NCBI GenBank assembly: GCA_903877645.1
Contig: CAIRES010000044.1
Span: 1-64,000, forward strand
DNA length: 64,000 bases
Direction of reading: 5' to 3'
Source of the DNA: an uncultured Bacteroidota bacterium
Lineage (GTDB): Bacteria > Bacteroidota > Bacteroidia > Chitinophagales > Chitinophagaceae
The position numbers and the translations under genes were made by a program. Shown here one piece after another: positions 1 through 64,000 of this stretch. A model generated the notes under the pieces. It saw only the letters and a program-made list of their open reading frames with translations. It was not told where the DNA came from and ran no database searches. Numbering within the stretch: position 1 is the stretch's first letter; every line of letters begins with the position of its first letter.

Positions 1-55
1 CAGTCATTAAATCCACAAGCCCAACACCTTTTTTGAATGCCATATATAAAAATTG

Positions 56-90
56 AAAAGGGTTTCAATTTACACAATTGAAACCCTTTT
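56..90. terminator. Strong hairpin, terminator of a gene left of the window
   Basis: A perfect 15-bp inverted repeat (56-70 and 76-90) encloses the loop TACAC. The plus-strand 3' arm ends in CTTTT, and the minus strand continues into a T-rich run. No gene inside the window ends into it on either strand, so it most likely terminates a plus-strand gene lying off the left edge. Confidence 0.6.
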
Positions 91-161
91 CCAGTATAGC
101 TTTCACTTAATTTTTACCAACTATTTTTGACCACATTGTCTTTCATCGAATGTCTACAAAT

Positions 162-193
162 CAAGAGAGGCATCCTTACGGACGCCTCTCTTG
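162..193 (-). terminator. Terminator hairpin of the glutathione-peroxidase-like gene
   Basis: Inverted repeat CAAGAGAGGC (162-171) with GCCTCTCTTG (184-193), extended by an inner stem with one A-C mismatch. It lies about 20 bp past the stop of the minus-strand gene at 214-750. The following T-tract on the minus strand is short, so termination strength is uncertain. Confidence 0.55.
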
Positions 194-213
194 AAAGTTA
201 TCGAGTGATGTAA

Positions 214-750
214 TTATTTCGTGATTGCTGCTATAACTTCCGGGCTGTTTGCTTTTACTTTCGGGTCAAATACAGCGACTAGATTTCCTTGTTCGTTAAC
301 CAGGAATTTCTGAAAATCCCACTTTACTTCAGTGTCCTGCAGTTGATTGTATTGTTTAAATGAAAGCCATTTATAGATCGGGGCGATATCATCTCCTTTG
401 ACGAAGATCTTAGTAGCCATCGGGAATGATACGTCGTAATGTTTATTAACAAGCGTGTTGCTTCTTTTAGATCCCGGGCGTATTCCGAAATCATCGTCAA
501 GAAAACCGATGATCACCAATTTGTCTTTATACTGCTGATAAAGCGCTTCCAACTCGGCATATCCTTTGTTATGGTCATTTTCTGACGGGGTGTTGACGAT
601 CAGTATTTTTTTTCCTTTGTACCGGGCGAGATCAATAGTTCCGCCTTTTAAAGCAGTGACCTTGAAATCATAAATACTGGCAGGAACGCGATCCTGGGCA
701 TTTGCTGCAAACAAAAAGCTACTGAATAGTATGGTAATAGCCAACCTCAT
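214..750 (-). CDS. Glutathione-peroxidase-like protein without the catalytic cysteine
   Basis: A 178-residue protein with an N-terminal signal peptide ending near AANAQ, so it is exported. The rest follows the glutathione peroxidase thioredoxin-like fold: an N-terminal strand, the peroxidatic loop, a GF-x-DDFG segment and a KWDFQKFLV segment matching the family's W-N-F-x-KFL motif. The active-site loop, normally N-V-A-S-K-C-G, reads NTPSEND (about residues 53-59) and has no Cys. The family Gln in the C-N-Q-F-G motif is Asp. Only the Trp motif of the catalytic tetrad survives. Peroxidase activity by the normal mechanism is therefore unlikely; a redox-inactive or structural role is inferred. 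ATG at 750 was chosen because the only upstream in-frame start is TTG at 756 and the signal peptide begins here. Confidence 0.75.
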   Translation of the reverse strand: MRLAITILFSSFLFAANAQDRVPASIYDFKVTALKGGTIDLARYKGKKILIVNTPSENDHNKGYAELEALYQQYKDKLVIIGFLDDDFGIRPGSKRSNTLVNKHYDVSFPMATKIFVKGDDIAPIYKWLSFKQYNQLQDTEVKWDFQKFLVNEQGNLVAVFDPKVKANSPEVIAAITK

Positions 751-850
751 AAACAAAATGTTTTAATAGTTAGTTAATCGATCAATTAACGCGTTGTTAT
801 CATAGATAATGGTCAATGCGTAAGTGCTAAAGGTATAAATTAATTTAATA

Positions 851-868
851 ATCGCCAATTTGGGCGAT
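851..868 (-). terminator. Short hairpin downstream of the cytochrome c gene
   Basis: ATCGCC (851-856) pairs with GGCGAT (863-868), 10 bp beyond the stop of the minus-strand cytochrome gene. The minus strand then becomes AT-rich without a clean T-run, so this is a weak candidate. Confidence 0.35.
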
Positions 869-878
869 CAGGAGAGCT

Positions 879-1259
879 TTATGGCTGTTTTTTTACGGCC
901 GGGGTGCCATCTAATTTTTTGAATCGAAGAAACGCCAACACCTGGTTCAGTTGATCGGGAGACATTTTCTTTAGAACTGCATGGTTTCGCGGATCGCGGT
1001 TAATAAAGCGAGCTGAGTAGTTGTCGATCTGCACCTTTGAGAAATTGGGTATGCCATCTTTACCAGAAGTAAATATTCCGTGACATTCGGAACAATTGGC
1101 TCTATATAGTTGCTGGCCTTTATCCAGGAGTGCGATGAATTCTTTTCGTTTATTTTCAGGATAGTCCGGCGGTATGTTATAAGCGACCTTATGTCTGCTG
1201 GCACAATGCGCAAACAATAATGGGAACAGGAGTATTAATGCAATATATTTATATTTCAT
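879..1259 (-). CDS. Mono-heme cytochrome c lipoprotein
   Basis: A 126-residue protein. A hydrophobic N-terminus followed by LLFAHC fits a lipoprotein signal with Cys19 as the lipidated residue. One heme c attachment motif, CSECH, sits around residues 56-60. The downstream region M-S-P-D-Q-L-N-Q-V-L-A-F-L-R has the usual C-terminal helix of class I cytochromes c. A Met in that region could be the distal ligand, but several Met are present. It probably carries electrons in the periplasm, anchored to a membrane. It reads in the same direction as the glutathione-peroxidase-like gene but is 128 bp away, so joint transcription is not shown. Confidence 0.8.
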   Translation of the reverse strand: MKYKYIALILLFPLLFAHCASRHKVAYNIPPDYPENKRKEFIALLDKGQQLYRANCSECHGIFTSGKDGIPNFSKVQIDNYSARFINRDPRNHAVLKKMSPDQLNQVLAFLRFKKLDGTPAVKKQP

Positions 1260-1381
1260 GGGATGATGTAGGAATAATAGATGAAATTAGTCGTTTTTTC
1301 TGAAATGAAGCCTTTTGGCAAGTGGGTGAAAGAATATGTGCAGTATACCGGAAATAATAGATGCAATAATTTGATTTTGGC

Positions 1382-1389
1382 TATATTTG
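1382..1389 (+). promoter_or_regulatory. Bacteroidota -7 element (TATATTTG) upstream of the Kelch/Ig protein
   Basis: TATATTTG matches the Bacteroidota -7 consensus TAnnTTTG exactly. No clear -33 TTTG is present at the usual distance. Transcription from here would give a leader of about 100 nt before the ATG at 1495, which argues against the upstream in-frame GTG at 1408. Confidence 0.45.
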
Positions 1390-1494
1390 TAACACATAGT
1401 TTATTAAGTGATCACTAAAACTGTTTTAATGAGACAAATAGGTACTTGTCATAGCAATAATTCATTGCATATTCCAAATGCAAACAAGTTGTTA

Positions 1495-4400
1495 ATGAAT
1501 ATAAAAAAGAAAGCAGTATTGCTATTGTTTTGTGTTACTGTAGTCTTTAGCCAAGCGAATGGGCAAGGGACCTGGAGAGCTGTGGCTACAACGGCGCCTC
1601 ACTATAATGCGGGTGTGATGCTGTTGCTTACCGATGGCACTGTGATCTGTAAAACATCATCTGGTGGCACCAGTGAAGGAACCCGGTGGGACCGGCTGAC
1701 CCCCGATATTCATGGCAGCTATATCAATGGCACATGGACAACCATAGCTGCGATGCATGATGAGCGTCTCTATTTTTCATCGCAGGTGCTGCCTGATGGC
1801 CGAGTGTACGTAGCCGGTGGCGAATATGGCGCTGGTGGCTATAAGAGTGAAGTATATGACCCGAAGACGAACGTATGGACGGCATGCCCGCCCATGCGCC
1901 CCGGCCCTTATTCATTTGATATCTCAGATGCCAATTCAGAAATACTTCCTGACGGCAAGATATTACAGGCAGTAGTAGATACAGGAGGGACGAGACTTAA
2001 TTTTATTTATGACCCGGCTACAAACACGTACTCATCTACAGCGAGTTGCCTGCGCGGCGATAATGAAGCGCCATGGCTGAAGCTACCAGATAACAGTATT
2101 ATATTCATTGATAACTACGGTACTACATCGGAGCGCTATATACCGGCAACTCATACCTGGATCAATGACGCAAATGTACCTGATGCGCTTTTTGACGCTT
2201 ATGGCTCAGAAGCCGGCGCTGCTTATTTGTTGCCCGACGGACGTTCTTATTTTATCGGATCGACGCCCAATTGCGCCTACTACACACCATCCGGTTCTAC
2301 AAGCCCCGGCACGTGGGCTGTAGCCCCGAATATGGACACCCTTGGAGCGCCTGACGCTGCTTCTGCAATGATGGTGAACGGCAGGATATTGATGGCGTTG
2401 TCGCACACACCTGTGGCCGGCGATAACTTCCCTGATACTACTTATTACTATGAATTCAATTACCTGAGCGGTACATATACGCAAGTAAGTGCCCCTGGTA
2501 CTGCTGCATTATTTCTTGAGAACTCTTCTTACATCTCCAATATGCTTTGCTTGCCGGATGGTACCATTTTGTATGCCAACCAGGGTGACGACCAGTATTA
2601 CGAATACACCCCCGGCAGCGCAGCTCTTGCAGTTGCAAAGCCTACGCTGGATTCAGTGATCAGGGTGAACTGCGATACATTTACTGCAACAGGTAAATTG
2701 TTCAACGGGATCAATGAGGGGGCAGCCTATGGCGATGACTGGCAGATGTCTACCAACTATCCGATCATCAGGCTGACATCAGGTACTAACGTTTATTATG
2801 CAACTACATACAAATGGAACAGGATAGGCGCAGTAATGACAGGGGCCTTGCCGGATACAACTACGTTTGTTCTCCCTGCGGGCCTGCCGGTAGGTACTTA
2901 TACTGTTCAGGTGGTGGTGAATGGTGTACCCTCTGCAACAGGGTATACGATCAATACCAGCACTGCCATAACGCCAACTTCAATAACTTTGTGCTCAGGT
3001 TATCAAACAACCTTTACCGATGCTTCTAACGGAGGTACGTGGACCAGCTCGGTTCCCGGTGTAGGAACAATTGACCCGGCAACAGGTGTATTCACGGCAA
3101 TAGGAGGTGGTACTACCAGCATAGTATACAACGTGGGGCCTACCTGCAACAGCTCTGCGTTAGTGAATGTTACCCCATCGCCATCGCCGATCTCGGGACC
3201 AAACAATGTATGTTTGAGTGGCACCATCGGGCTGATCGAATCATCAGGAGGTACGTGGAGCAGCGGCGCAACATTAACTGCTACGGTTGATCCGTTAGGA
3301 AATGTAACCGGATTAGCATCAGGCACAGCTAATATATCTTATACAGTAGGATTATGTGCCGCCATATACCCGGTTACCGTTAATGACTTGCCACCTGCTG
3401 CGATCGTTCCGGGAGGTACAGTGATCATCTGTTCGGGTTCCAGTACGTTGTTGAGCGCTAATACCGGGAGCGGATTAAGTTATGCATGGCAATTGGCCGG
3501 TTCTGCAATTACCGGCGCTACGAATGCTACTTTCTCAGCTACCGGCGGTAACTACACTGTTTTTGAAACCAATGCGGCAGGTTGTACCAATACATCTGCT
3601 GTCACTTTCGTATCGATAGGCACTCCACCAACGGCAGTGGCCACGGCTGCAGGCCCAACAACATTTTGTGCAGGTGGCAGTGTAGACCTGAATGCTACGG
3701 TTGTGGCCGGTTATACGTATCAATGGCAGGAGAGTGGTTCTGATATTCCCGGAGCTGTATCATCAACTTATACTGCGACAACATCGGGTAACTATGCGGT
3801 GGTAGCGACCAATCCTTCGTTGTGTACGGCTACATCATCTACAATAACGGTAACAGTTAGTTCTGCTCCCCCGGCTACCATCACACCGGGAGGCCCAACA
3901 ACCTTCTGCCTGCCAGGGAGTGTGGATCTTAATGCCAATACGGGCAGCGGCCTCACCTATCAATGGCAGAGAGGTGGTGCAGATATAACAGGCGCTACGG
4001 GTGCAACGTATACAACATCTACCAGTGGCGTGTATACGGTGAAAATATTTGTCGGTACCTGCTTCACAACCTCGTCAAGTGTGACTGTTGTTGCCAACTC
4101 TGCAAGCGCCGCGCCAATTAGTGGTGCAGCCCCGGTATGTATTGGCCAGACAGTGGCGCTGATCGATACCTCATCGGGTGGTACCTGGACCAGCAGTGAT
4201 ATTGCGACAGCGACTGTGAGTACCAGCGGTGTAGTGACCGGCCATGCGGCAGGTGCGGTTGTTATTTCTTACTCACTTTCTTCTACATGTGGTACCGGAC
4301 TTGCTACTATTACCCTTTCTGTGAACCCATCGCCGGTGGTGCCGCCGATAGGTGGTGCAGTTACGGTGTGTAGCGGCGGCAGTGTAACATTGACCGACGG

Positions 4401-5904
4401 CACTGCCGGTGGTGTATGGAGCAGCGGCACACCTGCTGTGGCTACGATCAGCACATCGGGCAGGGTGAGTGGTGTTACACTTGGCACATCTAATATCAGC
4501 TATGCAGTAACCAGCTCTGCGGGCTGTATCTCTCACGCAGTGTTGCCATTTACGGTATTCTCGCCATTCGCTGCCGCGGCGGTTGCCGAAGGGCCTACCA
4601 CTATATGCAGCGGTGCTTCTGTGTTACTTGGAGCTACGGCATATACGGGCTATACCTATCAATGGAAAATAGGCGGTGTGAATATACCGGGCGCCATTGC
4701 ATCGAGCTATACCGCAACGGGCGGGGGCAACTATACGGTGCTGATCACAGCGCCGGGTGGCTGCAATTCGGAATCAGCGGTGCTGACCATTAGTACAAGC
4801 ACGGGTACGGTAGTAGTACCGGCAGTAAGTGTTGCTGCCAGCCCCGGTGCGATACTTTGTGTTACATCTTCGCCTGTTACTTTTACGCCGATTCCTGTAA
4901 ACGGGGGTACTCCCTCATATACCTGGTATGTGAACCATGTGCCTGCAGGAACAGGAAGTACCTATAGCTATACCCCTGCATCGGGTGATATAGTGACCTG
5001 TACCATGACCAGCACTGCAACCTGTGCATTCCCGGTAACAGCTTCGGCAAGCCAAACAATGACCATCAGCCCGATGGAGGCTCCGGGTGTGAATGTAACG
5101 TCGACCAATGGCTTTACGGCCTGCAGTGGCAGAACAGACTCACTGGTGGCCACTCCTTTATTTGGTGGCGCTTCACCATCTTATGACTGGTTTATTAATG
5201 GTATCTATGTTCATTCAGGGGCGATCTATACCGGCCCTTATGCCAATGGTGATGTAGTGGTATGTAAAATGACCAGTGATTTCCCTTGCCTTACAACGGC
5301 ATTGGCTACCAGTGCAGCACATGTGATACATGTAGAGGCGGCGACTGTGAATACTGTAAGTATTTATGTATCTCAGTCGAGTATACTGTCGGGCAATGTA
5401 GATACGTTTGTGGTAGTTGCGCCTAATGCCGGTTCTACCCCTATCTATCAATGGCTGAAAAACGGGTTGCCAATATCCGGGGCCAATGCATCCATCTATG
5501 TAACAAGAACACTTGGTGCGGGTGATGTGATCAGTTGCAGGGTAACAAGCAGTGATGTATGTGCCACGCCAAGTACCGCAACCAGCGGCGGCATTACTGT
5601 AACCGTACACGCCAATGGTGTAGCGCAGATCTCTGAGCAGGGCAATACATTCGTATTAATGCCTAACCCGAACAAGGGTGAATTCACCATCAGCGGATCA
5701 TTAGCCGGCCAGGATAATGAGCAACTGAGCATAGTGGTAACGAATGTGCTGGGACAGACGATATACACAGGCAATACAACTTCGCAGAACGGCAAGGTTG
5801 ATGCAAGTGTAACGCTGGGCAGCACGGTAGCTAACGGTATGTATTTGGTAAGCCTAACATCAGGTAACGACCGCGTAGTATTCCATGTGGTGATCAACAG
5901 ATAA
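1495..5904 (+). CDS. Giant secreted Kelch/Ig-like protein with T9SS sorting domain
   Basis: About 1469 residues from ATG 1495, chosen because it starts a clean signal peptide (M-N-I-K-K-K then a hydrophobic stretch ending at ANGQ). Residues about 25-400 form a Kelch/galactose-oxidase-like propeller, with repeated L-P-D-G-R and Y-D-P-x-T-N-x-W turns. Then come about ten tandem Ig-like/Big_2-like modules, recognisable by repeated P-T-T-F-C, S-G-G-T-W-x-S and Y-Q-W-Q motifs. The last 80 residues (V-L-M-P-N-P-N-K-G-E-F to the end) are a type A T9SS C-terminal sorting domain. It is exported by Sec, moved across the outer membrane by T9SS and anchored or released at the surface; adhesion or polymer binding is an inference. 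A perfect hairpin terminator follows at once. Confidence 0.85.
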   Translation: MNIKKKAVLLLFCVTVVFSQANGQGTWRAVATTAPHYNAGVMLLLTDGTVICKTSSGGTSEGTRWDRLTPDIHGSYINGTWTTIAAMHDERLYFSSQVLPDGRVYVAGGEYGAGGYKSEVYDPKTNVWTACPPMRPGPYSFDISDANSEILPDGKILQAVVDTGGTRLNFIYDPATNTYSSTASCLRGDNEAPWLKLPDNSIIFIDNYGTTSERYIPATHTWINDANVPDALFDAYGSEAGAAYLLPDGRSYFIGSTPNCAYYTPSGSTSPGTWAVAPNMDTLGAPDAASAMMVNGRILMALSHTPVAGDNFPDTTYYYEFNYLSGTYTQVSAPGTAALFLENSSYISNMLCLPDGTILYANQGDDQYYEYTPGSAALAVAKPTLDSVIRVNCDTFTATGKLFNGINEGAAYGDDWQMSTNYPIIRLTSGTNVYYATTYKWNRIGAVMTGALPDTTTFVLPAGLPVGTYTVQVVVNGVPSATGYTINTSTAITPTSITLCSGYQTTFTDASNGGTWTSSVPGVGTIDPATGVFTAIGGGTTSIVYNVGPTCNSSALVNVTPSPSPISGPNNVCLSGTIGLIESSGGTWSSGATLTATVDPLGNVTGLASGTANISYTVGLCAAIYPVTVNDLPPAAIVPGGTVIICSGSSTLLSANTGSGLSYAWQLAGSAITGATNATFSATGGNYTVFETNAAGCTNTSAVTFVSIGTPPTAVATAAGPTTFCAGGSVDLNATVVAGYTYQWQESGSDIPGAVSSTYTATTSGNYAVVATNPSLCTATSSTITVTVSSAPPATITPGGPTTFCLPGSVDLNANTGSGLTYQWQRGGADITGATGATYTTSTSGVYTVKIFVGTCFTTSSSVTVVANSASAAPISGAAPVCIGQTVALIDTSSGGTWTSSDIATATVSTSGVVTGHAAGAVVISYSLSSTCGTGLATITLSVNPSPVVPPIGGAVTVCSGGSVTLTDGTAGGVWSSGTPAVATISTSGRVSGVTLGTSNISYAVTSSAGCISHAVLPFTVFSPFAAAAVAEGPTTICSGASVLLGATAYTGYTYQWKIGGVNIPGAIASSYTATGGGNYTVLITAPGGCNSESAVLTISTSTGTVVVPAVSVAASPGAILCVTSSPVTFTPIPVNGGTPSYTWYVNHVPAGTGSTYSYTPASGDIVTCTMTSTATCAFPVTASASQTMTISPMEAPGVNVTSTNGFTACSGRTDSLVATPLFGGASPSYDWFINGIYVHSGAIYTGPYANGDVVVCKMTSDFPCLTTALATSAAHVIHVEAATVNTVSIYVSQSSILSGNVDTFVVVAPNAGSTPIYQWLKNGLPISGANASIYVTRTLGAGDVISCRVTSSDVCATPSTATSGGITVTVHANGVAQISEQGNTFVLMPNPNKGEFTISGSLAGQDNEQLSIVVTNVLGQTIYTGNTTSQNGKVDASVTLGSTVANGMYLVSLTSGNDRVVFHVVINR

Positions 5905-5926
5905 AAAGCAAACTAGTAATAAAAAA

Positions 5927-5961
5927 ATGAAGGCATCCATGCGGGATGCCTTCATTTTTTG
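5927..5961 (+). terminator. Intrinsic terminator after the Kelch/Ig gene
   Basis: A perfect 12-bp stem, ATGAAGGCATCC (5927-5938) with GGATGCCTTCAT (5944-5955), is followed by six T. It starts 23 bp after the stop codon. An A-run on the left makes it able to act on the minus strand too. Confidence 0.9.
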
Positions 5962-6039
5962 TGCTTTTCGATTCACGTAAAGGAGCAAAGAGAAAGTGCA
6001 TCTGTACAGATGAGTACCAGGCTATATTCTCGAGTCTTT

Positions 6040-6187
6040 CGGCTAAAAGCCGATCTGATTTTCTGTTCAATCACGGCCTAAAGGCCATGGCAACTGGAAA
6101 TTTCCGGGTATTTGAAAGCGAGTATTGCAAACGGTTGAAACCGTTGCAGGAACGACTTGTTTTTATACCCACGGTTGAAACCGTGGG
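6040..6187. repeat. Cluster of four small palindromes (REP-like)
   Basis: Four short perfect palindromes of one shape lie within 150 bp: CGGCTAAAAGCCG (6040-6052), GGCCTAAAGGCC (6075-6086), AACGGTTGAAACCGTT (6130-6145) and CCCACGGTTGAAACCGTGGG (6168-6187). All share a G/C arm, a central purine-rich A-run and the opposite arm. The second one and its flank GGCCTAAAGGCC-x-TGGCAA recur near 60547-60566. The stretch 5962-6252 holds nothing else I can recognise. Confidence 0.7.
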
Positions 6188-6252
6188 CTATGTTATTTGC
6201 CTTGTATTCATGATGCCGGGATGCGCTGTTTGAATCGGCGGAATCATGATGG

Positions 6253-6885
6253 TCAATGTGTTGCTTTGATGTACTTTGATAATTGAGCCCAGATGTCATC
6301 AGCTATTGCTGCGGGAGTATTGTTGCCGTCTACTATGAGGATGCGCTCTTCGTTCTTCAGCTTATCGAATGCTTCCATGTATTTGTTTCTTACGTTGCGC
6401 AGATTGTCGAGTGTTTCGTAAAGCTCTGTGCCGGCGCGGTTGGTGCTGATGCGCTGCATACTGGTTTCGGGGGCGAGGTCTATAAATATATTTACATCCG
6501 GACGCAGTATTTGTGCGCAGATGCTGTTGGCTTCTATGACCCAGTTAATGTCCATGTGTGTGCCATTGTAGGCGTAGGATGAAAAGTAGTAGCGGTCGGT
6601 TATGATGGTGTAACCGTCCTGCATTTTTTTTACAAGCCCTGTTTCCTCGTTGAGCAAATGGTCAAGCCTGTCGGCCAGGAAGAGGCCTGCTATTACGCGC
6701 TCATCGGCTTTGATATTGCCACGCAGGATGTTACGTAGTGTCGTGCCCACCATGCCATTGGTAGGTTCAAAGGTACTGTGTACTTTATGCCCGGCCTGTT
6801 GCAGCTTTTCGGTGAGCAGGCGTACCTGTGTGCTTTTGCCGCTGCCGTCTATGCCTTCGAGGGCTATGAATAAGTTGTTCTTCAT
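6253..6885 (-). CDS. tmk: Thymidylate kinase
   Basis: Phosphorylates dTMP to dTDP with ATP in the cytoplasm, a required step for dTTP supply. 210 residues from ATG 6885, of normal family length; an in-frame TTG at 6894 is less likely. Visible motifs are the P-loop EGIDGSGKST (residues 10-19), the D-R-Y-Y-x-S-S-x-A-Y segment of the TMP-binding site and the D-L-A-P-E-T-S region. It lies 18 bp downstream of the YcxB-like gene and is the last gene of the minus-strand run that begins at the ECF sigma factor; whether that is one transcript is unknown. Confidence 0.95.
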   Translation of the reverse strand: MKNNLFIALEGIDGSGKSTQVRLLTEKLQQAGHKVHSTFEPTNGMVGTTLRNILRGNIKADERVIAGLFLADRLDHLLNEETGLVKKMQDGYTIITDRYYFSSYAYNGTHMDINWVIEANSICAQILRPDVNIFIDLAPETSMQRISTNRAGTELYETLDNLRNVRNKYMEAFDKLKNEERILIVDGNNTPAAIADDIWAQLSKYIKATH

Positions 6886-6903
6886 CTCGCTCAAAAATAC
6901 ACA

Positions 6904-7446
6904 TTATTTCCAAGCCCACTTATCGTAAACATTGTAGGGTATACTGAATGTGGTTGCTATCTCATGCAGCTTTGTTCTTAATTCTTCAATACCGGGTGTG
7001 GTTTTGGGAATGATAATGCCCATACCTATTTGCAACTTGATAAAAATGTAATCCGGGATCTCATTGATAGCAGTTATACCACTGAGTGGCGAAGATATTT
7101 CATTGCCAGCGGTGATGTCCGAAATATGATCGGGAGTGAGTTGTAGTGTTGTTGCATTGCCAAAAATTTTGCCATAAGATTCTTTTATCGCGCTCTTGTA
7201 GTGGCGCAGGTAAAAATGCTTTTCGTAGCGGGGCCAAAGCAGGTACCACAATGCTGCAGCAAGGGTAAACAGCGAGGCGGCAATATAATCTGCAATAATG
7301 ATGTTGTAAATAGCAGCAACGAGTAGCAGGACCGCAATATTGACCCTCGAACGCCGCCGTGTACGTTTACTGCGCACAGAAACGGACGATTCAAATAAAT
7401 GAAAGGTGAGGTAATCTTGTTCAACTGTATTGTATTCGAGTGTCAT
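6904..7446 (-). CDS. YcxB-like membrane protein
   Basis: 180 residues from ATG 7446. The longer frame up to 7536 would overlap the MbnH gene and adds no recognisable sequence. After an N-terminal segment with an Arg-rich stretch (R-T-R-R-R-S-R) come two closely spaced membrane helices (I-A-V-L-L-L-V-A-A and A-S-L-F-T-L-A-A-A-L). A cytoplasmic domain with the YcxB-family pattern follows: F-Y-L-R-H-Y, a central beta region and I-I-P-K-T-T-P. The molecular role of YcxB proteins is not known. It starts 58 bp after the MbnH stop and ends 18 bp before tmk. Confidence 0.7.
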   Translation of the reverse strand: MTLEYNTVEQDYLTFHLFESSVSVRSKRTRRRSRVNIAVLLLVAAIYNIIIADYIAASLFTLAAALWYLLWPRYEKHFYLRHYKSAIKESYGKIFGNATTLQLTPDHISDITAGNEISSPLSGITAINEIPDYIFIKLQIGMGIIIPKTTPGIEELRTKLHEIATTFSIPYNVYDKWAWK

Positions 7447-7504
7447 TATAGGGTTGAAGGTATTGAAAAATGGAATGCGAAATAAATTTTCAATATTGCG
7501 GGGA

Positions 7505-8530
7505 TCACTCGCGCTCCTCCCTGAAGCGCATATCAAACAGAAAATCTTTGTCTGTGAGGGTTTTGAGGAATTCGATGATGTCTTTTTTGTCCTGTAGGGA
7601 AAGCACCATGGGTTTCCTGAATTCTTTGGCGAGGGTGGGGCTTTGCACTATCGTATTGGTATAATGATCGAGTACCTGCAGGAGTGTGCGGAAGCGGCCA
7701 TCGTGCATATATGGGTAAGACATGGCCACATTGCGCAGGGAAGGTACTTTGAATTTGAGGGAGTCTTGCGGGTCTTGTGTGATGCCCATGCGGCCGTAGT
7801 CTTTTAGTTCGGTGTCTAAAGAAAGCCCCACATTCTGGAAGGAGTAGTTGGTGAAAAGTGGCTCGTTGTGGCACGACTCACAGTTTTTGCGAAAGAGCTT
7901 AAGGCCGTTCAGTTCCTGTTCGGTCATTTCGCCGCCGGGCTCGTGGCGGGTGTATTTGTCGTACTTAGAGTTGAAGGACTCGAACATAACGGTGAACTGC
8001 GCCAGCGCTTTGAGCACATGCTGGCCGGTGATGGCGCTATCGCCGAAGGCGAGGTAGAAGCGGGCACGGTAGCCTTTGGCGGTGTCTAATTTCTTCACTA
8101 CATTCTCCAGTGTGTTGCCCATCTCTACGGGATTGGTGATGGGGCCGAGTGGCTGCACCTCGAGGTGGTTGATGCCGCCATCCCACATGAACGACTTGTT
8201 CCATGCCAGGTTGAAAAGCGTGAGGGAATTGCGCTTGCCTTTCAATCCATTGATGCCATGACTGAGGCCATGATCTACATGGGTGAACGCACTCCACTGC
8301 GTGTGGCAACTGGCGCACGAGGTAGAGCCATCGCGCGAGAGGATGGGGTCGAAGAATAGCTTGCGGCCCAGCTTAAAGCCGTCAACGGTTATTTTGTTTT
8401 TAGAGAAGTCGTACACAGGTTTGGGCCAGCCATCGGGGCGAACGAATCGGATGTCTTCGGGCTTTATATCGAACCCGAAGGCACAGTAGAGGATGAGTGC
8501 GCCCAGGCAGGCTGTGACCAGGTACTTCAT
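7505..8530 (-). CDS. mbnH: MbnH-type diheme cytochrome (MauG/cytochrome c peroxidase family)
   Basis: 341 residues with an N-terminal signal peptide. Two heme c motifs are present, CASCH (72-76) and CESCH (217-221), in the two-domain layout of bacterial diheme peroxidases. Other family marks are F-x-x-P-I-L-S-R-D-G-S-T-S-C, the segment F-M-W-D-G-G-I-x-x-L-E-x-Q and P-Y-M-H-D-G-R-F (273-280). Within this superfamily, MbnH oxidises a tryptophan of its partner MbnP to kynurenine, which creates a copper site. That assignment rests here on the partner: the start overlaps the mbnP stop by 4 bp (ATGA), so the two are translationally coupled. A plain hydrogen-peroxide-reducing cytochrome c peroxidase is the alternative. 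Confidence 0.8.
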   Translation of the reverse strand: MKYLVTACLGALILYCAFGFDIKPEDIRFVRPDGWPKPVYDFSKNKITVDGFKLGRKLFFDPILSRDGSTSCASCHTQWSAFTHVDHGLSHGINGLKGKRNSLTLFNLAWNKSFMWDGGINHLEVQPLGPITNPVEMGNTLENVVKKLDTAKGYRARFYLAFGDSAITGQHVLKALAQFTVMFESFNSKYDKYTRHEPGGEMTEQELNGLKLFRKNCESCHNEPLFTNYSFQNVGLSLDTELKDYGRMGITQDPQDSLKFKVPSLRNVAMSYPYMHDGRFRTLLQVLDHYTNTIVQSPTLAKEFRKPMVLSLQDKKDIIEFLKTLTDKDFLFDMRFREERE

Positions 8531-9282
8531 TTGTGAATGAGTGGGATTTGTACCTCTTTATCTAATGAGTACATCTTTGCGTAATTGTCGGCCATGGCAG
8601 CGGCATCTTTGCCGGGTATCACTATGCTATTGACTTTCGCAAGGCTGGTAGTGAGCCAGGCTGCCACGTCTGCTTTGATGCGGACGGTATTGCGGGTATC
8701 GTGGTCAACGATCATCGCGCGGGGCAGGGCTATTGCTATATTGCGGGCGGCATTGTACGGTGGCATATAGCCTCCAATATGAAATTCAAAAGCGTGGTGC
8801 AGGGTTTTGCATACGTTGCTGTGCCCTTCCAATTTGGCCATGATGTAGCCGGTGTTCCATGCCCAATACATGCCCATAGCGGGGTCGAGGTCGCCGCCAT
8901 TAGCGCCGGAGGTGTTTTCAAAGCTATCTACCCCTGCGGTGAAGTTGAAGGTGCTGTAAGTACCTGCGGGTATTTTCACTGAGAAAGAAAGTGTGTTTTT
9001 ATCTTCGGCATCCACCAGGTGGCTGTAGCCTGCCAGCACAAAAGTAGTATCTCCCCTTAAATCAAAATCCAGATCCGTCATATAAAAGCGAAAGAGATCG
9101 ATGTAGAGCGTATCGCCGAAATTATCTACGTATGACTTATCCGATAGTTGCAGCGGCTGATCGCCGAACATAGGCTCAATGACAATAGTGATGATGCCGG
9201 AATCGCTTGCGGGCGTAGCCATGCCATACGCAGGTAGCAATAGGGTAGCCAGCAACAGGGATAGCCGCACAAAATAGTTCAT
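8527..9282 (-). CDS. mbnP: MbnP family copper-binding periplasmic protein
   Basis: 251 residues with a signal peptide ending near YGMA. It shows the MbnP pattern: a beta-rich domain with D-T-L-Y-I-D-L-F-R-F-Y (57-67), G-Y-S-H-L-V-D (85-91), G-D-L-D-P-A-M-G-M-Y-W-A-W (130-142) and a His-rich segment L-H-H-A-F-E-F-H (161-168). Family knowledge: MbnP binds copper after a Trp is converted to kynurenine by MbnH. Trp140 and Trp142 are the obvious candidate residues, and His88, His154, His162, His163 and His168 candidate ligands (inference). It lies 18 bp after the CnrX-like gene and overlaps mbnH, so the pair sits at the end of a sigma-factor operon. Confidence 0.8.
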   Translation of the reverse strand: MNYFVRLSLLLATLLLPAYGMATPASDSGIITIVIEPMFGDQPLQLSDKSYVDNFGDTLYIDLFRFYMTDLDFDLRGDTTFVLAGYSHLVDAEDKNTLSFSVKIPAGTYSTFNFTAGVDSFENTSGANGGDLDPAMGMYWAWNTGYIMAKLEGHSNVCKTLHHAFEFHIGGYMPPYNAARNIAIALPRAMIVDHDTRNTVRIKADVAAWLTTSLAKVNSIVIPGKDAAAMADNYAKMYSLDKEVQIPLIHK

Positions 9283-9300
9283 GTCACGAAATTAAGGATT

Positions 9301-9858
9301 TTACTGACCATTAGGTGACGGGCCATTTCTATCGGGAGGCGGGGCATCACCCGGTGGAGGTGGGCCATCTTCGCGAGGCGGCCTTCCTTCGCCCGGCGGC
9401 GGGCCTGGGTGCGGGCCGTTCATCCTTTTCATCACATCGGCGATGATATTGTCGAATTCTGCTTTTTGCGGCTCTGTGCATAATGCCCGTACTGCTGCAA
9501 AATGCAGGTAAGTGACCATTTCCACCTGCTTCTGGTTGTTGCCGATAAGTTGGGCTATCGAATCAGCGGCATGGGTATCGTTGGTTTTGAAATTGGCAAA
9601 TAGCAGTGTGTGGTACCGGGCAGATTCTTCCCTCAACTGCCTCATAGCTTTTTGGTGGTCGCTGACGAGTAAATCATATTTCTTCACCTGGTCCTCAGTG
9701 AATTTGAGGCTGCGGATCACATAATCGTGCGGCGTTTCGCCACGTGGCGGGCCCATATGCAGCGGCCGTAGCCATATTGTAACGATAAGGCCAATATTGC
9801 AGAGTACGAGCAGCAGAACCGCCCATTGCCATATCCGTGTGCTTTTATTCTGGTCCAT
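9301..9858 (-). CDS. CnrX/Spy-like periplasmic heavy-metal sensor protein
   Basis: 185 residues: one N-terminal membrane helix (about 11-30), then an all-helical periplasmic domain (about 40-146) and a Pro/Gly/Asp-rich tail (147-185). The helical hairpin with repeated K-F-T-E-D-Q, D-H-Q-K-A-M-R-Q-L-R-E-E and F-D-N-I-I-A-D-V-M-K-R-M is that of the CnrX/ZraP/Spy group of metal sensors and chaperones. Possible metal ligands are His34, His44, His68, Met72, His83, His96, Met114, His119 and Cys127. Only 2 bp separate it from the anti-sigma-like gene and 18 bp from mbnP, so it is translated in one unit with both. Role inferred: it senses a periplasmic metal and controls the membrane anti-sigma protein. 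A general folding chaperone is the alternative. Confidence 0.7.
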   Translation of the reverse strand: MDQNKSTRIWQWAVLLLVLCNIGLIVTIWLRPLHMGPPRGETPHDYVIRSLKFTEDQVKKYDLLVSDHQKAMRQLREESARYHTLLFANFKTNDTHAADSIAQLIGNNQKQVEMVTYLHFAAVRALCTEPQKAEFDNIIADVMKRMNGPHPGPPPGEGRPPREDGPPPPGDAPPPDRNGPSPNGQ

Positions 9859-9860
9859 GA

Positions 9861-10154
9861 TCAGTAATTATAAATAGTTTGAGATGGGATATCTGTTGCC
9901 AACGGGTTTTGGGTTGAGTTAGCTGCACTATGTTTGCCTTCGGTCGCATACAGAACGGAGCCGATATTTACCGCCAGCAGTAAGATGGCAGCAGCAGCCC
10001 ATTTTATGGGAAAAGGAATAGTCTTTTTTCCTGTGTTCGAATGGAGTTTGGCCCCGATGTCCTGCATAAAACCGGGACCGGGTTGTGCGCGTTGCACTCC
10101 CTGTGTGCTGCCCAGCACTTCATCTATCCACTGTTCTTTATGGTTATTTTCCAT
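9861..10154 (-). CDS. Small single-pass membrane protein, probable anti-sigma factor
   Basis: 97 residues from ATG 10154 (a GTG lies directly before it). A cytoplasmic N-terminus of about 50 residues begins E-Q-W-I-D-E-V-L-G-S, as in short Bacteroidota anti-sigma proteins. It is followed by K-W-A-A-A-A-I-L-L-L-A-V-N-I-G as one membrane helix and a short outer tail. Size and layout resemble CnrY, which holds the ECF factor CnrH at the membrane. The start overlaps the end of the ECF sigma gene by 11 bp. The anti-sigma function is inferred from topology and position; no conserved zinc motif is present. Confidence 0.65.
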   Translation of the reverse strand: MENNHKEQWIDEVLGSTQGVQRAQPGPGFMQDIGAKLHSNTGKKTIPFPIKWAAAAILLLAVNIGSVLYATEGKHSAANSTQNPLATDIPSQTIYNY

Positions 10155-10791
10155 CACCTATATTTTTAGACGTTACTTCATTCATTTTCCTTCGGTCATA
10201 GACATCTGCCAATTTTTTCCTCAGGTTAACTTTTGCCCTTTGTAGCAATGATTCTACTGCCTTTACAGACATATTCATAATGTCGGCTATGTCTTTTTGG
10301 GGTAATTCTTCGATGTGGGCGAGTATAAATGCAGTTTTTTGGGTGTCGGGCAGGGTTTCAATGGCCTCGAACAGGTAACGGGCGTTTTCTTTCTGTTCCA
10401 GTTTTATGCCGGGATGATCAAAGACGGGCTGATCGTACATGGGTTGCTCCTCTTTAGTGAACAGCATATTGAGGAAGCCGCTTCGTTTTTGGCGGTTTTT
10501 TGCTCGAAGGTGATCAAGACATTTATTGACAGTGATGCGGTATATCCATGTAGATATTGACGACCGCTCATTAAAGGACAGCACGGACTTGAATACCGTC
10601 ACAAATACCTCCTGCGCTATATCCTCGGCCAGGCCGTGGTCCTGCAGCATGCTGATGGCGGTATTGAATACCTTCGCCCGGTAGTCGTCTACCAGTGTTC
10701 GGAAGGCATCCTGATCGCCAGCCCTGAGCCGTGCAAGAAAGTTATTGATAGTGTATGATTTGCCTCTAATATACAGATTTGCGAACAGCAC
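10144..10791 (-). CDS. ECF-family RNA polymerase sigma factor
   Basis: Region 2 is plain (D-A-F-R-T-L-V-D-D-Y, E-D-I-A-Q-E-V-F-V-T-V-F, S-T-W-I-Y-R-I-T-V-N-K-C-L-D). Region 4 follows, with L-P-D-T-Q-K-T-A-F-I-L-A-H-I-E and the helix-turn-helix L-P-Q-K-D-I-A-D-I-M-N-M-S-V-K-A-V-E-S. The start is uncertain. The only upstream ATG (10833) lies inside the terminator hairpin of the preceding gene, and no ATG follows until region 2. GTG at 10791 is given; an ATT at 10770 would match the usual family N-terminus better. It heads an operon with an anti-sigma-like protein, a CnrX-like protein, MbnP and MbnH, so it probably drives its own operon in response to a periplasmic signal. Confidence 0.85.
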   Translation of the reverse strand: MLFANLYIRGKSYTINNFLARLRAGDQDAFRTLVDDYRAKVFNTAISMLQDHGLAEDIAQEVFVTVFKSVLSFNERSSISTWIYRITVNKCLDHLRAKNRQKRSGFLNMLFTKEEQPMYDQPVFDHPGIKLEQKENARYLFEAIETLPDTQKTAFILAHIEELPQKDIADIMNMSVKAVESLLQRAKVNLRKKLADVYDRRKMNEVTSKNIGDGK

Positions 10792-10805
10792 GAAGGGCAG
10801 AAAAT

Positions 10806-10837
10806 AAAAATGGCTGCCGGAGTGGGCAGCCATTTTT
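10806..10837 (-). terminator. Intrinsic terminator of the LolA-like gene
   Basis: A 13-bp perfect stem (AAAAATGGCTGCC, 10806-10818, with its complement at 10825-10837) and a GGAGTG loop lie 20 bp past the stop of the minus-strand gene at 10857-11630. The minus strand continues in T-rich sequence. It separates that gene from the sigma-factor operon. Confidence 0.85.
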
Positions 10838-10856
10838 TGTAGCACAGGTAAACGGA

Positions 10857-11630
10857 TTACTTGCTGATCTCTTTTTTAGGAGGTTCGGTTTCGCCAGCAG
10901 CAGGGGTGGTTGCGGGTGCTTCCGGTTTGAATATTTTTTCGTCAATAGGTTTGTTCAGTTCTACTGTTTTGAAGGTTATATCACCTTGCTCAGCGCTTAC
11001 CGTCATCGGCATTACAATACCCTCTGGTAGTTTCTGAAAGTTGCTGTAACTGGCAGCTACTTCATGGTCTTCGTCCTGCACCTTTACTTTCAGTTCGCTG
11101 CGCACCAGATAATAGGTTGACATATCAATGTAAGCAACCTGCTCATTACCGTCATTGTCTACCACTTTTATTTTATAGCATGGCACAGTGTTCATGGTAT
11201 CTTTACCTACGTATTCTACTGTTTTTAATTTAGACCTGTCAACGAGGTAGCCGCCTTTCATGTTAAGCTTATCCTGCGATGCTTTTATCTGCTCTGCGGG
11301 TATCGGAGTTACTTTGTCCATACCCGGCTGAAACGGCATATACATCCATCCTTCAGTTGGGGTAATTATGGTATAGCCATTCATGCCCATAGCGCTGATG
11401 TCCATTCTCATAGCTTTGTCGGTAAGAATAGTTTGGGTAATACCGATCTCCATACCGCCCATGTTCATGCTGCCCACCATCTTTGCAGAAGTGATGCTAT
11501 TCCATTTGGCAGTTCCGCCCACTGCGGTAATGTGTTTTGTGAGGATCTCCTCACCATTTTGGGCTTTCACTGTGCTGAAGCCCGCTACCAGTATCACAAG
11601 TGCCAGTGAGGTAAGTTTGATTATTTTCAT
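10857..11630 (-). CDS. Periplasmic LolA-like lipoprotein-sorting-type protein
   Basis: 257 residues with a signal peptide ending at VKAQ. The body has the LolA/LppX-like beta sheet pattern common in Bacteroidota: E-I-L-T-K-H-I-T-A-V-G-G, a strand rich in Met and Gly (M-N-M-G-G-M-E-I-G), G-W-M-Y-M-P-F-Q-P-G and Y-I-D-M-S-T-Y-Y-L-V-R. It ends with F-K-T-V-E-L-N-K-P-I-D-E-K-I-F and a Pro/Glu/Lys-rich tail. It may bind lipids or a lipid-modified peptide in the periplasm, but no ligand can be named from the sequence. It is monocistronic, with its own terminator. Confidence 0.65.
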   Translation of the reverse strand: MKIIKLTSLALVILVAGFSTVKAQNGEEILTKHITAVGGTAKWNSITSAKMVGSMNMGGMEIGITQTILTDKAMRMDISAMGMNGYTIITPTEGWMYMPFQPGMDKVTPIPAEQIKASQDKLNMKGGYLVDRSKLKTVEYVGKDTMNTVPCYKIKVVDNDGNEQVAYIDMSTYYLVRSELKVKVQDEDHEVAASYSNFQKLPEGIVMPMTVSAEQGDITFKTVELNKPIDEKIFKPEAPATTPAAGETEPPKKEISK

Positions 11631-11681
11631 TGTGTTTGTTTTAAATAAAAAGATGATTGCAAGGTAAATAAATAATTTGAT

Positions 11682-13583
11682 CTACGATATATATTCGCTC
11701 AGTTCCAGCCAGCGGGTTTCTTTTTCTTCCAGCAATTGAGTGATGTGCGTAAGGCGGTTGCTGATCTGCTGTATCTGGTCGTAGTTGAGCGATTGGTCCA
11801 TCATTTTTTCGGTGATAGTGGCACGTTCGGCTTCCAGGGCTGCAATGTCTTTCTCGAGCAGGTCATATTCGCGCTTGTCCTTAAAAGAGAATTTCTTTTT
11901 CTCGGGCGCGGGAGGCGCTGGCTTTTGTGCAGCTGATGCGGCTTCTATCACTGCTGCTTTCTTAGGCTCGTCCTTGTTCTTTTCTTTTGCGCGCTCTTCT
12001 ATACGGTATGCGCTATAGTTGCCCGGGTAGTCGCGTACCACACCATCGCCCTCAAACACGAACAGGTGGTCTACCAGCCTGTCCATAAAATAACGATCAT
12101 GCGATACAATAAGGATGCAGCCGCGGTAATCGCTCAAGAAGTTTTCGAGTACAGAGAGAGTAGGGAGATCCAAGTCGTTGGTAGGCTCATCGAGAATGAG
12201 GAAGTTGGGGTTGCGGAAAAGTACAGCCAGTAATTGCAGGCGTTTCTTTTCACCACCACTCAGCTTGGACACATAAGTATATTGCTGCTCAGGCGGGAAA
12301 AGGAACAGCGTAAGAAACTGTGAAGCGCTGAGTGTGCTGCCATCGGCCAACGGAAAATTCTCTGCGATGTTCTTCACAAATTCTATGAGCCTCATATCTT
12401 CTTTGATCTCGAGCCCCTGTTGTGAGAAATTGCCAAAGACAACGGTGTCGCCAATATTGATCTTACCACTGTCCTGCAGCTCCAGGCCCTGGAGCATTTG
12501 CAAGAAGGTACTTTTGCCTGCGCCGTTCTTACCTATGATACCGATGCGTTCACCCTTCTTAAATGTATAGTCAAAGCCTTTGAGGATCACCTTATCGCCA
12601 TAGCTTTTATAGACTTTCTTAAGTTCCGCTATTTTGCCACCGAGGCGCTGCATCTTCATTTGCAGCTCCACCTGGTTGTCCACTACTTTTTGCTTAGCCT
12701 TCTTTTCTATTTCATAAAAATTGTCTTCCCTGCTTCTCGACTTAGTAGTACGAGCTTTGGGCTGTTTCCGCATCCACTCCAGCTCCTTGCGGAAGAGGTT
12801 CTTTGCTTTATCTATGTTGGCAACCGTATTTTCTATACGTGCAGCTTTTTTCTCCAGGTAACTTTGGTAGTCGCCCTGGTAGGTGTATAGCTTTTCTTCG
12901 TCTATCTCCCAGATCACATCGCATACATCCTCCAGGAAGTAGCGATCATGGGTGACCATAAGCAGGGTTACTTTTTGCTGGTTGAGGTAGTTTTCCAGCC
13001 ACTCTACCATTTCCACATCGAGGTGGTTGGTGGGTTCATCCATGATAAGCAAAACATGCTTATGTTCAAAACCTATATCGATGAGTACCTGTGCCAGTGC
13101 CACACGCTTGCGCTGGCCGCCGGAGAGGGTTTTCACCTTCTGGTCCAGGTTCTGCACATTCAGCTTATTGAGTATCTGGTGTACTTTGGCTTCAAAGTCC
13201 CATGCGTTGAGCTCATCAAGCCGCGCGAGGGCATCGGTGAGGGCATCAGTATCTTTGCTGCCCTCGGCCAGTATCTTCTCGTAATTGCGCATAGCCTCGG
13301 CCACGGGATGCTTGTAATGGAAGATATTGTCCAACACAGACAGCTCTTCGGCAAACTGGGGTTCCTGCTCAAAGAGGGCCACGGTGACATCTTTATGTAC
13401 CCATACGGTGCCGTCCTCCACATTGTCTTTGCCGGCGAGTATTTTGAGTAGGGTACTTTTGCCAGTGCCATTGCGGGCAATGAGCGCAATTTTATCGCCC
13501 TCACTGATATTAAAAGTGATATTTGTAAACAGTGGTTTTATTCCGTAGGATTTACTAATCCCGGTAGCTGAAACATAATGCAT
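11682..13583 (-). CDS. ABC-F ATPase (Uup-like)
   Basis: 633 residues from ATG 13583; the frame extends four codons to a TTG. Two ABC cassettes without membrane segments are present. The first has A-R-N-G-T-G-K-S-T, L-S-G-G-Q-R-K-R and M-D-E-P-T-N-H-L-D. The second has G-K-N-G-A-G-K-S-T, L-S-G-G-E-K-K-R and L-D-E-P-T-N-D-L-D. The linker between them carries the basic R-K-Q-P-K-A-R-T-T-K-S-R-S-R stretch typical of the P-site tRNA interaction motif. After an Ala/Pro/Lys-rich hinge, a C-terminal coiled coil (about 550-633) is the Uup mark. ABC-F proteins act on ribosomes; Uup also has links to DNA metabolism. Confidence 0.9.
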   Translation of the reverse strand: MHYVSATGISKSYGIKPLFTNITFNISEGDKIALIARNGTGKSTLLKILAGKDNVEDGTVWVHKDVTVALFEQEPQFAEELSVLDNIFHYKHPVAEAMRNYEKILAEGSKDTDALTDALARLDELNAWDFEAKVHQILNKLNVQNLDQKVKTLSGGQRKRVALAQVLIDIGFEHKHVLLIMDEPTNHLDVEMVEWLENYLNQQKVTLLMVTHDRYFLEDVCDVIWEIDEEKLYTYQGDYQSYLEKKAARIENTVANIDKAKNLFRKELEWMRKQPKARTTKSRSREDNFYEIEKKAKQKVVDNQVELQMKMQRLGGKIAELKKVYKSYGDKVILKGFDYTFKKGERIGIIGKNGAGKSTFLQMLQGLELQDSGKINIGDTVVFGNFSQQGLEIKEDMRLIEFVKNIAENFPLADGSTLSASQFLTLFLFPPEQQYTYVSKLSGGEKKRLQLLAVLFRNPNFLILDEPTNDLDLPTLSVLENFLSDYRGCILIVSHDRYFMDRLVDHLFVFEGDGVVRDYPGNYSAYRIEERAKEKNKDEPKKAAVIEAASAAQKPAPPAPEKKKFSFKDKREYDLLEKDIAALEAERATITEKMMDQSLNYDQIQQISNRLTHITQLLEEKETRWLELSEYIS

Positions 13584-13642
13584 AAGAGGGTGCAAAGGTA
13601 AGAAGTAAAGATGGATGGGGATATGATATTATTATGTGTAGA

Positions 13643-13669
13643 TTGTTTGTATATTTTTTTGTAAATTTG
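13643..13669 (+). promoter_or_regulatory. Promoter of hicBA, leaderless arrangement
   Basis: TTG (13643-13645), a 16-bp spacer and TAAATTTG (13662-13669) match the Bacteroidota -33/-7 promoter. The -7 box ends only three bases before the hicB ATG at 13673, so the transcript should start at or very near the start codon. Confidence 0.55.
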
Positions 13670-13672
13670 GAT

Positions 13673-13900
13673 ATGCAACAATACACTTTTACAGCCCAGA
13701 TAGAACGGGATAATGAGGCAGGAGTATATACTGCATTTGTTCCGGCATTGCCCGGTGCGCATACGCAAGCCCAAAGTCTGGACGAATTACAAGTAAATCT
13801 CAAAGAGGTGATAGAATTGTGTATGGAAGAACTGACTGAAGACGAGTTGGCACATTTACCGGAATTCGTGGGATTGCAGCAAATAATGATCGAAAAATGA
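13673..13900 (+). CDS. hicB: HicB-family antitoxin
   Basis: 75 residues from ATG 13673. The fold is that of the HicB/UPF0150 domain: Y-T-F-T-A-Q-I-E-R-D-N-E-A-G-V-Y-T-A-F-V-P, then L-P-G-A-H-T-Q-A-Q-S-L-D-E-L-Q-V-N-L-K-E-V-I-E-L. It is a degraded RNase-H-like domain that binds and covers the HicA active site. No separate C-terminal DNA-binding domain follows, so autoregulation would need the short C-terminus. Its stop overlaps the hicA start by 4 bp. The order antitoxin-toxin is the reverse of the classic hicA-hicB order but is common for this short form. Confidence 0.85.
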   Translation: MQQYTFTAQIERDNEAGVYTAFVPALPGAHTQAQSLDELQVNLKEVIELCMEELTEDELAHLPEFVGLQQIMIEK

Positions 13901-14130
13901 GCCGGTTTCCGCTAACTGATGCCAAAACTCTTGAGCGAATATTATTACAGTTGGGCTTTTATTTTGTCCGTCAAAGAGGTAGTCACAAATTTTACCGTCA
14001 TTCAGATGGCAGATACACCACTATTCCGCATCATGGCAGTGCCGACCTTGGAAGAGCGCTGATACTAGAAATATTGAAACAAATAGACTTATCGGCTGAC
14101 GAGTATCAAACACAATTGGGGAAAAAATAA
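13897..14130 (+). CDS. hicA: HicA-family mRNA interferase toxin
   Basis: 77 residues with the double-stranded-RNA-binding-like HicA fold: L-L-Q-L-G-F-Y-F-V-R-Q-R-G-S-H-K-F-Y, then T-T-I-P-H-H-G and L-G-R-A-L-I-L-E-I-L-K-Q. His30 in R-G-S-H-K is the catalytic residue of the family. It cleaves mRNA when free of HicB. It is coupled to hicB by an ATGA overlap and ends one base before the stop of the convergent flavoprotein gene. Confidence 0.9.
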   Translation: MSRFPLTDAKTLERILLQLGFYFVRQRGSHKFYRHSDGRYTTIPHHGSADLGRALILEILKQIDLSADEYQTQLGKK

Positions 14131-14131
14131 A

Positions 14132-15358
14132 TTATTTCTTCTCTGGTGTCTTTACATGCTCGGGCCGTACGCCTATGCCGATCAGCCATGCCGGTATGCG
14201 ACTTAGTATTGGGAAAGCCTTTATGAGGCGGAAAGGCAAGGGTGGTTTTTCGTGTTTGGCGGCTAATGACCGGCGGTTCATGATACCGTTCTGTATGAAG
14301 ATCTGTACTCTTTGTATAACCCTGGTGGGAAATGTGCGCCTGTTCTGTACTTTTCGCAGAATATCAGTTGTGACGATCTTATTGCGGCTTAATGGATCGA
14401 AGAGGATATTGGCTGTAGCCACAGCATCCTGCACGGCGAGGTTAATGCCTACGCCGCCGATTGGCGACATAGCATGAGCTGCATCGCCGATGCACAGCAG
14501 TCCATCGGTATACCACGTTTCGAGATGGTCTATATCCACACTGAGCAATTTGATGTCGTCCCAGCTTTTCAGTTCTGTCATCCTGTTGGCCAGGAAAGGG
14601 GACACTTCTGACAATTCCCGGTGAAAAGCTTCGAGGCCTTTCTGCTGCATTTGTGGGTACATGCCTTTGTCAATCAGGTAGGCACATTGCCAGTATGAGT
14701 CCCTGTTGAGCAATACCATAATGCGTCCATGATCGAAGCGACCAAATGTTTGTGCCGGATCATCCGGCTGCCTTGAAACACGGAACCACAGCACATCTAT
14801 TGGCACACCGGATGGAATTACTTTCAATCCTGCTTTTTTTCGTAGTATAGAACTGCGACCATCGGTAGCTACTACTATATCACCAAACACTTGCAGCGGG
14901 CCGTCTTTGGTGTTGGCTGTGATGCCTGTTACCCTTCCCTTCTGTTTGATAATGTCGGTCACTTCTGCTTCCAGGATGAGTTTGAATGACGGGTACTTTG
15001 CCGCATGTGTTTGCAGGAATTTGAGAAAATCCCACTGCGGCATAAGGCCAAGCACTGGCTTTGCCACATTAAGGTGTGTGAAATCTGCAAGCTGTATGGA
15101 TATACCGTTAAATACAACTTCCAGGTGTTCCACTTCCTGGTGCGGCACTTTGAGAAATTCATCGAGCAGACCCAGTTCATAGATCAGTTGAAACGTGGAG
15201 GGGTGGATAGTATCTCCGCGGAAATCACGAAAAAAATCGGCATGTTTTTCCAACACGATAACCTCTATTCCTGCCCTTGCCAGTAAAAAACCCAGCATCA
15301 TACCCGCAGGACCGCCGCCTGCTATGCAGCATTGTGTTTTTAATTTTTGTTGTGCCAT
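14132..15358 (-). CDS. FAD-dependent monooxygenase-type oxidoreductase
   Basis: 408 residues from ATG 15358; the frame extends upstream only to a GTG with unconvincing sequence. Motifs of the p-hydroxybenzoate hydroxylase/UbiH group are present: C-I-A-G-G-G-P-A-G-M-M-L-G (FAD GxGxxG), D-G-R-S-S-I-L-R (the DG motif) and L-C-I-G-D-A-A-H-A-M-S-P-I-G-G-V-G-I-N (GD motif). Aromatic hydroxylation or oxidation with NAD(P)H and oxygen is the family reaction; the substrate cannot be told. It stands alone and converges with hicA. Confidence 0.85.
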   Translation of the reverse strand: MAQQKLKTQCCIAGGGPAGMMLGFLLARAGIEVIVLEKHADFFRDFRGDTIHPSTFQLIYELGLLDEFLKVPHQEVEHLEVVFNGISIQLADFTHLNVAKPVLGLMPQWDFLKFLQTHAAKYPSFKLILEAEVTDIIKQKGRVTGITANTKDGPLQVFGDIVVATDGRSSILRKKAGLKVIPSGVPIDVLWFRVSRQPDDPAQTFGRFDHGRIMVLLNRDSYWQCAYLIDKGMYPQMQQKGLEAFHRELSEVSPFLANRMTELKSWDDIKLLSVDIDHLETWYTDGLLCIGDAAHAMSPIGGVGINLAVQDAVATANILFDPLSRNKIVTTDILRKVQNRRTFPTRVIQRVQIFIQNGIMNRRSLAAKHEKPPLPFRLIKAFPILSRIPAWLIGIGVRPEHVKTPEKK

Positions 15359-15510
15359 GTGGGATCGCTGATTTACTAATAAATATCTGTAACTATTAGT
15401 ACAAAACATCATGCCTGCATTACATGTTGCTTTTGGGTATTGTATAAAAAAGACTATTTTCACGTTCAGCGTTTAACTACAGGTGCTCATAGATCAAAAT
15501 AGTGGTGCTT

Positions 15511-17469
15511 ATGAATAAAAATATACTCTTATTGTGTTTATTGGTATTGTGCTCATTTGCCGGAAAGGCTCAAGTAGACACTTCTATCGGTATTAAAGCG
15601 CCGGGCAGCGCCTGTAAAAGTTATGAGGAGCTTACCCACTACCTTTGCGATGGCCTTACCGGCGAACGGGAGAAAGCCAATGCGATATACAACTGGATCA
15701 CTCACAATATCAAGTATGATGTGAAGTCGATGCAAAAGCAAAACTTTACACACCCCAAGGCCGATAAGGTATTGAAAAGCAAAAAGGCGCTTTGTGAGGG
15801 CTATTCCACGTTGTTTGTAGAGATGTGTAAAGAGGCAGGCCTTAAAGCTGTGGCCGTAGATGGCTACGCCAAGGACTGGATATTTGATAACGGAGATAAG
15901 ATGTACATACCCCGCCACCAGTGGTGCGCGGTGATGGTGGATGGCCAGTGGCAGCTTGCCGATCCTACATGGGGCGCGGGTGGACTGGTGCAGGCCCCAA
16001 CCAAAATGAGGGTGATACTGAACAAGATACTGCACAGGAAGGTGATGTACACCAAGAAATTGAAATTCAAGTTCAATTACAAACCTGATTACTTCCTGCA
16101 AGACCCAACAGTTTTTAAGTTGAAACACCTGCCTACAGACCCTATATGGCAGCTGGCAGATACCGCCATGCCGCTACAGGTATTTGAAACGGGAGATAGC
16201 GCGGTGAAGAAATTCAACACGATCTGCAAGCTAAACAATAAGGACCCTGAACTGATGAAAATGAGTGAGCTGAGCGATGAAGAACGCAGCTACCAGATGG
16301 CTGACAGGGCCTATGCGTTCAATAAGCGTTACTCCATGATCATGGCACAGAAATACGCCTACAAGGCTTCTTCGAAGCTGGAGAATGCGTTTACCGATAG
16401 TACGATACTGGAAAGCAAGGCCCTCGTAACAGATGCATCCCGATCGCTGAAAAAATCGGAAGAGTACATCAAGGAGCAGAAGAAAGATTTTCCGGAGCAG
16501 TACAATGGGTTGAAGAAAAAGAACAAGACCAAAAACCAGGAAGCGAAGAAAGATATACGGCAAATAAAGACCGATGATAAACGCCTGATGGCTGAAGAAA
16601 AGAAGTATGCCCACTCTACGAAATCGAAAGCAGATAAGCTGGGCAAAAAGGCACAGGCTGCGCGTAAGCGTGAACGGGTAGTGGACCCTAACCACATTGA
16701 TGCTGTGGTGACCGGAAAAACGGAGAAGAAAGCCAACTCGCCGGAAATAATGACCCTGCGCGACTCTGTAGCGGCAAGGAAGGAGCGCATCAAAGACCTG
16801 CAAACACAGGTGGCCACCCAGGACGATAAGATAAAGGCCCTTGAGGAAGAAAACAGTAAACGGCTGGATTCGCTTGCCTACTACCTGGGCATGGCCGACT
16901 CAATACTGGTGATGGAAACCAAGTCTAGGCTGAATATGCATGACAACTATGACGATGAAGTGATCGCGTACGGTGGCCAATTCAGGGATTTGAAATACCA
17001 CAGGGCTGATACACTGCAGAAATATTATTGCACCAACTTCGACTCCATAGCCGTGGCACAGGACAACAGGCAAAAGACACAGGTAGCCATTATGGATATT
17101 TACAAGAAGAACCTGAAGACCATGGAGCAGTACAAGAAATGGAACAGCACCAATGAGAACCTGAAGGTAGACTACAAAGAGGCAGCCAATGAATACCTGG
17201 ACTGCATCACGTCGTACAACGAAAACCTGGCACATTACTCGGGTTACCTGAAAGGGAACAAAAAACTGTTTGACGGACTGGCCAAAGTGGATAAGCGCGA
17301 GATAATGCTGACCGACTACATGGAAAAAGCAGAAACCATGCGTAAAATACTCGAGGAGAAAACGATCGCCCAAAAGCAATCCCTTGATGTAAACGAGAAC
17401 AAAAAGCAAACCGCCGATGTAGCTAAGATCAGGAAGAAGGTGGACAATGTGGTGGACAAGCTCAACTAA
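15511..17469 (+). CDS. Secreted transglutaminase-like protein with long coiled-coil tail
   Basis: 652 residues from ATG 15511, where the signal peptide begins (cleavage near GKAQ); GTG codons just upstream are less likely. Residues about 35-160 are a transglutaminase/protease core with the triad Cys95 (A-L-C-E-G-Y-S), His136 (R-H-Q-W-C-A) and Asp151 (A-D-P-T-W-G). From about 280 to the end the chain is Lys/Glu-rich and predicted to be helical or coiled coil, with no known domain. It probably works as a cysteine peptidase or cross-linker outside the inner membrane; the tail may hold it to a partner or the envelope. Confidence 0.75.
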   Translation: MNKNILLLCLLVLCSFAGKAQVDTSIGIKAPGSACKSYEELTHYLCDGLTGEREKANAIYNWITHNIKYDVKSMQKQNFTHPKADKVLKSKKALCEGYSTLFVEMCKEAGLKAVAVDGYAKDWIFDNGDKMYIPRHQWCAVMVDGQWQLADPTWGAGGLVQAPTKMRVILNKILHRKVMYTKKLKFKFNYKPDYFLQDPTVFKLKHLPTDPIWQLADTAMPLQVFETGDSAVKKFNTICKLNNKDPELMKMSELSDEERSYQMADRAYAFNKRYSMIMAQKYAYKASSKLENAFTDSTILESKALVTDASRSLKKSEEYIKEQKKDFPEQYNGLKKKNKTKNQEAKKDIRQIKTDDKRLMAEEKKYAHSTKSKADKLGKKAQAARKRERVVDPNHIDAVVTGKTEKKANSPEIMTLRDSVAARKERIKDLQTQVATQDDKIKALEEENSKRLDSLAYYLGMADSILVMETKSRLNMHDNYDDEVIAYGGQFRDLKYHRADTLQKYYCTNFDSIAVAQDNRQKTQVAIMDIYKKNLKTMEQYKKWNSTNENLKVDYKEAANEYLDCITSYNENLAHYSGYLKGNKKLFDGLAKVDKREIMLTDYMEKAETMRKILEEKTIAQKQSLDVNENKKQTADVAKIRKKVDNVVDKLN

Positions 17470-17557
17470 ATAAGTTTGACAATAACCTGACAAATGCCGG
17501 TTTCAAACCATCTCTATTCGTTTGGTATTGAATTAGTTTTGCTGCATATTCTATTAT

Positions 17558-18643
17558 ATGATATCAGCGCATACTATTTCAAAAGGCCTTTTTACCGCAT
17601 TTATTTTATCAACGAGCCTTATTGCGAAAGCTCAGGAGCAGAAACCACTTGCTTATCCTGATGAGCAGCACTTTAAGAATATGCAGCAGCTCACCACGGG
17701 TGGTGATAATGCGGAAGCTTATTTTGGGTTTGATAATGAGCACATTACTTTTCAGCGCACCAACCCTAAGGAAGGTGTAATGTGCGATCGGATATACTAC
17801 GGCTCTATACCCAAAACTAAAAAGGATAAATTCAATTACAAACTGGTGAGCACCGGCAAAGGCCGTACTACCTGCGCCTACCTGATGCCTGACCATAAAC
17901 ATTTCCTGTATGCCTCTACGCACCTGGCTATGGATACCTGCCCGCCGATGCCGGATAGGAGCGTGATCAAGAAGTATGTATGGCCGATATATGACAGCTA
18001 TGATATCTTTGTGGCCGATCTCAAAGGTAATATTACCAAGCGCCTGACCAGCACTCCCGGCTATGATGCCGAGGCCACCATATCGCCGAAGGGCGACCGC
18101 ATCATCTTTACGAGCATGCGCAATGGTGATATAGACCTGTACACCATGAAACTGGATGGCACAGATGTGAAGCAGATCACCAATACGCTGGGCTATGATG
18201 GTGGGGCGTGTTTCTCTCCGGATGGTAAGAAGATCGTATGGCGCGCATCGCGCCCGCAGACCGAGACTGAAATAAAAGAATACAAAGACCTGCTGGCACA
18301 GGGACTCGTAATGCCTACGCACATGGAGCTGTTCATAGCCAATGCTGATGGCTCAGATGCACATCAGGTAACACACCTGGGCAAGGCCAACTGGGCACCG
18401 GCATTTACACCAAGTGGCAAGAAGATCGTATTTGCATCAGACTATGAATATGAGCGTGGCTTTCCATTCAACTTATACTTGATCAACCTCGATGGTACAG
18501 GCCTGGAGCGCATATCGCATGACGACAGCTTTGATGCCTTTCCTATGTTCTCGCCCGACGGCAAGAAGTTCATCTTCAGCTCCAACCGCAACAATGGCGG
18601 CGGACATGATACTAACGTTTTTATTTGTGATTGGGTGGATTAG
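17558..18643 (+). CDS. TolB-like periplasmic beta-propeller protein
   Basis: 361 residues with a signal peptide ending near AKAQ. Several PD40/TolB-type repeats follow, each with a pattern such as I-S-P-K-G-D-R-I-I-F-T-S-M-R, F-S-P-D-G-K-K-I-V-W-R-A-S-R or F-S-P-D-G-K-K-F-I-F-S-S-N-R, and N-L-D-G-T-G-type turns between blades. It is likely a six-bladed propeller that binds a protein or peptide. Unlike TolB, no tol-pal genes are near. Three Cys lie in the first third. Its transcript ends at a hairpin built from the 3' end of the convergent clcF gene. Confidence 0.75.
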   Translation: MISAHTISKGLFTAFILSTSLIAKAQEQKPLAYPDEQHFKNMQQLTTGGDNAEAYFGFDNEHITFQRTNPKEGVMCDRIYYGSIPKTKKDKFNYKLVSTGKGRTTCAYLMPDHKHFLYASTHLAMDTCPPMPDRSVIKKYVWPIYDSYDIFVADLKGNITKRLTSTPGYDAEATISPKGDRIIFTSMRNGDIDLYTMKLDGTDVKQITNTLGYDGGACFSPDGKKIVWRASRPQTETEIKEYKDLLAQGLVMPTHMELFIANADGSDAHQVTHLGKANWAPAFTPSGKKIVFASDYEYERGFPFNLYLINLDGTGLERISHDDSFDAFPMFSPDGKKFIFSSNRNNGGGHDTNVFICDWVD

Positions 18644-18693
18644 ATAATGTGATGGTATGTGGAGAATGTGATTGAATGTGATTGAGTGTGCTA

Positions 18694-18745
18694 ATGGGAA
18701 GGAAATAGAATCGTTAGCGCTCTATTTCCTTCCCATCCATTTTTT
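18694..18745 (+). terminator. Terminator overlapping the 3' end of clcF
   Basis: A perfect 16-bp inverted repeat (18694-18709 and 18721-18736) is followed by CCA and six T on the plus strand, 50 bp after the stop of the TolB-like gene. The right arm is also the last codons of clcF on the minus strand, so coding sequence doubles as a terminator arm. Confidence 0.75.
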
Positions 18746-20092
18746 CAGCAATTCTATATTGCCGGCTATGCGAGCGTTGCGTATTTCTTTTAGCGTTGTG
18801 CCTTCGTTGCCGGTAGTGCCGTGTTTGTTTACGGCTATGCGCTGTGAATGGTATATGCTCGTGTGGCCGCTGAAATAGTAGGCCGTGAAGCAGGCTACGG
18901 CAAAGTATAGTGTGTACTCGCCGCCAAAGAGCTCTACGCCCATGATGGTGCAGGCGAGGGGCGTATTGGTAGCGCCTGCAAAGACTGCTATAAAGCCCAT
19001 GGCCGCAAACAGGTCTACAGGTGCGCCGCATAGAAAGGCAATAGTATTACCAAGGGTTGCGCCGATGAAGAACAAGGGCGTTACCTCGCCACCCTTAAAA
19101 CCTGTACCTAATGTGATAGCAGTGAACAGTAGTTTCCAAAGCCAGCTCCAGTAAGTACAATTGCCTGTTTGGAATGAGCTGACGATGCTTACGCTATACG
19201 CATCCTTGCCGGTGACCCCTATGCCGAGGTAGTCGGTAGTACCCAGCATAAAGGTGAGTGCGATGATGAGTGCGCCGCCCGCCACAGGTATCAGCCATTC
19301 TATAGGGATGATCTTTTTTGCGGTGTTCTTTATGGTATGGGTAAGCTCTGAAAAAAAATAGGCTGCCAGTCCGAAGGCTGCACCGGCCATGATGGCCTCG
19401 AGTAGTACCTTAATATTTATGGGTAGTGATAAAAATGTATCGTGGGTGAGTAAGCTGTGGATGTGGTACTGCGCGTGGTGTATGCCCCATGCCGAGGTGG
19501 TAAGATGTGCCAGGAAAGACGCGATAAAGCACGGCAGTAGCGCTTCGTAACGGATAACGCCTATAGTGAGTGCCTCTATCGCGAATATAGCACCCGCTAC
19601 CGGTGTGCCGAATACTGCGCCAAAGCCTGCGGCTATACCTGCCATCAGCAATATCTTCAGCCGTTCGGGAGATAGCTTATACCACTTGCCAAAGAGGCCA
19701 GCTATGCTGCCACCCATTTGCACCGCAGTGCCTTCCCTGCCTGCCGAGCCACCGAATAAATGTGTGATGATGGTGGTAAACAGTACCAGTGGTGTCATGC
19801 GGAGTGGAACACCGCCGCCGGGCTGGTGAATCTCGTCCATGATCAGGTTATTGCCTTGCTCCGAGTTCTTGCCCCATAGTTTGTATAGCCAGTATATGCT
19901 GATGCCGGCTAACGGTAACAGGTACAGCAGCCATTCATTGGCCCAGCGGGTATGGGTGGCCCAATCGAGCAGCCAAAGGAAAAGGGCCACAAGTGAGCCA
20001 ACTGTTAATGATAGGGGGATGAGTAATAAAGTCCAGGTAAGGAGGTTCTTAGCGATGGATAATTGCCCCGTTGGGCGATCAAGTTGGTACAT
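18722..20092 (-). CDS. clcF: CLC-F type fluoride/proton antiporter
   Basis: 456 residues with about ten membrane segments and CLC motifs. The selectivity signature is that of the fluoride clade and not of chloride channels: G-N-N-L-I (80-84) replaces the usual G-S-G-I-P. The GREG motif reads G-R-E-G-T (118-122), with the gating glutamate at Glu120. G-G-E-V-T-P-L-F stands for the later G-x-F-x-P motif. CLC-F proteins expel cytoplasmic fluoride in exchange for protons. A fluoride riboswitch directly upstream confirms the substrate. The gene's 3' end forms a terminator arm for the convergent TolB-like gene. Confidence 0.93.
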   Translation of the reverse strand: MYQLDRPTGQLSIAKNLLTWTLLLIPLSLTVGSLVALFLWLLDWATHTRWANEWLLYLLPLAGISIYWLYKLWGKNSEQGNNLIMDEIHQPGGGVPLRMTPLVLFTTIITHLFGGSAGREGTAVQMGGSIAGLFGKWYKLSPERLKILLMAGIAAGFGAVFGTPVAGAIFAIEALTIGVIRYEALLPCFIASFLAHLTTSAWGIHHAQYHIHSLLTHDTFLSLPINIKVLLEAIMAGAAFGLAAYFFSELTHTIKNTAKKIIPIEWLIPVAGGALIIALTFMLGTTDYLGIGVTGKDAYSVSIVSSFQTGNCTYWSWLWKLLFTAITLGTGFKGGEVTPLFFIGATLGNTIAFLCGAPVDLFAAMGFIAVFAGATNTPLACTIMGVELFGGEYTLYFAVACFTAYYFSGHTSIYHSQRIAVNKHGTTGNEGTTLKEIRNARIAGNIELLKKWMGRK

Positions 20093-20134
20093 GCCTACAA
20101 ATTTAAAATCTCAGTAAAGAATTTATTTGTAGGC
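20093..20134 (-). promoter_or_regulatory. Expression platform of the fluoride switch
   Basis: ATTTGTAGGC (20102-20093), which directly precedes the clcF ATG, is perfectly complementary over 10 bases to GCCTACAAAT (20134-20125). That second strand includes the 3' half of the aptamer pseudoknot. Forming the aptamer and forming this hairpin are mutually exclusive. Without fluoride the hairpin would hide the start codon; with fluoride the aptamer would free it. The arrangement implies translational control. The mechanism is inferred from base pairing. Confidence 0.75.
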
Positions 20135-20180
20135 GCCATCAGCCTTTCGGCGGTTCAGTAGGTGGGACACCATCACCTTT
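20128..20180 (-). promoter_or_regulatory. Fluoride riboswitch (crcB motif aptamer)
   Basis: Read on the minus strand, the stretch carries the conserved parts in order: G-G-T-G-A-T-G-G (20177 onward), C-C-C-A-C-C, the A-A-C joint, the G-C-C-GAAA-G-G-C hairpin, T-G-A-T-G-G and C-G-C-C-T-A-C. P1 pairs GGTG with CACC. The pseudoknot pairs GGTGTC with GGCGCC (20137-20132), four Watson-Crick pairs and two G-U pairs. This is the same layout as the Thermotoga aptamer. It sits 35 nt upstream of a CLC-F gene, the usual partner. Confidence 0.93.
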
Positions 20181-20186
20181 GATGCT

Positions 20187-20216
20187 CAAAGATAGTGTAT
20201 TTTATTTGTTATAAAA
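20187..20216 (-). promoter_or_regulatory. Promoter of the riboswitch-clcF transcript
   Basis: TATCTTTG (20194-20187 on the minus strand) fits TAnnTTTG, with TTTT (20216-20213) 18 bp upstream as a poor -33. The transcript would start near 20181, exactly at the first base of the aptamer. Confidence 0.6.
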
Positions 20217-20219
20217 GAA

Positions 20220-21389
20220 TTACAAAGCACTTATTGCAGCGATGATCTTGTCAATATCATCACCATAGTCTTCTATGTAATGGTATTGACCTGCTTTTGT
20301 TATTGCCGCATGCGCCTCATTTTTATTTCCCTGTTCTATATATACAAGTGCTAAATTCCGGTAAGCGTAGGCGTTGCTCTTGTCTAATGAAAGGGAGTGC
20401 ATGATCTGTTCTTTTGCTTCTGCTACATGCCCTGTTTTCAATAATGCATACCCTTTATTGTTGTAAGCATATTGCATGTTCGGATCAATGCCTGTCGCTT
20501 GGTCAAACAGTGTTATTGCCTCGTCATATTTTCCTAAAAATGTCAGGCAAAAGCCTCTATTATTGCAAACGGCAGCAGTGTTTGTATTTGTCAGAGCAAG
20601 TAATTCAATTGCCTTATCATATGCTGCCATTTTGATGTAGCAATAGGATAACAGCGCCAGTGTGCGGTCATCATTGCAAGGGTTGGCATTATTAGTGTCG
20701 ATAGCTTGTTGATAAGCCTTTTCCTTTACGTAGCAGCATATGGTGAGGTAAACTGCCAATTTACTTTCTTTCACAAAATCGCTTACCACAGCGCATAATT
20801 GGCGACAATATTCATATTGCCTGAACGAGTACATATCGCTCGCTTCTTTTAATAGCGCTCGCGCTACATTGCTTTTGCCCTTTGAAGATTTGAAAAACTT
20901 TGTCAAAGGGGAAAAACACTTTGTACGCGATGGTTGGATGTTGGGCTTTAGTTTAGCGGTGCTGATATCTGCAAGGCCTGTTTCATTTATCGCAGCAAGA
21001 AAATTTTCAAAGATCCATCCCTCCTTATTAAGGATCTTTGCAACACTATTTTCATAACTCAATACCGCCAGCAGGAAATGAATATTATCCAATACAATAC
21101 TTATTGCGCTGTGTGCATATTGCCCCGCAAGTTTGAATGTCCTTTCGGCTTGCATGGTCAATGGAACCGAATCTAAAGCCCTTACATGGCCCTTTTGCCC
21201 TGATATTTCGGCTAACAATTTCGAGGTAATAACATCTGTATCCCGAAATATGTTTTTGAGTGAAGTACGCTCATCGGTCCGTAATATTCCTATCACAACA
21301 GCTTCTATGCCGATATAATTGATGTTATGTTCGATAGCAAATCGCCTGGCATAAATTAAAGCCTGCGATAATGACTCTGATTGGTTCAT
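20220..21389 (-). CDS. Clp N-domain plus TPR protein without an ATPase module
   Basis: 389 residues. Residues 5-130 are a double Clp_N repeat, as at the front of ClpA/ClpC: A-L-I-Y-A-R-R-F-A-I-E-H-N-x-N-Y-I-G-I-E, then A-E-R-T-F-K-L-A-G-Q-Y-A-H and L-D-N-I-H-F-L-L-A-V-L. From about 185 there are at least five TPR-like helix pairs (for example Y-D-E-A-I-T-L-F-D-Q-A and A-Y-A-Y-R-N-L-A-L-V-Y). No Walker motifs, signal peptide or membrane helix are present. The Clp_N domain binds adaptors or substrates in Clp chaperones, so this could be an adaptor that joins partner proteins to the Clp system; that is inference. Confidence 0.75.
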   Translation of the reverse strand: MNQSESLSQALIYARRFAIEHNINYIGIEAVVIGILRTDERTSLKNIFRDTDVITSKLLAEISGQKGHVRALDSVPLTMQAERTFKLAGQYAHSAISIVLDNIHFLLAVLSYENSVAKILNKEGWIFENFLAAINETGLADISTAKLKPNIQPSRTKCFSPLTKFFKSSKGKSNVARALLKEASDMYSFRQYEYCRQLCAVVSDFVKESKLAVYLTICCYVKEKAYQQAIDTNNANPCNDDRTLALLSYCYIKMAAYDKAIELLALTNTNTAAVCNNRGFCLTFLGKYDEAITLFDQATGIDPNMQYAYNNKGYALLKTGHVAEAKEQIMHSLSLDKSNAYAYRNLALVYIEQGNKNEAHAAITKAGQYHYIEDYGDDIDKIIAAISAL

Positions 21390-21484
21390 TTGAACTCAAA
21401 AATACAAATTAAAATAAGCGTTTGGGTTCAGTTTGCTTGTTTTTTCCGTTTAGGAACACATTTCGCATCATTCCAACCCGGCAT

Positions 21485-21517
21485 TTTTGCTTTATAAAGG
21501 CTAGTTTGGTAAATTCG
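21485..21517 (+). promoter_or_regulatory. Probable promoter of sucB
   Basis: TTTTG (21485-21489), a 20-bp spacer and TAAATTCG (21510-21517) differ from the -33/-7 consensus at one -7 position. A start near 21523 gives a leader of about 23 nt. Confidence 0.4.
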
Positions 21518-21545
21518 CATCGCACAAGGCAAATTATAATTAAAC

Positions 21546-22766
21546 ATGATAGATATAAAGGTGCCTACCGTAGGCGAATCAATCAGCGAAGTAACCCTGG
21601 TAAAATGGGTGAAGAAAGAAGGTGACTATGTGAACAGGGATGAAGTGCTGTGCGAACTGGAATCAGAAAAGGCAACCTTTGAGCTGAATGCCGAACAGGC
21701 AGGCATACTGCATATAGTAGCCGCCGAAGGTGCAACCCTCAACATAGGTGACCTGGCCTGCTCAATAGATGATAAAGCGCCGAAGCCTGAAGGTGTACCG
21801 ACACCCGCCCCCGCCGCGCCTAAAGCGGAAGCTCCCAAGGCCACGGCAGCGCCTGCTGCACCTAAAGAGGCATTACCTGCCGATGTGAAAGCAACGCCTG
21901 TAGCACAAGCCATCATGAGCGATAAGCAGGTGAAACCTGCGGTGGTGACAGGCACCGGCTCTAATGGTAAGATACTGAAACAAGATGTACTGGAAGCCCT
22001 TGCGCATCCCGGCCGTAAAGGTGGTGATGCTGCGTTTACCCGCGAAGAGCGTAGGGAGAAGATGAGTAACCTGCGCAAGACCGTAGCCCGTAGGCTGGTA
22101 GAGGCCAAGAACAGCACGGCCATGCTCACCACATTCAACGAAGTGGATATGACGCGCATCATGGAAGTGCGCAGGCAATATAAAGATGGCTTTAAGGAAA
22201 CGCATGGTGTCAATCTCGGCTTCATGTCGTTCTTTACAAAGGCTTGCTGTGTGGCGCTGCAGGAGTGGCCCGCAGTGAATGCCTATATAGATGGCGATGC
22301 CATTGTGTACCACGACTACTGCGATATATCTATAGCTGTATCGGCGCCGAAGGGCTTGGTGGTGCCGGTGATCCGCAACGCGGAGAGCCTGAGCATGGCA
22401 GGTATAGAACAGAAAGTAGTGGAGCTGGCCAAGAAAGCACGCGACAGTAAATTAAGCCCCGATGAAATGGCGGGTGGCACCTTCACTATCACCAATGGTG
22501 GTGTGTTCGGGTCGCTTATGTCTACCCCTATCATCAACATACCACAGTCGGCTATACTGGGTATGCACAAGATACAAGACAGGCCTATGGCTATCAACGG
22601 CAAGGTGGAGATACGCCCGATGATGTACGTAGCCGTTAGCTACGATCACCGTATCATAGATGGCCGCGAATCAGTTGGCTTCCTGGTAAGGGTAAAAGAA
22701 CTGCTGGAGAACCCTGAGCTGTTGCTCATTGGCAAAGACCCGGTGAAGGCGTTGTTAGAGATGTAA
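21546..22766 (+). CDS. sucB: Dihydrolipoyllysine succinyltransferase, E2 of 2-oxoglutarate dehydrogenase
   Basis: 406 residues in the usual order: lipoyl domain (1-75, lipoylated Lys42 in E-S-E-K-A-T), Ala/Pro/Lys hinge, E1/E3-binding domain (about 112-150) and a catalytic acyltransferase domain with the C-terminal [10 protein letters not shown] motif. E-V-P-type signature K-V-P-T-V-G-E-S-I and the single lipoyl domain point to the succinyl rather than the acetyl enzyme. It transfers succinyl groups to CoA in the TCA cycle. The E1 gene is not adjacent; a strong terminator follows. Confidence 0.92.
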
Positions 22767-22780
22767 ACCACAGTTTATCC

Positions 22781-22826
22781 ATTTAAATAAGACAGGCTCT
22801 CTTTTGGGAGCCTGTCTTATTTAAAT
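22781..22826 (+). terminator. Very strong terminator after sucB
   Basis: An 18-bp perfect stem (22781-22798 with 22809-22826), extended inward to a TTTT loop. The stem contains A/T tracts on both ends, so it can serve both strands: sucB on the plus strand and the small membrane-protein genes on the minus strand. Confidence 0.9.
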
Positions 22827-22848
22827 GAGTTTGTATCTCTCTGAACAT

Positions 22849-22986
22849 TTAATATAAATTGCCCTGATACCCGAAGAGTAATAAAATAGACCCTAACACT
22901 AATAAGAACAGGATGATGAAAATAGCCTTGGCTAATCTATTGCCCGCTATCAACACTAACGTATCATAGTATAATCTTTTGAGCAT
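22849..22986 (-). CDS. Small single-pass membrane protein (45 aa)
   Basis: Translation from ATG 22986 gives a basic start (M-L-K-R-L-Y-Y-D) followed by one long hydrophobic helix (A-I-F-I-I-L-F-L-L-V-L-G-S-I-L-L-L-F-G) and a short end. No homologous family comes to mind. It lies 27 bp behind another tiny membrane-protein gene on the same strand and ends just before the shared terminator, which supports a real small operon. A function cannot be given. Confidence 0.6.
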   Translation of the reverse strand: MLKRLYYDTLVLIAGNRLAKAIFIILFLLVLGSILLLFGYQGNLY

Positions 22987-23013
22987 GGCTGCTATAGGTT
23001 ACAATAAATGACG

Positions 23014-23139
23014 TTAATGCGTAGGTGTCTGCTTTGCAGAGCCTGATTTCCTTGCCTTTCGGGTATGATATACGTAATGTCCTCCCTTGATAACAAATGC
23101 TACCACCACTAATACTGCTAATATTGCCCAGATACCCAT
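23014..23139 (-). CDS. Small single-pass membrane protein with basic tail (41 aa)
   Basis: From ATG 23139: G-I-W-A-I-L-A-V-L-V-V-V-A-F-V-I forms one membrane helix. A strongly basic cytoplasmic tail follows (H-T-R-K-A-R-K-S-G-S-A-K). The sharp split between hydrophobic and charged parts is that of a real protein. It reads divergently from the DUF4850 gene, with 79 bp between the two starts, and precedes a second small membrane-protein gene. Confidence 0.6.
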   Translation of the reverse strand: MGIWAILAVLVVVAFVIKGGHYVYHTRKARKSGSAKQTPTH

Positions 23140-23218
23140 AAGAATGTCTTTTACTTAGTAGTATAATAACCGAGCCATCGGAAACAGCGGATAATTTGTA
23201 AGTTCGTTGATTAAATTC

Positions 23219-23929
23219 ATGCAAATGAAAGTAGTCCCTGTAGTATTTCTTGTTTTATCTGTAATATCCTGTAACTCCGGGACGGCAAATAATAATACCG
23301 ATGCGACCACGGATACGATAGCAGCGAGGAAAGTTACAGAGACCACCCTAAATGTAATTCCATCCCCAACCCTCGACCCTAAACATGATTCTATAGCAAA
23401 GAATTTCACCTATCCGGCTACATTTACGTTGAACGACACCGTACTAAAAGGCCAATTGGCTGCATTTGGCGCAGCATATAAGGTGTGGCTTGGGCCGAAG
23501 GAGTGGATAGGGAGAGGTGCTATAGGAGCTGAGGGAGATATACTGGTGACATTGCTGCCGCCGAACGGCCATTTTTTAAATGGCCCGTACATTGTTTACA
23601 GCGACATATCGTCTTGTAAGTCTTGCATTTTGTTTAGTGCTGCTCAGTATTTCCCTGAAGCATTGGCAAAATATAATGCCGAATACAATAAAGACAATGC
23701 TAAACCCGTAGAAATACCAAAGGGGCTGGAGGTTAAACAGGTATCACCGGGAGTAATGACCTATTCGAAGCCGTGGAAAAAAGGAATGGTAATACGAGGT
23801 GTTGTTTCTTACACGGAAACAGGACATTACTACGAAGCGGAATTTGCTTTACCTCAGCAACATTCTGAACTGGGAGACGTTTTAGTAAAAGCCTATATCG
23901 AGCAGATCAGGCAAAAAAGGGCGCAATAA
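23219..23929 (+). CDS. DUF4850-type lipoprotein
   Basis: About 236 residues from ATG 23219 (ATG 23225 is also possible). The signal V-L-S-V-I-S-C marks a lipoprotein with an Asn/Thr-rich linker after the lipidated Cys. The conserved block W-L-G-P-K-E-W-I-G-R-G-A-I-G-A-E-G and a C-S-x-C-x-like pair (S-S-C-K-S-C) fit the DUF4850 family. No enzymatic role is known. It converges with icd, with a shared bidirectional terminator between. Confidence 0.65.
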   Translation: MQMKVVPVVFLVLSVISCNSGTANNNTDATTDTIAARKVTETTLNVIPSPTLDPKHDSIAKNFTYPATFTLNDTVLKGQLAAFGAAYKVWLGPKEWIGRGAIGAEGDILVTLLPPNGHFLNGPYIVYSDISSCKSCILFSAAQYFPEALAKYNAEYNKDNAKPVEIPKGLEVKQVSPGVMTYSKPWKKGMVIRGVVSYTETGHYYEAEFALPQQHSELGDVLVKAYIEQIRQKRAQ

Positions 23930-23931
23930 AA

Positions 23932-23958
23932 AGCCTGTATCATTTGCTGATACAGGCT
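23932..23958. terminator. Terminator between the DUF4850 gene and icd
   Basis: AGCCTGTATCA (23932-23942) pairs perfectly with TGATACAGGCT (23948-23958) around TTTGC. It begins 2 bp past the DUF4850 stop and lies 23 bp past the convergent icd stop. Confidence 0.8.
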
Positions 23959-23981
23959 CTCTTAGTAGAATAATTATTGGC

Positions 23982-25208
23982 CTATGCCAGCTTAGTCTTC
24001 AATCCTTCATTCAGTGCATCCAGGAATTCTTCAGTGTACAGGTAGTGTTCGCCATGGTTCACTTTGTTGCCATGCACGCATACTGCGAGGTCCTTGGTCA
24101 TCTTGCCGCTCTGTACTGTTTCTACGCACACTGCTTCCAGTGCGTGAGAGAAGTTGATGAGCTCCTGGTTATTGTCCAGCTTGCCACGGAAAGCAAGGCC
24201 TCTTGTCCATGCAAAAATAGATGCGATGGGGTTGGTAGAGGTCGGATTGCCTTTCTGGTGCTCGCGGTAGTGGCGGGTTACGGTGCCATGCGCTGCCTCA
24301 GCTTCCATAGTGTTGCCATCAGGGGTGATGAGTACGGAAGTCATCAGGCCCAGTGAGCCGAAGCCCTGTGCTACTGTATCGCTTTGCACATCGCCATCGT
24401 AGTTTTTACAAGCCCATACAAAGTTGCCGTTCCACTTCAGTGCGCTGGCCACCATGTCATCTATGAGGCGGTGCTCATAAGTGATCTTGTTCTTTTCAAA
24501 TTCAGCCTTGAATTCTTCGTTGTATATCTTCTCGAAGATGTCCTTGAAGCGACCGTCATATTTTTTAAGAATGGTGTTTTTGGTAGAGAGGTACAACGGC
24601 CATTGCTTAGACAGCGCCATGTTGAAGCAGGCGCGCGCAAAACCCATGATGGACTCATCGGTATTGTACATAGCCAGTGCCACGCCGTCGCTCTTGAAGT
24701 TGTATACCTCATGTTCTATGGTCTCTCCATTATCACCTTCAAATTTGATGGTGAGCTTGCCCTTGCCTTTTACCACGAAGTCGGTTGCACGGTACTGATC
24801 GCCGAATGCGTGGCGGCCTATGCAGATAGGAGCAGTCCAGTTAGGCACCAGGCGGGGGATGTTGTTCATCACGATCGGCTCGCGGAATACAGTGCCATCC
24901 AGTATGTTGCGGATGGTGCCGTTCGGGCTTTTCCACATCTGTTTCAGGTTGAATTCTTTTACGCGCTCTTCATCAGGGGTGATGGTGGCGCACTTGATAC
25001 CCACACCATATTGTTTGATGGCATTAGCCGAATCGATAGTTACCTGATCATTAGTAGCATCGCGATGGTCTACGCCCAGATCGTAGTATTTAATGTCTAT
25101 ATCAAGGTAAGGGAGGATGAGTTTTTCTTTAATGTACTTCCAGATGATGCGCGTCATTTCGTCGCCATCCAATTCTACAACGGGGTTTGCTACTTTGATC
25201 TTAGCCAT
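23982..25208 (-). CDS. icd: NADP-dependent isocitrate dehydrogenase
   Basis: Oxidises isocitrate to 2-oxoglutarate and CO2 in the TCA cycle, producing NADPH. The 408 residues belong to the homodimeric eukaryote-like subfamily: [10 protein letters not shown], the isocitrate site K-S-P-N-G-T-I-R-N, catalytic Tyr region G-R-H-A-F-G-D-Q-Y, the metal site I-D-D-M-V-A-S and the cofactor segment [11 protein letters not shown]. It lies about 1.2 kb from sucB, the next step of the cycle, but is separately transcribed. A -7 element and an inverted repeat lie upstream. Confidence 0.96.
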
Positions 25209-25220
25209 GTGTATTAATAG

Positions 25221-25251
25221 TTTTGAGTGTTTTTTTGAACGCTCAAAAGTA
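25221..25251 (-). promoter_or_regulatory. Promoter and possible operator of icd
   Basis: TACTTTTG on the minus strand (25251-25244) matches TAnnTTTG and gives a leader of about 30 nt. Overlapping it, TTTTGAG (25221-25227) and CTCAAAA (25242-25248) form an inverted repeat that spans the -7 box and the expected start site, suited to a dimeric repressor. Only the symmetry is seen. Confidence 0.4.
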
Positions 25252-25299
25252 ATACGTTTTGTTTAAGATTTTATATAGATAAGAATGTATATGGGTTGG

Positions 25300-25694
25300 C
25301 TATTTTTGAGCGATTATCTGCTCTATTTCTTTTAAGAGGTTACGGGCAGACGAAAGAAGACTTACAAGTTCTTCTTTTTCAAAAACTACGTAATCATCAT
25401 AGTCCCCTGTTTGCCTTAAAGTGAAAATATCAGTATAAAAACTACCCGAAGTACTGCTCACAATCCCAGTTTGACAAAATGTAGTCCAAACATTTGTTTT
25501 GTCCCGGAATGTGTTTTGGATTGGATCTCTTTGCTCACCAACAAAGCGCTTACAGCATAAAAGCAGGCGTAATAGAGCCTGTTTACTGCGTTATTATAAA
25601 ACTGATTTTGAAGCAGGATACCAATTTCATTGAGTGTATCATTTGCCCGTTCCATTCTATGCTTTACCAGGTCATTTCTTTGCTAATCATTCAT
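25300..25694 (-). pseudogene. Decayed HEPN-domain toxin gene
   Basis: Reading from ATG 25694, which overlaps the MNT stop by 4 bp, gives M-N-D, a TAG (25685-25683), then Q-R-N-D-L-V-K-H-R-M-E-R-A-N-D-T-L-N-E-I-G, R-L-Y-Y-A-C-F-Y-A-V and G-L-H-F-V-K, all typical HEPN. At 25470-25472 one A is missing from an A-run. The frame then ends at a TGA, while the +1 frame continues with T-G-I-V-S-S, R-Q-T-G-D-Y-D-D-Y and E-K-E-E-L to a stop at 25300. One nonsense and one frameshift change make a working toxin unlikely; an internal start at 25655 would still be cut short. Confidence 0.8.
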
Positions 25695-26008
25695 AAAATA
25701 ATACCCTCCTTGGTCACATTCTCATAAAAAGGCGTAATCCTTGGGTTTATCTCCCATGTTTTTTTGGGAAAGAAAAATAGGCTGATCAGTTTCCCGGTTT
25801 CCAATTCTATATCAAAAACAGGTGAAATAACCTGCATCCTGTCATCGCATGTTATCTTCTCTTTATTTAGAAGCACCAACAGGTCTATATCAGAATCCTC
25901 GCGCTCATCGCCGCGGGCATAAGAGCCGTATAAGATCAGCGTGGCATCGGGCGCTGTTTCTTTTACAGATCTTTTTATACGCTCTAATATTTGAGCCTTG
26001 GTTTGCAC
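25691..26008 (-). CDS. MNT-type nucleotidyltransferase antitoxin
   Basis: 105 residues from GTG 26008; no ATG is available. The minimal nucleotidyltransferase motif G-S-Y-A-R-G (28-33) and D-S-D-I-D-L-L-V (39-46) is complete. In MNT/HEPN (type VII) systems this enzyme modifies and silences the HEPN ribonuclease. Here the HEPN partner downstream is broken, so the enzyme is orphaned. A promoter box ends four bases before the GTG, so the mRNA is probably leaderless. Confidence 0.85.
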   Translation of the reverse strand: MQTKAQILERIKRSVKETAPDATLILYGSYARGDEREDSDIDLLVLLNKEKITCDDRMQVISPVFDIELETGKLISLFFFPKKTWEINPRITPFYENVTKEGIIL

Positions 26009-26012
26009 GATA

Positions 26013-26040
26013 CAAATTTACTATATTCTTTTAATATCAA
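26013..26040 (-). promoter_or_regulatory. Promoter of the MNT gene, leaderless arrangement
   Basis: On the minus strand TTG (26040-26038), a 17-bp spacer and TAAATTTG (26020-26013) are followed by TATC and the GTG start. The -33 part overlaps the stop codon of the upstream gene. Confidence 0.55.
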
Positions 26041-27107
26041 TCTAACCTATCTATATAATTGAATAGACTCTTCCAACTGTAGTCTTTATTCTTCAAACTA
26101 ATCCCGTATGCTTTGTTTAGAGCATTGATAAACTGCGCCTTGTTTTTAATGGCGGCTGCAGGTTGGGCTGCAAATGAAACCCTCAGATGTTTTCTATCAA
26201 TATTGCCGACATTGAGGAAGCTATACATGTCATCATAGATGTTCAGCTTACCGGTATGCACTATACGCCATAGCCTTTTATCATCATCTGCGAGGCGGGT
26301 CATGTATAGTTCTTTGCTGCCTTTGAACAGGGCTATTTCCTTCAGGTACTTATCGCTGAGAGCCGCGTTGTAGCTATATTCCTTTTGTGCGTCCACAGGT
26401 TGCTCCAGCGTTACCGATCTATTAGTAACGGTAAGTATCCCTGATAAGGTATCCTTGTCATAAACCAGGTAGCCATCAAATGAGGCATTTTCCGCAGGGT
26501 TATCTGTACTATTGCTTTCTGCTTCAAAGATGACGTCATCGTAAAAAATATCGTAAAAATAAAAGGCATCAAAGTAGGGTATACTGTGCTGCCAAATGTG
26601 GTTGGTTGAATGATGCTTATTGATCTTCACCGGATCAACCTGATGTACTTTACTCTTGTTTATAGAGAGCCCGGAAGTATAATAGGGAAATGGTTGTTTT
26701 ATTGAAGGGCTATACCTATTTGGTACACCAGCAGGTATTGCCGGATTGCTTTTTGAATATGCGCTGTAACTACTGCCTGCTGTAGTGCTTGTTGCAAAAT
26801 TGTTATTCGCTGTTGTGTTGATAGAACCTGTTGCTTTATATGGGCTTTCAGTGTTCGTGTTACTGGCATGTGTAGTTCTCTCGGTAGCAACATTGGCCGC
26901 ATAATTCACAGGCTGCTTTGGTAATTCTATAGTTTGCCTCGGAGCAGAATTATTGCTGTAATTAGTTTCCGTTGCCTGCCTTGTAGTTGTTGTATTATTA
27001 TTTGGCGCAGCCGCGTAACTTTCACCGCTTATCTTGTTTATCTGTGCAGTAGCGGCTGCTGTACAAAAGCAGCAAATGAAAGCAGTAATGTAACTTAGCT
27101 GTTTCAT
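26037..27107 (-). CDS. Exported protein, Asn/Thr/Ser-rich, paralogue of its neighbour
   Basis: 356 residues with a signal peptide ending near TATAQ. Residues about 25-150 are low-complexity and rich in Asn, Thr, Ser and Ala. The C-terminal 150 residues are an ordered domain shared with the upstream gene: F-D-G-Y-L-V-Y-D-K-D-T-L-S-G-I-L, R-L-W-R-I-V-H-T-G-K-L-N-I-Y-D and D-Y-S-W-K-S-L-F-N-Y-I-D-R-L-D. I do not recognise the domain. The pair is a tandem duplication, 65 bp apart, whose N-terminal parts have diverged fully. Confidence 0.65.
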   Translation of the reverse strand: MKQLSYITAFICCFCTAAATAQINKISGESYAAAPNNNTTTTRQATETNYSNNSAPRQTIELPKQPVNYAANVATERTTHASNTNTESPYKATGSINTTANNNFATSTTAGSSYSAYSKSNPAIPAGVPNRYSPSIKQPFPYYTSGLSINKSKVHQVDPVKINKHHSTNHIWQHSIPYFDAFYFYDIFYDDVIFEAESNSTDNPAENASFDGYLVYDKDTLSGILTVTNRSVTLEQPVDAQKEYSYNAALSDKYLKEIALFKGSKELYMTRLADDDKRLWRIVHTGKLNIYDDMYSFLNVGNIDRKHLRVSFAAQPAAAIKNKAQFINALNKAYGISLKNKDYSWKSLFNYIDRLD

Positions 27108-27172
27108 AGTGTGGTTTTTATAAAATTACAACATAAGTCATGCAACCCGATCCTTTCAGAATGTTAAAACGG

Positions 27173-28288
27173 CTAATCCAGCTTATCGATATAGATCAGA
27201 AGTACTTTCCACGAAAATTTATTAGGCTCAAGATTGCTGCCATAGGCCCTGTTCACGTATTCCGTTAGTTTACGCTTGGCATCACTCACTGAGTGTGTAT
27301 ATAAAGCTTCCGACTGGCCATTATACTCTACTTTAATGCTCTTCATGTCCACATCATCAGGGGCATAAAGAAATCCACGGCGCTTATCATAGATGTTCAG
27401 CTTGCCTTCGTGTACTACCCGCCACAGATTTTTTTTGTCGCCGGGTAGGCGCACAAGATTCAGTTGGTTATTGCTGCTGTCCGACTCATATACCGTGATA
27501 TAAGTAAGCCCTGCTTTTTTCATCTTGAAGGAGTAATCATAGTGCTTGCCTGAATCAACATTATCAATCTCTACTTTGTTTTTCTCCAGGGTCACTATAC
27601 CGGGTATGGTATCATGTTCGTATACCACAAAACCCTGCATCTCAAAACCCTCCAACTCATTGCTGTTTTCAGAATAGTTGTTGTTATCACTACTGCCACC
27701 ACCATATCCACCGCCACCATACCCCATGCCGCCATAGCCATAATGCGGGCTGTAAAAGAAGCTGGTACCGAAACTCCACATATAGTAGTTAGGGTAACCA
27801 TAAAAAGGGGAGTAGCCGTAATAGCCGTAATATCCATAAGGATGGTAATAACCCCAGTGGTCCTGGCCATGGTAGGGATTTGAATAACCTGCACTGGTGG
27901 TAGTGCCTATTGCGCGCGGCCCCCCTATTCTTGTATTCCTTAATGGTGTCCTGAAACCGGGAATGGTGGTTACTTGTGTTACTTTTTGAGCAGACCTGGG
28001 AGGTGTAGTCCTATTCGTGCTACGTTGCGGGGCATTTGAAAATGAGCCACCGCGGAACATTGGCTGCTGTGTATTATTGCGAGAGGGTGAATGCTGGACA
28101 TTATTCCCCCGCGATACATTGCCTCCTCCGAAACTGCTGCGTCCGGCAGCACGATGGCTTCCTCCGCCACTACTATGTCCACCACCACTATGATGACCTC
28201 CACCGCCATGTCCGCCGCGGCCCTGGGCCGATGAGATGGTAGCTAATAGCAAAAACGGGAATACCAATAGAGGTAATATCTTCTTCAT
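27173..28288 (-). CDS. Exported protein, Gly/His/Tyr-rich, paralogue of its neighbour
   Basis: 371 residues from ATG 28288, where the signal peptide starts (cleavage near ISSAQ). After it come a Gly/His/Ser-rich stretch (repeated G-G-G-H-H-S type) and a Tyr/Gly-rich stretch (Y-G-Y-Y-G-Y, G-M-G-Y-G-G-G-G-Y). The C-terminal domain matches the downstream gene: F-V-V-Y-E-H-D-T-I-P-G-I-V, L-W-R-V-V-H-E-G-K-L-N-I-Y-D and F-S-W-K-V-L-L-I-Y-I-D-K-L-D. The His-rich part could bind metal, but nothing proves it. A role in the envelope is likely. Confidence 0.65.
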   Translation of the reverse strand: MKKILPLLVFPFLLLATISSAQGRGGHGGGGHHSGGGHSSGGGSHRAAGRSSFGGGNVSRGNNVQHSPSRNNTQQPMFRGGSFSNAPQRSTNRTTPPRSAQKVTQVTTIPGFRTPLRNTRIGGPRAIGTTTSAGYSNPYHGQDHWGYYHPYGYYGYYGYSPFYGYPNYYMWSFGTSFFYSPHYGYGGMGYGGGGYGGGSSDNNNYSENSNELEGFEMQGFVVYEHDTIPGIVTLEKNKVEIDNVDSGKHYDYSFKMKKAGLTYITVYESDSSNNQLNLVRLPGDKKNLWRVVHEGKLNIYDKRRGFLYAPDDVDMKSIKVEYNGQSEALYTHSVSDAKRKLTEYVNRAYGSNLEPNKFSWKVLLIYIDKLD

Positions 28289-28391
28289 AATAAATTTTGA
28301 AAAATAATATGGCATCAAAAAGAATACCAAATATCACTATTTAAGTTATAATTACCATTCTTTTTTGAATTTTTCTTTAGCTTGCCGCCTC

Positions 28392-30425
28392 ATGCAGTGG
28401 ATTTTTTGGTTAATAGCAGTTATTCTATCGGCTGCGGCGGGTTATTGGGTGTATCGGGCAGATAAGCGGCGGCAGGTGCCTTATCCCTGGCTTACCTCAT
28501 TATTGCGCACATTGGTGGTGTTTTTCACCCTATTGTTATTGTTAGTGCCGGTCATCACTATCACAAAGAATGTGACCGAGAAGCCCATTGTGTTGCTGCT
28601 GCAGGATAATTCCCGTTCTATAGCCAATGCGCTGGGCAACGACTCTGCCGCGTACCGCAAAAACATCAACGACCTTACCACCCGCTTATCAACTCAGTAC
28701 AAAGTAGTGCAATGGGGTTTTGGCAATACTGTGCAGGCCGATAGCCCGTTCCTTTACCGCCAGGCGGCTACAGATATTTCTGCGGCCCTTGCCAGGGCGC
28801 AGGAGTACTACGGGCTGCAAAACCTGGGTGCTGTGATTCTTGCTACTGACGGCCGCTACAACCAGGGCGCAAATCCACTGTATCAGGATTTATCGCTTCA
28901 CAGCGCCATGTATACCGTAGGCATAGGCGATAGCACTGCGCAAAAGGATATACGCATATCTGCTGTGTATGGCAATAAGACCGCTACGCTCAACAGTACC
29001 TTCGAGATACGGGCTGATGTTATTGCCGATCTATGCAAAGGTTACAACAACAGTGTTTCTATTAAAGAGGGAGAAGAAACAATATCCTCTGTACCGCTTG
29101 CTGTAAATGCCGACAGGTACGACCGTGCTGTTTCTTTTTCTGTAAAGGCAGCAAAAGCAGGCCTGCACCACTATACCATCAGTATACCGGAGACAGACGG
29201 CGAAAAAAATGTGGCCAACAACCGCAAAGATATTTTTGTGGATGTAGTTGATGAGAAGAAGAATATCCTCATTGTGTCTGCTTCGCCGCACCCGGATGTT
29301 AATGCTATTAAAGAAGCACTCAGTGGGTTGGAGACGTACCGGGTGTCAGTGGTGTCTGCCGATAACTTCCCCACATCGCTCAGCAGCTACAATGTCATTA
29401 TTCTGCATGGCCTGCCTTCAGTGCGCAGTAAGGTAGCGGCCAATCTCATAGCTGCCCGCAAGCCCATCTGGCTCATACTCACCGGCCAGTCGGATATGTC
29501 GGCAGTTAATGGCCTCAGTGGGCTTACACATATTACTGTTACACCGTCACCTGCGCATGATGTATTGCCCGTTTACAATACAGCGTTCAGCTCGTTCCTA
29601 TTGCCTCAGCAAATATTATCGGTAACAGATAAACTACCCCCTCTTTCTGTAAGTACAAATGATGTTACGGTAGCGCCGGGTGCAGGGATTTTATTCACGC
29701 AAAAAAGCGGCAGCCCCAAACCGTTATGGATATTGGAGCAGGGTAGTGTGCCATCGGCTATGCTGGCCGGCGAAGGCCTTTGGCGCTGGAGGCTGTACGA
29801 ATTTCGCAATTTCGCCGATCATAGCGTTGTGGACGAAAGTATCCGCCAAACAGTTGCTTTCCTGTCCGCAAATAATAACGAAAAGCCATTTAGCGTAGCG
29901 CTACCCAAGTATGTGTGGAGCGACCAGGAGTCTGTATCGCTCAATGCCTATTTGCTTAATGCCAATAACGAACAGGTAAATACACCCGAGGTGCAGCTCA
30001 CCATTTCTGACAGCGCAGGACGCAAGCAGAACTTTTCTTTCGAACGTTCGGGTAGCGCTTATGGTCTGAACATAGGGATATGGGCAGGCGGTACCTACAC
30101 CTACACGGCACATACTACTTATAACGACAAGCAATATGCTGCCTCGGGTAGTTTTGTGGTAGAGAGTATGCCGCTGGAACTGATGCAAAGCGGAGCGGAT
30201 TATCCGCTGCTCTATAGTCTTGCCAAAAAATACAATGGTGGTTTCGTGCCTTCAAAAAATGTTGCATCACTGTACGATAGTATCAGCCACAATGAGCGCG
30301 TGAAGCCCTTGATACAAACGGATACAGAAACAGTGCCGCTTGTAGATCGTAAGTGGTATTTCTTCATTATCCTGCTGCTGGCGGTAGGCGAGTGGCTGCT
30401 CCGGAAGTATTGGCTGGCGCAATAA
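28392..30425 (+). CDS. Membrane protein with vWA-like and Ig-like regions
   Basis: 677 residues from ATG 28392. Two N-terminal membrane helices (about 3-22 and 38-57) and a C-terminal one (about 655-672) frame a large periplasmic part. Residues about 65-185 resemble a von Willebrand A domain (V-L-L-L-Q-D-N-S-R-S-I, then L-A-T-D-G-R-Y-N-Q-G-A-N-P), with a MIDAS-like D-x-S-x-S written D-N-S-R-S. A later stretch reads like a glutamine-amidotransferase-like fold (I-L-I-V-S-A-S-P-H-P-D) without a catalytic Cys. The layout is close to BatA-neighbour proteins of Bacteroidota; function unknown. Confidence 0.65.
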   Translation: MQWIFWLIAVILSAAAGYWVYRADKRRQVPYPWLTSLLRTLVVFFTLLLLLVPVITITKNVTEKPIVLLLQDNSRSIANALGNDSAAYRKNINDLTTRLSTQYKVVQWGFGNTVQADSPFLYRQAATDISAALARAQEYYGLQNLGAVILATDGRYNQGANPLYQDLSLHSAMYTVGIGDSTAQKDIRISAVYGNKTATLNSTFEIRADVIADLCKGYNNSVSIKEGEETISSVPLAVNADRYDRAVSFSVKAAKAGLHHYTISIPETDGEKNVANNRKDIFVDVVDEKKNILIVSASPHPDVNAIKEALSGLETYRVSVVSADNFPTSLSSYNVIILHGLPSVRSKVAANLIAARKPIWLILTGQSDMSAVNGLSGLTHITVTPSPAHDVLPVYNTAFSSFLLPQQILSVTDKLPPLSVSTNDVTVAPGAGILFTQKSGSPKPLWILEQGSVPSAMLAGEGLWRWRLYEFRNFADHSVVDESIRQTVAFLSANNNEKPFSVALPKYVWSDQESVSLNAYLLNANNEQVNTPEVQLTISDSAGRKQNFSFERSGSAYGLNIGIWAGGTYTYTAHTTYNDKQYAASGSFVVESMPLELMQSGADYPLLYSLAKKYNGGFVPSKNVASLYDSISHNERVKPLIQTDTETVPLVDRKWYFFIILLLAVGEWLLRKYWLAQ

Positions 30426-30429
30426 CCGG

Positions 30430-31302
30430 TCAAAATTGTTGGTCCCGAACCTTTATTTTTCTTGCACTTTTCAGTCGTTCTGCTACAAATTGTGCATCCC
30501 TGATGTAGATCGTATTGGCATCGCTGAAGGATGCTCTTGCGGACAATGTTCTGGCAAACGGATCGTAGTCAAACGGCGCAAAGCCATGGCTCACCAGTTT
30601 GTTGTGTATTTGCAGCTCATCATATCCATACCTGCCGCCGGAGCCGTTTAATTCTATGATGATCGCTTTCAGTGATTGATTTTGCAGGACATTATCTGCA
30701 CCATTCAGTACCTCAGTCTCAAAGCCTTCTACATCTATTTTTAGTAAAATGGGGTTGCTTTGTTTTAGTATGTTGTCCAGCGTATCCACGGGTACATCTA
30801 TAGTGTCTGTTTCCTGGTCAGTGGCTACATGGTTCACTGTATCAAACGACTTCGTGAATCGCAATACACCGGGCTTATTGCCCAATGCAATATTCATTGG
30901 CAGTGTGAGGTCGGCTATCTTGTTGAGGTCTATGTTATTTGTCAGTCTTTTGAATGTTGCAGGTACCGGCTCTACAGAAATGGTGTGTGCCCCGATCTCG
31001 GCTGTGGCAAGTATGGTATAGCTGCCTATATTCGCCCCTATATCCACAAACAGGTCGCCCGGCTTTAGCAGGTGCAGCAGGAATCCCATATCATAAAACT
31101 CATGCAGCCCGCAATATACATTGCCTGTGGCCCCTGTTTCGCCCTTAGATACATATAGCTTACTTTTTTCTGTAAAGGCATGTACAAATGGGGCTTTACT
31201 GATGCGCGCCCTAAACTGCCATTGTACAAAACGCACCAATGCGCCGAGTTTGTTGCTTTTATTGAGGGGGTGCGAAGTAATGAATTTTAAGGTGTTGATC
31301 AT
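30430..31302 (-). CDS. FkbM-family methyltransferase
   Basis: 290 residues with the SAM-binding motif V-D-I-G-A-N-I-G-S-Y-T, then V-E-P-V-P-A-T-F, L-K-I-D-V-E-G-F-E-T-E-V-L and I-I-I-E-L-N. These are the motif set of FkbM enzymes, which O-methylate sugars or polyketide-like acceptors. No membrane segments. It opens a region of polysaccharide genes, so a sugar acceptor is likely. It ends 4 bp from the stop of the convergent vWA-like gene. Confidence 0.85.
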   Translation of the reverse strand: MINTLKFITSHPLNKSNKLGALVRFVQWQFRARISKAPFVHAFTEKSKLYVSKGETGATGNVYCGLHEFYDMGFLLHLLKPGDLFVDIGANIGSYTILATAEIGAHTISVEPVPATFKRLTNNIDLNKIADLTLPMNIALGNKPGVLRFTKSFDTVNHVATDQETDTIDVPVDTLDNILKQSNPILLKIDVEGFETEVLNGADNVLQNQSLKAIIIELNGSGGRYGYDELQIHNKLVSHGFAPFDYDPFARTLSARASFSDANTIYIRDAQFVAERLKSARKIKVRDQQF

Positions 31303-31352
31303 AGCCGGTACATTCCTTTCCGGAACGAAGATAAGAGATAAACAAACTTCAG

Positions 31353-31360
31353 TACATTTG
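31353..31360 (+). promoter_or_regulatory. -7 element of the DUF5683 gene
   Basis: TACATTTG matches TAnnTTTG. The expected start is about 15 nt before the GTG at 31381. No -33 box of good quality is visible. Confidence 0.45.
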
Positions 31361-31380
31361 TGTCTTCATTTTAAATATTT

Positions 31381-31974
31381 GTGCTGAAAACATCACTTGC
31401 AGGATTTATTTTTATTTGCATAACAACGGCCGGTGCTCTATTTGCGTCACTGCCGGGTTACGCACAGTCTTCAGGCCATGATTCTACCGGCGCAGTATCG
31501 CAGGCAAATGTCGATACCGTTGTTAAGGCACACCCTTACCAGCCCAATCCTAAAAAAGCCGGGCTGTACTCAGCAATCGTACCTGGCCTGGGGCAGGCAT
31601 ATAATCATGAATACTGGAAGATACCGGTGATCTATGTGGGTATAGGGGTAGCAGGCTACTTTATTGCGGATAATCTCAACAATTACCAGTCTTATCGCAA
31701 GGCGTATATCAGCCGCATCAATAACCCTAACCCTACAGATAAATATGTAAATATTTACACCACCGCCCAGCTATCACAATTGCAGAACGACTATAACAAG
31801 TACCTTGATCTTACGGTGATGTTCACTAGCCTGGGCTATGTATTGCAGATATTAGATGCGGTTACATCTGCCCACCTTAAGAATTTTGATATTTCGCGCG
31901 ATATCTCCCTGCACATGATGCCTGTGGCTACGCCTAATTATGTAGGTTTTGGCCTGGTAGCCAATTTCAAATAA
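31381..31974 (+). CDS. DUF5683 membrane protein
   Basis: 197 residues from a GTG start. A signal-like N-terminus ends near PGYAQ; then K-K-A-G-L-Y-S-A-I-V-P-G-L-G-Q-A-Y-N, the DUF5683 mark, and two further hydrophobic stretches (V-I-Y-V-G-I-G-V-A-G-Y-F-I-A and a later one near L-D-L-T-V-M-F-T-S-L-G-Y). The family is restricted mainly to Bacteroidota and has no known function. Confidence 0.75.
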   Translation: MLKTSLAGFIFICITTAGALFASLPGYAQSSGHDSTGAVSQANVDTVVKAHPYQPNPKKAGLYSAIVPGLGQAYNHEYWKIPVIYVGIGVAGYFIADNLNNYQSYRKAYISRINNPNPTDKYVNIYTTAQLSQLQNDYNKYLDLTVMFTSLGYVLQILDAVTSAHLKNFDISRDISLHMMPVATPNYVGFGLVANFK

Positions 31975-31984
31975 AGTCTATCGC

Positions 31985-33010
31985 CTACAGGTAGCTGATC
32001 ACAGTTTTTGCCCGTTCATCCAGCGAGTGTTCCCTGAGCGCCCTGATGTATCCGGATAGCCGTATCTGCTCGCGCAGGCCGCTCTTCTCCAGGAAATAAC
32101 TTACTTTTTGCACCAGTTCTTCCGGTCCGTCAAAAAATCCGGCTTCTTCATTCTCTTTAAAATACAATACCGATTCTTCATTACGCTCATGCAGCAGGAA
32201 GCCAAAGGAGCCGGGGATGTGGAAAGTGCGCGAAGTGATCAGATCGCCGGAAGATGCGCCCGAAACACGCTCTGAAAGTATGCCAAGGTTGATCCTGGAG
32301 CATTGTATGGCAATGGCATACAGGTCGCCTACCACAGGTGCGTGTTGTATAGAGGTCTTGAGTTCGGGTGAATTGGCTTTGTGCCATTGTTCGCCCCATA
32401 TGCGCAGGTCTATGTCCGGCAGCGCCTTTTTCAGCGCGGTAAGCCATTCCTCTTTTTTGGGCGACCATGTACCTATGAACGAGGCATCACAGCCATAGTT
32501 CTTCTTGTCTTCCTCAGTCAGCGGTAATTGTCTGTGTATCTGCGGGTCGAAGCCATGCGGGATAAAATGTGCATTCTTTACGCCAAAGTGTTGCCGCATA
32601 TCAGTAATGCCGAATGTCTTGGTCGTAAATACCTGGTCGTATAGCGGCATACATTTCGGGATATTGGCCCCATGTGCGGTCATACTCACATCCGGATAAA
32701 ATAACGCCAGTTTGCAATGATGCTGCCAGGTATATTGTAATGTTTCCGGAAGCACAAACGCGCCTTTGTACACAAAAAGTATGTGCGGGTGGAATACCTT
32801 TATTTTTCGTTTGATCGCCTCATTGAATTCAATGACTTGCCTTGGGCGTATAAAACGCTCATATACCTTAGTGAGTTTATTCTTGCTTTGCAGGCTGATG
32901 TAATAAAATTCATCCAGCACTTCTATCAGGCAGCCCTGCCTGCTCATGGCCATGAACAGCCCGCCTGCATTGCTTCCTCTCCATAACGGCCCTATGGCAA
33001 GTATCTTCAT
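31985..33010 (-). CDS. CgeB-like glycosyltransferase
   Basis: 341 residues from ATG 33010, which begins the Rossmann strand M-K-I-L-A-I-G-P-L-W; a TTG 14 codons upstream is the longer choice. It has the two-domain GT-B pattern of CgeB-type proteins: N-terminal strands, Y-D-Q-V-F-T-T-K, H-F-I-P-H-G-F-D-P, D-A-S-F-I-G-T-W-S and a C-terminal acceptor part with R-T-F-H-I-P-G-S-F-G-F-L-L-H. It likely adds a sugar to a surface polymer or glycan. The donor is unknown. Confidence 0.75.
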   Translation of the reverse strand: MKILAIGPLWRGSNAGGLFMAMSRQGCLIEVLDEFYYISLQSKNKLTKVYERFIRPRQVIEFNEAIKRKIKVFHPHILFVYKGAFVLPETLQYTWQHHCKLALFYPDVSMTAHGANIPKCMPLYDQVFTTKTFGITDMRQHFGVKNAHFIPHGFDPQIHRQLPLTEEDKKNYGCDASFIGTWSPKKEEWLTALKKALPDIDLRIWGEQWHKANSPELKTSIQHAPVVGDLYAIAIQCSRINLGILSERVSGASSGDLITSRTFHIPGSFGFLLHERNEESVLYFKENEEAGFFDGPEELVQKVSYFLEKSGLREQIRLSGYIRALREHSLDERAKTVISYL

Positions 33011-33063
33011 TGAGTAGGTAATATGTGCGTGAAGATAATAACCTTCATTCAAACAATCGAAAA

Positions 33064-33095
33064 TTGATCAAACACTTCCTTTTTGATTACTTTTG
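33064..33095 (+). promoter_or_regulatory. Promoter of the acyltransferase gene
   Basis: TTG (33064-33066), a 21-bp spacer and TACTTTTG (33088-33095) match the -33/-7 pattern. The leader would be about 30 nt to the ATG at 33131. Confidence 0.5.
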
Positions 33096-33130
33096 TTTGA
33101 TACCTCAAAAGAAAACCGTCGCACAAAAAA

Positions 33131-34153
33131 ATGACCGTAACCAAAAGCCGCTGGATAAATGGTATTGATAGCATCAGGTTTTTTTTAGCCTTGATCGTGC
33201 TGCTGTCCCATTTTCGTGACCCTTTTGTTTTATTGCTCAAAGGATCTTCGGCCAGGCCATTGCAATACCTGGGCATTGCCATCAACCATCTTTATTTCGG
33301 TGTGGCTGCGGTTATTGCTTTCTTTGTTATTTCCGGTTTTGTTATTCATTACCCCAATCGTAATAAAGACAGGGTTGATGTCGGCAGTTTTTTGCTGCGC
33401 AGGTGGCTGCGCATTGGCCTGCCGTTATTGGTCATTGGCCTTATCGCCAATCACTTTGGCCGGTACGATAATATACCCGTATGGAGCCTCTATTGCGAAC
33501 TGATCTATTATACCATCTATCCCGTATTGTTTAAGATCAGGGTGAGTTGGAAGACCAAATTCGTGTTTGCATTCGTGCTTTCATTTATTGCAGCAGGCAT
33601 TTTTGGCACTGATAACTTCATGTCGCTCATTCACCAGCAGGATCTGGGGTATAATATTAATTACTGGCAGTTGGGTGTTCCGTTGACGTGGCTTATCGGC
33701 CTGCCGTGCTGGTTGCTGGGCGTGATGCTGGCCGAAAAAATTGATAAAGTGGATTATACGGTGTCTGTAGCCACCATCTGGAAGTATAGGGTACTGGTAT
33801 ACCTGTGTAGTATGTTGCTTTTTGTGCTGGCTGCTCATGCCTATGCCAGTTGCCTGTTTACATTGAATTTTTATGCTTTGCTACTCTATTTGTGGATAGA
33901 AAAGGAGATCGTCTATTACCGATCGCATCATGTAAGCCGGCTTTTCGAATATTGCGGCAAATTCTCTTATTCCATTTATCTCGGCCACGAGCTTTGCTTT
34001 ATTTTGCTCAGTTCTTTTATAGCTTACAATGCATACACTTACTTCCTGTTCATCCTGCTTTCATTAGTGATCTCCTATGTAGTATACCTGCTTGTCGAAT
34101 ATCCATCGCACAAACTGGCACAAAAGTTGGCTGCAGTATTCCATAATAAGTGA
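33131..34153 (+). CDS. Membrane-bound O-acyltransferase (acyltransferase 3, OafA-like)
   Basis: 340 residues with about ten membrane helices. The N-terminus holds the family signature I-D-S-I-R-F-F-L-A-L-I-V-L-L-S-H-F with the catalytic His, followed by A-F-F-V-I-S-G-F-V. Near the end, F-S-Y-S-I-Y-L-G-H-E is the second conserved block. These enzymes move acetyl or other acyl groups from the cytoplasm onto sugars of surface glycans. It lies between two glycosyltransferase-type genes on the other strand. Confidence 0.85.
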   Translation: MTVTKSRWINGIDSIRFFLALIVLLSHFRDPFVLLLKGSSARPLQYLGIAINHLYFGVAAVIAFFVISGFVIHYPNRNKDRVDVGSFLLRRWLRIGLPLLVIGLIANHFGRYDNIPVWSLYCELIYYTIYPVLFKIRVSWKTKFVFAFVLSFIAAGIFGTDNFMSLIHQQDLGYNINYWQLGVPLTWLIGLPCWLLGVMLAEKIDKVDYTVSVATIWKYRVLVYLCSMLLFVLAAHAYASCLFTLNFYALLLYLWIEKEIVYYRSHHVSRLFEYCGKFSYSIYLGHELCFILLSSFIAYNAYTYFLFILLSLVISYVVYLLVEYPSHKLAQKLAAVFHNK

Positions 34154-34163
34154 ATAATACAGT

Positions 34164-35465
34164 TTATAATTTCACCAGCACCTTCTTGATGATCAGGAAC
34201 ATGATGTAGGTAGAGGTCAGTGTGATCATGATCTGCAGGTCGCCGGCAAATCCGAACACAGAGAGAAAGAACAGGTATCCGCCAAACAAAGTGCCGGTGA
34301 TGTTATATTCTGATGAATAGAATTGTGTTGCATTCCACAATGCTGCAATAAATGCGCCCATTAGTAAACTACCTAATACTAACCCCGTCCATCCGAAATC
34401 GAGGTATAATTCTCCCGGCAGCGTCATATTGATCGAGTTATTGGCACGTCCGTTCTCAGCTTTATATGCGGCGCCTATCTCCAGAGCAAACCATGCGCCT
34501 ATGGCTATCACGGGTTTGTCGGGCCATAAAAACCTTGGTATCAAAGCCAGTACCAGCGGGGCAGAGGCCTTGCCATCATAAAAGCCATTTTGTTTTACCA
34601 GTTTCACGATGTTGGTCAGTTGCGCCAGGTTAGCATTTCTGTCCAGCAGGGCTGTCGAATTTTCTGCCGGTTGATCGGTACGGGTATCATTGTCTGAGAA
34701 GGCATTGATAAAGTTCGACCTGTTGGTTTGCAGGGATGAGAATACACTGGAATAGATGACTACCAACGCTATTAAAGGCAGGATACGATAACTGAATACA
34801 TACTTTATATCCCCTTTGCCTATAAAATAGCCCAGGGAAAGACAAAAAGTAGGAATGATGAGGTCCGACCGCAGAAAGGCGGTCAGCAATGCTGCATAGG
34901 TTTGCAGCACATACAAGATCAAAGTATAATTGCGGTATTTTTTTTGATCAGTTTTTGCCCATAGCCGTGCAAAGAAAAGTATGCCGACCATGTTCAGCAA
35001 TCCTATGATCTTAAAGATACCGCTCCCGTTGAGCCGCACCACACTGCCGAAGATGCGCAACAGGTTGATGGTTACCAGTATCCCGAAAATGATCTTTAGG
35101 TTTTCTTTTTTAGTTACATTCACTGCAATATTCCAGAAAGATCTTTTTATAGCAAGTTCATAACCAATAATGATAAGTGTGCAGGAAACACACCATAATT
35201 TTACCGCATCATCAATATACCTCGGTACGATGTAATTGTAGGCCCTTATATTATGGCTCGCTACCTGGCTGATCAGGCTCAGGTTGGCCAGGTTAGTAAT
35301 GATAACGCCAATATAGAAAGTAAAAATGGGCGTGATATAATTTTTTTCCTTCACGCTTTTTAATATACTGACCAGGCATTGAAAAATGAGGATATAATAC
35401 AGGCTTTCGCCTTTGAAAAAAAAGATGCTTATTAAATAGAATATCAGAAATATCACATTAACCAT
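34164..35465 (-). CDS. Wzy-like oligosaccharide repeat-unit polymerase
   Basis: 433 residues with about eleven membrane helices and one large outer loop (about 255-330). That loop ends in A-L-I-P-R-F-L-W-P-D-K-P, a motif seen in O-antigen and exopolysaccharide polymerases. Such enzymes join lipid-linked repeat units in the periplasm. The sequence of the family is weakly conserved, so the call rests on topology, the loop motif and neighbours. Located 58 bp downstream of asnB on the same strand, it could be co-transcribed with it. Confidence 0.7.
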   Translation of the reverse strand: MVNVIFLIFYLISIFFFKGESLYYILIFQCLVSILKSVKEKNYITPIFTFYIGVIITNLANLSLISQVASHNIRAYNYIVPRYIDDAVKLWCVSCTLIIIGYELAIKRSFWNIAVNVTKKENLKIIFGILVTINLLRIFGSVVRLNGSGIFKIIGLLNMVGILFFARLWAKTDQKKYRNYTLILYVLQTYAALLTAFLRSDLIIPTFCLSLGYFIGKGDIKYVFSYRILPLIALVVIYSSVFSSLQTNRSNFINAFSDNDTRTDQPAENSTALLDRNANLAQLTNIVKLVKQNGFYDGKASAPLVLALIPRFLWPDKPVIAIGAWFALEIGAAYKAENGRANNSINMTLPGELYLDFGWTGLVLGSLLMGAFIAALWNATQFYSSEYNITGTLFGGYLFFLSVFGFAGDLQIMITLTSTYIMFLIIKKVLVKL

Positions 35466-35523
35466 TTATTAGCGTTTAAAAAAAAGCAAAAGAGGCGTAG
35501 CAAATGTAGTAAATGCGGGTATT

Positions 35524-37359
35524 CTATTTTATATTATATTCTTTCATCCATAAATGAACAGATATACACCTCCAAACCTGCAGGGCATCACTTACTGCAA
35601 TGCTTTTATTAGCCAGCATGCCTGTGAATTTTGATATGGTATCTTTATTCAGTAGTTCGCTGTCATTTAATTGCTCCGATACCCATCCGGCATCCTTATT
35701 CAGCAGATCAGTAAGCGGGGTGTAAAATCCTATCTTATCTGTTCTGTTATACACAATGTCCGGCAGGTATTGCTTACATGACTCCCTCAGTATGTATTTC
35801 CTCATTCCATTTTTCAGGAATTCGGTTGGCCGTATAGTAGCCACGTATTCAGCGATCCTGTGGTCGAGGAACGGCATCCGCCCTTCAATGCTGTATGCCA
35901 TTGCATTGCGGTCGTCGTAATGCACAAGATGCGGGATATGGACGCCATACATTGATTCGCGCCACACATTGTACACCGAATTGTATTTGAAAAGCGAGAT
36001 AAGGTCGTTATCTACATTATGCAGCATGCCCGGTTTGATGATAGACCTTCTTTTGATCCGGGATTTGAGCCTCATATTATATTCGATCGTCGGTAAAATA
36101 GATTCGAGCATGGTGCGCATAAAATAACCATTGCCCATTTTCATTGCAGAGAGATTACTTGAAAAACGCTTCAGTTGCATTTCCTTCAATTGTTCTGACA
36201 ATATAGCCCGGGCCATATTGCTGTATCCAAAGAACAGTTCATCAGCCCCTTGCCCGTTCAGGATTACTTTGATCCCGGCTTTTGCAGCCATTTCCATCAG
36301 GTTGCCATGAGCTATGATCGATGAATCCCCAAACGGCTCTTCCTGTATTTTAATGTATTTGGTAAGGTCTTTTTTGATAGAGATCTCATCAGAGCTTTGC
36401 TGGTGTACTATAAATGTATCCTTACCAAACTTACGCACTACTGCGTCCACATACCTTGTTTCATCAAACCTGCCATTTACCGATTGTGCTGTGAAGATGT
36501 GTATCCCCTTATCATAATAAGTAGCCAGTATGCCCGCAATGATCGATGAATCTATACCTCCGGACAGGGTGATACCTATGGGTACATCAGATATTGTTTC
36601 TGATAACACCGAATCTACTATCCGGTCATGTAGCTCTTTTTGAACCGATTTATCAAAAGGTACTTTGTCTTTATCTGCAATGTCCGGAAGTTCCCAATAG
36701 CTTACCGGATTGATGCGGTCATCTGAACTGCTGAGCCAGGCATAGCTTCCTTCAGGGAATTGCTGAATATCATTATAAAAGGTATGAGCGCCTAAGTGTG
36801 CATAATTGCCAAGGGCAAGGTATTCTGCAATAGCTGTCGGATCATAGACCGGGTTTTCATTTTCAGATAATAGCGGTTTTATTTCGCTCGAGAGCAACCA
36901 AGACTGCTTTGTACGCCTGACATAAAAAGGCTTTTGCCCGAAACGGCTTCGACTGATGAAAGTCCTTTTTGCTTCCTTGTCCCAGATAATAATAGACCAC
37001 ATGCCCACTAAATGGTGTTGCATTTTTTCCTTTTGCAGCCTGAATAGTTCTATTATTGTTTCGGTGTCAGAATGTCCTTTGAAATGGTGGCCCGCCAGGT
37101 ATTTTTTTCTTAATTCTAAGTGGTTATATATCTCGCCATTATATGCGAGCATATACCTGCCGCAGGACGATGCCATGGGTTGATGCCCTGACTCGGTAAG
37201 ATCGAGGATAGAAAGCCTTGTTTGGGCCAGCGTTACCTGCTCATCGTTGTATATACCTTCATCATCAGGGCCCCTGTGCCGCAGCAATATTTTCGACCTC
37301 ATGCCAAAATTATAGCCGTCCTCCTTACTAGTTCCTATATAACAGGCGATACCACACAT
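35524..37359 (-). CDS. asnB: Glutamine-hydrolysing asparagine synthase
   Basis: 611 residues. The N-terminal glutaminase domain begins M-C-G-I-A with the nucleophile Cys2, followed by R-H-R-G-P-D and Y-N-G-E-I-Y-N. The synthetase domain has the PP-loop S-G-G-I-D-S-S and G-Q-G-A-D-E-L-F-F-G-Y. In polysaccharide clusters AsnB-like enzymes often amidate sugar acids (as WbpS-type genes do) instead of making free asparagine; the position between a polymerase and a glycosyltransferase makes that plausible here. A promoter box and hairpin lie upstream. Confidence 0.9.
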   Translation of the reverse strand: MCGIACYIGTSKEDGYNFGMRSKILLRHRGPDDEGIYNDEQVTLAQTRLSILDLTESGHQPMASSCGRYMLAYNGEIYNHLELRKKYLAGHHFKGHSDTETIIELFRLQKEKMQHHLVGMWSIIIWDKEAKRTFISRSRFGQKPFYVRRTKQSWLLSSEIKPLLSENENPVYDPTAIAEYLALGNYAHLGAHTFYNDIQQFPEGSYAWLSSSDDRINPVSYWELPDIADKDKVPFDKSVQKELHDRIVDSVLSETISDVPIGITLSGGIDSSIIAGILATYYDKGIHIFTAQSVNGRFDETRYVDAVVRKFGKDTFIVHQQSSDEISIKKDLTKYIKIQEEPFGDSSIIAHGNLMEMAAKAGIKVILNGQGADELFFGYSNMARAILSEQLKEMQLKRFSSNLSAMKMGNGYFMRTMLESILPTIEYNMRLKSRIKRRSIIKPGMLHNVDNDLISLFKYNSVYNVWRESMYGVHIPHLVHYDDRNAMAYSIEGRMPFLDHRIAEYVATIRPTEFLKNGMRKYILRESCKQYLPDIVYNRTDKIGFYTPLTDLLNKDAGWVSEQLNDSELLNKDTISKFTGMLANKSIAVSDALQVWRCISVHLWMKEYNIK

Positions 37360-37365
37360 AGCTGC

Positions 37366-37434
37366 TAAAGCCTGCTGAAGGCTTTATTTCATATTATTTT
37401 ACTGTTCGGAGATATACTAATTGCGACAAAAATA
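37366..37434 (-). promoter_or_regulatory. Promoter and leader hairpin of asnB
   Basis: TATTTTTG on the minus strand (37434-37427) fits the -7 consensus. The leader of about 60 nt contains a 7-bp hairpin, TAAAGCC (37366-37372) with GGCTTTA (37380-37386), which ends 6 bp before the ATG at 37359 and could affect start-codon access. No T-run follows, so it is not a terminator. Confidence 0.4.
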
Positions 37435-37496
37435 GGCGAAAGATTCATAAATTATTGATAATCAATAACACCTTATATACACAATTTATATTTTAA

Positions 37497-38693
37497 TTAT
37501 ATCAATTCGGTGTATTTTTTAAACAAGTCATCTTCTTTGATATAATTTTGCGCACAGTTCTGCATATTGAACATCAGGCTAAAGTTACCGTTTATGGCGG
37601 CCAAAAGCGCTTTTTGCTGAAACCCGATATTTGTTGTGGCAATGGCCGGATGCTTCCATTCTTCCAACAAATAGGCAAACCCACCCGTATCATTGCCCAC
37701 GATCCATATAGGCTTGCCATACCCGCACAGCTCATAGAATTTTGAAGGCACTACCTGTCTTGGTGGGGTCGACCATGGTATTACCAGGCTGCAATCACAA
37801 GCTGCAAGCTGTGCGTTATAATCCTGCTTGTTCAGCCATCCCAGGTTTTTTACAGTAATGGCGTCACCCAGCACACGGGCGAAGGACTCGAAAGTAGGGG
37901 TGGTGCCTGCAATGAGCAGTTCCACAGGCCGGGGGAAGGTGTCTATATCATTTATGGCCTTTTTCAGTACATATAACGACTGGTCCTGCTCGCTTAGCGA
38001 TCCGCCGTAAAAAATGGTAAAAGGCTTGTCGGGATGCTGAACGGTATCGGTTTTTGTGGTTGCATTGGGTACGGCATGGCGTATGGTTTTTATATTCAGC
38101 TCCAGTAATTTGCCATCTGTTTCCGCCCATTCGGTGGATACGTGAACAACTGCCTGTGCCGTTGTCAATATTTTCTTTGTCCAGCGCTTATTTTCGGGTA
38201 TCAGTACCTGGGATATGCCGTGGTCAAAGTTGTCCTGTAGGTCAGCTATCCACGGGGTGTGTAGTTTTGCGCCAAAATGATGGCCTAAGAACAATGGCCC
38301 CCTTGGTGTGAAAAAGCTGATGATCAGGTCGGGCCGGGTTATGCCGAATTTGTCGAAATACTTGATCACATTATTGGCCCACTTATAGCTGCGGTCGCCA
38401 TGAAAAGCTACATAATAAAAGGTCCGCAGCTTTCTTAATAGGGTGAAGCGGCTGTAATCCGATACATTTTTGACAGACCGCACCACAATGCGCTGCACAC
38501 CCGAAGGTTCTGTTTTTATTACAAAAGGAGTATGACCGCATTCTCCCCTTTGGTCGCGGTGAATGACAATGGCCTGCCAGCCGTTCTTTTCAAAATCCTC
38601 GGCCACCTGCCTTATCCGCCTGGACAAAGCAGCGCCGGATATAGAATGATAGCCATCGTACTCCCAGGCAAATATTAAAAGTTGTTTTTTCAA
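37497..38693 (-). CDS. GT4-type glycosyltransferase
   Basis: 398 residues from TTG 38693; a TAA lies two codons upstream and no early ATG follows, so a TTG start is forced. GT-B fold: an N-terminal acceptor domain with a Gly-His-rich patch (F-L-G-H-H-F-G), then T-I-F-Y-G-G-S-L-S-E-Q-D-Q-S, L-L-I-A-G-T-T-P and a C-terminal donor-site segment V-P-S-K-F-Y-E-L-C-G-Y-G-K-P-I-W. It probably builds the same surface polysaccharide as the neighbouring genes. Confidence 0.8.
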   Translation of the reverse strand: MKKQLLIFAWEYDGYHSISGAALSRRIRQVAEDFEKNGWQAIVIHRDQRGECGHTPFVIKTEPSGVQRIVVRSVKNVSDYSRFTLLRKLRTFYYVAFHGDRSYKWANNVIKYFDKFGITRPDLIISFFTPRGPLFLGHHFGAKLHTPWIADLQDNFDHGISQVLIPENKRWTKKILTTAQAVVHVSTEWAETDGKLLELNIKTIRHAVPNATTKTDTVQHPDKPFTIFYGGSLSEQDQSLYVLKKAINDIDTFPRPVELLIAGTTPTFESFARVLGDAITVKNLGWLNKQDYNAQLAACDCSLVIPWSTPPRQVVPSKFYELCGYGKPIWIVGNDTGGFAYLLEEWKHPAIATTNIGFQQKALLAAINGNFSLMFNMQNCAQNYIKEDDLFKKYTELI

Positions 38694-38834
38694 TGGTTAC
38701 AATAGTTATCTCAGCGCGTATACTGGCATATCATCTCAAAGGCCGCCAAATTTACGCCTATTACCTATATGGCTGACCTGATCATAAAATTACATTAAAT
38801 GAGCTATTTTACCCCATTTAATGACTAATACCTT

Positions 38835-38842
38835 TACCTTTG
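38835..38842 (+). promoter_or_regulatory. -7 element of miaB
   Basis: TACCTTTG matches TAnnTTTG exactly. The start site would be about 16 nt before the ATG at 38864. An upstream T-rich block at 38807-38810 is 24 bp away, slightly far for a -33. Confidence 0.5.
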
Positions 38843-38863
38843 CACAAACAGAAATCGGCAATT

Positions 38864-40276
38864 ATGGCAGAGGTTTTGGAAAAAGTGGTAGAAGAGGCGC
38901 GGCAGGGAGAAGTATATGCTCCCTTTGCTGACGATCCAAACAAATTCAATAAAAAATTCTTTATAGAAAGCTACGGTTGCCAGATGAATTTCAGCGACAG
39001 CGAGATCGTAGCGTCCATTCTTCATGGCGAAGGCTATGGCGCTACCCGCAATTTTGAAGAAGCTGACCTTGTACTGCTCAATACCTGCTCCATACGTGAG
39101 AAAGCCGAGAGTACTATTAGGCACCGCCTGCAAACGTTCAAAAAAATCAAAGAAAGCAAACCCGGCATCCTGATCGGGGTACTTGGTTGCATGGCAGAAA
39201 GGCTGAAAGCAAAATTCCTTGAGGAAGAAAGGCTCGTGGATATAGTAGTAGGCCCTGATGCCTATCGCACCTTGCCCGGGTTAATAAATGAGGCCGAAGG
39301 AGGGCAGAAAAGTGTGAATGTATTACTAAGCCGCGAAGAAACATACGCTGATATAGCGCCTGTTCGGCTGGATAGTAATGGAGTTACGGCATTCGTGAGC
39401 ATTATGCGCGGGTGCAATAACATGTGTACCTTCTGTGTAGTGCCCTTCACGCGTGGCCGCGAGCGTAGCCGCGATGCCGAAAGTATTGTGAATGAATGTA
39501 AAGACCTGTTTGAAAACGGCTACCGGGAAGTGACCCTTCTTGGGCAGAATGTGGACAGCTACTATTACTCAGCGCCTAACGAAGAGAATGTAAACTTTGC
39601 TATGCTGCTGGAGCGGGTGGCGCTGGTATCGCCATTGCTTCGTGTGCGGTTCAGTACCTCGCACCCTAAAGATATAACAGACGATGTGCTGCATACCATG
39701 GCTAAGTATCACAACATCTGCAAGTACATTCATCTGCCCGTGCAAAGCGGTAATACCCGCATCCTACAGCTCATGAATCGCACCTACACCCGCGAATGGT
39801 ATCTCTCCAAGATAAAGCGGATACGTGAGATCATGCCTGACTGTGCAATATCTACAGACGTTATCTCCGGATTTTGCACTGAAACGGAAGAAGAACACCA
39901 GGATACCCTTTCGCTGATGGAGCTTACCCGGTATGACATGGCCTACATGTTCTCGTATAGCGAGCGCCCCGGCACACTGGCTGCACGTCGTTACACCGAT
40001 GATGTGCCGGAAGAAGCAAAGAAAAGAAGGCTCATTGAGATCATCGATCTCCAGCAAAGTCACCAGGTAATTAGCTTTAAGAATGACATTGGCAAAACAT
40101 TTGAAGTGCTTATAGAGGCTACCAGTAAAAAAAGTGAACTCGACTGGAGTGCCCGCAATTCGCAAAACAAAGTAGTTGTATTCCCCAAGGGAAATGCCAA
40201 TCTCAAAAAAGGAGACTATACTACTGTGAAGGTACATGCTGCCACCTCTGCAACGCTTATAGGACAAATGATTTAA
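38864..40276 (+). CDS. miaB: tRNA 2-methylthio-N6-isopentenyladenosine synthase
   Basis: Radical-SAM enzyme that adds a methylthio group to i6A37 of tRNA. 470 residues from ATG 38864 (a TTG eight codons upstream is less likely). The N-terminal UPF0004 domain carries three iron-sulfur Cys in [15 protein letters not shown] and L-G-C-M-A-E-R. The radical-SAM cluster is [10 protein letters not shown]. The C-terminal TRAM domain ends the protein. Order miaB - nucleotidyltransferase - sigma54 regulator - lptE is familiar in Bacteroidota. Confidence 0.95.
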
Positions 40277-40281
40277 GAACA

Positions 40282-40482
40282 ATGATACCACTGATACAAA
40301 ACAATATAACGGCCATACAGGATGCTTGCAAAAAGTATCATGTGAAGTCATTATATCTTGTTGGTAGCGCTATGGATGTCGGGCGCTTCACAAATGAAAG
40401 CGATGTCGATTTTCTGTATCGTTTTATAAAAGAAGATAAGCCGGTAAGAGCTTTCTACTTTTTACTTAAGACTTTCTACTAA
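40282..40482 (+). pseudogene. Truncated nucleotidyltransferase (MNT-like) gene
   Basis: 66 residues that start like small Bacteroidota nucleotidyltransferases (I-P-L-I-Q-N-N-I-x-A-I-Q-D-A-C-K-K-Y-H-V) and keep L-V-G-S-A-x-D and S-D-V-D-F-L. The chain then stops after about 65 residues, while the family needs about 100 and a third acidic residue further on. The last 20 codons contain a short internal DNA repeat (GAGCTTTCTACTTTTTA, GACTTTCTACTAAAA), a likely point of breakage. It is 5 bp from miaB and 8 bp from the sigma54 regulator, so it may still be transcribed. Confidence 0.6.
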
Positions 40483-40490
40483 AAAGAACA

Positions 40491-41735
40491 ATGGATATTC
40501 AAAGTATAAAAAACAGGTTCGGCATCATAGGTAACACGCAGGCGCTGAACCATGCACTCAATACCGCCATACAGGTAGCCAATACCGATCTTTCGGTATT
40601 GATAGTGGGGGAGAGTGGTGTAGGTAAAGAAGTATTCTCTGTGATCATACATGCACTATCGGCACGCAAGCACAACCCTTTCATCGCGGTGAATTGCGGC
40701 GCTATACCTGAGGGCACTATTGATAGTGAATTGTTCGGGCATGAAAAGGGCTCGTTCACAGGAGCTGTAGACAGCCGCAAGGGCTATTTTGAAACTGTGA
40801 GCGGTGGCACCATCTTCCTGGATGAGATAGGCGAGATGCCGCTGGGTACACAGGCGCGCCTGCTGCGTGTGCTGGAGACCGGGGAATTCATCCGTGTAGG
40901 TTCATCAAAAGTGCAGAAAACTGATGTCCGCGTGATAGCAGCCACCAACCGCGACCTGCTGGAACTTACCCAGCAAGGCAAATTTCGGGAAGACCTGTAT
41001 TATCGCCTCAGCACAGTGCCCATACGTGTGCCTTCTCTTCGCGACCGCAAAGAAGATATACCACTGTTGTTCAGAAAATTTGCGGCTGATTTCTCTGAGC
41101 GTTATAAAACACTATCTGTGCAGCTTGATGCAGCGGCTCAGCAATTACTTGTCAATTATTACTGGCAGGGCAATGTGCGAGAACTTAAAAACATTGCCGA
41201 GCAAATATCTGTGCTTTCTATAGATAAGCTCATCACTGCCGAAGCCCTGCTGAAGTTTCTGCCGCAGCGCAATACTTCCAAGAGCCTTGCCCTGATCCCG
41301 GGATCAGGAGTTCATGGCTATTCGACAGGCACGTCCGATTTTAATACCGAGCGAGATATTCTCTACAAGCTCTTCTTCGATCTGAAGAAAGATATGAATG
41401 ACCTCAAACAGATGATCTTTGATGTGGCACACCACCAGGGGTATACCCCTGTCGACCCATCCACATCCAACCAGCAACTGCTGCCGGTTTATAACACTAA
41501 CGACAACGAACCGCAGTTAAATAACAGTTACAATTCCAATACCCCTATTCTGCTGGAGTCGAATGACCACCATGAGGACGTGGAGGAAACACTGCTGCTT
41601 GCCGATCGCGAAAAGGAGTACATCTCTAAAGCACTTAAAAAGCATAAGAGCCGCCGCCGCGATGCCGCCGCCGAGTTGGGGATATCTGAGCGCACCCTTT
41701 ACCGTAAGATAAAGGAATATAATATCCAGGAGTAA
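40491..41735 (+). CDS. Sigma54-dependent Fis-family regulator without a receiver domain
   Basis: 414 residues. The AAA+ domain begins almost at residue 1: Walker A G-E-S-G-V-G-K-E (40-47), loop 1 motif G-S-F-T-G-A (87-92, an S in place of the usual A), Walker B G-G-T-I-F-L-D-E-I-G and R-finger region. A Ser/Asn-rich linker leads to a Fis-type helix-turn-helix (R-R-R-D-A-A-A-E-L-G-I-S-E-R-T-L-Y-R). No sensory domain is present, so activity may depend on its level or a partner. It is followed 50 bp later by lptE. Confidence 0.9.
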   Translation: MDIQSIKNRFGIIGNTQALNHALNTAIQVANTDLSVLIVGESGVGKEVFSVIIHALSARKHNPFIAVNCGAIPEGTIDSELFGHEKGSFTGAVDSRKGYFETVSGGTIFLDEIGEMPLGTQARLLRVLETGEFIRVGSSKVQKTDVRVIAATNRDLLELTQQGKFREDLYYRLSTVPIRVPSLRDRKEDIPLLFRKFAADFSERYKTLSVQLDAAAQQLLVNYYWQGNVRELKNIAEQISVLSIDKLITAEALLKFLPQRNTSKSLALIPGSGVHGYSTGTSDFNTERDILYKLFFDLKKDMNDLKQMIFDVAHHQGYTPVDPSTSNQQLLPVYNTNDNEPQLNNSYNSNTPILLESNDHHEDVEETLLLADREKEYISKALKKHKSRRRDAAAELGISERTLYRKIKEYNIQE

Positions 41736-41766
41736 CTTTTACCGTTGTATACACAACCTTAATGCC

Positions 41767-41774
41767 TATTTTTG
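41767..41774 (+). promoter_or_regulatory. -7 element of lptE
   Basis: TATTTTTG matches TAnnTTTG and lies 11 bp before ATG 41786. It overlaps the first codons of a longer reading frame (ATG 41762), so it supports the shorter start. Confidence 0.45.
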
Positions 41775-41785
41775 TTTGTACTATT

Positions 41786-42292
41786 ATGCCATTGAAACGT
41801 TCAATTTTATTGTTGCTGCCTATACTGCTCTTTATGCTGGCAGGCTGTCATATTTACAGCTTTTCAGGCGCTACCATAGAGGGCAAGAACATCAACATTC
41901 ACCAGCTTGATAACCGCTCTGCTAATGTGGTACCGAGCCTCAGCTCAACCCTTACCGAAAAGCTCAGGAGCCGCATATTGTCGCAAACCGGCCTGGCACC
42001 GGTAACCAAGGACGATGCCGACTACGATATGGTAGGCGCTATCACCACTTATGCAGTGAGTGTAACCGGTGCACAAAGTGTGCAGGTAGCCACCAAAAAC
42101 AGGCTCACCATCAGTGTGCAGATCACTTTTAAGAACAAACTCAACGAAAAGGCTAACTTTACACAAACGTTTACCCGTTTTTCCGATTTTGACGCATCGC
42201 AGCTTTTGCAAACCGCCGAGCCTGCTTTGATAGAAGATATAGGAAATCAGCTGGCCGATGATATTTTTAATAAAGCTTTTGTAAATTGGTAG
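41786..42292 (+). CDS. lptE: LptE-like LPS-assembly lipoprotein
   Basis: 168 residues from ATG 41786. The signal L-F-M-L-A-G-C marks a lipoprotein. After it, Y-S-F-S-G-A, N-I-N-I-H-Q-L-D-N-R-S, L-S-S-T-L-T-E-K-L-R-S-R-I and the end I-G-N-Q-L-A-D-D-I-F-N-K-A-F fit LptE/RlpB of Bacteroidota. It plugs the LptD barrel at the outer membrane and helps place lipopolysaccharide. It starts an apparent operon with the next two genes (10 bp gap, then a 4-bp overlap to secG). Confidence 0.8.
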   Translation: MPLKRSILLLLPILLFMLAGCHIYSFSGATIEGKNINIHQLDNRSANVVPSLSSTLTEKLRSRILSQTGLAPVTKDDADYDMVGAITTYAVSVTGAQSVQVATKNRLTISVQITFKNKLNEKANFTQTFTRFSDFDASQLLQTAEPALIEDIGNQLADDIFNKAFVNW

Positions 42293-42302
42293 CCGTGAGC
42301 AA

Positions 42303-43934
42303 ATGAATAACGAGACATCCATAAAATATATCTCTTCATTATTAAATGATCCGGGTAAGCTTACCGACGGAGACCAGGGTAGTATTGCCTTGTTCAGGCA
42401 AACGTTCCCGTACTTTCTGCCTGCCCGTTACCTGATCGCATTGGAGTTGCATAGGAAGGTGAATTTTGCCCCTGAAATGCTGTCGGGTATGCAGCCCTAC
42501 ATAGGTGACTGGATGCTGTTTTGCGATTTCATGGAGGCAGGTGTCCATCAAACGAAATACATGCCGCCTCCGGTTGCGACCCCTGCCCCTACTTTTGAAA
42601 CGCAGACTGACAGGGTGGTAGATAAAAAGAAGGTTACGGCACACCCTGAGCCTCTTGTAGCGCCGGTTGCAGAGCAGCCACCTTTAGAGTCCCCTGTGCA
42701 GGTGCCTGCGCCTGTAGCTGAAGCCCCTATAGAGGAGCAGGCTCCAGTACCTGCGCCTGTAGCTGAAGCGCCGATAGAGGAGGTTAAAGAAGAGCAGATA
42801 GAGGCGCCGGTTGCACCTGCGGCCAATGAGGTGCCTGTTTTTGAGCCAATGCAGGCAACAGAGGCAGCCCCGGTATTTGAAGAACAGAACGAACCGGAAT
42901 ACATAGTGCCTCCTGTTGCTTATGAGGCACGCGTACCGGAACTTGTAACGCCCGTAGTGCCTGCCACAGCCAGCGACGCATCTTTTGCAGACATCATAGC
43001 GGCTGCTATAGCCGCCGATGAACTGAAAAGCACGGATGTACCTGCTGTTCCCGAAGAAAAAACGATACCACAGGCTATTGATGAGCCTGAAGTAGTAGTG
43101 CCCGAGGTAGCTATACCCGAGGCTGTCGCCAGCAATACCGAGCCCGTTGTTACTGAGGTGGAGCCCGAGCCTGAGGTGATTGAGCCGGTATACTCATTCA
43201 GGCAGAGCCCGCCGGTATATGCAGAGCCCATAATGTCTCATGCCAGCCAGGATGAGCATACAGAGGATGTGATCATACCACCTGTATACGAAACTACGCA
43301 TACCTCGTCGCCATCCATGTTCATTGCTGATATCAAAGAAACGCTATCCTCGGTTCCTGCACATAAGCAGGCCAAAGAACAACAGATCGAAGAGGCAATA
43401 CCAGAAACGCAACCGGAGCCCCAGCCCGAACAAGTATCAGACCTTGCCGACAGTTCCCTCATCTTCCCTATATATACAGGCGATTACTTCCTGCAGCAGG
43501 GTGAGAAGATACCCGAGGAGATACCCCAGGTAGACGAACTGAAGGTAGAAACCATAGAGGATGATGAAGATAAGTCGCTGATGGTGGTGATGAGCTTCTC
43601 TGAATGGCTGCTGCATTTTAAGAGCTCATCGGAGAAGCAAATAGAGGAAACCAAGGACAAACGCGCCCTGCGCAGTATGTGGCAGAAGGAGAAGCTGGCT
43701 GCCGCCATAGAGGAGGAAAACGAGGAGATACCGGAGAATGTATTTGAAATGGCAGTTAATTCCATATCTAAAGAAGAGGGTTTGGTGAGCGATACATTGG
43801 CAGAAATATATATTAAACAGGGTAAATATGATAAGGCAATTGAGATGTACCGTAAATTAAGTTTGCGAAATCCTCAAAAAAGCATTTACTTTGCCCGCAA
43901 AATAGAAGAAGCTTTAAAGGATAAAGAATCATGA
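42303..43934 (+). CDS. Pro/Glu/Val-rich protein with C-terminal TPR
   Basis: 543 residues without signal or membrane segment. Residues 1-85 form an ordered N-terminal domain (I-A-L-F-R-Q-T-F-P-Y-F-L-P-A-R-Y-L). Residues about 90-410 are acidic, rich in Pro, Glu, Ala and Val, and contain the near-repeated A-P-V-A-E-A-P-I-E-E (DNA repeat at about 42698-42780). The end (about 490-535) is a TPR-like pair: A-E-I-Y-I-K-Q-G-K-Y-D-K-A-I-E-M-Y. Position between lptE and secG is typical for the phylum; a scaffold for envelope biogenesis is a guess. Confidence 0.7.
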   Translation: MNNETSIKYISSLLNDPGKLTDGDQGSIALFRQTFPYFLPARYLIALELHRKVNFAPEMLSGMQPYIGDWMLFCDFMEAGVHQTKYMPPPVATPAPTFETQTDRVVDKKKVTAHPEPLVAPVAEQPPLESPVQVPAPVAEAPIEEQAPVPAPVAEAPIEEVKEEQIEAPVAPAANEVPVFEPMQATEAAPVFEEQNEPEYIVPPVAYEARVPELVTPVVPATASDASFADIIAAAIAADELKSTDVPAVPEEKTIPQAIDEPEVVVPEVAIPEAVASNTEPVVTEVEPEPEVIEPVYSFRQSPPVYAEPIMSHASQDEHTEDVIIPPVYETTHTSSPSMFIADIKETLSSVPAHKQAKEQQIEEAIPETQPEPQPEQVSDLADSSLIFPIYTGDYFLQQGEKIPEEIPQVDELKVETIEDDEDKSLMVVMSFSEWLLHFKSSSEKQIEETKDKRALRSMWQKEKLAAAIEEENEEIPENVFEMAVNSISKEEGLVSDTLAEIYIKQGKYDKAIEMYRKLSLRNPQKSIYFARKIEEALKDKES

Positions 43935-44227
43935 TACCTATTATAACAATACTCATCATTTTGGCCTGTGTGGTACTGGCATTTTTCATTCTGATCCAAA
44001 ACCCAAAGGGTGGTGGCCTTTCCGGCTCATTTGGTGCTGTAAGCTCCCAGGTGATGGGCGTAAAGCAATCATCAGATGTGATGGAGAAAGGCACATGGGG
44101 AGCAATCAGTGTGATCGCAGGATTGTGCATCATTTCTGTGATGTTCTTCTCAAAGCCCGCCGGTGTAGACAATGGCAAGGCTAAGGCGAACACGTCTACC
44201 AGCGCACCAGCTAAGAAAGGCAAATAA
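43931..44227 (+). CDS. secG: Preprotein translocase subunit SecG
   Basis: 98 residues with two membrane helices (about 3-21 and 58-75) around the conserved loop L-I-Q-N-P-K-G-G-G-L-S-G-S-F-G. The C-terminus is a Lys/Ala/Ser tail. SecG assists SecA-driven export through SecYE. Its ATG overlaps the stop of the preceding gene by 4 bp. A clean terminator follows. Confidence 0.92.
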   Translation: MIPIITILIILACVVLAFFILIQNPKGGGLSGSFGAVSSQVMGVKQSSDVMEKGTWGAISVIAGLCIISVMFFSKPAGVDNGKAKANTSTSAPAKKGK

Positions 44228-44245
44228 TCCTCTATTAAGATATAG

Positions 44246-44278
44246 AAAGGGGCTGGGAGCGATCTTTGCCCCTTTTTT
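44246..44278 (+). terminator. Terminator after secG
   Basis: AAAGGGGC (44246-44253) with GCCCCTTT (44268-44275) and a run of six T (44273-44278). It closes the lptE-secG operon. Confidence 0.85.
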
Positions 44279-44279
44279 C

Positions 44280-45368
44280 GTCCCTTCTCCAGCCTGGCCG
44301 CTGCAGGTAACATTACTCTGTAGGATGGGCTGCAATGGTTTCTGTCACCTCATTACTGCCTTGTCTCTCTCCTGTCTCATCTTTGATCATTTTTTGGGCA
44401 TAAATGATGACCCTGGACATGGTAAACGCGAAAAGAATAACAACACCGCTCATAGCAGACCTCCTCTTTTTTTAAGGGTTTATATATTGCCGGTTTTCAT
44501 CGGATAATTATAGTATAGAAAATTTCGTGCCAGATTTGATGGGTGGGGGAATATTTTTATTTGACTTTCTCCCGATCTTTTCGCGTGATGTGCAGAATTG
44601 CACACCCTTATGGCCAGTTTTTATTTCTGCCTGTGAACAGGGAGTAATGAAGCTGGTAATCAATGAATTGGCAAAATAGGTGCCTTTCATTTTTGCTACA
44701 TTCTTGCACATTGTTGCAAAATCGTTGCACACCCATTTGTTTGAATCAGAATTTACAGAATTAAAGAATGAACAGAATGCTGTAATTATGCTCTAACGGG
44801 TAATTTTTCGGGTGGTTATTTGTGCGGATGCAGTATGGGCAGGGACTGCGGCGGATAATGGAAATTACCCGTTTTTACCGATTGCACTCGAGGAAAATTC
44901 CAAATTCCAAATGTAATACCGATAGCTATCGAATCAAATTGAGGATAATAAGCTGGAGAAAGTTCACGCCAACGCCGCAAAGAAATGTGAAAAGTATAGA
45001 TTCTTCACTTTGCGGCTAATGTACAATGCTTTGCGCTCATTCTGAGGCAAACTACGACAAAGGTCTTACATAAATGAATACGAGCCAAGACGTTTTAGTT
45101 ATGGGTGGTTTTATAAAATAGATATAGCAACTGTTGCAATGTAATTCATATATTGCAATGAGATGTGTTACCTGCCCTGCGCGAGCCGGAGAGTCCTTGA
45201 CTCTCCCTCCTTCGCTAAAGCTATGGCGGACGAAGAAAGGAGCAGGAAACTCACCGGGGACATAAACCCAAGATATACTGTAGTGTATACGTCTATTAAT
45301 ATACTGTTTCTTTTATCGATGGGGTGAGGCGATGAATTTGTTTTAATTTAGAAGTATAATTCTATTTT
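44280..45368. other. 1.1-kb stretch without a convincing gene
   Basis: No open frame here looks like protein. Three structured spots are seen. One is an 11-bp inverted repeat at 44796-44872. The second is GCCGCAAAG (44974-44982) with CTTTGCGGC (45008-45016), which encloses GTGAA/TTCAC. The third is GGAGAGTC (45188-45195) with GACTCTCC (45199-45206), followed by the common element TCCTTCGCTAAAGCTATGG and CGGACGAAG. The rest is AT-rich and unremarkable. Confidence 0.6.
44796..44876 (+). ncRNA. Candidate small structured RNA
   Basis: ACGGGTAATTT (44796-44806) is perfectly complementary to AAATTACCCGT (44862-44872). A run of five T (44872-44876) follows directly. The 55-nt interior is G-rich and contains a smaller stem, GCAGT/ACTGC. 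A long closing stem ending in a T-run could be an independent small RNA with its own terminator. No promoter box is plain, and no known family was recognised. Confidence 0.3.
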
Positions 45369-46691
45369 ATGAAAAAGATCATTATTCTTTCATTGCTTAT
45401 TGTTTGTGCGTACGGCGCAGAGGCGCAGATCATCAGCACTATAGCCGGCGGCGGTGCCACATTAGGTGATGGCGGGCCGGCAGTGGATTGTGAACTGCAT
45501 GAGCCACAAGGGATATGTATGGACAACACCGGGAACCTTTATATTGCAGATGCCGGTAACAACAGGATAAGGAAAATAAACACAGCGGGCATTATTACTA
45601 CAATTGCGGGTACCGGCGTAGCCGGGTATAATGGCGATAACATGCTCGCAACTGCGGCACAGTTAAATTATCCTACAAGTATAATAATAGATGAAACAGG
45701 TAATATCTATTTCCCGGATGATCATAATTTTCGTATCCGTAAAATCAATACATCTGGTATCATTACTACCATCGCTGGTAATGGTACGGAAGGGAATAGC
45801 GTTGAAGGAAGTCAGGCTACAGCTACGCAAATTGGCAGTACAGAAGGAATGTGCATGGATAGAGCAGGTAATATCTATTTTGCGGACATCAGATATAGTG
45901 TGATCCGAAAGATCAATACCACAGGTATTATTACCACATACGCAGGTATCGGGACTAATGGATATACCGGGGATGAAGGCCCTGCTACTGCTGCTAAAAT
46001 ACAACCTTTTGGACTTGGTATAGATGCGGTAGGTAACATTTATTCGGCAGAATATCAGAATAACTGCATCCGCAAAATTGATGCAGCAGGTATTATTTCT
46101 ACAGTTGCCGGATCCGGGACACCGGGTTATACTGGCGATGGTGGCAATGCTTCTGTTGCACAATTTTTTCACCCTTCTGCTGTACGCGTGGATGTATATA
46201 ATGATCTCTTCATTGCGGATGGTGATAATCATGTGGTGCGAAAAATCGATCCATCCGGTATTATAACTACTATTGCTGGCAACCATACCAATGGGAATAG
46301 CGGAGATGGCAATGCCGCAACATCAGCTGAACTTTCTTTCGCAACTGATGTAGTAGTAACCAATTCCGGTGATGTCTATATTGTTGATTGGGGTAATAGC
46401 AACGTGCGGTATATCTATACTACGGTTGGTGTAAATACAATAGAACAACCAACAGTAGGAATAGTTATATATCCTAATCCAACTAACGGACATTTTTCAA
46501 TACAAATAAATACTATCTCTGAGCAGGCAAATGTTGTTGTTACTAATGTAATTGGAGAAAAAATCAAAGAATTATCTATTGATTGTAACAGTCCCGAGGT
46601 TGTAAACATAGACGTGCCTAATGGAATTTATTTTATAGAAGCGACAACAAACAGTAATGTATATAGTGGCAAGGTGAATGTGATTAGGTGA
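45369..46691 (+). CDS. Secreted NHL-repeat propeller with T9SS sorting domain
   Basis: 440 residues with a signal peptide ending at GAEAQ. Six similar blades of about 55 residues follow, each with the pattern G-N-I/L-Y-x-A-D, R-I-R-K-I-N-x-x-G-I-I-T-T-I-A-G, which is the NHL repeat. The last 80 residues (V-I-Y-P-N-P-T-N-G-H-F to V-N-V-I-R) are a type A T9SS C-terminal domain. It is thus a surface or released propeller. The blades are so alike that recent internal duplication is likely. Confidence 0.88.
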   Translation: MKKIIILSLLIVCAYGAEAQIISTIAGGGATLGDGGPAVDCELHEPQGICMDNTGNLYIADAGNNRIRKINTAGIITTIAGTGVAGYNGDNMLATAAQLNYPTSIIIDETGNIYFPDDHNFRIRKINTSGIITTIAGNGTEGNSVEGSQATATQIGSTEGMCMDRAGNIYFADIRYSVIRKINTTGIITTYAGIGTNGYTGDEGPATAAKIQPFGLGIDAVGNIYSAEYQNNCIRKIDAAGIISTVAGSGTPGYTGDGGNASVAQFFHPSAVRVDVYNDLFIADGDNHVVRKIDPSGIITTIAGNHTNGNSGDGNAATSAELSFATDVVVTNSGDVYIVDWGNSNVRYIYTTVGVNTIEQPTVGIVIYPNPTNGHFSIQINTISEQANVVVTNVIGEKIKELSIDCNSPEVVNIDVPNGIYFIEATTNSNVYSGKVNVIR

Positions 46692-46910
46692 CCAGTGATT
46701 TATGGTAAGAGTATGTGGCGTGTCTCGCATGTGCAGGTGGTAAGGGGTATTGATTCCCATTGCGATGAGGCAGCAAAGAAAATGGTGGAGGGGATGCCCA
46801 ACTGGCAGCCTGCTGTGTATAAAAACCGAACGGTAAGGTCGGTGGAGGTGTTGCCGGTGTGTTTATATTGCAGTAAGGCGTGCAATACGATTCATTTGAG
46901 TGTTTCCTGT

Positions 46911-46990
46911 TGCGAAATAATGTCACCCCTTCCGGGTTCTATACTTGTTTTGCAATGTGTTTCTATAATAATGCCACCCCTTCCGGGTTA
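46911..46990. repeat. Dispersed repeat, copy A
   Basis: An 80-bp element with AATAATGTCACCCCTTCC, a middle part ending TGTGTTTCTATAATAATG and a second CACCCCTTCCGGG. A close copy is at 60447-60522. Each half ends in a CCCC-TTC-GGG type mini-hairpin. The whole gap 46692-47108 holds no gene. Confidence 0.75.
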
Positions 46991-47108
46991 ATAATTTCAG
47001 CAGATAAATGGTGCCGAGCCACTATTAAGAGCGCAGCTTCTACCAATGACTGCAATGGTTGCATGGGTTTGTAATTATTTTGTAGCTTGTTGGATCAAAG
47101 TACACAAT

Positions 47109-47897
47109 ATGCCTGCAACTACTATAGACGAGGTACTCGCAGAACTGACCGCTATTATTGACGGCAGCATCCGCGCGAACAACAGGGCAGGGTATTTTGC
47201 CGCGCTGTATTACAAGGTGACCTATAGCGTGAAGCAGGGCATAGCCAACAACCAATTTGAGGACGGGCCAAGGATGGAGCGGCTGGATGTAATCTTTGCC
47301 AACAGGTACCTGGCAGCGCATGAGCAGTGGGTGCATAAACAACCAATGACGGGCTCGTGGCGTGTGGCGTTCGAGAATGCGGAGAAGGGATCTGTGCTGG
47401 TATTGCAGCAACTGTTCCTGGGGATGAATGCCCACATCAACCTGGACCTGGGCATTGCTGCAGTGGAGGTAATGAAGGGGCAGGACCTACAGGCCATTAA
47501 CCGAGATTTTGACAGTATCAATGCAGTGATCTCATCACTTACTTACCAGGTGATCCATGAGCTGGACCGGGTATCGCCACTGATGTCAATACTGGGGTTT
47601 CATGATACCAACACCAATTCCATACTTATCCAATTTAGTATAGACAGCGCTCGCGACGGTGCATGGTGCTTTGCCGAAGAACTGAGCAGGGCCACAACGG
47701 GCAGCGACTACGAGGGCTGCATTGCCACAAGGGATAAGAACATCACACAGGTGGCACAAAGCCTGGTGGGTGGCGGTACGCTGCTGAAGCTATCGATATG
47801 GCTGATCCATGTGTTTGAATGGAAGAGCCCGGCGCGCATCATCAAGGCACTGCACGAGTATAAGAAGCCTTATTTGAAGATGGCGCAGATAAAGTAG
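47109..47897 (+). CDS. DUF5995 family protein
   Basis: 262 residues from ATG 47109; a longer frame to 47046 adds a Cys/Trp-rich stretch unlike the family. All-helical, with no signal peptide, and with the blocks N-R-A-G-Y-F-A-A-L-Y-Y, A-N-R-Y-L, L-L-G-x-N-A-H-I-N-L-D-L-G (here F-L-G-M-N-A-H-I-N-L-D-L-G) and D-F-D-S-I-N. The conserved His and Asp could bind a metal. The family has no assigned role. Confidence 0.75.
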   Translation: MPATTIDEVLAELTAIIDGSIRANNRAGYFAALYYKVTYSVKQGIANNQFEDGPRMERLDVIFANRYLAAHEQWVHKQPMTGSWRVAFENAEKGSVLVLQQLFLGMNAHINLDLGIAAVEVMKGQDLQAINRDFDSINAVISSLTYQVIHELDRVSPLMSILGFHDTNTNSILIQFSIDSARDGAWCFAEELSRATTGSDYEGCIATRDKNITQVAQSLVGGGTLLKLSIWLIHVFEWKSPARIIKALHEYKKPYLKMAQIK

Positions 47898-48051
47898 TTT
47901 AATGCCTGGCAGGATGAACGATCTGTTCGGACGGGGTTCCGGCGAATGGCGTTGGTTGTATGTATTACCTGTTCCATGCGAACCGAAGAGTGCCCGTTGA
48001 AGGAGCGAGAGGGGCTCTACAAGGACACAGTTATGAGGGCCTTTGCCACAC

Positions 48052-48315
48052 CTAGTTCAAAGAGCAAGTAGCGACAGATATGTTCGAGCTACTGCCACTC
48101 ATTCCATAAGTGTAATTGTATATCGTCTGGATCGTTTGACATTCGGAATTGGCTTGTGATTTTGTGTCATTAGCGATAGCAGAGTCAACAGTGTAATTGT
48201 TACCGTTGTGGGTAACAGAGCAACGGCATACCCAATTTGACTTTTTGTTGCAAGAGGTTGAAACAAAAATCAGGCTAAATAGCGCTACTAAATAAAGCGG
48301 GAATATCTTTTTCAT
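48052..48315 (-). CDS. Small cysteine-rich lipoprotein
   Basis: 87 residues. The signal F-V-S-T-S-C gives a lipidated Cys at about 22. Behind it are W-V-C-R-C, a Cys near 58 (S-E-C-Q-T) and one near the end (A-T-C-S), so two disulfides are possible. Thr, Ser and Asn are frequent. Such short lipoproteins are common in Bacteroidota and have no known function. It lies alone, 88 bp after the S41 peptidase reads away from it on the same strand. Confidence 0.6.
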   Translation of the reverse strand: MKKIFPLYLVALFSLIFVSTSCNKKSNWVCRCSVTHNGNNYTVDSAIANDTKSQANSECQTIQTIYNYTYGMSGSSSNISVATCSLN

Positions 48316-48402
48316 AATTGGCGTTTTGAGTATTGAATAGAGTATTGTTCAATAACAAATATAATCATAAGTTTTGTTGTAAAAGAGGATGGCTCGAATC
48401 AG

Positions 48403-50052
48403 TTATTTGCCGGTTTTGGCTAATTCGATGGCCCGATCAAGCACTTCATCACGATGCTCGCGTATACCAGCAATGGTAGGGGTTATTTTTATATCAGGTA
48501 CAATGCCGATGCGCTGTGTGGGTGTTCCATCAGGATAGAATACGCCCAGGCCAGTCATCCAGGTTTTGTTGTTTCCCGGTAAGACGATGTTGATCACATC
48601 GCCATCTGCACCTGCGGTCTGGCTGCCTATGCAGGTGACGTTGGGAGCGGTTTTCAGCGCCATACACGTAAATTCCGCATGACTTTGAGTGGAGGCATTG
48701 AATAGCACTATCACTTTACCTTTGTAATAGTGTTTGTTCTTGTAACCACATTTGTAGGTGGTGAATTTAGTGAACATGCCCGGGTGATTTCTCGCCTGAA
48801 TGGTGAACTTGACAAAGGGAGTAGCGTGTGGGTTCAGGTACCTGCATACCTTGTACAACGTGCCGTTGGGATAATTGCGTACGTCAAAAATGATAGCATT
48901 GGTATTGATCATATCCCGCATCACCGACTTTACCTGTTTTTTGGTAAGAGTGCCCATATTTACATAGCCAATATCGCTTTCCAGTATTTTAGATGGGGCT
49001 GACGAGTCTTTTTGGTGGGTATAATGGAGTGCCTGTATGGTATATTTATGAATTGTTTTAGTGGCGGCGACGCCATTTCTTTCATAAGCAATGTTGCATA
49101 CATCGCCGCCACCTGCAAAAATAAGCCCATGTGATGATCTGAGTATGCGGGTAGGTTCATTTGAGGCGCCGTTATAGCGCCTGTATTTAGCCATTATCTG
49201 GGGTATGGTTTGTCCATTTACTTCGGATATTATATCGCCATAGCGAATATCATCCAGAGCAGCCAGTGTGTCGTTGTAAAAGGCTGTAACGATGGCTTTA
49301 TCGTCAATGATATCATACATTATTGGTGGAGTTTTGCCACCGAAGAATTGTGAAGTATACTTATTATAAAGAGCAGCATGGCTATCGTCTATTTTTGCAG
49401 TGAGTTCACGTATGGCGATGTTGTAGGCGATAGTGTCTTTTGCGTCGCGGAAGACGGGGATCATTTCGCCGAGTACATCATTCCATTTGGCATCTATGAT
49501 GTTTTTGTAGGGGTAGAAGTAGTTAATGATGTTCCAGTAGCGGTATAGCGCAAGCAACCTCATACCGGCAGACGGATAAAGGGAGTCTTCGTAAGGATCT
49601 TCATGTTTTAGCCGCATCACTGCGAAGCCAAAGAGCATGCGGTGGGCATAGTGGTTTCTCTTCAATTTGCTGTTGTGCTGTATGGTGCTGAGCAGGGCGG
49701 AGAGGCTATCTGTAAACAGGCTGTGGTCGCTGATCCAGCTTGTATCGAGGTAGTTCGAATACCGGTCAGATTGCGGGGCAGATGAAGTATGGTATTTAGC
49801 CTTGCCGAGCCCTGCTATCCAGTCGAGGTACACTCTGCTGAGTTCCTGTTTATTGTGGGTAGCCAGTACCGGGTCGATATGGTTCATCAATTCTTTGTCC
49901 CAATCCAGTTTTGCTTTGGCTACCACCGGATGGTAGTACTTGAGGAGTCCCCATACTTTGCCCAGTGAGGCTAATTTATCGTTGTCTGAAATGCTTTGTG
50001 CAGAGGCATGAATAGCGAGAAGGAGTAATAAAAGAGTAGTTAGTCTGCGCAT
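48403..50052 (-). CDS. Periplasmic S41-family peptidase
   Basis: 549 residues with a signal peptide ending near HASAQ. An N-terminal helical region (about 25-220) is followed by a PDZ-like part (R-Y-G-D-I-I-S-E-V-N-G-Q-T-I) and the C-terminal processing peptidase core: I-G-Y-V-N-M-G-T-L-T, I-I-F-D-V-R-N-Y-P-N-G and N-A-S-T-Q-S-H-A-E-F with the likely nucleophile Ser. The usual Lys of the S41 Ser-Lys dyad is not obvious in the same place. It probably clips periplasmic proteins near their C-termini. Confidence 0.8.
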   Translation of the reverse strand: MRRLTTLLLLLLAIHASAQSISDNDKLASLGKVWGLLKYYHPVVAKAKLDWDKELMNHIDPVLATHNKQELSRVYLDWIAGLGKAKYHTSSAPQSDRYSNYLDTSWISDHSLFTDSLSALLSTIQHNSKLKRNHYAHRMLFGFAVMRLKHEDPYEDSLYPSAGMRLLALYRYWNIINYFYPYKNIIDAKWNDVLGEMIPVFRDAKDTIAYNIAIRELTAKIDDSHAALYNKYTSQFFGGKTPPIMYDIIDDKAIVTAFYNDTLAALDDIRYGDIISEVNGQTIPQIMAKYRRYNGASNEPTRILRSSHGLIFAGGGDVCNIAYERNGVAATKTIHKYTIQALHYTHQKDSSAPSKILESDIGYVNMGTLTKKQVKSVMRDMINTNAIIFDVRNYPNGTLYKVCRYLNPHATPFVKFTIQARNHPGMFTKFTTYKCGYKNKHYYKGKVIVLFNASTQSHAEFTCMALKTAPNVTCIGSQTAGADGDVINIVLPGNNKTWMTGLGVFYPDGTPTQRIGIVPDIKITPTIAGIREHRDEVLDRAIELAKTGK

Positions 50053-50121
50053 AGTGAGTGTAATGAGTGTTGTGATGTATCAACGGAAATACGCAATATA
50101 TATTATGTCTTTGAGCAATCA

Positions 50122-50151
50122 CAAAAAAGCACCTTCATTGCTGAAGGTGCT
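50122..50151 (-). terminator. Terminator of secA
   Basis: AGCACCTTCA (50128-50137) pairs with TGAAGGTGCT (50142-50151) around TTGC, and the minus strand continues with six T. It lies 29 bp past the secA stop. Confidence 0.9.
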
Positions 50152-50179
50152 ATATGAACTCTTTAACTTAATTAACCAG

Positions 50180-53100
50180 TTAGCTTGACAGCCCTTTGCC
50201 GTGGCAGTTCTTGTACTTTTTGCCGCTACCGCAAGGGCAGTCATCGTTGCGGCCTATTTTGGGGCCTGCCTGAACAGGAGTGCGTTTTACGGGTGGGGCA
50301 TCGGGTGTTTCGGTATAATAGTCTTCTTCGTTGGCTGCATAAGCTTGTCCGCGGGCGTCTACCTGTGCTTTGTTCGTGCGCATTTTGCTCATGTCGGTAG
50401 CCGGCTCGGGACGGCGCGCTTCCTGTGGTGCATCCTGAATAGGTATGCCGGCACGCACGAGGAAGGAAATGATGTTGCGGTTGGTTTCGAGCATCATTTC
50501 TTTGAAGAGCTTGAATGCTTCGAACTTGTAGATCAATAAAGGGTCTTTTTGTTCGTAAGATGCCATACGCACTGATTGACGCAGATCGTCCATGGCACGC
50601 AGGTGGTTCTTCCACGAATCATCTATGATACCCAGCGTGATGTTTTTTTCGAGTGCCTGAACAACGGGATATGCGCCTTGTGCCACAGCTTCCTTCAGTT
50701 GCACCTGGACCTGCATACCACGTATGCCATCTGTAAACGGCACAATGATATTGTCTATACGGTCGCCATTGTCGTTGAGTATCTGGGTGAGGGTAGGGAG
50801 CATCTGCTCGCGCAGGAACTCTGTCTTACGATTGTAATGTTCCTTCACCTGGTGATAAAGTTCCTCTGCTATCACATTCGGGTCAGCCTTTGTGATCTGC
50901 TCGGGAGTCAACTCCGGTTCTACAACCAGGTGCTTCATTACTTCTATCTTGAAAGCATCGATGTCTTTGTCGATGGCGAACTGTTCGGCAAAGCCGAGCG
51001 CTACGGAGTACATGGCATTATCGAGGTCGATAGAAAGACGATCGCCAAACAGGGCGTGGCTGCGGCGCTTGTAAATTACATCGCGTTGCGCATTCATCAC
51101 ATCATCATACTCGAGCAGGTTTTTACGCATGCCAAAGTTGTTTTCTTCTACTTTGCGTTGCGCGCGCTCTATTGATTTGGAGATCATGCTGTGCTGTAAT
51201 ACTTCACCGTCTTTATGGCCCATCTTATCCATAAGTGATGCGATACGCTCGGAGCCGAAGAGACGCATCAACTCGTCTTCAAGGGATACGAAGAACTGTG
51301 AAGAACCGGGATCGCCCTGGCGGCCTGCACGGCCTCGAAGCTGGCGATCGACACGGCGGCTCTCGTGGCGCTCGGTGCCTATGATGGCCAGCCCACCTGC
51401 TTCTTTAACGCCCGGCCCCAGCTTGATGTCGGTGCCACGGCCAGCCATGTTGGTGGCGATGGTAATGGCGCCCGTAAGGCCTGCTTCTCCTACTATCTGT
51501 GCCTCACGTGCATTCTGCTTGGCATTAAGTACGTTGTGCGGTGTTTTCTTCTGCTGCAGCATACGGCTCAGCAATTCAGATACTTCTACGGATGTAGTAC
51601 CTACGAGCACGGGGCGGCCAACGGCACGCAATGCTTCGATCTCGTCAATAACGGCTTTATATTTTTCGCGCTTGGTTTTGTATACGAGGTCCTGCTGGTC
51701 TTTGCGGATGATGTTTACGTTGGTAGGTATGGTCACTACATCCAATTTGTAGATCTCCCAGAACTCGCCAGCTTCTGTTTCGGCAGTACCGGTCATGCCG
51801 CAGAGCTTGTGGAACATACGGAAGTAGTTCTGCAAAGTAACAGTAGCGAATGTTTGGGTAGCGGCTTCGACCTGCACATTTTCTTTGGCTTCGATGGCCT
51901 GGTGCAGGCCATCGCTGTATCTGCGGCCTTCGAGGATTCGCCCTGTCTGCTCATCGACGATCTTCACCTTACCTTCCATTACTACATACTCAATGTCTTT
52001 ATCAAACAGGGTGTATGCTTTGAGGAGCTGCTGTATGGAGTGTATGCGATCCGCTTTGATGGCGTAATCCTGCAGCATGGCATCTTTGCGCTGTAGCTTT
52101 TCTTCGGAGTTTAGCTCTGACTTTTCGATCTCAGCGAGTTCTGTACCTATATCAGGCAGTATAAAGAAAGTAGGGTCTTCGCCCGATCCGGTGATCAGCG
52201 CGGTACCCTTTTCTGTAAGGTCGACACTGTTGTTCTTTTCATCGATAGCAAAATACAGTTCGCTGTCTACCTTAGGCATATTGCGTTGCTGCTCGCCTAT
52301 GTAGTAGTTCTCTGATTTCTGCAGTAATTGTTTGTTACCTTCTTCGCTCAGGAATTTGATGAGGGCACTGTTCTTAGGCAGGCCACGGTAAGCACGGTAT
52401 AAATGAAGGCCACCGGCATCTTTATCGGTCTTGCCATCAGCAATCAGTTTTTTGGCTTCGGTAAGGCTTTGGTTGGTTATCTTCCTTTGTGCCTCGAGCA
52501 GCATTTCTATACGTGGCTTCAGTGCATAGAACTGTTGTTCATCTCCTTTAGGGATAGGGCCGGAAATGATGAGGGGTGTACGTGCATCATCAACGAGTAC
52601 ACTATCCACTTCATCCACCATTGCAAAATGGTGTTTGCGCTGTACCATTTCGTTTGGATGGTGCACCATGTTATCGCGGAGGTAGTCGAAACCGAATTCA
52701 TTATTGGTGCCATAGGTAATGTCGGCGAGGTATGCCTGGCGGCGCTCGAAGGAGTTAGGGTCATGCTTGTCTATACAATCGGTGCGTAACCCGAGCCACT
52801 CGAATAAGGGGCCGTTCCATTCCTGGTCGCGTCGGGCGAGGTAATCATTGACTGTCACGATATGTACTCCTTCGCCGGCAAGGGCATTAAGGTAGGCGGG
52901 TAGGGTAGACACGAGGGTTTTACCTTCACCTGTAGCCATTTCTGCTATTTTGCCTTCGTGCAGTACTATGCCACCTATGAGCTGCACATCGTAGTGCAGC
53001 ATATTCCAGGTAACGGTATTGCCTGCGGCTTGCCAGGTATTCTTATAAATAGCCTTATCGCCTTCTATGCGGATGTTGTCTTTCTCAGTAGCCAGTTCTT

Positions 53101-53515
53101 TATCGAGATCGGTAGCGAGGGAAACAAGCTCCTGGTTGTCTTTGAAACGGCGTGCAGTTTCCTTTACCACGGCAAATGCTTCCGGCAATATTTCTTTAAG
53201 TACCTGTTCGATCAGCTCATCGCGTTTTTTGATCAGCTTATCTACTTCATTATAGATGGCCTCCCTTGATTGTATGTCTTCGGCAGTTACTTCAGTATCA
53301 GCTTCCGCCTTTTTATCAGCGATCTGCTTGTCTATATCAGTAAGATGCAGGTGTATACGGTTTCGGAATTCGAGGGTCTTGCCACGGAGTTCGTCGTTGG
53401 ATAAAGAGCGGAGTTTATCGTAGCAATTATTAATATCGGCTACAAGGGGTTGAATCCTTTTTACGTCTTTATCAGTCTTGCTGCCACCAAATATTTTAGA
53501 AAGAAAACCAATCAT
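50180..53515 (-). CDS. secA: Preprotein translocase ATPase SecA
   Basis: 1111 residues from ATG 53515, which begins M-I-G-F-L-S-K-I-F-G-G as in other SecA proteins; in-frame ATG 53590 is too early. Motifs: Walker A A-T-G-E-G-K-T, D-E-V-D-S-V-L-V-D-D-A-R-T-P-L, N-M-A-G-R-G-T-D-I, and the C-terminal zinc motif C-P-C-G-S-G-K-K-Y-K-N-C-H. It drives proteins through SecYEG. It is about 200 residues longer than the E. coli form, with extra sequence in the nucleotide-binding region (about 60-90 and 330-460), as usual in Bacteroidota. Confidence 0.97.
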   Translation of the reverse strand: MIGFLSKIFGGSKTDKDVKRIQPLVADINNCYDKLRSLSNDELRGKTLEFRNRIHLHLTDIDKQIADKKAEADTEVTAEDIQSREAIYNEVDKLIKKRDELIEQVLKEILPEAFAVVKETARRFKDNQELVSLATDLDKELATEKDNIRIEGDKAIYKNTWQAAGNTVTWNMLHYDVQLIGGIVLHEGKIAEMATGEGKTLVSTLPAYLNALAGEGVHIVTVNDYLARRDQEWNGPLFEWLGLRTDCIDKHDPNSFERRQAYLADITYGTNNEFGFDYLRDNMVHHPNEMVQRKHHFAMVDEVDSVLVDDARTPLIISGPIPKGDEQQFYALKPRIEMLLEAQRKITNQSLTEAKKLIADGKTDKDAGGLHLYRAYRGLPKNSALIKFLSEEGNKQLLQKSENYYIGEQQRNMPKVDSELYFAIDEKNNSVDLTEKGTALITGSGEDPTFFILPDIGTELAEIEKSELNSEEKLQRKDAMLQDYAIKADRIHSIQQLLKAYTLFDKDIEYVVMEGKVKIVDEQTGRILEGRRYSDGLHQAIEAKENVQVEAATQTFATVTLQNYFRMFHKLCGMTGTAETEAGEFWEIYKLDVVTIPTNVNIIRKDQQDLVYKTKREKYKAVIDEIEALRAVGRPVLVGTTSVEVSELLSRMLQQKKTPHNVLNAKQNAREAQIVGEAGLTGAITIATNMAGRGTDIKLGPGVKEAGGLAIIGTERHESRRVDRQLRGRAGRQGDPGSSQFFVSLEDELMRLFGSERIASLMDKMGHKDGEVLQHSMISKSIERAQRKVEENNFGMRKNLLEYDDVMNAQRDVIYKRRSHALFGDRLSIDLDNAMYSVALGFAEQFAIDKDIDAFKIEVMKHLVVEPELTPEQITKADPNVIAEELYHQVKEHYNRKTEFLREQMLPTLTQILNDNGDRIDNIIVPFTDGIRGMQVQVQLKEAVAQGAYPVVQALEKNITLGIIDDSWKNHLRAMDDLRQSVRMASYEQKDPLLIYKFEAFKLFKEMMLETNRNIISFLVRAGIPIQDAPQEARRPEPATDMSKMRTNKAQVDARGQAYAANEEDYYTETPDAPPVKRTPVQAGPKIGRNDDCPCGSGKKYKNCHGKGLSS

Positions 53516-53779
53516 TGAATTTATATTAGATAAATAAAGTAAATAATTTTTAATTTGTGCCTTAAAGGTGTACTTTAGCCTATTCCACATCAAAAGGCAT
53601 GCAATCTTTTTTTAACTGCCATGATGGCGGATAAAGGGCATCAAAGCTACGAAAAACGGGGCACTTGAGCAAGAATAAATAATTGATTGTGAGTGTTCAA
53701 AAAAAAAATAGGTGTAATAATTTGCGGGGCAATGAAATTTTTATGTATTTTGGGTGCGATTTTGAAAATGAGATCAAAT

Positions 53780-54316
53780 ATGAAAAGAACCATCCTTTTA
53801 GTCACAACAGTATTGGTAGCGCTATTAATTAGCAACAAAACATACGCCCAGGATGACCTGGTGCGTGTATTTCGCTGGTTCATACCCGAAGATCAGCAAT
53901 TTGTAACTGTAGTCGACGGCGAATACCAAGACGGCCAGCTCATCAATTGGGGCTGGAATGATAAGACCCTGTTATTTTGGGAATACCGTACCCCTGGTCC
54001 GGGCCGTGTAGCAGTAAACGGATGGTACAACCCGGTAAGCCGTGCGCACATCAGCGTATGTGAAGATGAGTTTACAGATGACCAGATGCTGAAAAACGGC
54101 TATACTCAGAAGCACCTGCAGTTTTATGCGCTTACCCGCCGGGGAGCCAATACAGTATGTGTATACCGCTGGTTGCTGAACAAAAGGCACTCATGGGTAA
54201 CTATACCTGAAGAAGGTGATACAGACATTTACCTGAAGAAAGGCTACCACAGCAAAACATATCAATACTATGGTATCTACAGGAGCACTGATGCGCCGAT
54301 CTATGACCAACTTTAA
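53780..54316 (+). CDS. Exported protein made of three similar repeats
   Basis: 178 residues from ATG 53780, where a signal peptide starts (cleavage near TYAQ); upstream in-frame starts would precede the membrane signal oddly. The mature part is three repeats of about 43 residues, each beginning V-x-V-x-x-W (V-R-V-F-R-W, V-A-V-N-G-W, V-C-V-Y-R-W) and ending in a Gly-Tyr/Trp then L-x-F-Y/W (G-W-N-D-K-T-L-L-F-W, G-Y-T-Q-K-H-L-Q-F-Y, G-Y-H-S-K-T-Y-Q-Y-Y). The pattern is like DUF5648-type repeats, thought to form a propeller or trefoil-like fold. Function unknown. Confidence 0.65.
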   Translation: MKRTILLVTTVLVALLISNKTYAQDDLVRVFRWFIPEDQQFVTVVDGEYQDGQLINWGWNDKTLLFWEYRTPGPGRVAVNGWYNPVSRAHISVCEDEFTDDQMLKNGYTQKHLQFYALTRRGANTVCVYRWLLNKRHSWVTIPEEGDTDIYLKKGYHSKTYQYYGIYRSTDAPIYDQL

Positions 54317-54342
54317 TTAGAACGACCGTTGTATAAATATTG

Positions 54343-54370
54343 AAAGCCGCCTGTTTTGGCGGCTTTTATT
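54343..54370 (+). terminator. Terminator after the triple-repeat gene
   Basis: AAAGCCGCC (54343-54351) pairs with GGCGGCTTT (54358-54366), then TATT. It lies 27 bp after the stop and just before the S9 peptidase start. Confidence 0.8.
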
Positions 54371-54399
54371 ATATACCCAATCCATACTTCAAAAAACAG

Positions 54400-56571
54400 A
54401 TGATGATACAGTATAAAAAAATGGCGGTGTCTGCTGCATTTGTGGCGTTTATTTGCTCAGGGGTTATTGCCCAGAAGAAGCAATTTACCATTATGGAGGC
54501 TACCAATGGTATGAGTACTACACTTGCTCCACAAAGTATTAAAAACGCAAGCTGGCAACCGGGTACCGATAATCTTTGGCAGACAGAAAAGAAGGATGGG
54601 CAGGATTTATGGAAGATGCAATCTTTCAATAAAAAAAGTGAGAATGTCAGCTATATTTTAAGTGAGGGCAACTACCCGGAGCAGGTGACTGCAATACCTG
54701 TCATTAAATGGCTGAACGACCACGAAGTGTATTTTGTGAATGGTAAGAACGTGCTAGTTGGGAGCAAGGATAACGATGTGATCCTTAGTGCATTCAAGTG
54801 GCAAATATTTGCATCATTACCGGAGAAGGCTGACCATATAACCGTAGATAAAAGCAAAGAGATCGCCTATACCATTGATAATAATTTATGGTTTTGGAGC
54901 AAAGGAAAGGGCGCAATTGCCGTGACTGCCGAAAGTGATAAGAATGTGGTATGCGGCCAATCGGTACACAGGGATGAGTTCGGGATAGACCATGGAATAT
55001 TCTTTTCGCCGAAAGGGAACTACCTCGCGTACTACCGTATGGACCAGACGATGGTGAAGGATTACCCGATCATAAAATGGGATGCAACACCGGCAAGCGT
55101 TGATATTATAAAGTACCCTATGGCAGGCGGCACATCGCACGAGGTGACACTTTGCGTGTATGATCCTGCCAGTGGCAAGACTGTGACCTTACAGACAGGC
55201 ACGAAGAACAAAGACCACTACCTGACTTGCGTGACGTGGAGCCCTGATGAACAGTACATATACCTGGCTATACTGAACAGGGGACAAGACCATCTGTGGC
55301 TGAATAAATACGATGCGCATACAGGTGAGAAGGTGGCAACGCTGTTTGAAGAAACGGATCCTAAGTACGTACACCCTACGCACTCGCTGAGCTTTGTACC
55401 CGGGCGTAGCGATGAATTCATCTGGTGGAGTGAGCGTGATGGATATGAGCATTTGTACCTGTATAATACCGGTGGCAAGCTGATCCGCCAACTGACGAAG
55501 GGGAACTGGGTAGTAAATGAGCTGGCGGGTTTTGATAAGGAGGATAACAAAGTAATCATAACCGCAGCAAAGGAGTCGCCGCTGGAGAAGCATATTTATT
55601 CTGTGAACCTGCGGAATGGCGACACGAAGCGCATAGACAAGGGGGCAGGTATGCATACCGCACTGTGTAGCGAAGATGGCAAGTATGTGCTGGACGTATA
55701 TAGCGGAGCGGGTATACCCAAAAATACGGTGGTGCGGGCAACGGACGGTAGCTACTCGCATGAGCTGATAAAGGCCGCCAATACATTGGCTGATTATGAC
55801 CGGCCCGAAATAAAGGATATTACTATCACAGCCGCAGACGGGGTAACACCGCTGTATGGCAAGCTGATATTGCCTACGCATTTTGACAAGACCAAAAAAT
55901 ACCCGGTGATCGTTTATCTGTACAATGGGCCGAATGTGCAGTTGATACACCATTCGTTCCCCGAGAGTGGCAACTTGTGGTATGAATATATGGCGCAGCA
56001 TGGGTATATCGTTTTCTCGATTGATGGGCGAGGTAGCTGGAACAGGGGTAAGGATTTTGAGCAGGCCACCTTCAGGCACCTGGGTGATGCAGAAATGGCA
56101 GACCAGATGAAGGGTGTGGATTACTTAAAGTCGCTACCTTATGTGGATGCCAACAGGATGGGTATACATGGCTGGAGCTTTGGTGGATTTATGACTACGA
56201 ACATTATGCTGAAACACCCGGGCGTATTTAAATGTGCAGTAGCAGGTGGCCCGGTGATGGACTGGAAGATGTACGAGGTAATGTACACCGAGCGATACAT
56301 GGACACACCGGATGAGAACCCCGAAGGTTATGAAAATGCCAACCTGCTGGACAAGGTGAAGGCCCTGAAAGGTAAGCTGATGCTGATACACGGCACTAAT
56401 GACAACACGGTGGTGTGGCAGCACAGCATAGACTTTTTGAAAAAGAGCGTGGATGAAAATATACAGGTGGATTACTTTGTGTACCCCGGTTATGAGCATA
56501 ATGTGCGCGGCAAGGACAGGGCTCATTTGATGCAGAAGATCAGTAATTATTTTGATGATAATTTGAAGTAG
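54400..56571 (+). CDS. Dipeptidyl peptidase IV-type serine peptidase (S9)
   Basis: 723 residues from ATG 54400 (ATG 54403 is equally possible), with a signal peptide ending near GVIAQ. Residues about 60-470 form the beta-propeller of DPP IV; the alpha/beta hydrolase domain follows with the nucleophile in G-W-S-F-G-G, the Asp in N-D-N-T-V and the His in P-G-Y-E-H-N-V. It removes dipeptides, usually X-Pro or X-Ala, from the N-termini of peptides in the periplasm. Length and order are normal for the family. Confidence 0.9.
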   Translation: MMIQYKKMAVSAAFVAFICSGVIAQKKQFTIMEATNGMSTTLAPQSIKNASWQPGTDNLWQTEKKDGQDLWKMQSFNKKSENVSYILSEGNYPEQVTAIPVIKWLNDHEVYFVNGKNVLVGSKDNDVILSAFKWQIFASLPEKADHITVDKSKEIAYTIDNNLWFWSKGKGAIAVTAESDKNVVCGQSVHRDEFGIDHGIFFSPKGNYLAYYRMDQTMVKDYPIIKWDATPASVDIIKYPMAGGTSHEVTLCVYDPASGKTVTLQTGTKNKDHYLTCVTWSPDEQYIYLAILNRGQDHLWLNKYDAHTGEKVATLFEETDPKYVHPTHSLSFVPGRSDEFIWWSERDGYEHLYLYNTGGKLIRQLTKGNWVVNELAGFDKEDNKVIITAAKESPLEKHIYSVNLRNGDTKRIDKGAGMHTALCSEDGKYVLDVYSGAGIPKNTVVRATDGSYSHELIKAANTLADYDRPEIKDITITAADGVTPLYGKLILPTHFDKTKKYPVIVYLYNGPNVQLIHHSFPESGNLWYEYMAQHGYIVFSIDGRGSWNRGKDFEQATFRHLGDAEMADQMKGVDYLKSLPYVDANRMGIHGWSFGGFMTTNIMLKHPGVFKCAVAGGPVMDWKMYEVMYTERYMDTPDENPEGYENANLLDKVKALKGKLMLIHGTNDNTVVWQHSIDFLKKSVDENIQVDYFVYPGYEHNVRGKDRAHLMQKISNYFDDNLK

Positions 56572-56683
56572 TTGCTCAATGGCTTAATAGCCCGATTGTG
56601 TTGATTGTGGTGTTTGGTTGAGTGGTCTGTTCTGCGCGAGGTTGTTGGTGAAGAACACCAGCAAGGGCTGGAAAATTGGACAG

Positions 56684-56745
56684 AATAAATATTTCATTAG
56701 GCACACGTAGCCAATATGATCAGATTTGCAAACGAGGAGTTTACT
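56684..56745 (+). pseudogene. Remnant of a HigB-type toxin C-terminus
   Basis: One frame here reads I-S-L-G-T-R-S-Q-Y-D-Q-I-C-K-R-G-V-Y, which aligns with the end of HigB encoded at 56856-57161 (F-I-G-T-H-N-Q-Y-D-Q-I-C-R-K-G-L-I). The DNA is alike as well (CCAATATGATCA-G/A-ATTTGCA). It therefore looks like the tail of a lost toxin copy, fused to a repeat element. Confidence 0.55.
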
Positions 56746-56777
56746 CAATTTCTGTCCTGCGGGAGCTTGTTGGTGAA
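56739..56777. repeat. Left 39-bp direct repeat flanking higBA
   Basis: GTTTACTCAATTTCTGTCCT and the following 19 bp recur in direct orientation at 57634-57672 with one mismatch in 39. The two copies flank the higB-higA module. Confidence 0.85.
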
Positions 56778-56834
56778 GGACACCAACAATGGCGTGGGGC
56801 AGGAAATATAATTTCTGATATGCAGAAATTTTTC

Positions 56835-56842
56835 TAATTTTG
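56835..56842 (+). promoter_or_regulatory. -7 element of higBA
   Basis: TAATTTTG matches TAnnTTTG and ends 13 bp before the higB ATG, so the leader is only about 8 nt. Confidence 0.45.
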
Positions 56843-56855
56843 TGAAAATGCGGCG

Positions 56856-57161
56856 ATGGTTATTATTTCACAGCGAATAATCAATGAATTTGCAAAAGAA
56901 TATCCTTTGTCGGCTAGTCCATTAAACAGGTGGTACAAACTTGTGATTGCTGCTGACTGGGAGAGTTTTAACGAAGTAAAGGAGAGTTTCAATGCGACTG
57001 ATTTTGTTGGAAATGACCGGTATGTCTTTGATATAGGAGGTAACGATTATCGTCTTGTAGCAATGATACATTTCAAGAAAAGGACACTTTATATCAGGTT
57101 TATAGGTACGCACAACCAATATGATCAAATTTGCAGGAAGGGATTGATAAAAACGATATAA
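56856..57161 (+). CDS. higB: HigB-family toxin
   Basis: 101 residues of the HigB (RelE-like) mRNA interferase family: P-L-N-R-W-Y-K-L-V, the stretch D-R-Y-V-F-D-I-G-G-N-D-Y-R-L-V-A-M-I-H-F, then T-L-Y-I-R-F-I-G-T-H-N-Q-Y-D. Lys/Arg and Tyr/His residues near the C-terminus (R79, H84, Y87-type positions) are those used for RNA cleavage on the ribosome. The order toxin then antitoxin (10-bp gap) is typical of higBA. A fragment of a second higB lies just upstream. Confidence 0.88.
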   Translation: MVIISQRIINEFAKEYPLSASPLNRWYKLVIAADWESFNEVKESFNATDFVGNDRYVFDIGGNDYRLVAMIHFKKRTLYIRFIGTHNQYDQICRKGLIKTI

Positions 57162-57171
57162 ACATTGTTTT

Positions 57172-57537
57172 ATGAAACAAATAAAGACACGCAGGGAGTA
57201 TCATCTGACAATGGCTGAGATCGAAACTTATCTTGCAAAAGGGTTCGATAATCTTACAGCAGAAGAAGATGATAAATTGGAGCAGCTTTCAAAAAAGGTA
57301 AGCCGTTATGAAAATATCCATTTCCCAATGCCTGTAAAGCATGACCTGACGACGATATTAGAAGCCTATATGAAGGAGAACCACCTTACTAAACAACGGC
57401 TTGCAATGTTTCTCGGGGTAGGGAATTCTACACTTAGCGAGGTTTTAAATAAAAAAAGACCGATCACGCTGGATTTTGCGAAGCGATTGCACACAAAGAT
57501 CAACTTAGATGGGAATATGATACTGGAGATGGTATAG
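57172..57537 (+). CDS. higA: HigA-family antitoxin
   Basis: 121 residues. An N-terminal helical region binds the toxin; the Cro/C1-type helix-turn-helix is at about 65-110 (L-T-K-Q-R-L-A-M-F-L-G-V-G-N-S-T-L-S-E-V-L-N). It silences HigB and represses its own promoter. It is the second gene of the pair and is followed by the right-hand copy of the 39-bp direct repeat. Confidence 0.88.
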   Translation: MKQIKTRREYHLTMAEIETYLAKGFDNLTAEEDDKLEQLSKKVSRYENIHFPMPVKHDLTTILEAYMKENHLTKQRLAMFLGVGNSTLSEVLNKKRPITLDFAKRLHTKINLDGNMILEMV

Positions 57538-57633
57538 GGTTAGAACGATTTGTCATTTTCCATCCTGGAGTTTTATGCGGGTATTTGAACGAGACAACAC
57601 TACTAATGTTACAAGCTGACTATCAGGCGGGGT

Positions 57634-57672
57634 GTTTACTCAATTTCTGTCCTGCGGGAGGTTGTTGGTGAA
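57634..57672. repeat. Right 39-bp direct repeat flanking higBA
   Basis: Partner of 56739-56777 (38 of 39 bases equal). After it the hairpin repeat is cut off, so only one arm (TTGTTGGTGAA) is present. The rest of 57538-57782 shows nothing else. Confidence 0.85.
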
Positions 57673-57782
57673 TTCATCGAAACTGCCTGTTGCTGCATGA
57701 ACAGCTCACATAATAGCATGGCGTCCAGATCCCTCGTACCTCGGGATGACAAAGTAAGAGTAATATATTATGTCGAAGCTGA

Positions 57783-58196
57783 CTACTTAGCGGGGAATAA
57801 TACTTTTTTGAGGCTGTCTATTTTCATGTCTGCGGAGAGGGCATCGGCGGGCATTTTGTCGTTGTTGTCGTCTTTTTTTGTGACGGCGAATGTGCCGTTG
57901 TTCAGGTTGTTATCCGGGCCGAGAACATGGAGCACCATTAATCCTACTCTTATTGCAGCTTGCTGTTTTGCAGCAGGATCTGAGGTATAAAAAGAAGGAT
58001 CGCCAACGACTATTGTAACTTTGGTGAGGTCATCATTCTGCATGGTATGTATAGACCGCGCCGATGGAATGATGTGTGGTATACTATCCTCGAACTGTGT
58101 AGACTGTTCTGTAGTTATCTTTTTTTGTTCTTTCAATCCGCAGGAAGCAGCGAAAACAAGAACAGACAATATGGCAAACGGAATCAGTTTTTTCAT
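57783..58196 (-). CDS. Small lipoprotein of unknown function
   Basis: 137 residues. The signal L-V-F-A-A-S-C gives a lipidated Cys at about 19. The mature part has V-T-I-V-V-G-D-P-S-F-Y, K-Q-Q-A-A-I-R-V-G-L-M-V-L-H-V-L-G and a charged end. I do not recognise a domain. It reads in the direction of, and 38 bp after, dapB, so it may be co-transcribed with it. Confidence 0.55.
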   Translation of the reverse strand: MKKLIPFAILSVLVFAASCGLKEQKKITTEQSTQFEDSIPHIIPSARSIHTMQNDDLTKVTIVVGDPSFYTSDPAAKQQAAIRVGLMVLHVLGPDNNLNNGTFAVTKKDDNNDKMPADALSADMKIDSLKKVLFPAK

Positions 58197-58234
58197 AGCG
58201 TAGTTTGTTTATCAAATGTAATAATTAATGTTTG

Positions 58235-58954
58235 TTATTTTATGCCGAGCACATCTTTCATGGTGAAGGTGCCTTGCTTGCCAGCGATGTATTCTGCGGC
58301 GAGGACTGCGCCGAGTGCAAAACCATCCCTGTTGTGGGCGGTATGGATGATCTCTATATCGTCTATAGGTGAGGAGTAGCGGATGTTGTGGGTGCCGGGT
58401 ACGTTTTCCATGCGATGGGCTATTATAGGCAATATATCTTCTTCGCTGTGCGGGCCCAGCGACCATATTTTTTTGCTGCTGAGGTTTTGGATGATCTGCT
58501 CTGCGAGAGTAATGGCAGTGCCGCTGGGTGCATCTTTCTTTTGGATATGGTGGGTTTCTTCTACTGTTACCTTGTATTCATCGTGGCCGTTCATCAGTGA
58601 GGCGAGCAGCTTGTTTACTTCAAAAAAGATATTGACGCCGATGCTGAAATTGGATGCCTGGAGGAAGGAAACATTGTGCTGCTTTGCGATGGCTTGAGCT
58701 TCCGGTACCTGTTCATTCCATCCGGTGGTGCCGCATACTACGCTGATGCCTGCGTTGAAGCATTTTGTTACGTTATCTTTTGCGGCATCGGGGTTAGTGA
58801 ATTCAATCGCTACATCTGCCGGCTTTAAGTGGGCTTCGTCCATTTCGTGTTTGTTGGCAGAGGTGATGCGCAGTACGATGTTGTGACCGCGTTTTGTGGC
58901 TGCCTGCTCTATGGCGTGGCCCATTTTGCCGTATCCTATGAGTGCTATGTTCAT
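58235..58954 (-). CDS. dapB: 4-hydroxy-tetrahydrodipicolinate reductase
   Basis: Reduces hydroxy-tetrahydrodipicolinate with NAD(P)H in lysine and diaminopimelate synthesis. 239 residues, the short form of the family. The nucleotide motif I-G-Y-G-K-M-G-H-A-I is at the start, V-C-G-T-T-G-W in the middle and the signature E-E-T-H-H-I-Q-K-K-D-A-P-S-G-T-A (catalytic His pair and Lys) later. No other lysine genes are adjacent. Confidence 0.94.
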   Translation of the reverse strand: MNIALIGYGKMGHAIEQAATKRGHNIVLRITSANKHEMDEAHLKPADVAIEFTNPDAAKDNVTKCFNAGISVVCGTTGWNEQVPEAQAIAKQHNVSFLQASNFSIGVNIFFEVNKLLASLMNGHDEYKVTVEETHHIQKKDAPSGTAITLAEQIIQNLSSKKIWSLGPHSEEDILPIIAHRMENVPGTHNIRYSSPIDDIEIIHTAHNRDGFALGAVLAAEYIAGKQGTFTMKDVLGIK

Positions 58955-59064
58955 TAAGTCAAAAGTGAGAAGTTAAAACCTAAAAGTGTATTTTTTATTA
59001 AGCGAAAGTAATGAATGGTTGTGTTTTTCTGTTTATGCCGTTTCTTGCTACGTGAGTGTTACCA

Positions 59065-59127
59065 CCCCTGCCTAAAAATAACTGCTTCGCCATTATTTTT
59101 AGCCTGTCCCCTCCTTGGCAGGCGGGG
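59065..59127. repeat. Nested hairpin repeat
   Basis: CTAAAAATAA (59072-59081) pairs perfectly with TTATTTTTAG (59093-59102), and outside it CCCCTGCC (59065-59072) faces GGCAGGCGGGG (59117-59127). This two-stem cruciform type recurs in many Bacteroidota genomes. It sits between dapB and the flavoprotein gene, 3 bp before the latter's stop. Confidence 0.65.
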
Positions 59128-59129
59128 AG

Positions 59130-60389
59130 TTACTTATTTCCTGTCTCATGAGGTTCTACAGGGAATGTTTCTTTGGAAGTAGTCATGTTGTGTGCGGCTA
59201 TCCAGGCACTGCTCCAGGCGTGCTGGAAGTTGTAGCCGCCGGTGATGCCATCTACATCAAGTATCTCGCCGGCAAAGTATATGCCGGGTACTATGCGGCT
59301 TTGCAGGGTTTGGGGGTCTACCTCGGAAATTGTTACTCCACCGCAGGTTACAAACTCTTCTTTGAATGTGGTTTTGCCTTTGATGGAGTAGGTATCGCGG
59401 AGCAGGCGCTCGGTGAGTTTGTTTTGGGCTGCGGCAGGGAGGTCACCCCAGCGAGTGGTATCGGTGATGCCACATTGCTGCAACTGGTATTCCCACAGCC
59501 TGCGGGGCAGGTCGAAAGGATTTTTATGCTGCACTAATTGTTTGCCTTGCTCTCTCCTCAATTGGGCAAGGGTATGGTGCATGGTGTCATCGTTGGCATC
59601 ATTGAGCCAGTTGATGACGGCATTGAATTCGTAATTGCGGTCGGCGAGCTCGCGGGCGGCTATGGCAGATGTTTTGAGTACGGCAGGGCCGCTCATGCCC
59701 CAATGTGTAATAAGTACAGGGCCGGTTTGTGCGATCTTAGTACCAGCAATTTTTACCGTGGCCATTGGTACACTTACGCCCATCAGCTCTGTAATGGGAT
59801 GCTTGGGGAGGTTGAAGGTAAAGAGGGATGGTACAGGAGGCTGTATGGTATGCCCTAATGCTTCTATCCATTTGTATTGTTCCTGCTTAGGGAAACCTCC
59901 TGTGGCTATCAATACTTTGTCGGCATGATATGCGGAGGTGTCGGCGAAGTGTATGCGGAGCATTCCGGATGGCAGCTTTTCTATGGAGCTGACTACCTTG
60001 TGATAAAACATTTGCACCTTCTGGTGCATCATCTCCTGCCATATAGCATCTATGATGGTTTGCGAATCGTCGGTAATGGGAAACATCCGTCCGTCTGCTT
60101 CCGTCTTCAATCTTACACCTCTTTTTTCAAACCATTCTATGGTTTGTGCCGGGCCGAATTTGTAGAGCGACCTTTTGAGGAGCTGCTTGCCACGGGGGTA
60201 GCGGGTGATGAGCTCGGGAATCTCAAAACATTCGTGCGTGACATTGCACCTGCCGCCGCCGGATACCTTCACTTTTTGCAGCACCTTCGTGGTCTTCTCA
60301 AATACGGCCACTTCTACGCCTTGTGAATAAGGGATGTTAGCCGCAGCAAAGCATCCTGCGGCACCTGCACCAATGATGGCTATTTTCAT
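59130..60389 (-). CDS. HI0933-family flavoprotein (BaiN-like)
   Basis: 419 residues with the FAD motif I-G-A-G-A-A-G-C-F-A-A at the N-terminus, K-V-S-G-G-G-R-C-N-V-T-H (family signature) and G-G-Y-N-F-Q-H-A-W-S-S-A-W at the C-terminus. The family is named after HI0933 and BaiN; most members have no proven substrate. Soluble, with no signal. It is not overlapped by neighbours, and repeats flank it on both sides. Confidence 0.85.
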   Translation of the reverse strand: MKIAIIGAGAAGCFAAANIPYSQGVEVAVFEKTTKVLQKVKVSGGGRCNVTHECFEIPELITRYPRGKQLLKRSLYKFGPAQTIEWFEKRGVRLKTEADGRMFPITDDSQTIIDAIWQEMMHQKVQMFYHKVVSSIEKLPSGMLRIHFADTSAYHADKVLIATGGFPKQEQYKWIEALGHTIQPPVPSLFTFNLPKHPITELMGVSVPMATVKIAGTKIAQTGPVLITHWGMSGPAVLKTSAIAARELADRNYEFNAVINWLNDANDDTMHHTLAQLRREQGKQLVQHKNPFDLPRRLWEYQLQQCGITDTTRWGDLPAAAQNKLTERLLRDTYSIKGKTTFKEEFVTCGGVTISEVDPQTLQSRIVPGIYFAGEILDVDGITGGYNFQHAWSSAWIAAHNMTTSKETFPVEPHETGNK

Positions 60390-60446
60390 TCTGTTTATTT
60401 ATTGTTGATCACGACTAAACTAATTTGATTTAGTTAAGAATGTTCT

Positions 60447-60522
60447 CGCGAAATAATGTCACCCCTTCGGGTTTTGCCCTTGTTTCAATGTGTTTCTATA
60501 ATAATGCCACCCCTTCGGGGTT
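60447..60522. repeat. Dispersed repeat, copy B
   Basis: Close copy of 46911-46990, with AATAATGTCACCCCTTCG, GTGTTTCTATAATAATGCC and CACCCCTTCGGGG in the same order and spacing. It belongs to a gap (60390-60658) that has further small repeats: AGGCCTAAAGGCTGTGGCAA near 60547, the hairpin CCCTCTCC-AAA-GGAGAGGG at 60584-60602, and AAAGGCCGTGGCAACTATG near 60633. No gene is seen there. Confidence 0.75.
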
Positions 60523-60658
60523 GACCTTCACCTTAATTAAATAACGTAGGCCTAAAGGCTGTGGCAATTTGACCTCTCCCCAGCCCTCTCCAAAGGAGAG
60601 GGAGGTGTTGCGTAAATAGGCAACTCGAAGTAAAGGCCGTGGCAACTATGTGCATCAC

Positions 60659-62953
60659 CTAATGGCTTTCATTTTGTTTACTTTCTCCTCGCACCTGTGC
60701 GTCTACAACTGATAAGGCAATGATGTTAACGATCTGTCTTACCGAACTCCCTAACTGCAGAACATAGACAGGCTTGCCCATTCCCAGAAGTATAGGCCCT
60801 ACTGCTTCGGCTCCGCCTACTTCCTGCAGGAGGTGATAAGCTATGTTGCCGGCAGCGAGGTTGGGAAATATGAGCACATTAGGTGATTCATTCACGAGGT
60901 CGGAGAAAGGGTAGTTCTCTTTCAGCAACTCCTTGTTGAATGCTACACCTGCCTGCACCTCTCCTTCAATAACCAAGTCCGGTCGTATTTTTTTGATGCG
61001 ATCTACTGCATTGCGTACTGTGGTGGCCTCGGGTGAGGGGCTGCTGCCAAAATTAGAATAGGACAGCATGGCTATCCTTGGCTTTATATTGAAACGGGTA
61101 ATAACATCGGCGGTGAGGAGTGTAATGTCGACCAGTTCATCTTCAGTCGGGTTGATGTTGAGGGTAGTATCAGCGAAGAAGAGAGGGCCTTTTTTGGTGA
61201 GCATGATATACATCCCAGCTACACGCTTGGTGCCTTCGGCCATGCCGATGATCTCTAATGCCGGGCGAATAGTATCTGTGTATTTGCGGGTGAGGCCGGA
61301 TATCATAGCATCAGCCTCGCCGGTATGTACCATCATGCTGCCGAAGTAGGTACGTTCGCGCATGATCTTTTTAGCTTCATAGAGATTGTATCCACGACGC
61401 TTGCGCATGTCGAAGAAGAGTTCGCCAAATTGGTTGCGCTTCTTTTCATGACTTTCGTTGAGCGGGTCAATGATCTCCACGTCTTCAAGGTGGATATTGT
61501 TTTGTTCTATGAGGGTATGTATCTTCTTTTTGTTGCCCAGCAGGATGGGAATAGCAATGCCATCGTCCTTGGCTATCTGGGCGGCTTTGAGGATCTTGAT
61601 GTTTTCCGCTTCTGCAAATACTACCCGTTTAGGGTTTTGCTTTGCTTTATTGATAATAAAGCGGAGCAGGTTGTCGTCAATACCCTGCCTCCTGTTCAGT
61701 TCAGCTTCATAGGCTTCCCAATCTGTAATGACCTTGCGGGCAACGCCACTTTCAATAGCGGCTTTAGCCACAGCGGTAGATACCCTTACCAGCAGCCTTG
61801 GGTCAAGAGGTTTAGGAATGATATACTCCGGGCCATATTTCAGTACGCTGTTGTTATAGGCTACATTCACAATATCCGGCACGGGCTCATTGGCGAGGCT
61901 TGCGAGGGCTTTTACGGCAGCCAGCTTCATAGGTTCGTTGATAGCGCTGGCGCGCACGTCGAGGGCGCCGCGGAATATGTAAGGGAAGCCGAGTACATTA
62001 TTCACCTGGTTGGGATAGTCGCTGCGGCCGGTAGCCATGATGGCATCCGGGCGGGCAGCAAGAGCATCATCATAAGTTATTTCGGGATCGGGGTTGGCGA
62101 GGGCAAAAACAATGGGTTTTGCTCCCATTGACCTGACCATATCCTGAGATACAATATTACCCTTTGACAGGCCTATGAATACATCGGCTCCTTCCATAGC
62201 ATGATGGAGGTCTTGGGTAGGCATATCCTGTGCGAACTGCTGTTTGTATTCGTCGAGGTCGGTACGGCTTTTGATGATCAGGCCCTTGCTATCGAACATA
62301 AAGATGTTTTCCACGTTTGCCCCAAGCGCGAGGTATATTTTGCAGCAAGAGATGGCAGAAGCTCCTGCGCCACTTACAACGATCTTCACATCTCCTATCT
62401 TCTTGTTGACAATATCCAATGCGTTGAGCAAGGCAGCGCCGCTGATGATAGCGGTACCGTGCTGATCGTCGTGCATGATGGGTATGCTGAGTTCCTTTTT
62501 GAGGCGTTTTTCAATTTCAAAACATTCGGGGGCTTTAATGTCTTCCAGATTAATGCCGCCAAAAGTGGGCTCTAAGGCTTTGACTACCTTTACGAAGTCA
62601 TCGATCTCCCTCACATTCAATTCAATATCAAATACATCAATGTCGGCGTATATTTTGAACAAGAGGCCTTTGCCCTCCATGACTGGTTTTGAAGCTTCGG
62701 GGCCGATGTCGCCTAAGCCTAATACGGCTGTGCCATTGGTGATGACAGCTACCAGGTTGCCTTTGGCGGTGTATTTATAAACATCTTCGGGATGGGCATG
62801 GATCTCCAGGCATGGCTCAGCAACTCCCGGTGAGTAGGCGAGTGCAAGGTCGCGTTGTGTTTTTGTTTCTTTGGTGGGGACTACCTCAATTTTGCCGGGC
62901 CTTCCTTTTTCGTGATATTCCAGTGCGTCTTCTTTCCTGATCAGTTGTGCCAT
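60659..62953 (-). CDS. maeB: NADP-dependent malic enzyme fused to phosphotransacetylase-like domain
   Basis: 764 residues. N-terminal malic enzyme part (about 1-430): [18 protein letters not shown] (metal and substrate) and the cofactor motif [11 protein letters not shown]-terminal phosphotransacetylase-like domain (about 430-755) begins R-V-V-F-A-E-A-E and holds the G-x-G-x-P-V-Y-V-L end; in MaeB this domain is regulatory (acetyl-CoA) and not catalytic. It converts malate to pyruvate with NADP, giving NADPH for biosynthesis. Confidence 0.93.
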
Positions 62954-63335
62954 TATTGCTTTTTTGCACCGACTAAGGTACGAATATGGGCAGGAAATTT
63001 TCTTTTGCCCTGATTTATAAAATATATGCCCGTTACTTCAATTGGTAATTGTAAAATAATTATTTAAATATGTAAATTTTTTATTTCAGAAAAGAAGCAG
63101 AGATACCCAAGATTTGAAGCCAGTAATACGTCTTAATAGGTGTAAGGTAATGTAAATTTAACATTGCATGATTAAATTATTTATGTGCAATGTGGGTTGC
63201 CATCATACTTGAAATTAATTGTAAATGATTAAATTTGCCACTTGCTAATCTTCCGAAAGGTTGTTTTGGAGAGGACGTTATTGTTTTTAGCAATTTTTGA
63301 ACTTTAAAGAATAAATATCAAATAAAATAGATAAT
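62954..63335. other. AT-rich intergenic stretch between divergent genes
   Basis: No gene is visible. It contains the promoter of the surface-protein gene to the right (63209-63237) and presumably that of maeB to the left, for which no clean box is seen. Confidence 0.6.
63209..63237 (+). promoter_or_regulatory. Promoter of the right-edge surface-protein gene
   Basis: TTG (63209-63211), an 18-bp spacer and TAAATTTG (63230-63237) fit the Bacteroidota consensus exactly. The leader would be about 93 nt, close to the one of the Kelch/Ig gene at 1495. Confidence 0.6.
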
Positions 63336-64000
63336 ATGAAAAAAAGTTTTTACTTATCCGGCTTGTTGTTTTGCTGCATGATGTTGAGTTTTATGGGCGC
63401 CAAAGCATCAACAGGACTGACCATTTTTTCGAACCCCGGTAATGATACTGTATGTTCAGGAGCAACTGCAAAGTTTATTCTTGGCGCAATAGACACCCCC
63501 GGAGTTCATTCTCTGTCTTATTCTTGGCTTGTATCGACTGATGGTGGAACTACCTGGTCTGTGGTAAGAGCTATAGCACCATATTCCGATACCAGCAGCG
63601 ATACACTTATAGTTGCTTCTTCACTTGCTGTGAACGGTTACATGTTTATGGGCATAGCTACAGACGGAACAGGATCTGACACTTCAACGGCAGCAATGCT
63701 TGTAGTAGATACGCTGGATGCCGGGACAATAGCAGGCCCTTCGGCAGTATGTGCCGGATCAAGTATTGTGCTAACCGATGCAGTGACCGGAGGAGTATGG
63801 ACTGTGACTAACGGGCATGCAACTATGGGCGGAGGTCTAGTTACAGGTGCCAGCCAGGGTTTTGACACCGTTAAGTATACTGTTACCAACAAATGTGGTA
63901 CGATCCCTGCATGGTCATCAGTGAGAATAGATACCACTGTTATTGCATTGCCAATTACCGGTCCTGATGTGACCTGCGTAGGCCATTTCATAGACCTGAT
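63336..64000 (+). CDS. Secreted Ig-like surface protein, cut by the window edge
   Basis: The frame is open from ATG 63336 to the end of the window (221 codons seen). A signal peptide (K-K-S-F-Y-L-S-G-L-L-F-C-C to G-A-K-A) is followed by Ig/PKD-like modules with D-T-V-C-S-G-A-T-A-K-F, Y-S-W-L-V-S and I-A-G-P-S-A-V-C-A-G-S-S-I-V-L-T. The I-x-G-P-x-x-V-C repeat is the same as in the protein at 1495-5904, so a T9SS cargo with a C-terminal sorting domain further right is expected. Confidence 0.8.
   Translation, partial: MKKSFYLSGLLFCCMMLSFMGAKASTGLTIFSNPGNDTVCSGATAKFILGAIDTPGVHSLSYSWLVSTDGGTTWSVVRAIAPYSDTSSDTLIVASSLAVNGYMFMGIATDGTGSDTSTAAMLVVDTLDAGTIAGPSAVCAGSSIVLTDAVTGGVWTVTNGHATMGGGLVTGASQGFDTVKYTVTNKCGTIPAWSSVRIDTTVIALPITGPDVTCVGHFIDL

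Follow-up and report, generated by a model that had tools for sequence, protein, structure and literature searches.

Genes on the minus strand between positions 10791 and 7505 of the window (the whole stretch of 64,000 nucleotides of Bacteroidota DNA that was analysed) raise the question of whether a sigma factor, its putative membrane-bound regulators and a copper-protein pair form one signalling circuit. They encode, in this order, an ECF sigma factor, an anti-sigma-like protein, a CnrX/Spy-fold sensor, MbnP and MbnH. An earlier note had described a tight five-gene unit with overlaps or gaps of at most 18 bp, and all five open reading frames and the junction lengths were confirmed: sigma factor and anti-sigma-like protein overlap by 14 bp, a 2-bp gap precedes the sensor and an 18-bp gap MbnP, and MbnP and MbnH overlap by 4 bp. 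The five roles assigned there are likewise borne out, the putative one of the anti-sigma-like protein by its size, topology and position. The features are:

10806..10837, minus strand: terminator-like stem-loop ending the upstream gene (13 pairs, then a T-rich tail)
10766..10773, minus strand: possible promoter element TATATTAG, spotted by eye in aligned upstream sequences ahead of the likely sigma start
10144..10791 (alternative upper end 10845), minus strand: ECF sigma factor (PF04542 and PF08281 over cut-off; start from 21 same-genus relatives)
9861..10157, minus strand: anti-sigma-like protein, 98 aa, one transmembrane helix (AF2 topology, conserved Asn64 and Tyr96; no Pfam match)
9301..9858, minus strand: membrane-anchored CnrX/Spy-fold sensor, 185 aa, Pro-rich tail (AF2 model, Foldseek, conserved residues)
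8527..9282, minus strand: MbnP, 251 aa, WxW motif W140/W142 (PF20243, alignment)
7505..8530, minus strand: MbnH, di-haem MauG-like enzyme, 341 aa (PF03150, TIGR04039, 6e1c, two CxxCH, Tyr290)

The sigma factor matches Sigma70_r2 (PF04542, 62.4 bits) and Sigma70_r4_2 (PF08281, 58.3 bits), both over the Pfam cut-off. The start at GTG 10791 is doubtful, because 18 of the 21 relatives of this type in the same genus lack any ATG, GTG or TTG in codons −30 to −20; the window sigma and those of two further loci (L146, L155) have a start codon further upstream, at about −40. A start at or near ATC 10749-10747, giving 201 aa, appears likelier from the sequence. Sequences resembling TATATTAG were also seen by eye ahead of the sigma gene in several same-genus relatives, and in view of the Bacteroidota −7 consensus we take this sequence to be a possible promoter element. 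The 13-pair stem at 10837-10806 parts the unit from the upstream gene; the scan for such stems found 13 terminator-like sites, compared with 7.0 expected in shuffles, and in the same scan sigma-70-type promoters showed no excess over shuffles. The ECF-like promoter motif of Flavobacterium-type loci, TTAAAC-N15-19-[GT]TCT, has no copy in the window. None lies before the window sigma, and for that reason we do not claim autoregulation of this operon. Pairwise, the sigma factor shares 25% identity with CnrH over 178 positions (E 6e-13), a resemblance that is usual for ECF factors generally.

The small protein encoded next is 98 aa long from GTG or 97 aa from an ATG at 10154, and has no Pfam match at E up to 1. 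Its AF2 model (pLDDT 76.3, pTM 0.31) shows short cytoplasmic helices at residues 5-18 and 30-40, a transmembrane helix at 51-79 and a short tail. Among 114 homologues, Asn64, which lies within the transmembrane helix, is kept in 111 and Tyr96 in 100. The accessible part of PMC7406223 describes CnrY, a class II anti-sigma factor, as two short cytoplasmic helices followed by a transmembrane helix. The model of the window protein, at the pTM given above, fits this layout; the protein differs from CnrY in that sequence comparison detects no similarity between the two, and a profile search of the PDB returned chance-level matches only (including RsiW at E 1.2).

The sensor falls under the Pfam cut-offs for LTXXQ (PF07813, 21.4 against 24.3 bits) and Metal_resist (17.5 against 29.2 bits). 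By sequence it is closer to the chaperone Spy, its best PDB match (E 2e-5), than to CnrX, which was absent from the PDB matches listed for two sensor queries (A3, E up to 1; A8, E up to 10) and is reached by hhalign with E 5.6e-5 and a probability of 66. The predicted structure (AF2, pLDDT 86.9) gives a different ranking: in Foldseek CnrX fills 14 of the 18 top ranks and is the best among solved structures (probability 1.00, TMt 0.70-0.79, best E 0.007, with no match at E ≤0.001), ahead of CpxP, ZraP and Spy. This match supports a CnrX-like sensor fold. The sensor shares the wider fold and sequence family of Spy, CpxP and ZraP (LTXXQ), from which it differs by its membrane anchor, its conserved His/His/Cys set, the sigma and anti-sigma genes alongside and its structural nearness to CnrX.

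Residues N21, Q57, H68, H119, C127 and Q131 are conserved among the sensor homologues. N21, an Asn within the membrane helix, is present in 116/116, H119 in 113/116, C127 in 104/116 and H68 in 102/116, and by their position in the hairpin the two histidines probably face each other. The metal ligands of CnrX are H42, H46, E63, H119 and M123. Only the H119 position, which aligns with H119 of the sensor, is kept across the sensor homologues in the alignment; M123 is replaced by V, I or L, E63 mostly by I, R or K and H46 by I, and the H42 position is occupied by His44 in the window sensor, though not in most relatives. H68 occurs in 53/57 sensors linked to mbnPH and in 49/59 unlinked ones, C127 in 54/57 and 50/59. 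The His/His/Cys set is therefore about as common without mbnPH as with it and is no marker of coupling to mbnPH.

These data also bear on a different signal, in which the sensor would read envelope misfolding or redox state, like Spy and CpxP or via its single conserved Cys, with mbnPH as one of several envelope outputs. The LTXXQ-type sequence, the Spy match, the conservation of Cys127 and the MauG-like enzymes among the neighbours fit such a role, but the structural preference for CnrX over CpxP, ZraP and Spy and the two histidines presumably opposite each other argue against it, and we regard it as rather improbable.

The earlier note had compared the first three genes with CnrH-CnrY-CnrX in order and size. 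The annotation of pMOL28 of Cupriavidus metallidurans gives the order cnrY-cnrX-cnrH, so the claim of identical order was rejected, and the similarity in size stood: 191, 94 and 148 aa for CnrH, CnrY and CnrX against about 201-215, 98 and 185 aa in the window. The known system, which has a relative in NccX, and the window trio both combine an ECF sigma factor, a small single-pass anti-sigma factor and a membrane-anchored sensor in one unit, and share the sensor fold and the H119 position. They differ in gene order (sigma, anti-sigma, sensor in the window), in the positions of CnrX M123, E63 and H46, which the sensor family does not keep, and in the presumed output, which is mbnPH here and an RND nickel/cobalt pump in cnr.

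MbnP matches PF20243 with 142.5 bits (cut-off 27), and its W140, W142 and H168 are invariant in 28/28 aligned MbnPs. MbnH matches PF03150 (CCP_MauG) with 181.1 bits (cut-off 25.6), carries CxxCH haem motifs at residues 72 and 217 and aligns with 6e1c at E 1.4e-36. Its MauG-type Tyr290, kept in 96/100, is aligned with a Tyr in 6e1c and a Met in 1iqc; we assume that this position is a haem ligand, as in MauG. The proposed MbnP-MbnH pair is supported, with its diagnostic residues in place, and it resembles known pairs (TIGR04052, TIGR04039, PF20243) in adjacency, WxW, the two CxxCH motifs and the MauG-type Tyr. It differs from them in that both proteins lie under the NCBIfam cut-offs (MbnP 27.7 against 140 bits for TIGR04052; MbnH 211 against 362.85 bits for TIGR04039, its best NCBIfam match) and in the sigma/anti-sigma/sensor trio that precedes it. 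A Flavobacterium relative likewise scores under both cut-offs. No solved structure related to MbnP was found at E up to 10 with its profile (A4) or 0.1 with the single protein, and no methanobactin genes were seen beside the window pair. Where MbnPH has been connected with ECF factors before, these are of the FecIR-like kind, according to the accessible part of PMC3621798. The accessible part of PMC9723704 makes no mention of copper. In literature searches of a collection with few subscription papers, none of the titles listed described such a five-gene operon.

Taken together, we consider it slightly better than an even bet that the locus works as a sigma switch across the membrane, which responds to a metal in the periplasm (most likely copper) by producing a copper protein along with the enzyme that matures it. 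The sigma factor would be held by the two cytoplasmic helices of the anti-sigma factor. The sensor might keep this inhibition in place through contacts between the two membrane helices, each with its near-invariant Asn, and the Tyr-containing periplasmic end of the anti-sigma factor may take part. Metal bound at His68 and His119, perhaps with Cys127, would loosen the contact, and the freed sigma factor could then transcribe the operon including mbnP-mbnH. MbnH would then complete the copper site by oxidising one tryptophan in the WxW motif of MbnP, which would become kynurenine; on this proposal the product binds the very metal that raised the alarm.

We infer that copper is the signal, in excess or in shortage. 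Were it shortage, the metal-free sensor would free the sigma factor and MbnP would serve as a high-affinity scavenger. We hold this to be unlikely, though worth keeping in mind: an uptake receptor is absent from the five-gene unit, and in sensors of the CnrX type it is metal binding that triggers activation. A response to a different metal (Zn, Ni or Co), with mbnPH a copper protein by descent only, appears quite improbable. Solved CnrX structures do carry Ni, Co, Zn or Cu, as their titles state, but the unit has no exporter for Zn, Ni or Co, and SCO1 and MbnP, both copper families, as well as MbnH, are found among the neighbours and indicate copper.

Conserved synteny was examined in genus, family and phylum samples, and the linkage of the trio with mbnPH recurs in all of them, so that the absence of conserved linkage, named in the earlier note as refuting its idea, did not come true. 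Of the 33 same-genus genomes that bear a sensor, 18 show the sensor-mbnP junction, and contig ends interrupt the locus in three others. The family sample of 147 genomes yields at least 9 with the junction. A search by MbnP similarity recovered 80 loci, and 39 of these have it, 34 of them with all five genes. An even phylum-wide sample contained it in 5/247 genomes, from five families, or 5/67 of those that bear MbnP. The arrangement is therefore more than chance. Most mbnP loci lack the trio: within the family, MbnP similarity led to 40 neighbourhoods, and only 2 of them contained it.

The reverse separation also occurs: 12 of 30 testable same-genus trios lack mbnPH, with thymidylate kinase next in six of these. 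This would suit mbnPH being a mere passenger behind a self-regulating trio. The recurrence in five families, the very short junctions and the MbnP tree speak against a passenger, which we consider highly improbable. In this quick tree (130 rows; rows sharing the last 150 residues and MbnP pieces of ≤200 residues were dropped, and L215, L251 and L254 were left out for too short upstream sequence) 56 of the 57 linked MbnPs fall within one group of 76. At five loci that lack mbnPH, YHYH and SCO1/SenC genes follow the trio instead, which favours the copper reading. The loci of relatives can also include YHYH, SCO1 or another di-haem enzyme; because of these extra partners and the trios without mbnPH, the description of the circuit as self-contained is doubtful, and the earlier interpretation as a whole is partly supported.

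More broadly, the trio could belong to a widespread Bacteroidota ECF class, in which sensor and anti-sigma factor are locked in the membrane by the Asn pair, a His/His/Cys copper site unlike that of CnrX takes up the signal, and a post-translationally matured copper protein is produced with YHYH, SCO1 and MauG-like partners. We put this forward tentatively, as a possibility with somewhat less than an even chance. The operon is also relevant to the restraint of ECF factors in Bacteroidota: a class I anti-sigma domain lies near only 6% of them, according to the accessible part of PMC7406223, and an Asn-locked class, if true, would fill some of this gap in their control. Transmembrane sigma signalling of the CnrX type and the maturation of copper sites by MbnPH, each known on its own, come together in this operon, and the joined arrangement recurs across several Bacteroidota families. 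Sensor N21 and H68/H119/C127, together with anti-sigma N64, are the residues with which signal and anti-sigma contact can be tested. The five-gene loci include the named species F. psychrotolerans, F. swingsii, F. amnicola and F. lotistagni (Flavobacterium), which offer hosts for studying what MbnPH does in organisms that make no methanobactin.

Reading of the ORFs bore out the earlier note's description of five minus-strand genes forming one tight unit. The genes for the sigma factor, MbnP and the di-haem MauG-like enzyme all scored above the Pfam cut-offs, the sensor scored slightly below the LTXXQ and far below the Metal_resist cut-off, and a Pfam search with the anti-sigma-like protein returned no match. 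Against NCBIfam, the fourth gene matched solely TIGR04052 (MbnP family) and the fifth ranked TIGR04039 (MbnH family) first, both below the curated cut-offs. The features of the unit are as follows.

10791-7505, minus strand: sigma, anti-sigma-like, sensor (together the trio), MbnP and MbnH genes
10837-10806: terminator-like stem on the upstream side of the minus-strand unit, setting it apart from the upstream gene
10749-10747, minus strand: candidate non-standard start codon of the sigma gene, the window being one of 18 loci lacking ATG, GTG or TTG at codons -30 to -20

Elsewhere in the window, a 1498-aa ORF (1408-5904, plus strand) has, by eye, a Kelch-like-looking N-terminal stretch and many Ig-like repeats.

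Searching with an alignment of three sensors detected a match in 33 of the 35 same-genus genomes and in 81 of 147 family genomes, for which 90 matches were listed. Gene neighbourhoods were then read for every one of the 33 same-genus matches (31 regions besides the window and L063) and for the top 52 of the 90 from the family. Near the sensor, genus and family loci together, a sigma gene was present in 76/83 and an anti-sigma gene in 81/83. In 18 of the 33 same-genus loci mbnP follows the sensor gene ("linked" below), and in 16 of these the full set of five can be seen; genome G097 has the whole unit with flanks as in the window. Three loci are cut off at the sensor by the end of a contig, and mbnPH is missing in the remaining 12, six of which have thymidylate kinase next. 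The sensor-mbnP junction occurs in at least 9 of 147 family genomes, eight seen by neighbourhood (in one of them, G079, a YHYH gene separates sensor and mbnP) and one, G115, from coordinates alone. The trio is present in only 2 of 40 family neighbourhoods fetched by MbnP similarity (L063, L098); most MbnPs of the family are unlinked. Another mbnP-mbnH pair, lacking the trio, occurs in the same genome as the window (L064, 6313-9356); the gene before it encodes a YHYH protein that carries a secretion-tail domain.

Named genomes were scanned with an alignment of window-type MbnPs. Among the best 80 of 423 relatives, which overlap with genomes already in the genus count (e.g., L217 from G155 and L219 from G097), the sensor lies directly 5′ of mbnP in 39, three of the unlinked loci having too short an upstream sequence to judge. 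All five genes are found in 34, with YHYH downstream in 20 of these; sigma was undetected in four linked loci and mbnH in one. Among the named hosts are Flavobacterium psychrotolerans, F. swingsii, F. amnicola and F. lotistagni. In a sample of 247 genomes spread evenly over the phylum, the sensor profile matched 99 and MbnP 67, and both are adjacent in five genomes from five families. The conserved linkage for which the earlier note had proposed a check was found: the sensor-mbnP junction recurs in the genus, the family, Flavobacterium species and five families of the phylum sample. One record, L278, is titled Bifidobacterium breve MAG; its MbnP groups with Flavobacteriaceae and it is probably mislabelled.

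A quick tree was built from 130 MbnPs, 57 of them linked, a share enriched by the way of fetching. One group of 76 rows (SH-aLRT 98) holds 56 of the 57; the remaining one, from G079, pairs with the second, unlinked MbnP of the window's genome. The linked label needs 13 changes on the tree, against a mean of 42.4 after shuffling; well-supported branches force seven of the 13. Gains and losses are indistinguishable in these counts. We infer a single ancient linkage that was later lost in places, and an independent coupling in G079.

The trio also has other cargo. In place of mbnPH, YHYH and SCO1/SenC genes come after it in five loci (L168, L169, L177, L182, L202), and a MauG-like gene without MbnP does so in four (L171, L172, L174, L205); YHYH and a further MauG-like gene often continue Flavobacterium-type loci. 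Mainly because of this company copper is named as the metal, and a copper response would be the likeliest function of the unit. On pMOL28, a short gene with a YHYH-domain annotation adjoins cnrYXH (L295, 22905-23027).

The AF2 model of the sensor (pLDDT 86.9) comprises a TM helix (3-30), four further helices (43-51, 55-90, 95-126 and 129-147) and a Pro-rich tail. In a Foldseek search of the PDB, CnrX took 14 of the top 18 ranks (TMt 0.70-0.79) at a best E of 0.007, with no match at 0.001 or less; the other top ranks include NccX and a Salmonella VirG-like protein, and CpxP and ZraP rank far lower. By sequence, the top PDB match is Spy. Positions were compared, by hand counting on an alignment with CnrX of pMOL28, with the CnrX metal ligands. 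CnrX H119 aligns to H119 of the window sensor, M123 to V123 and E63 to V65; H68 lies three residues beyond V65. Among 116 sensors, N21 is conserved in 116, Q57 in 116, Q131 in 115, H119 in 113, C127 in 104 and H68 in 102. Linked and unlinked sensors are nearly alike (H68 53/57 vs 49/59; C127 54/57 vs 50/59), and the site is therefore a property of the trio, not of the coupling to mbnPH.

In its model (pTM 0.31), the anti-sigma-like protein has a pair of short helices in the cytoplasm, then a TM helix and a short tail. N64, which lies within the TM helix, is conserved in 111 of 114 homologues and Tyr96 in 100 of 114. A sequence comparison with CnrY found no link; the two-helix layout resembles that of class II anti-sigmas, where, according to an excerpt of PMC7406223, two CnrY helices wrap CnrH. 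The same excerpt gives class I anti-sigma domains near 6% of Bacteroidetes ECFs, against 32% on average. The proposed likeness to CnrYXH stands for sensor fold and trio content; in gene order and metal-ligand set the window unit departs from it. That the unit works like a CnrYXH-type switch has fair structural and good genomic support, and we lean slightly towards the mechanism as stated, a metal-sensing switch of this type driving mbnPH.

In MbnP, W140, W142 and H168 are unchanged in 28/28 proteins. MbnH carries CxxCH motifs at 72 and 217 as well as Tyr290; of 100 aligned proteins (some genomes in twice, four rows from loci without mbnP), 96 have Tyr at this last position. Tyr290 aligns with a Tyr of the di-heme enzyme 6e1c, which we take to be MbnH, and with a Met of 1iqc. 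Copper binding in an MbnP-like protein reportedly depends on kynurenine formation.

An ECF-like promoter motif, TTAAAC-N17-[GT]TCT, lies 42-56 bases 5′ of sigma in 7 of 14 Flavobacterium-type loci:

L240, L242, L246, L248, L262, L272, L282: motif before sigma

The background was 35/5600 control windows and 24/4200 shuffles. As the motif was picked after inspecting Flavobacterium-type sequences, the sole independent support is its occurrence before sigma in L183, from the window's family, and a second copy in L248 (8158), 51 bases before the MauG-like gene. The motif was not found in the window; L242 and L282 have two more sites, with different spacing, within operons.

The sigma gene of the window type seems to miss a standard start codon. 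At codons -30 to -20 before the VFNTA motif, ATG, GTG and TTG are absent from 18 of 21 same-genus loci (window, L063, L135-L139, L141, L142, L144-L147, L149-L152, L155), all 18 having ATC, ATT or ATA at codons -28 to -26; the other three (L140, L143, L154) keep TTG at -28. Because L140 and L143 carry Ile besides TTG, the Ile may be a plain conserved residue. Codon-position variation (0.405/0.160/0.592) indicates coding from about codon -23 onward, and start-like codons occur in some loci, either further inward or further outward. Directly upstream of sigma of the YHYH-bearing same-genus type, FdhD and DUF7009 genes are found in L165 (6887-8164, by Pfam) and L164 (213-1470, by N-terminus similarity). 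A 949-aa outer-membrane beta-barrel protein (PF14905) is encoded upstream of the trio in L203 (1135-3984), and ORFs of similar size lie there in several other loci.
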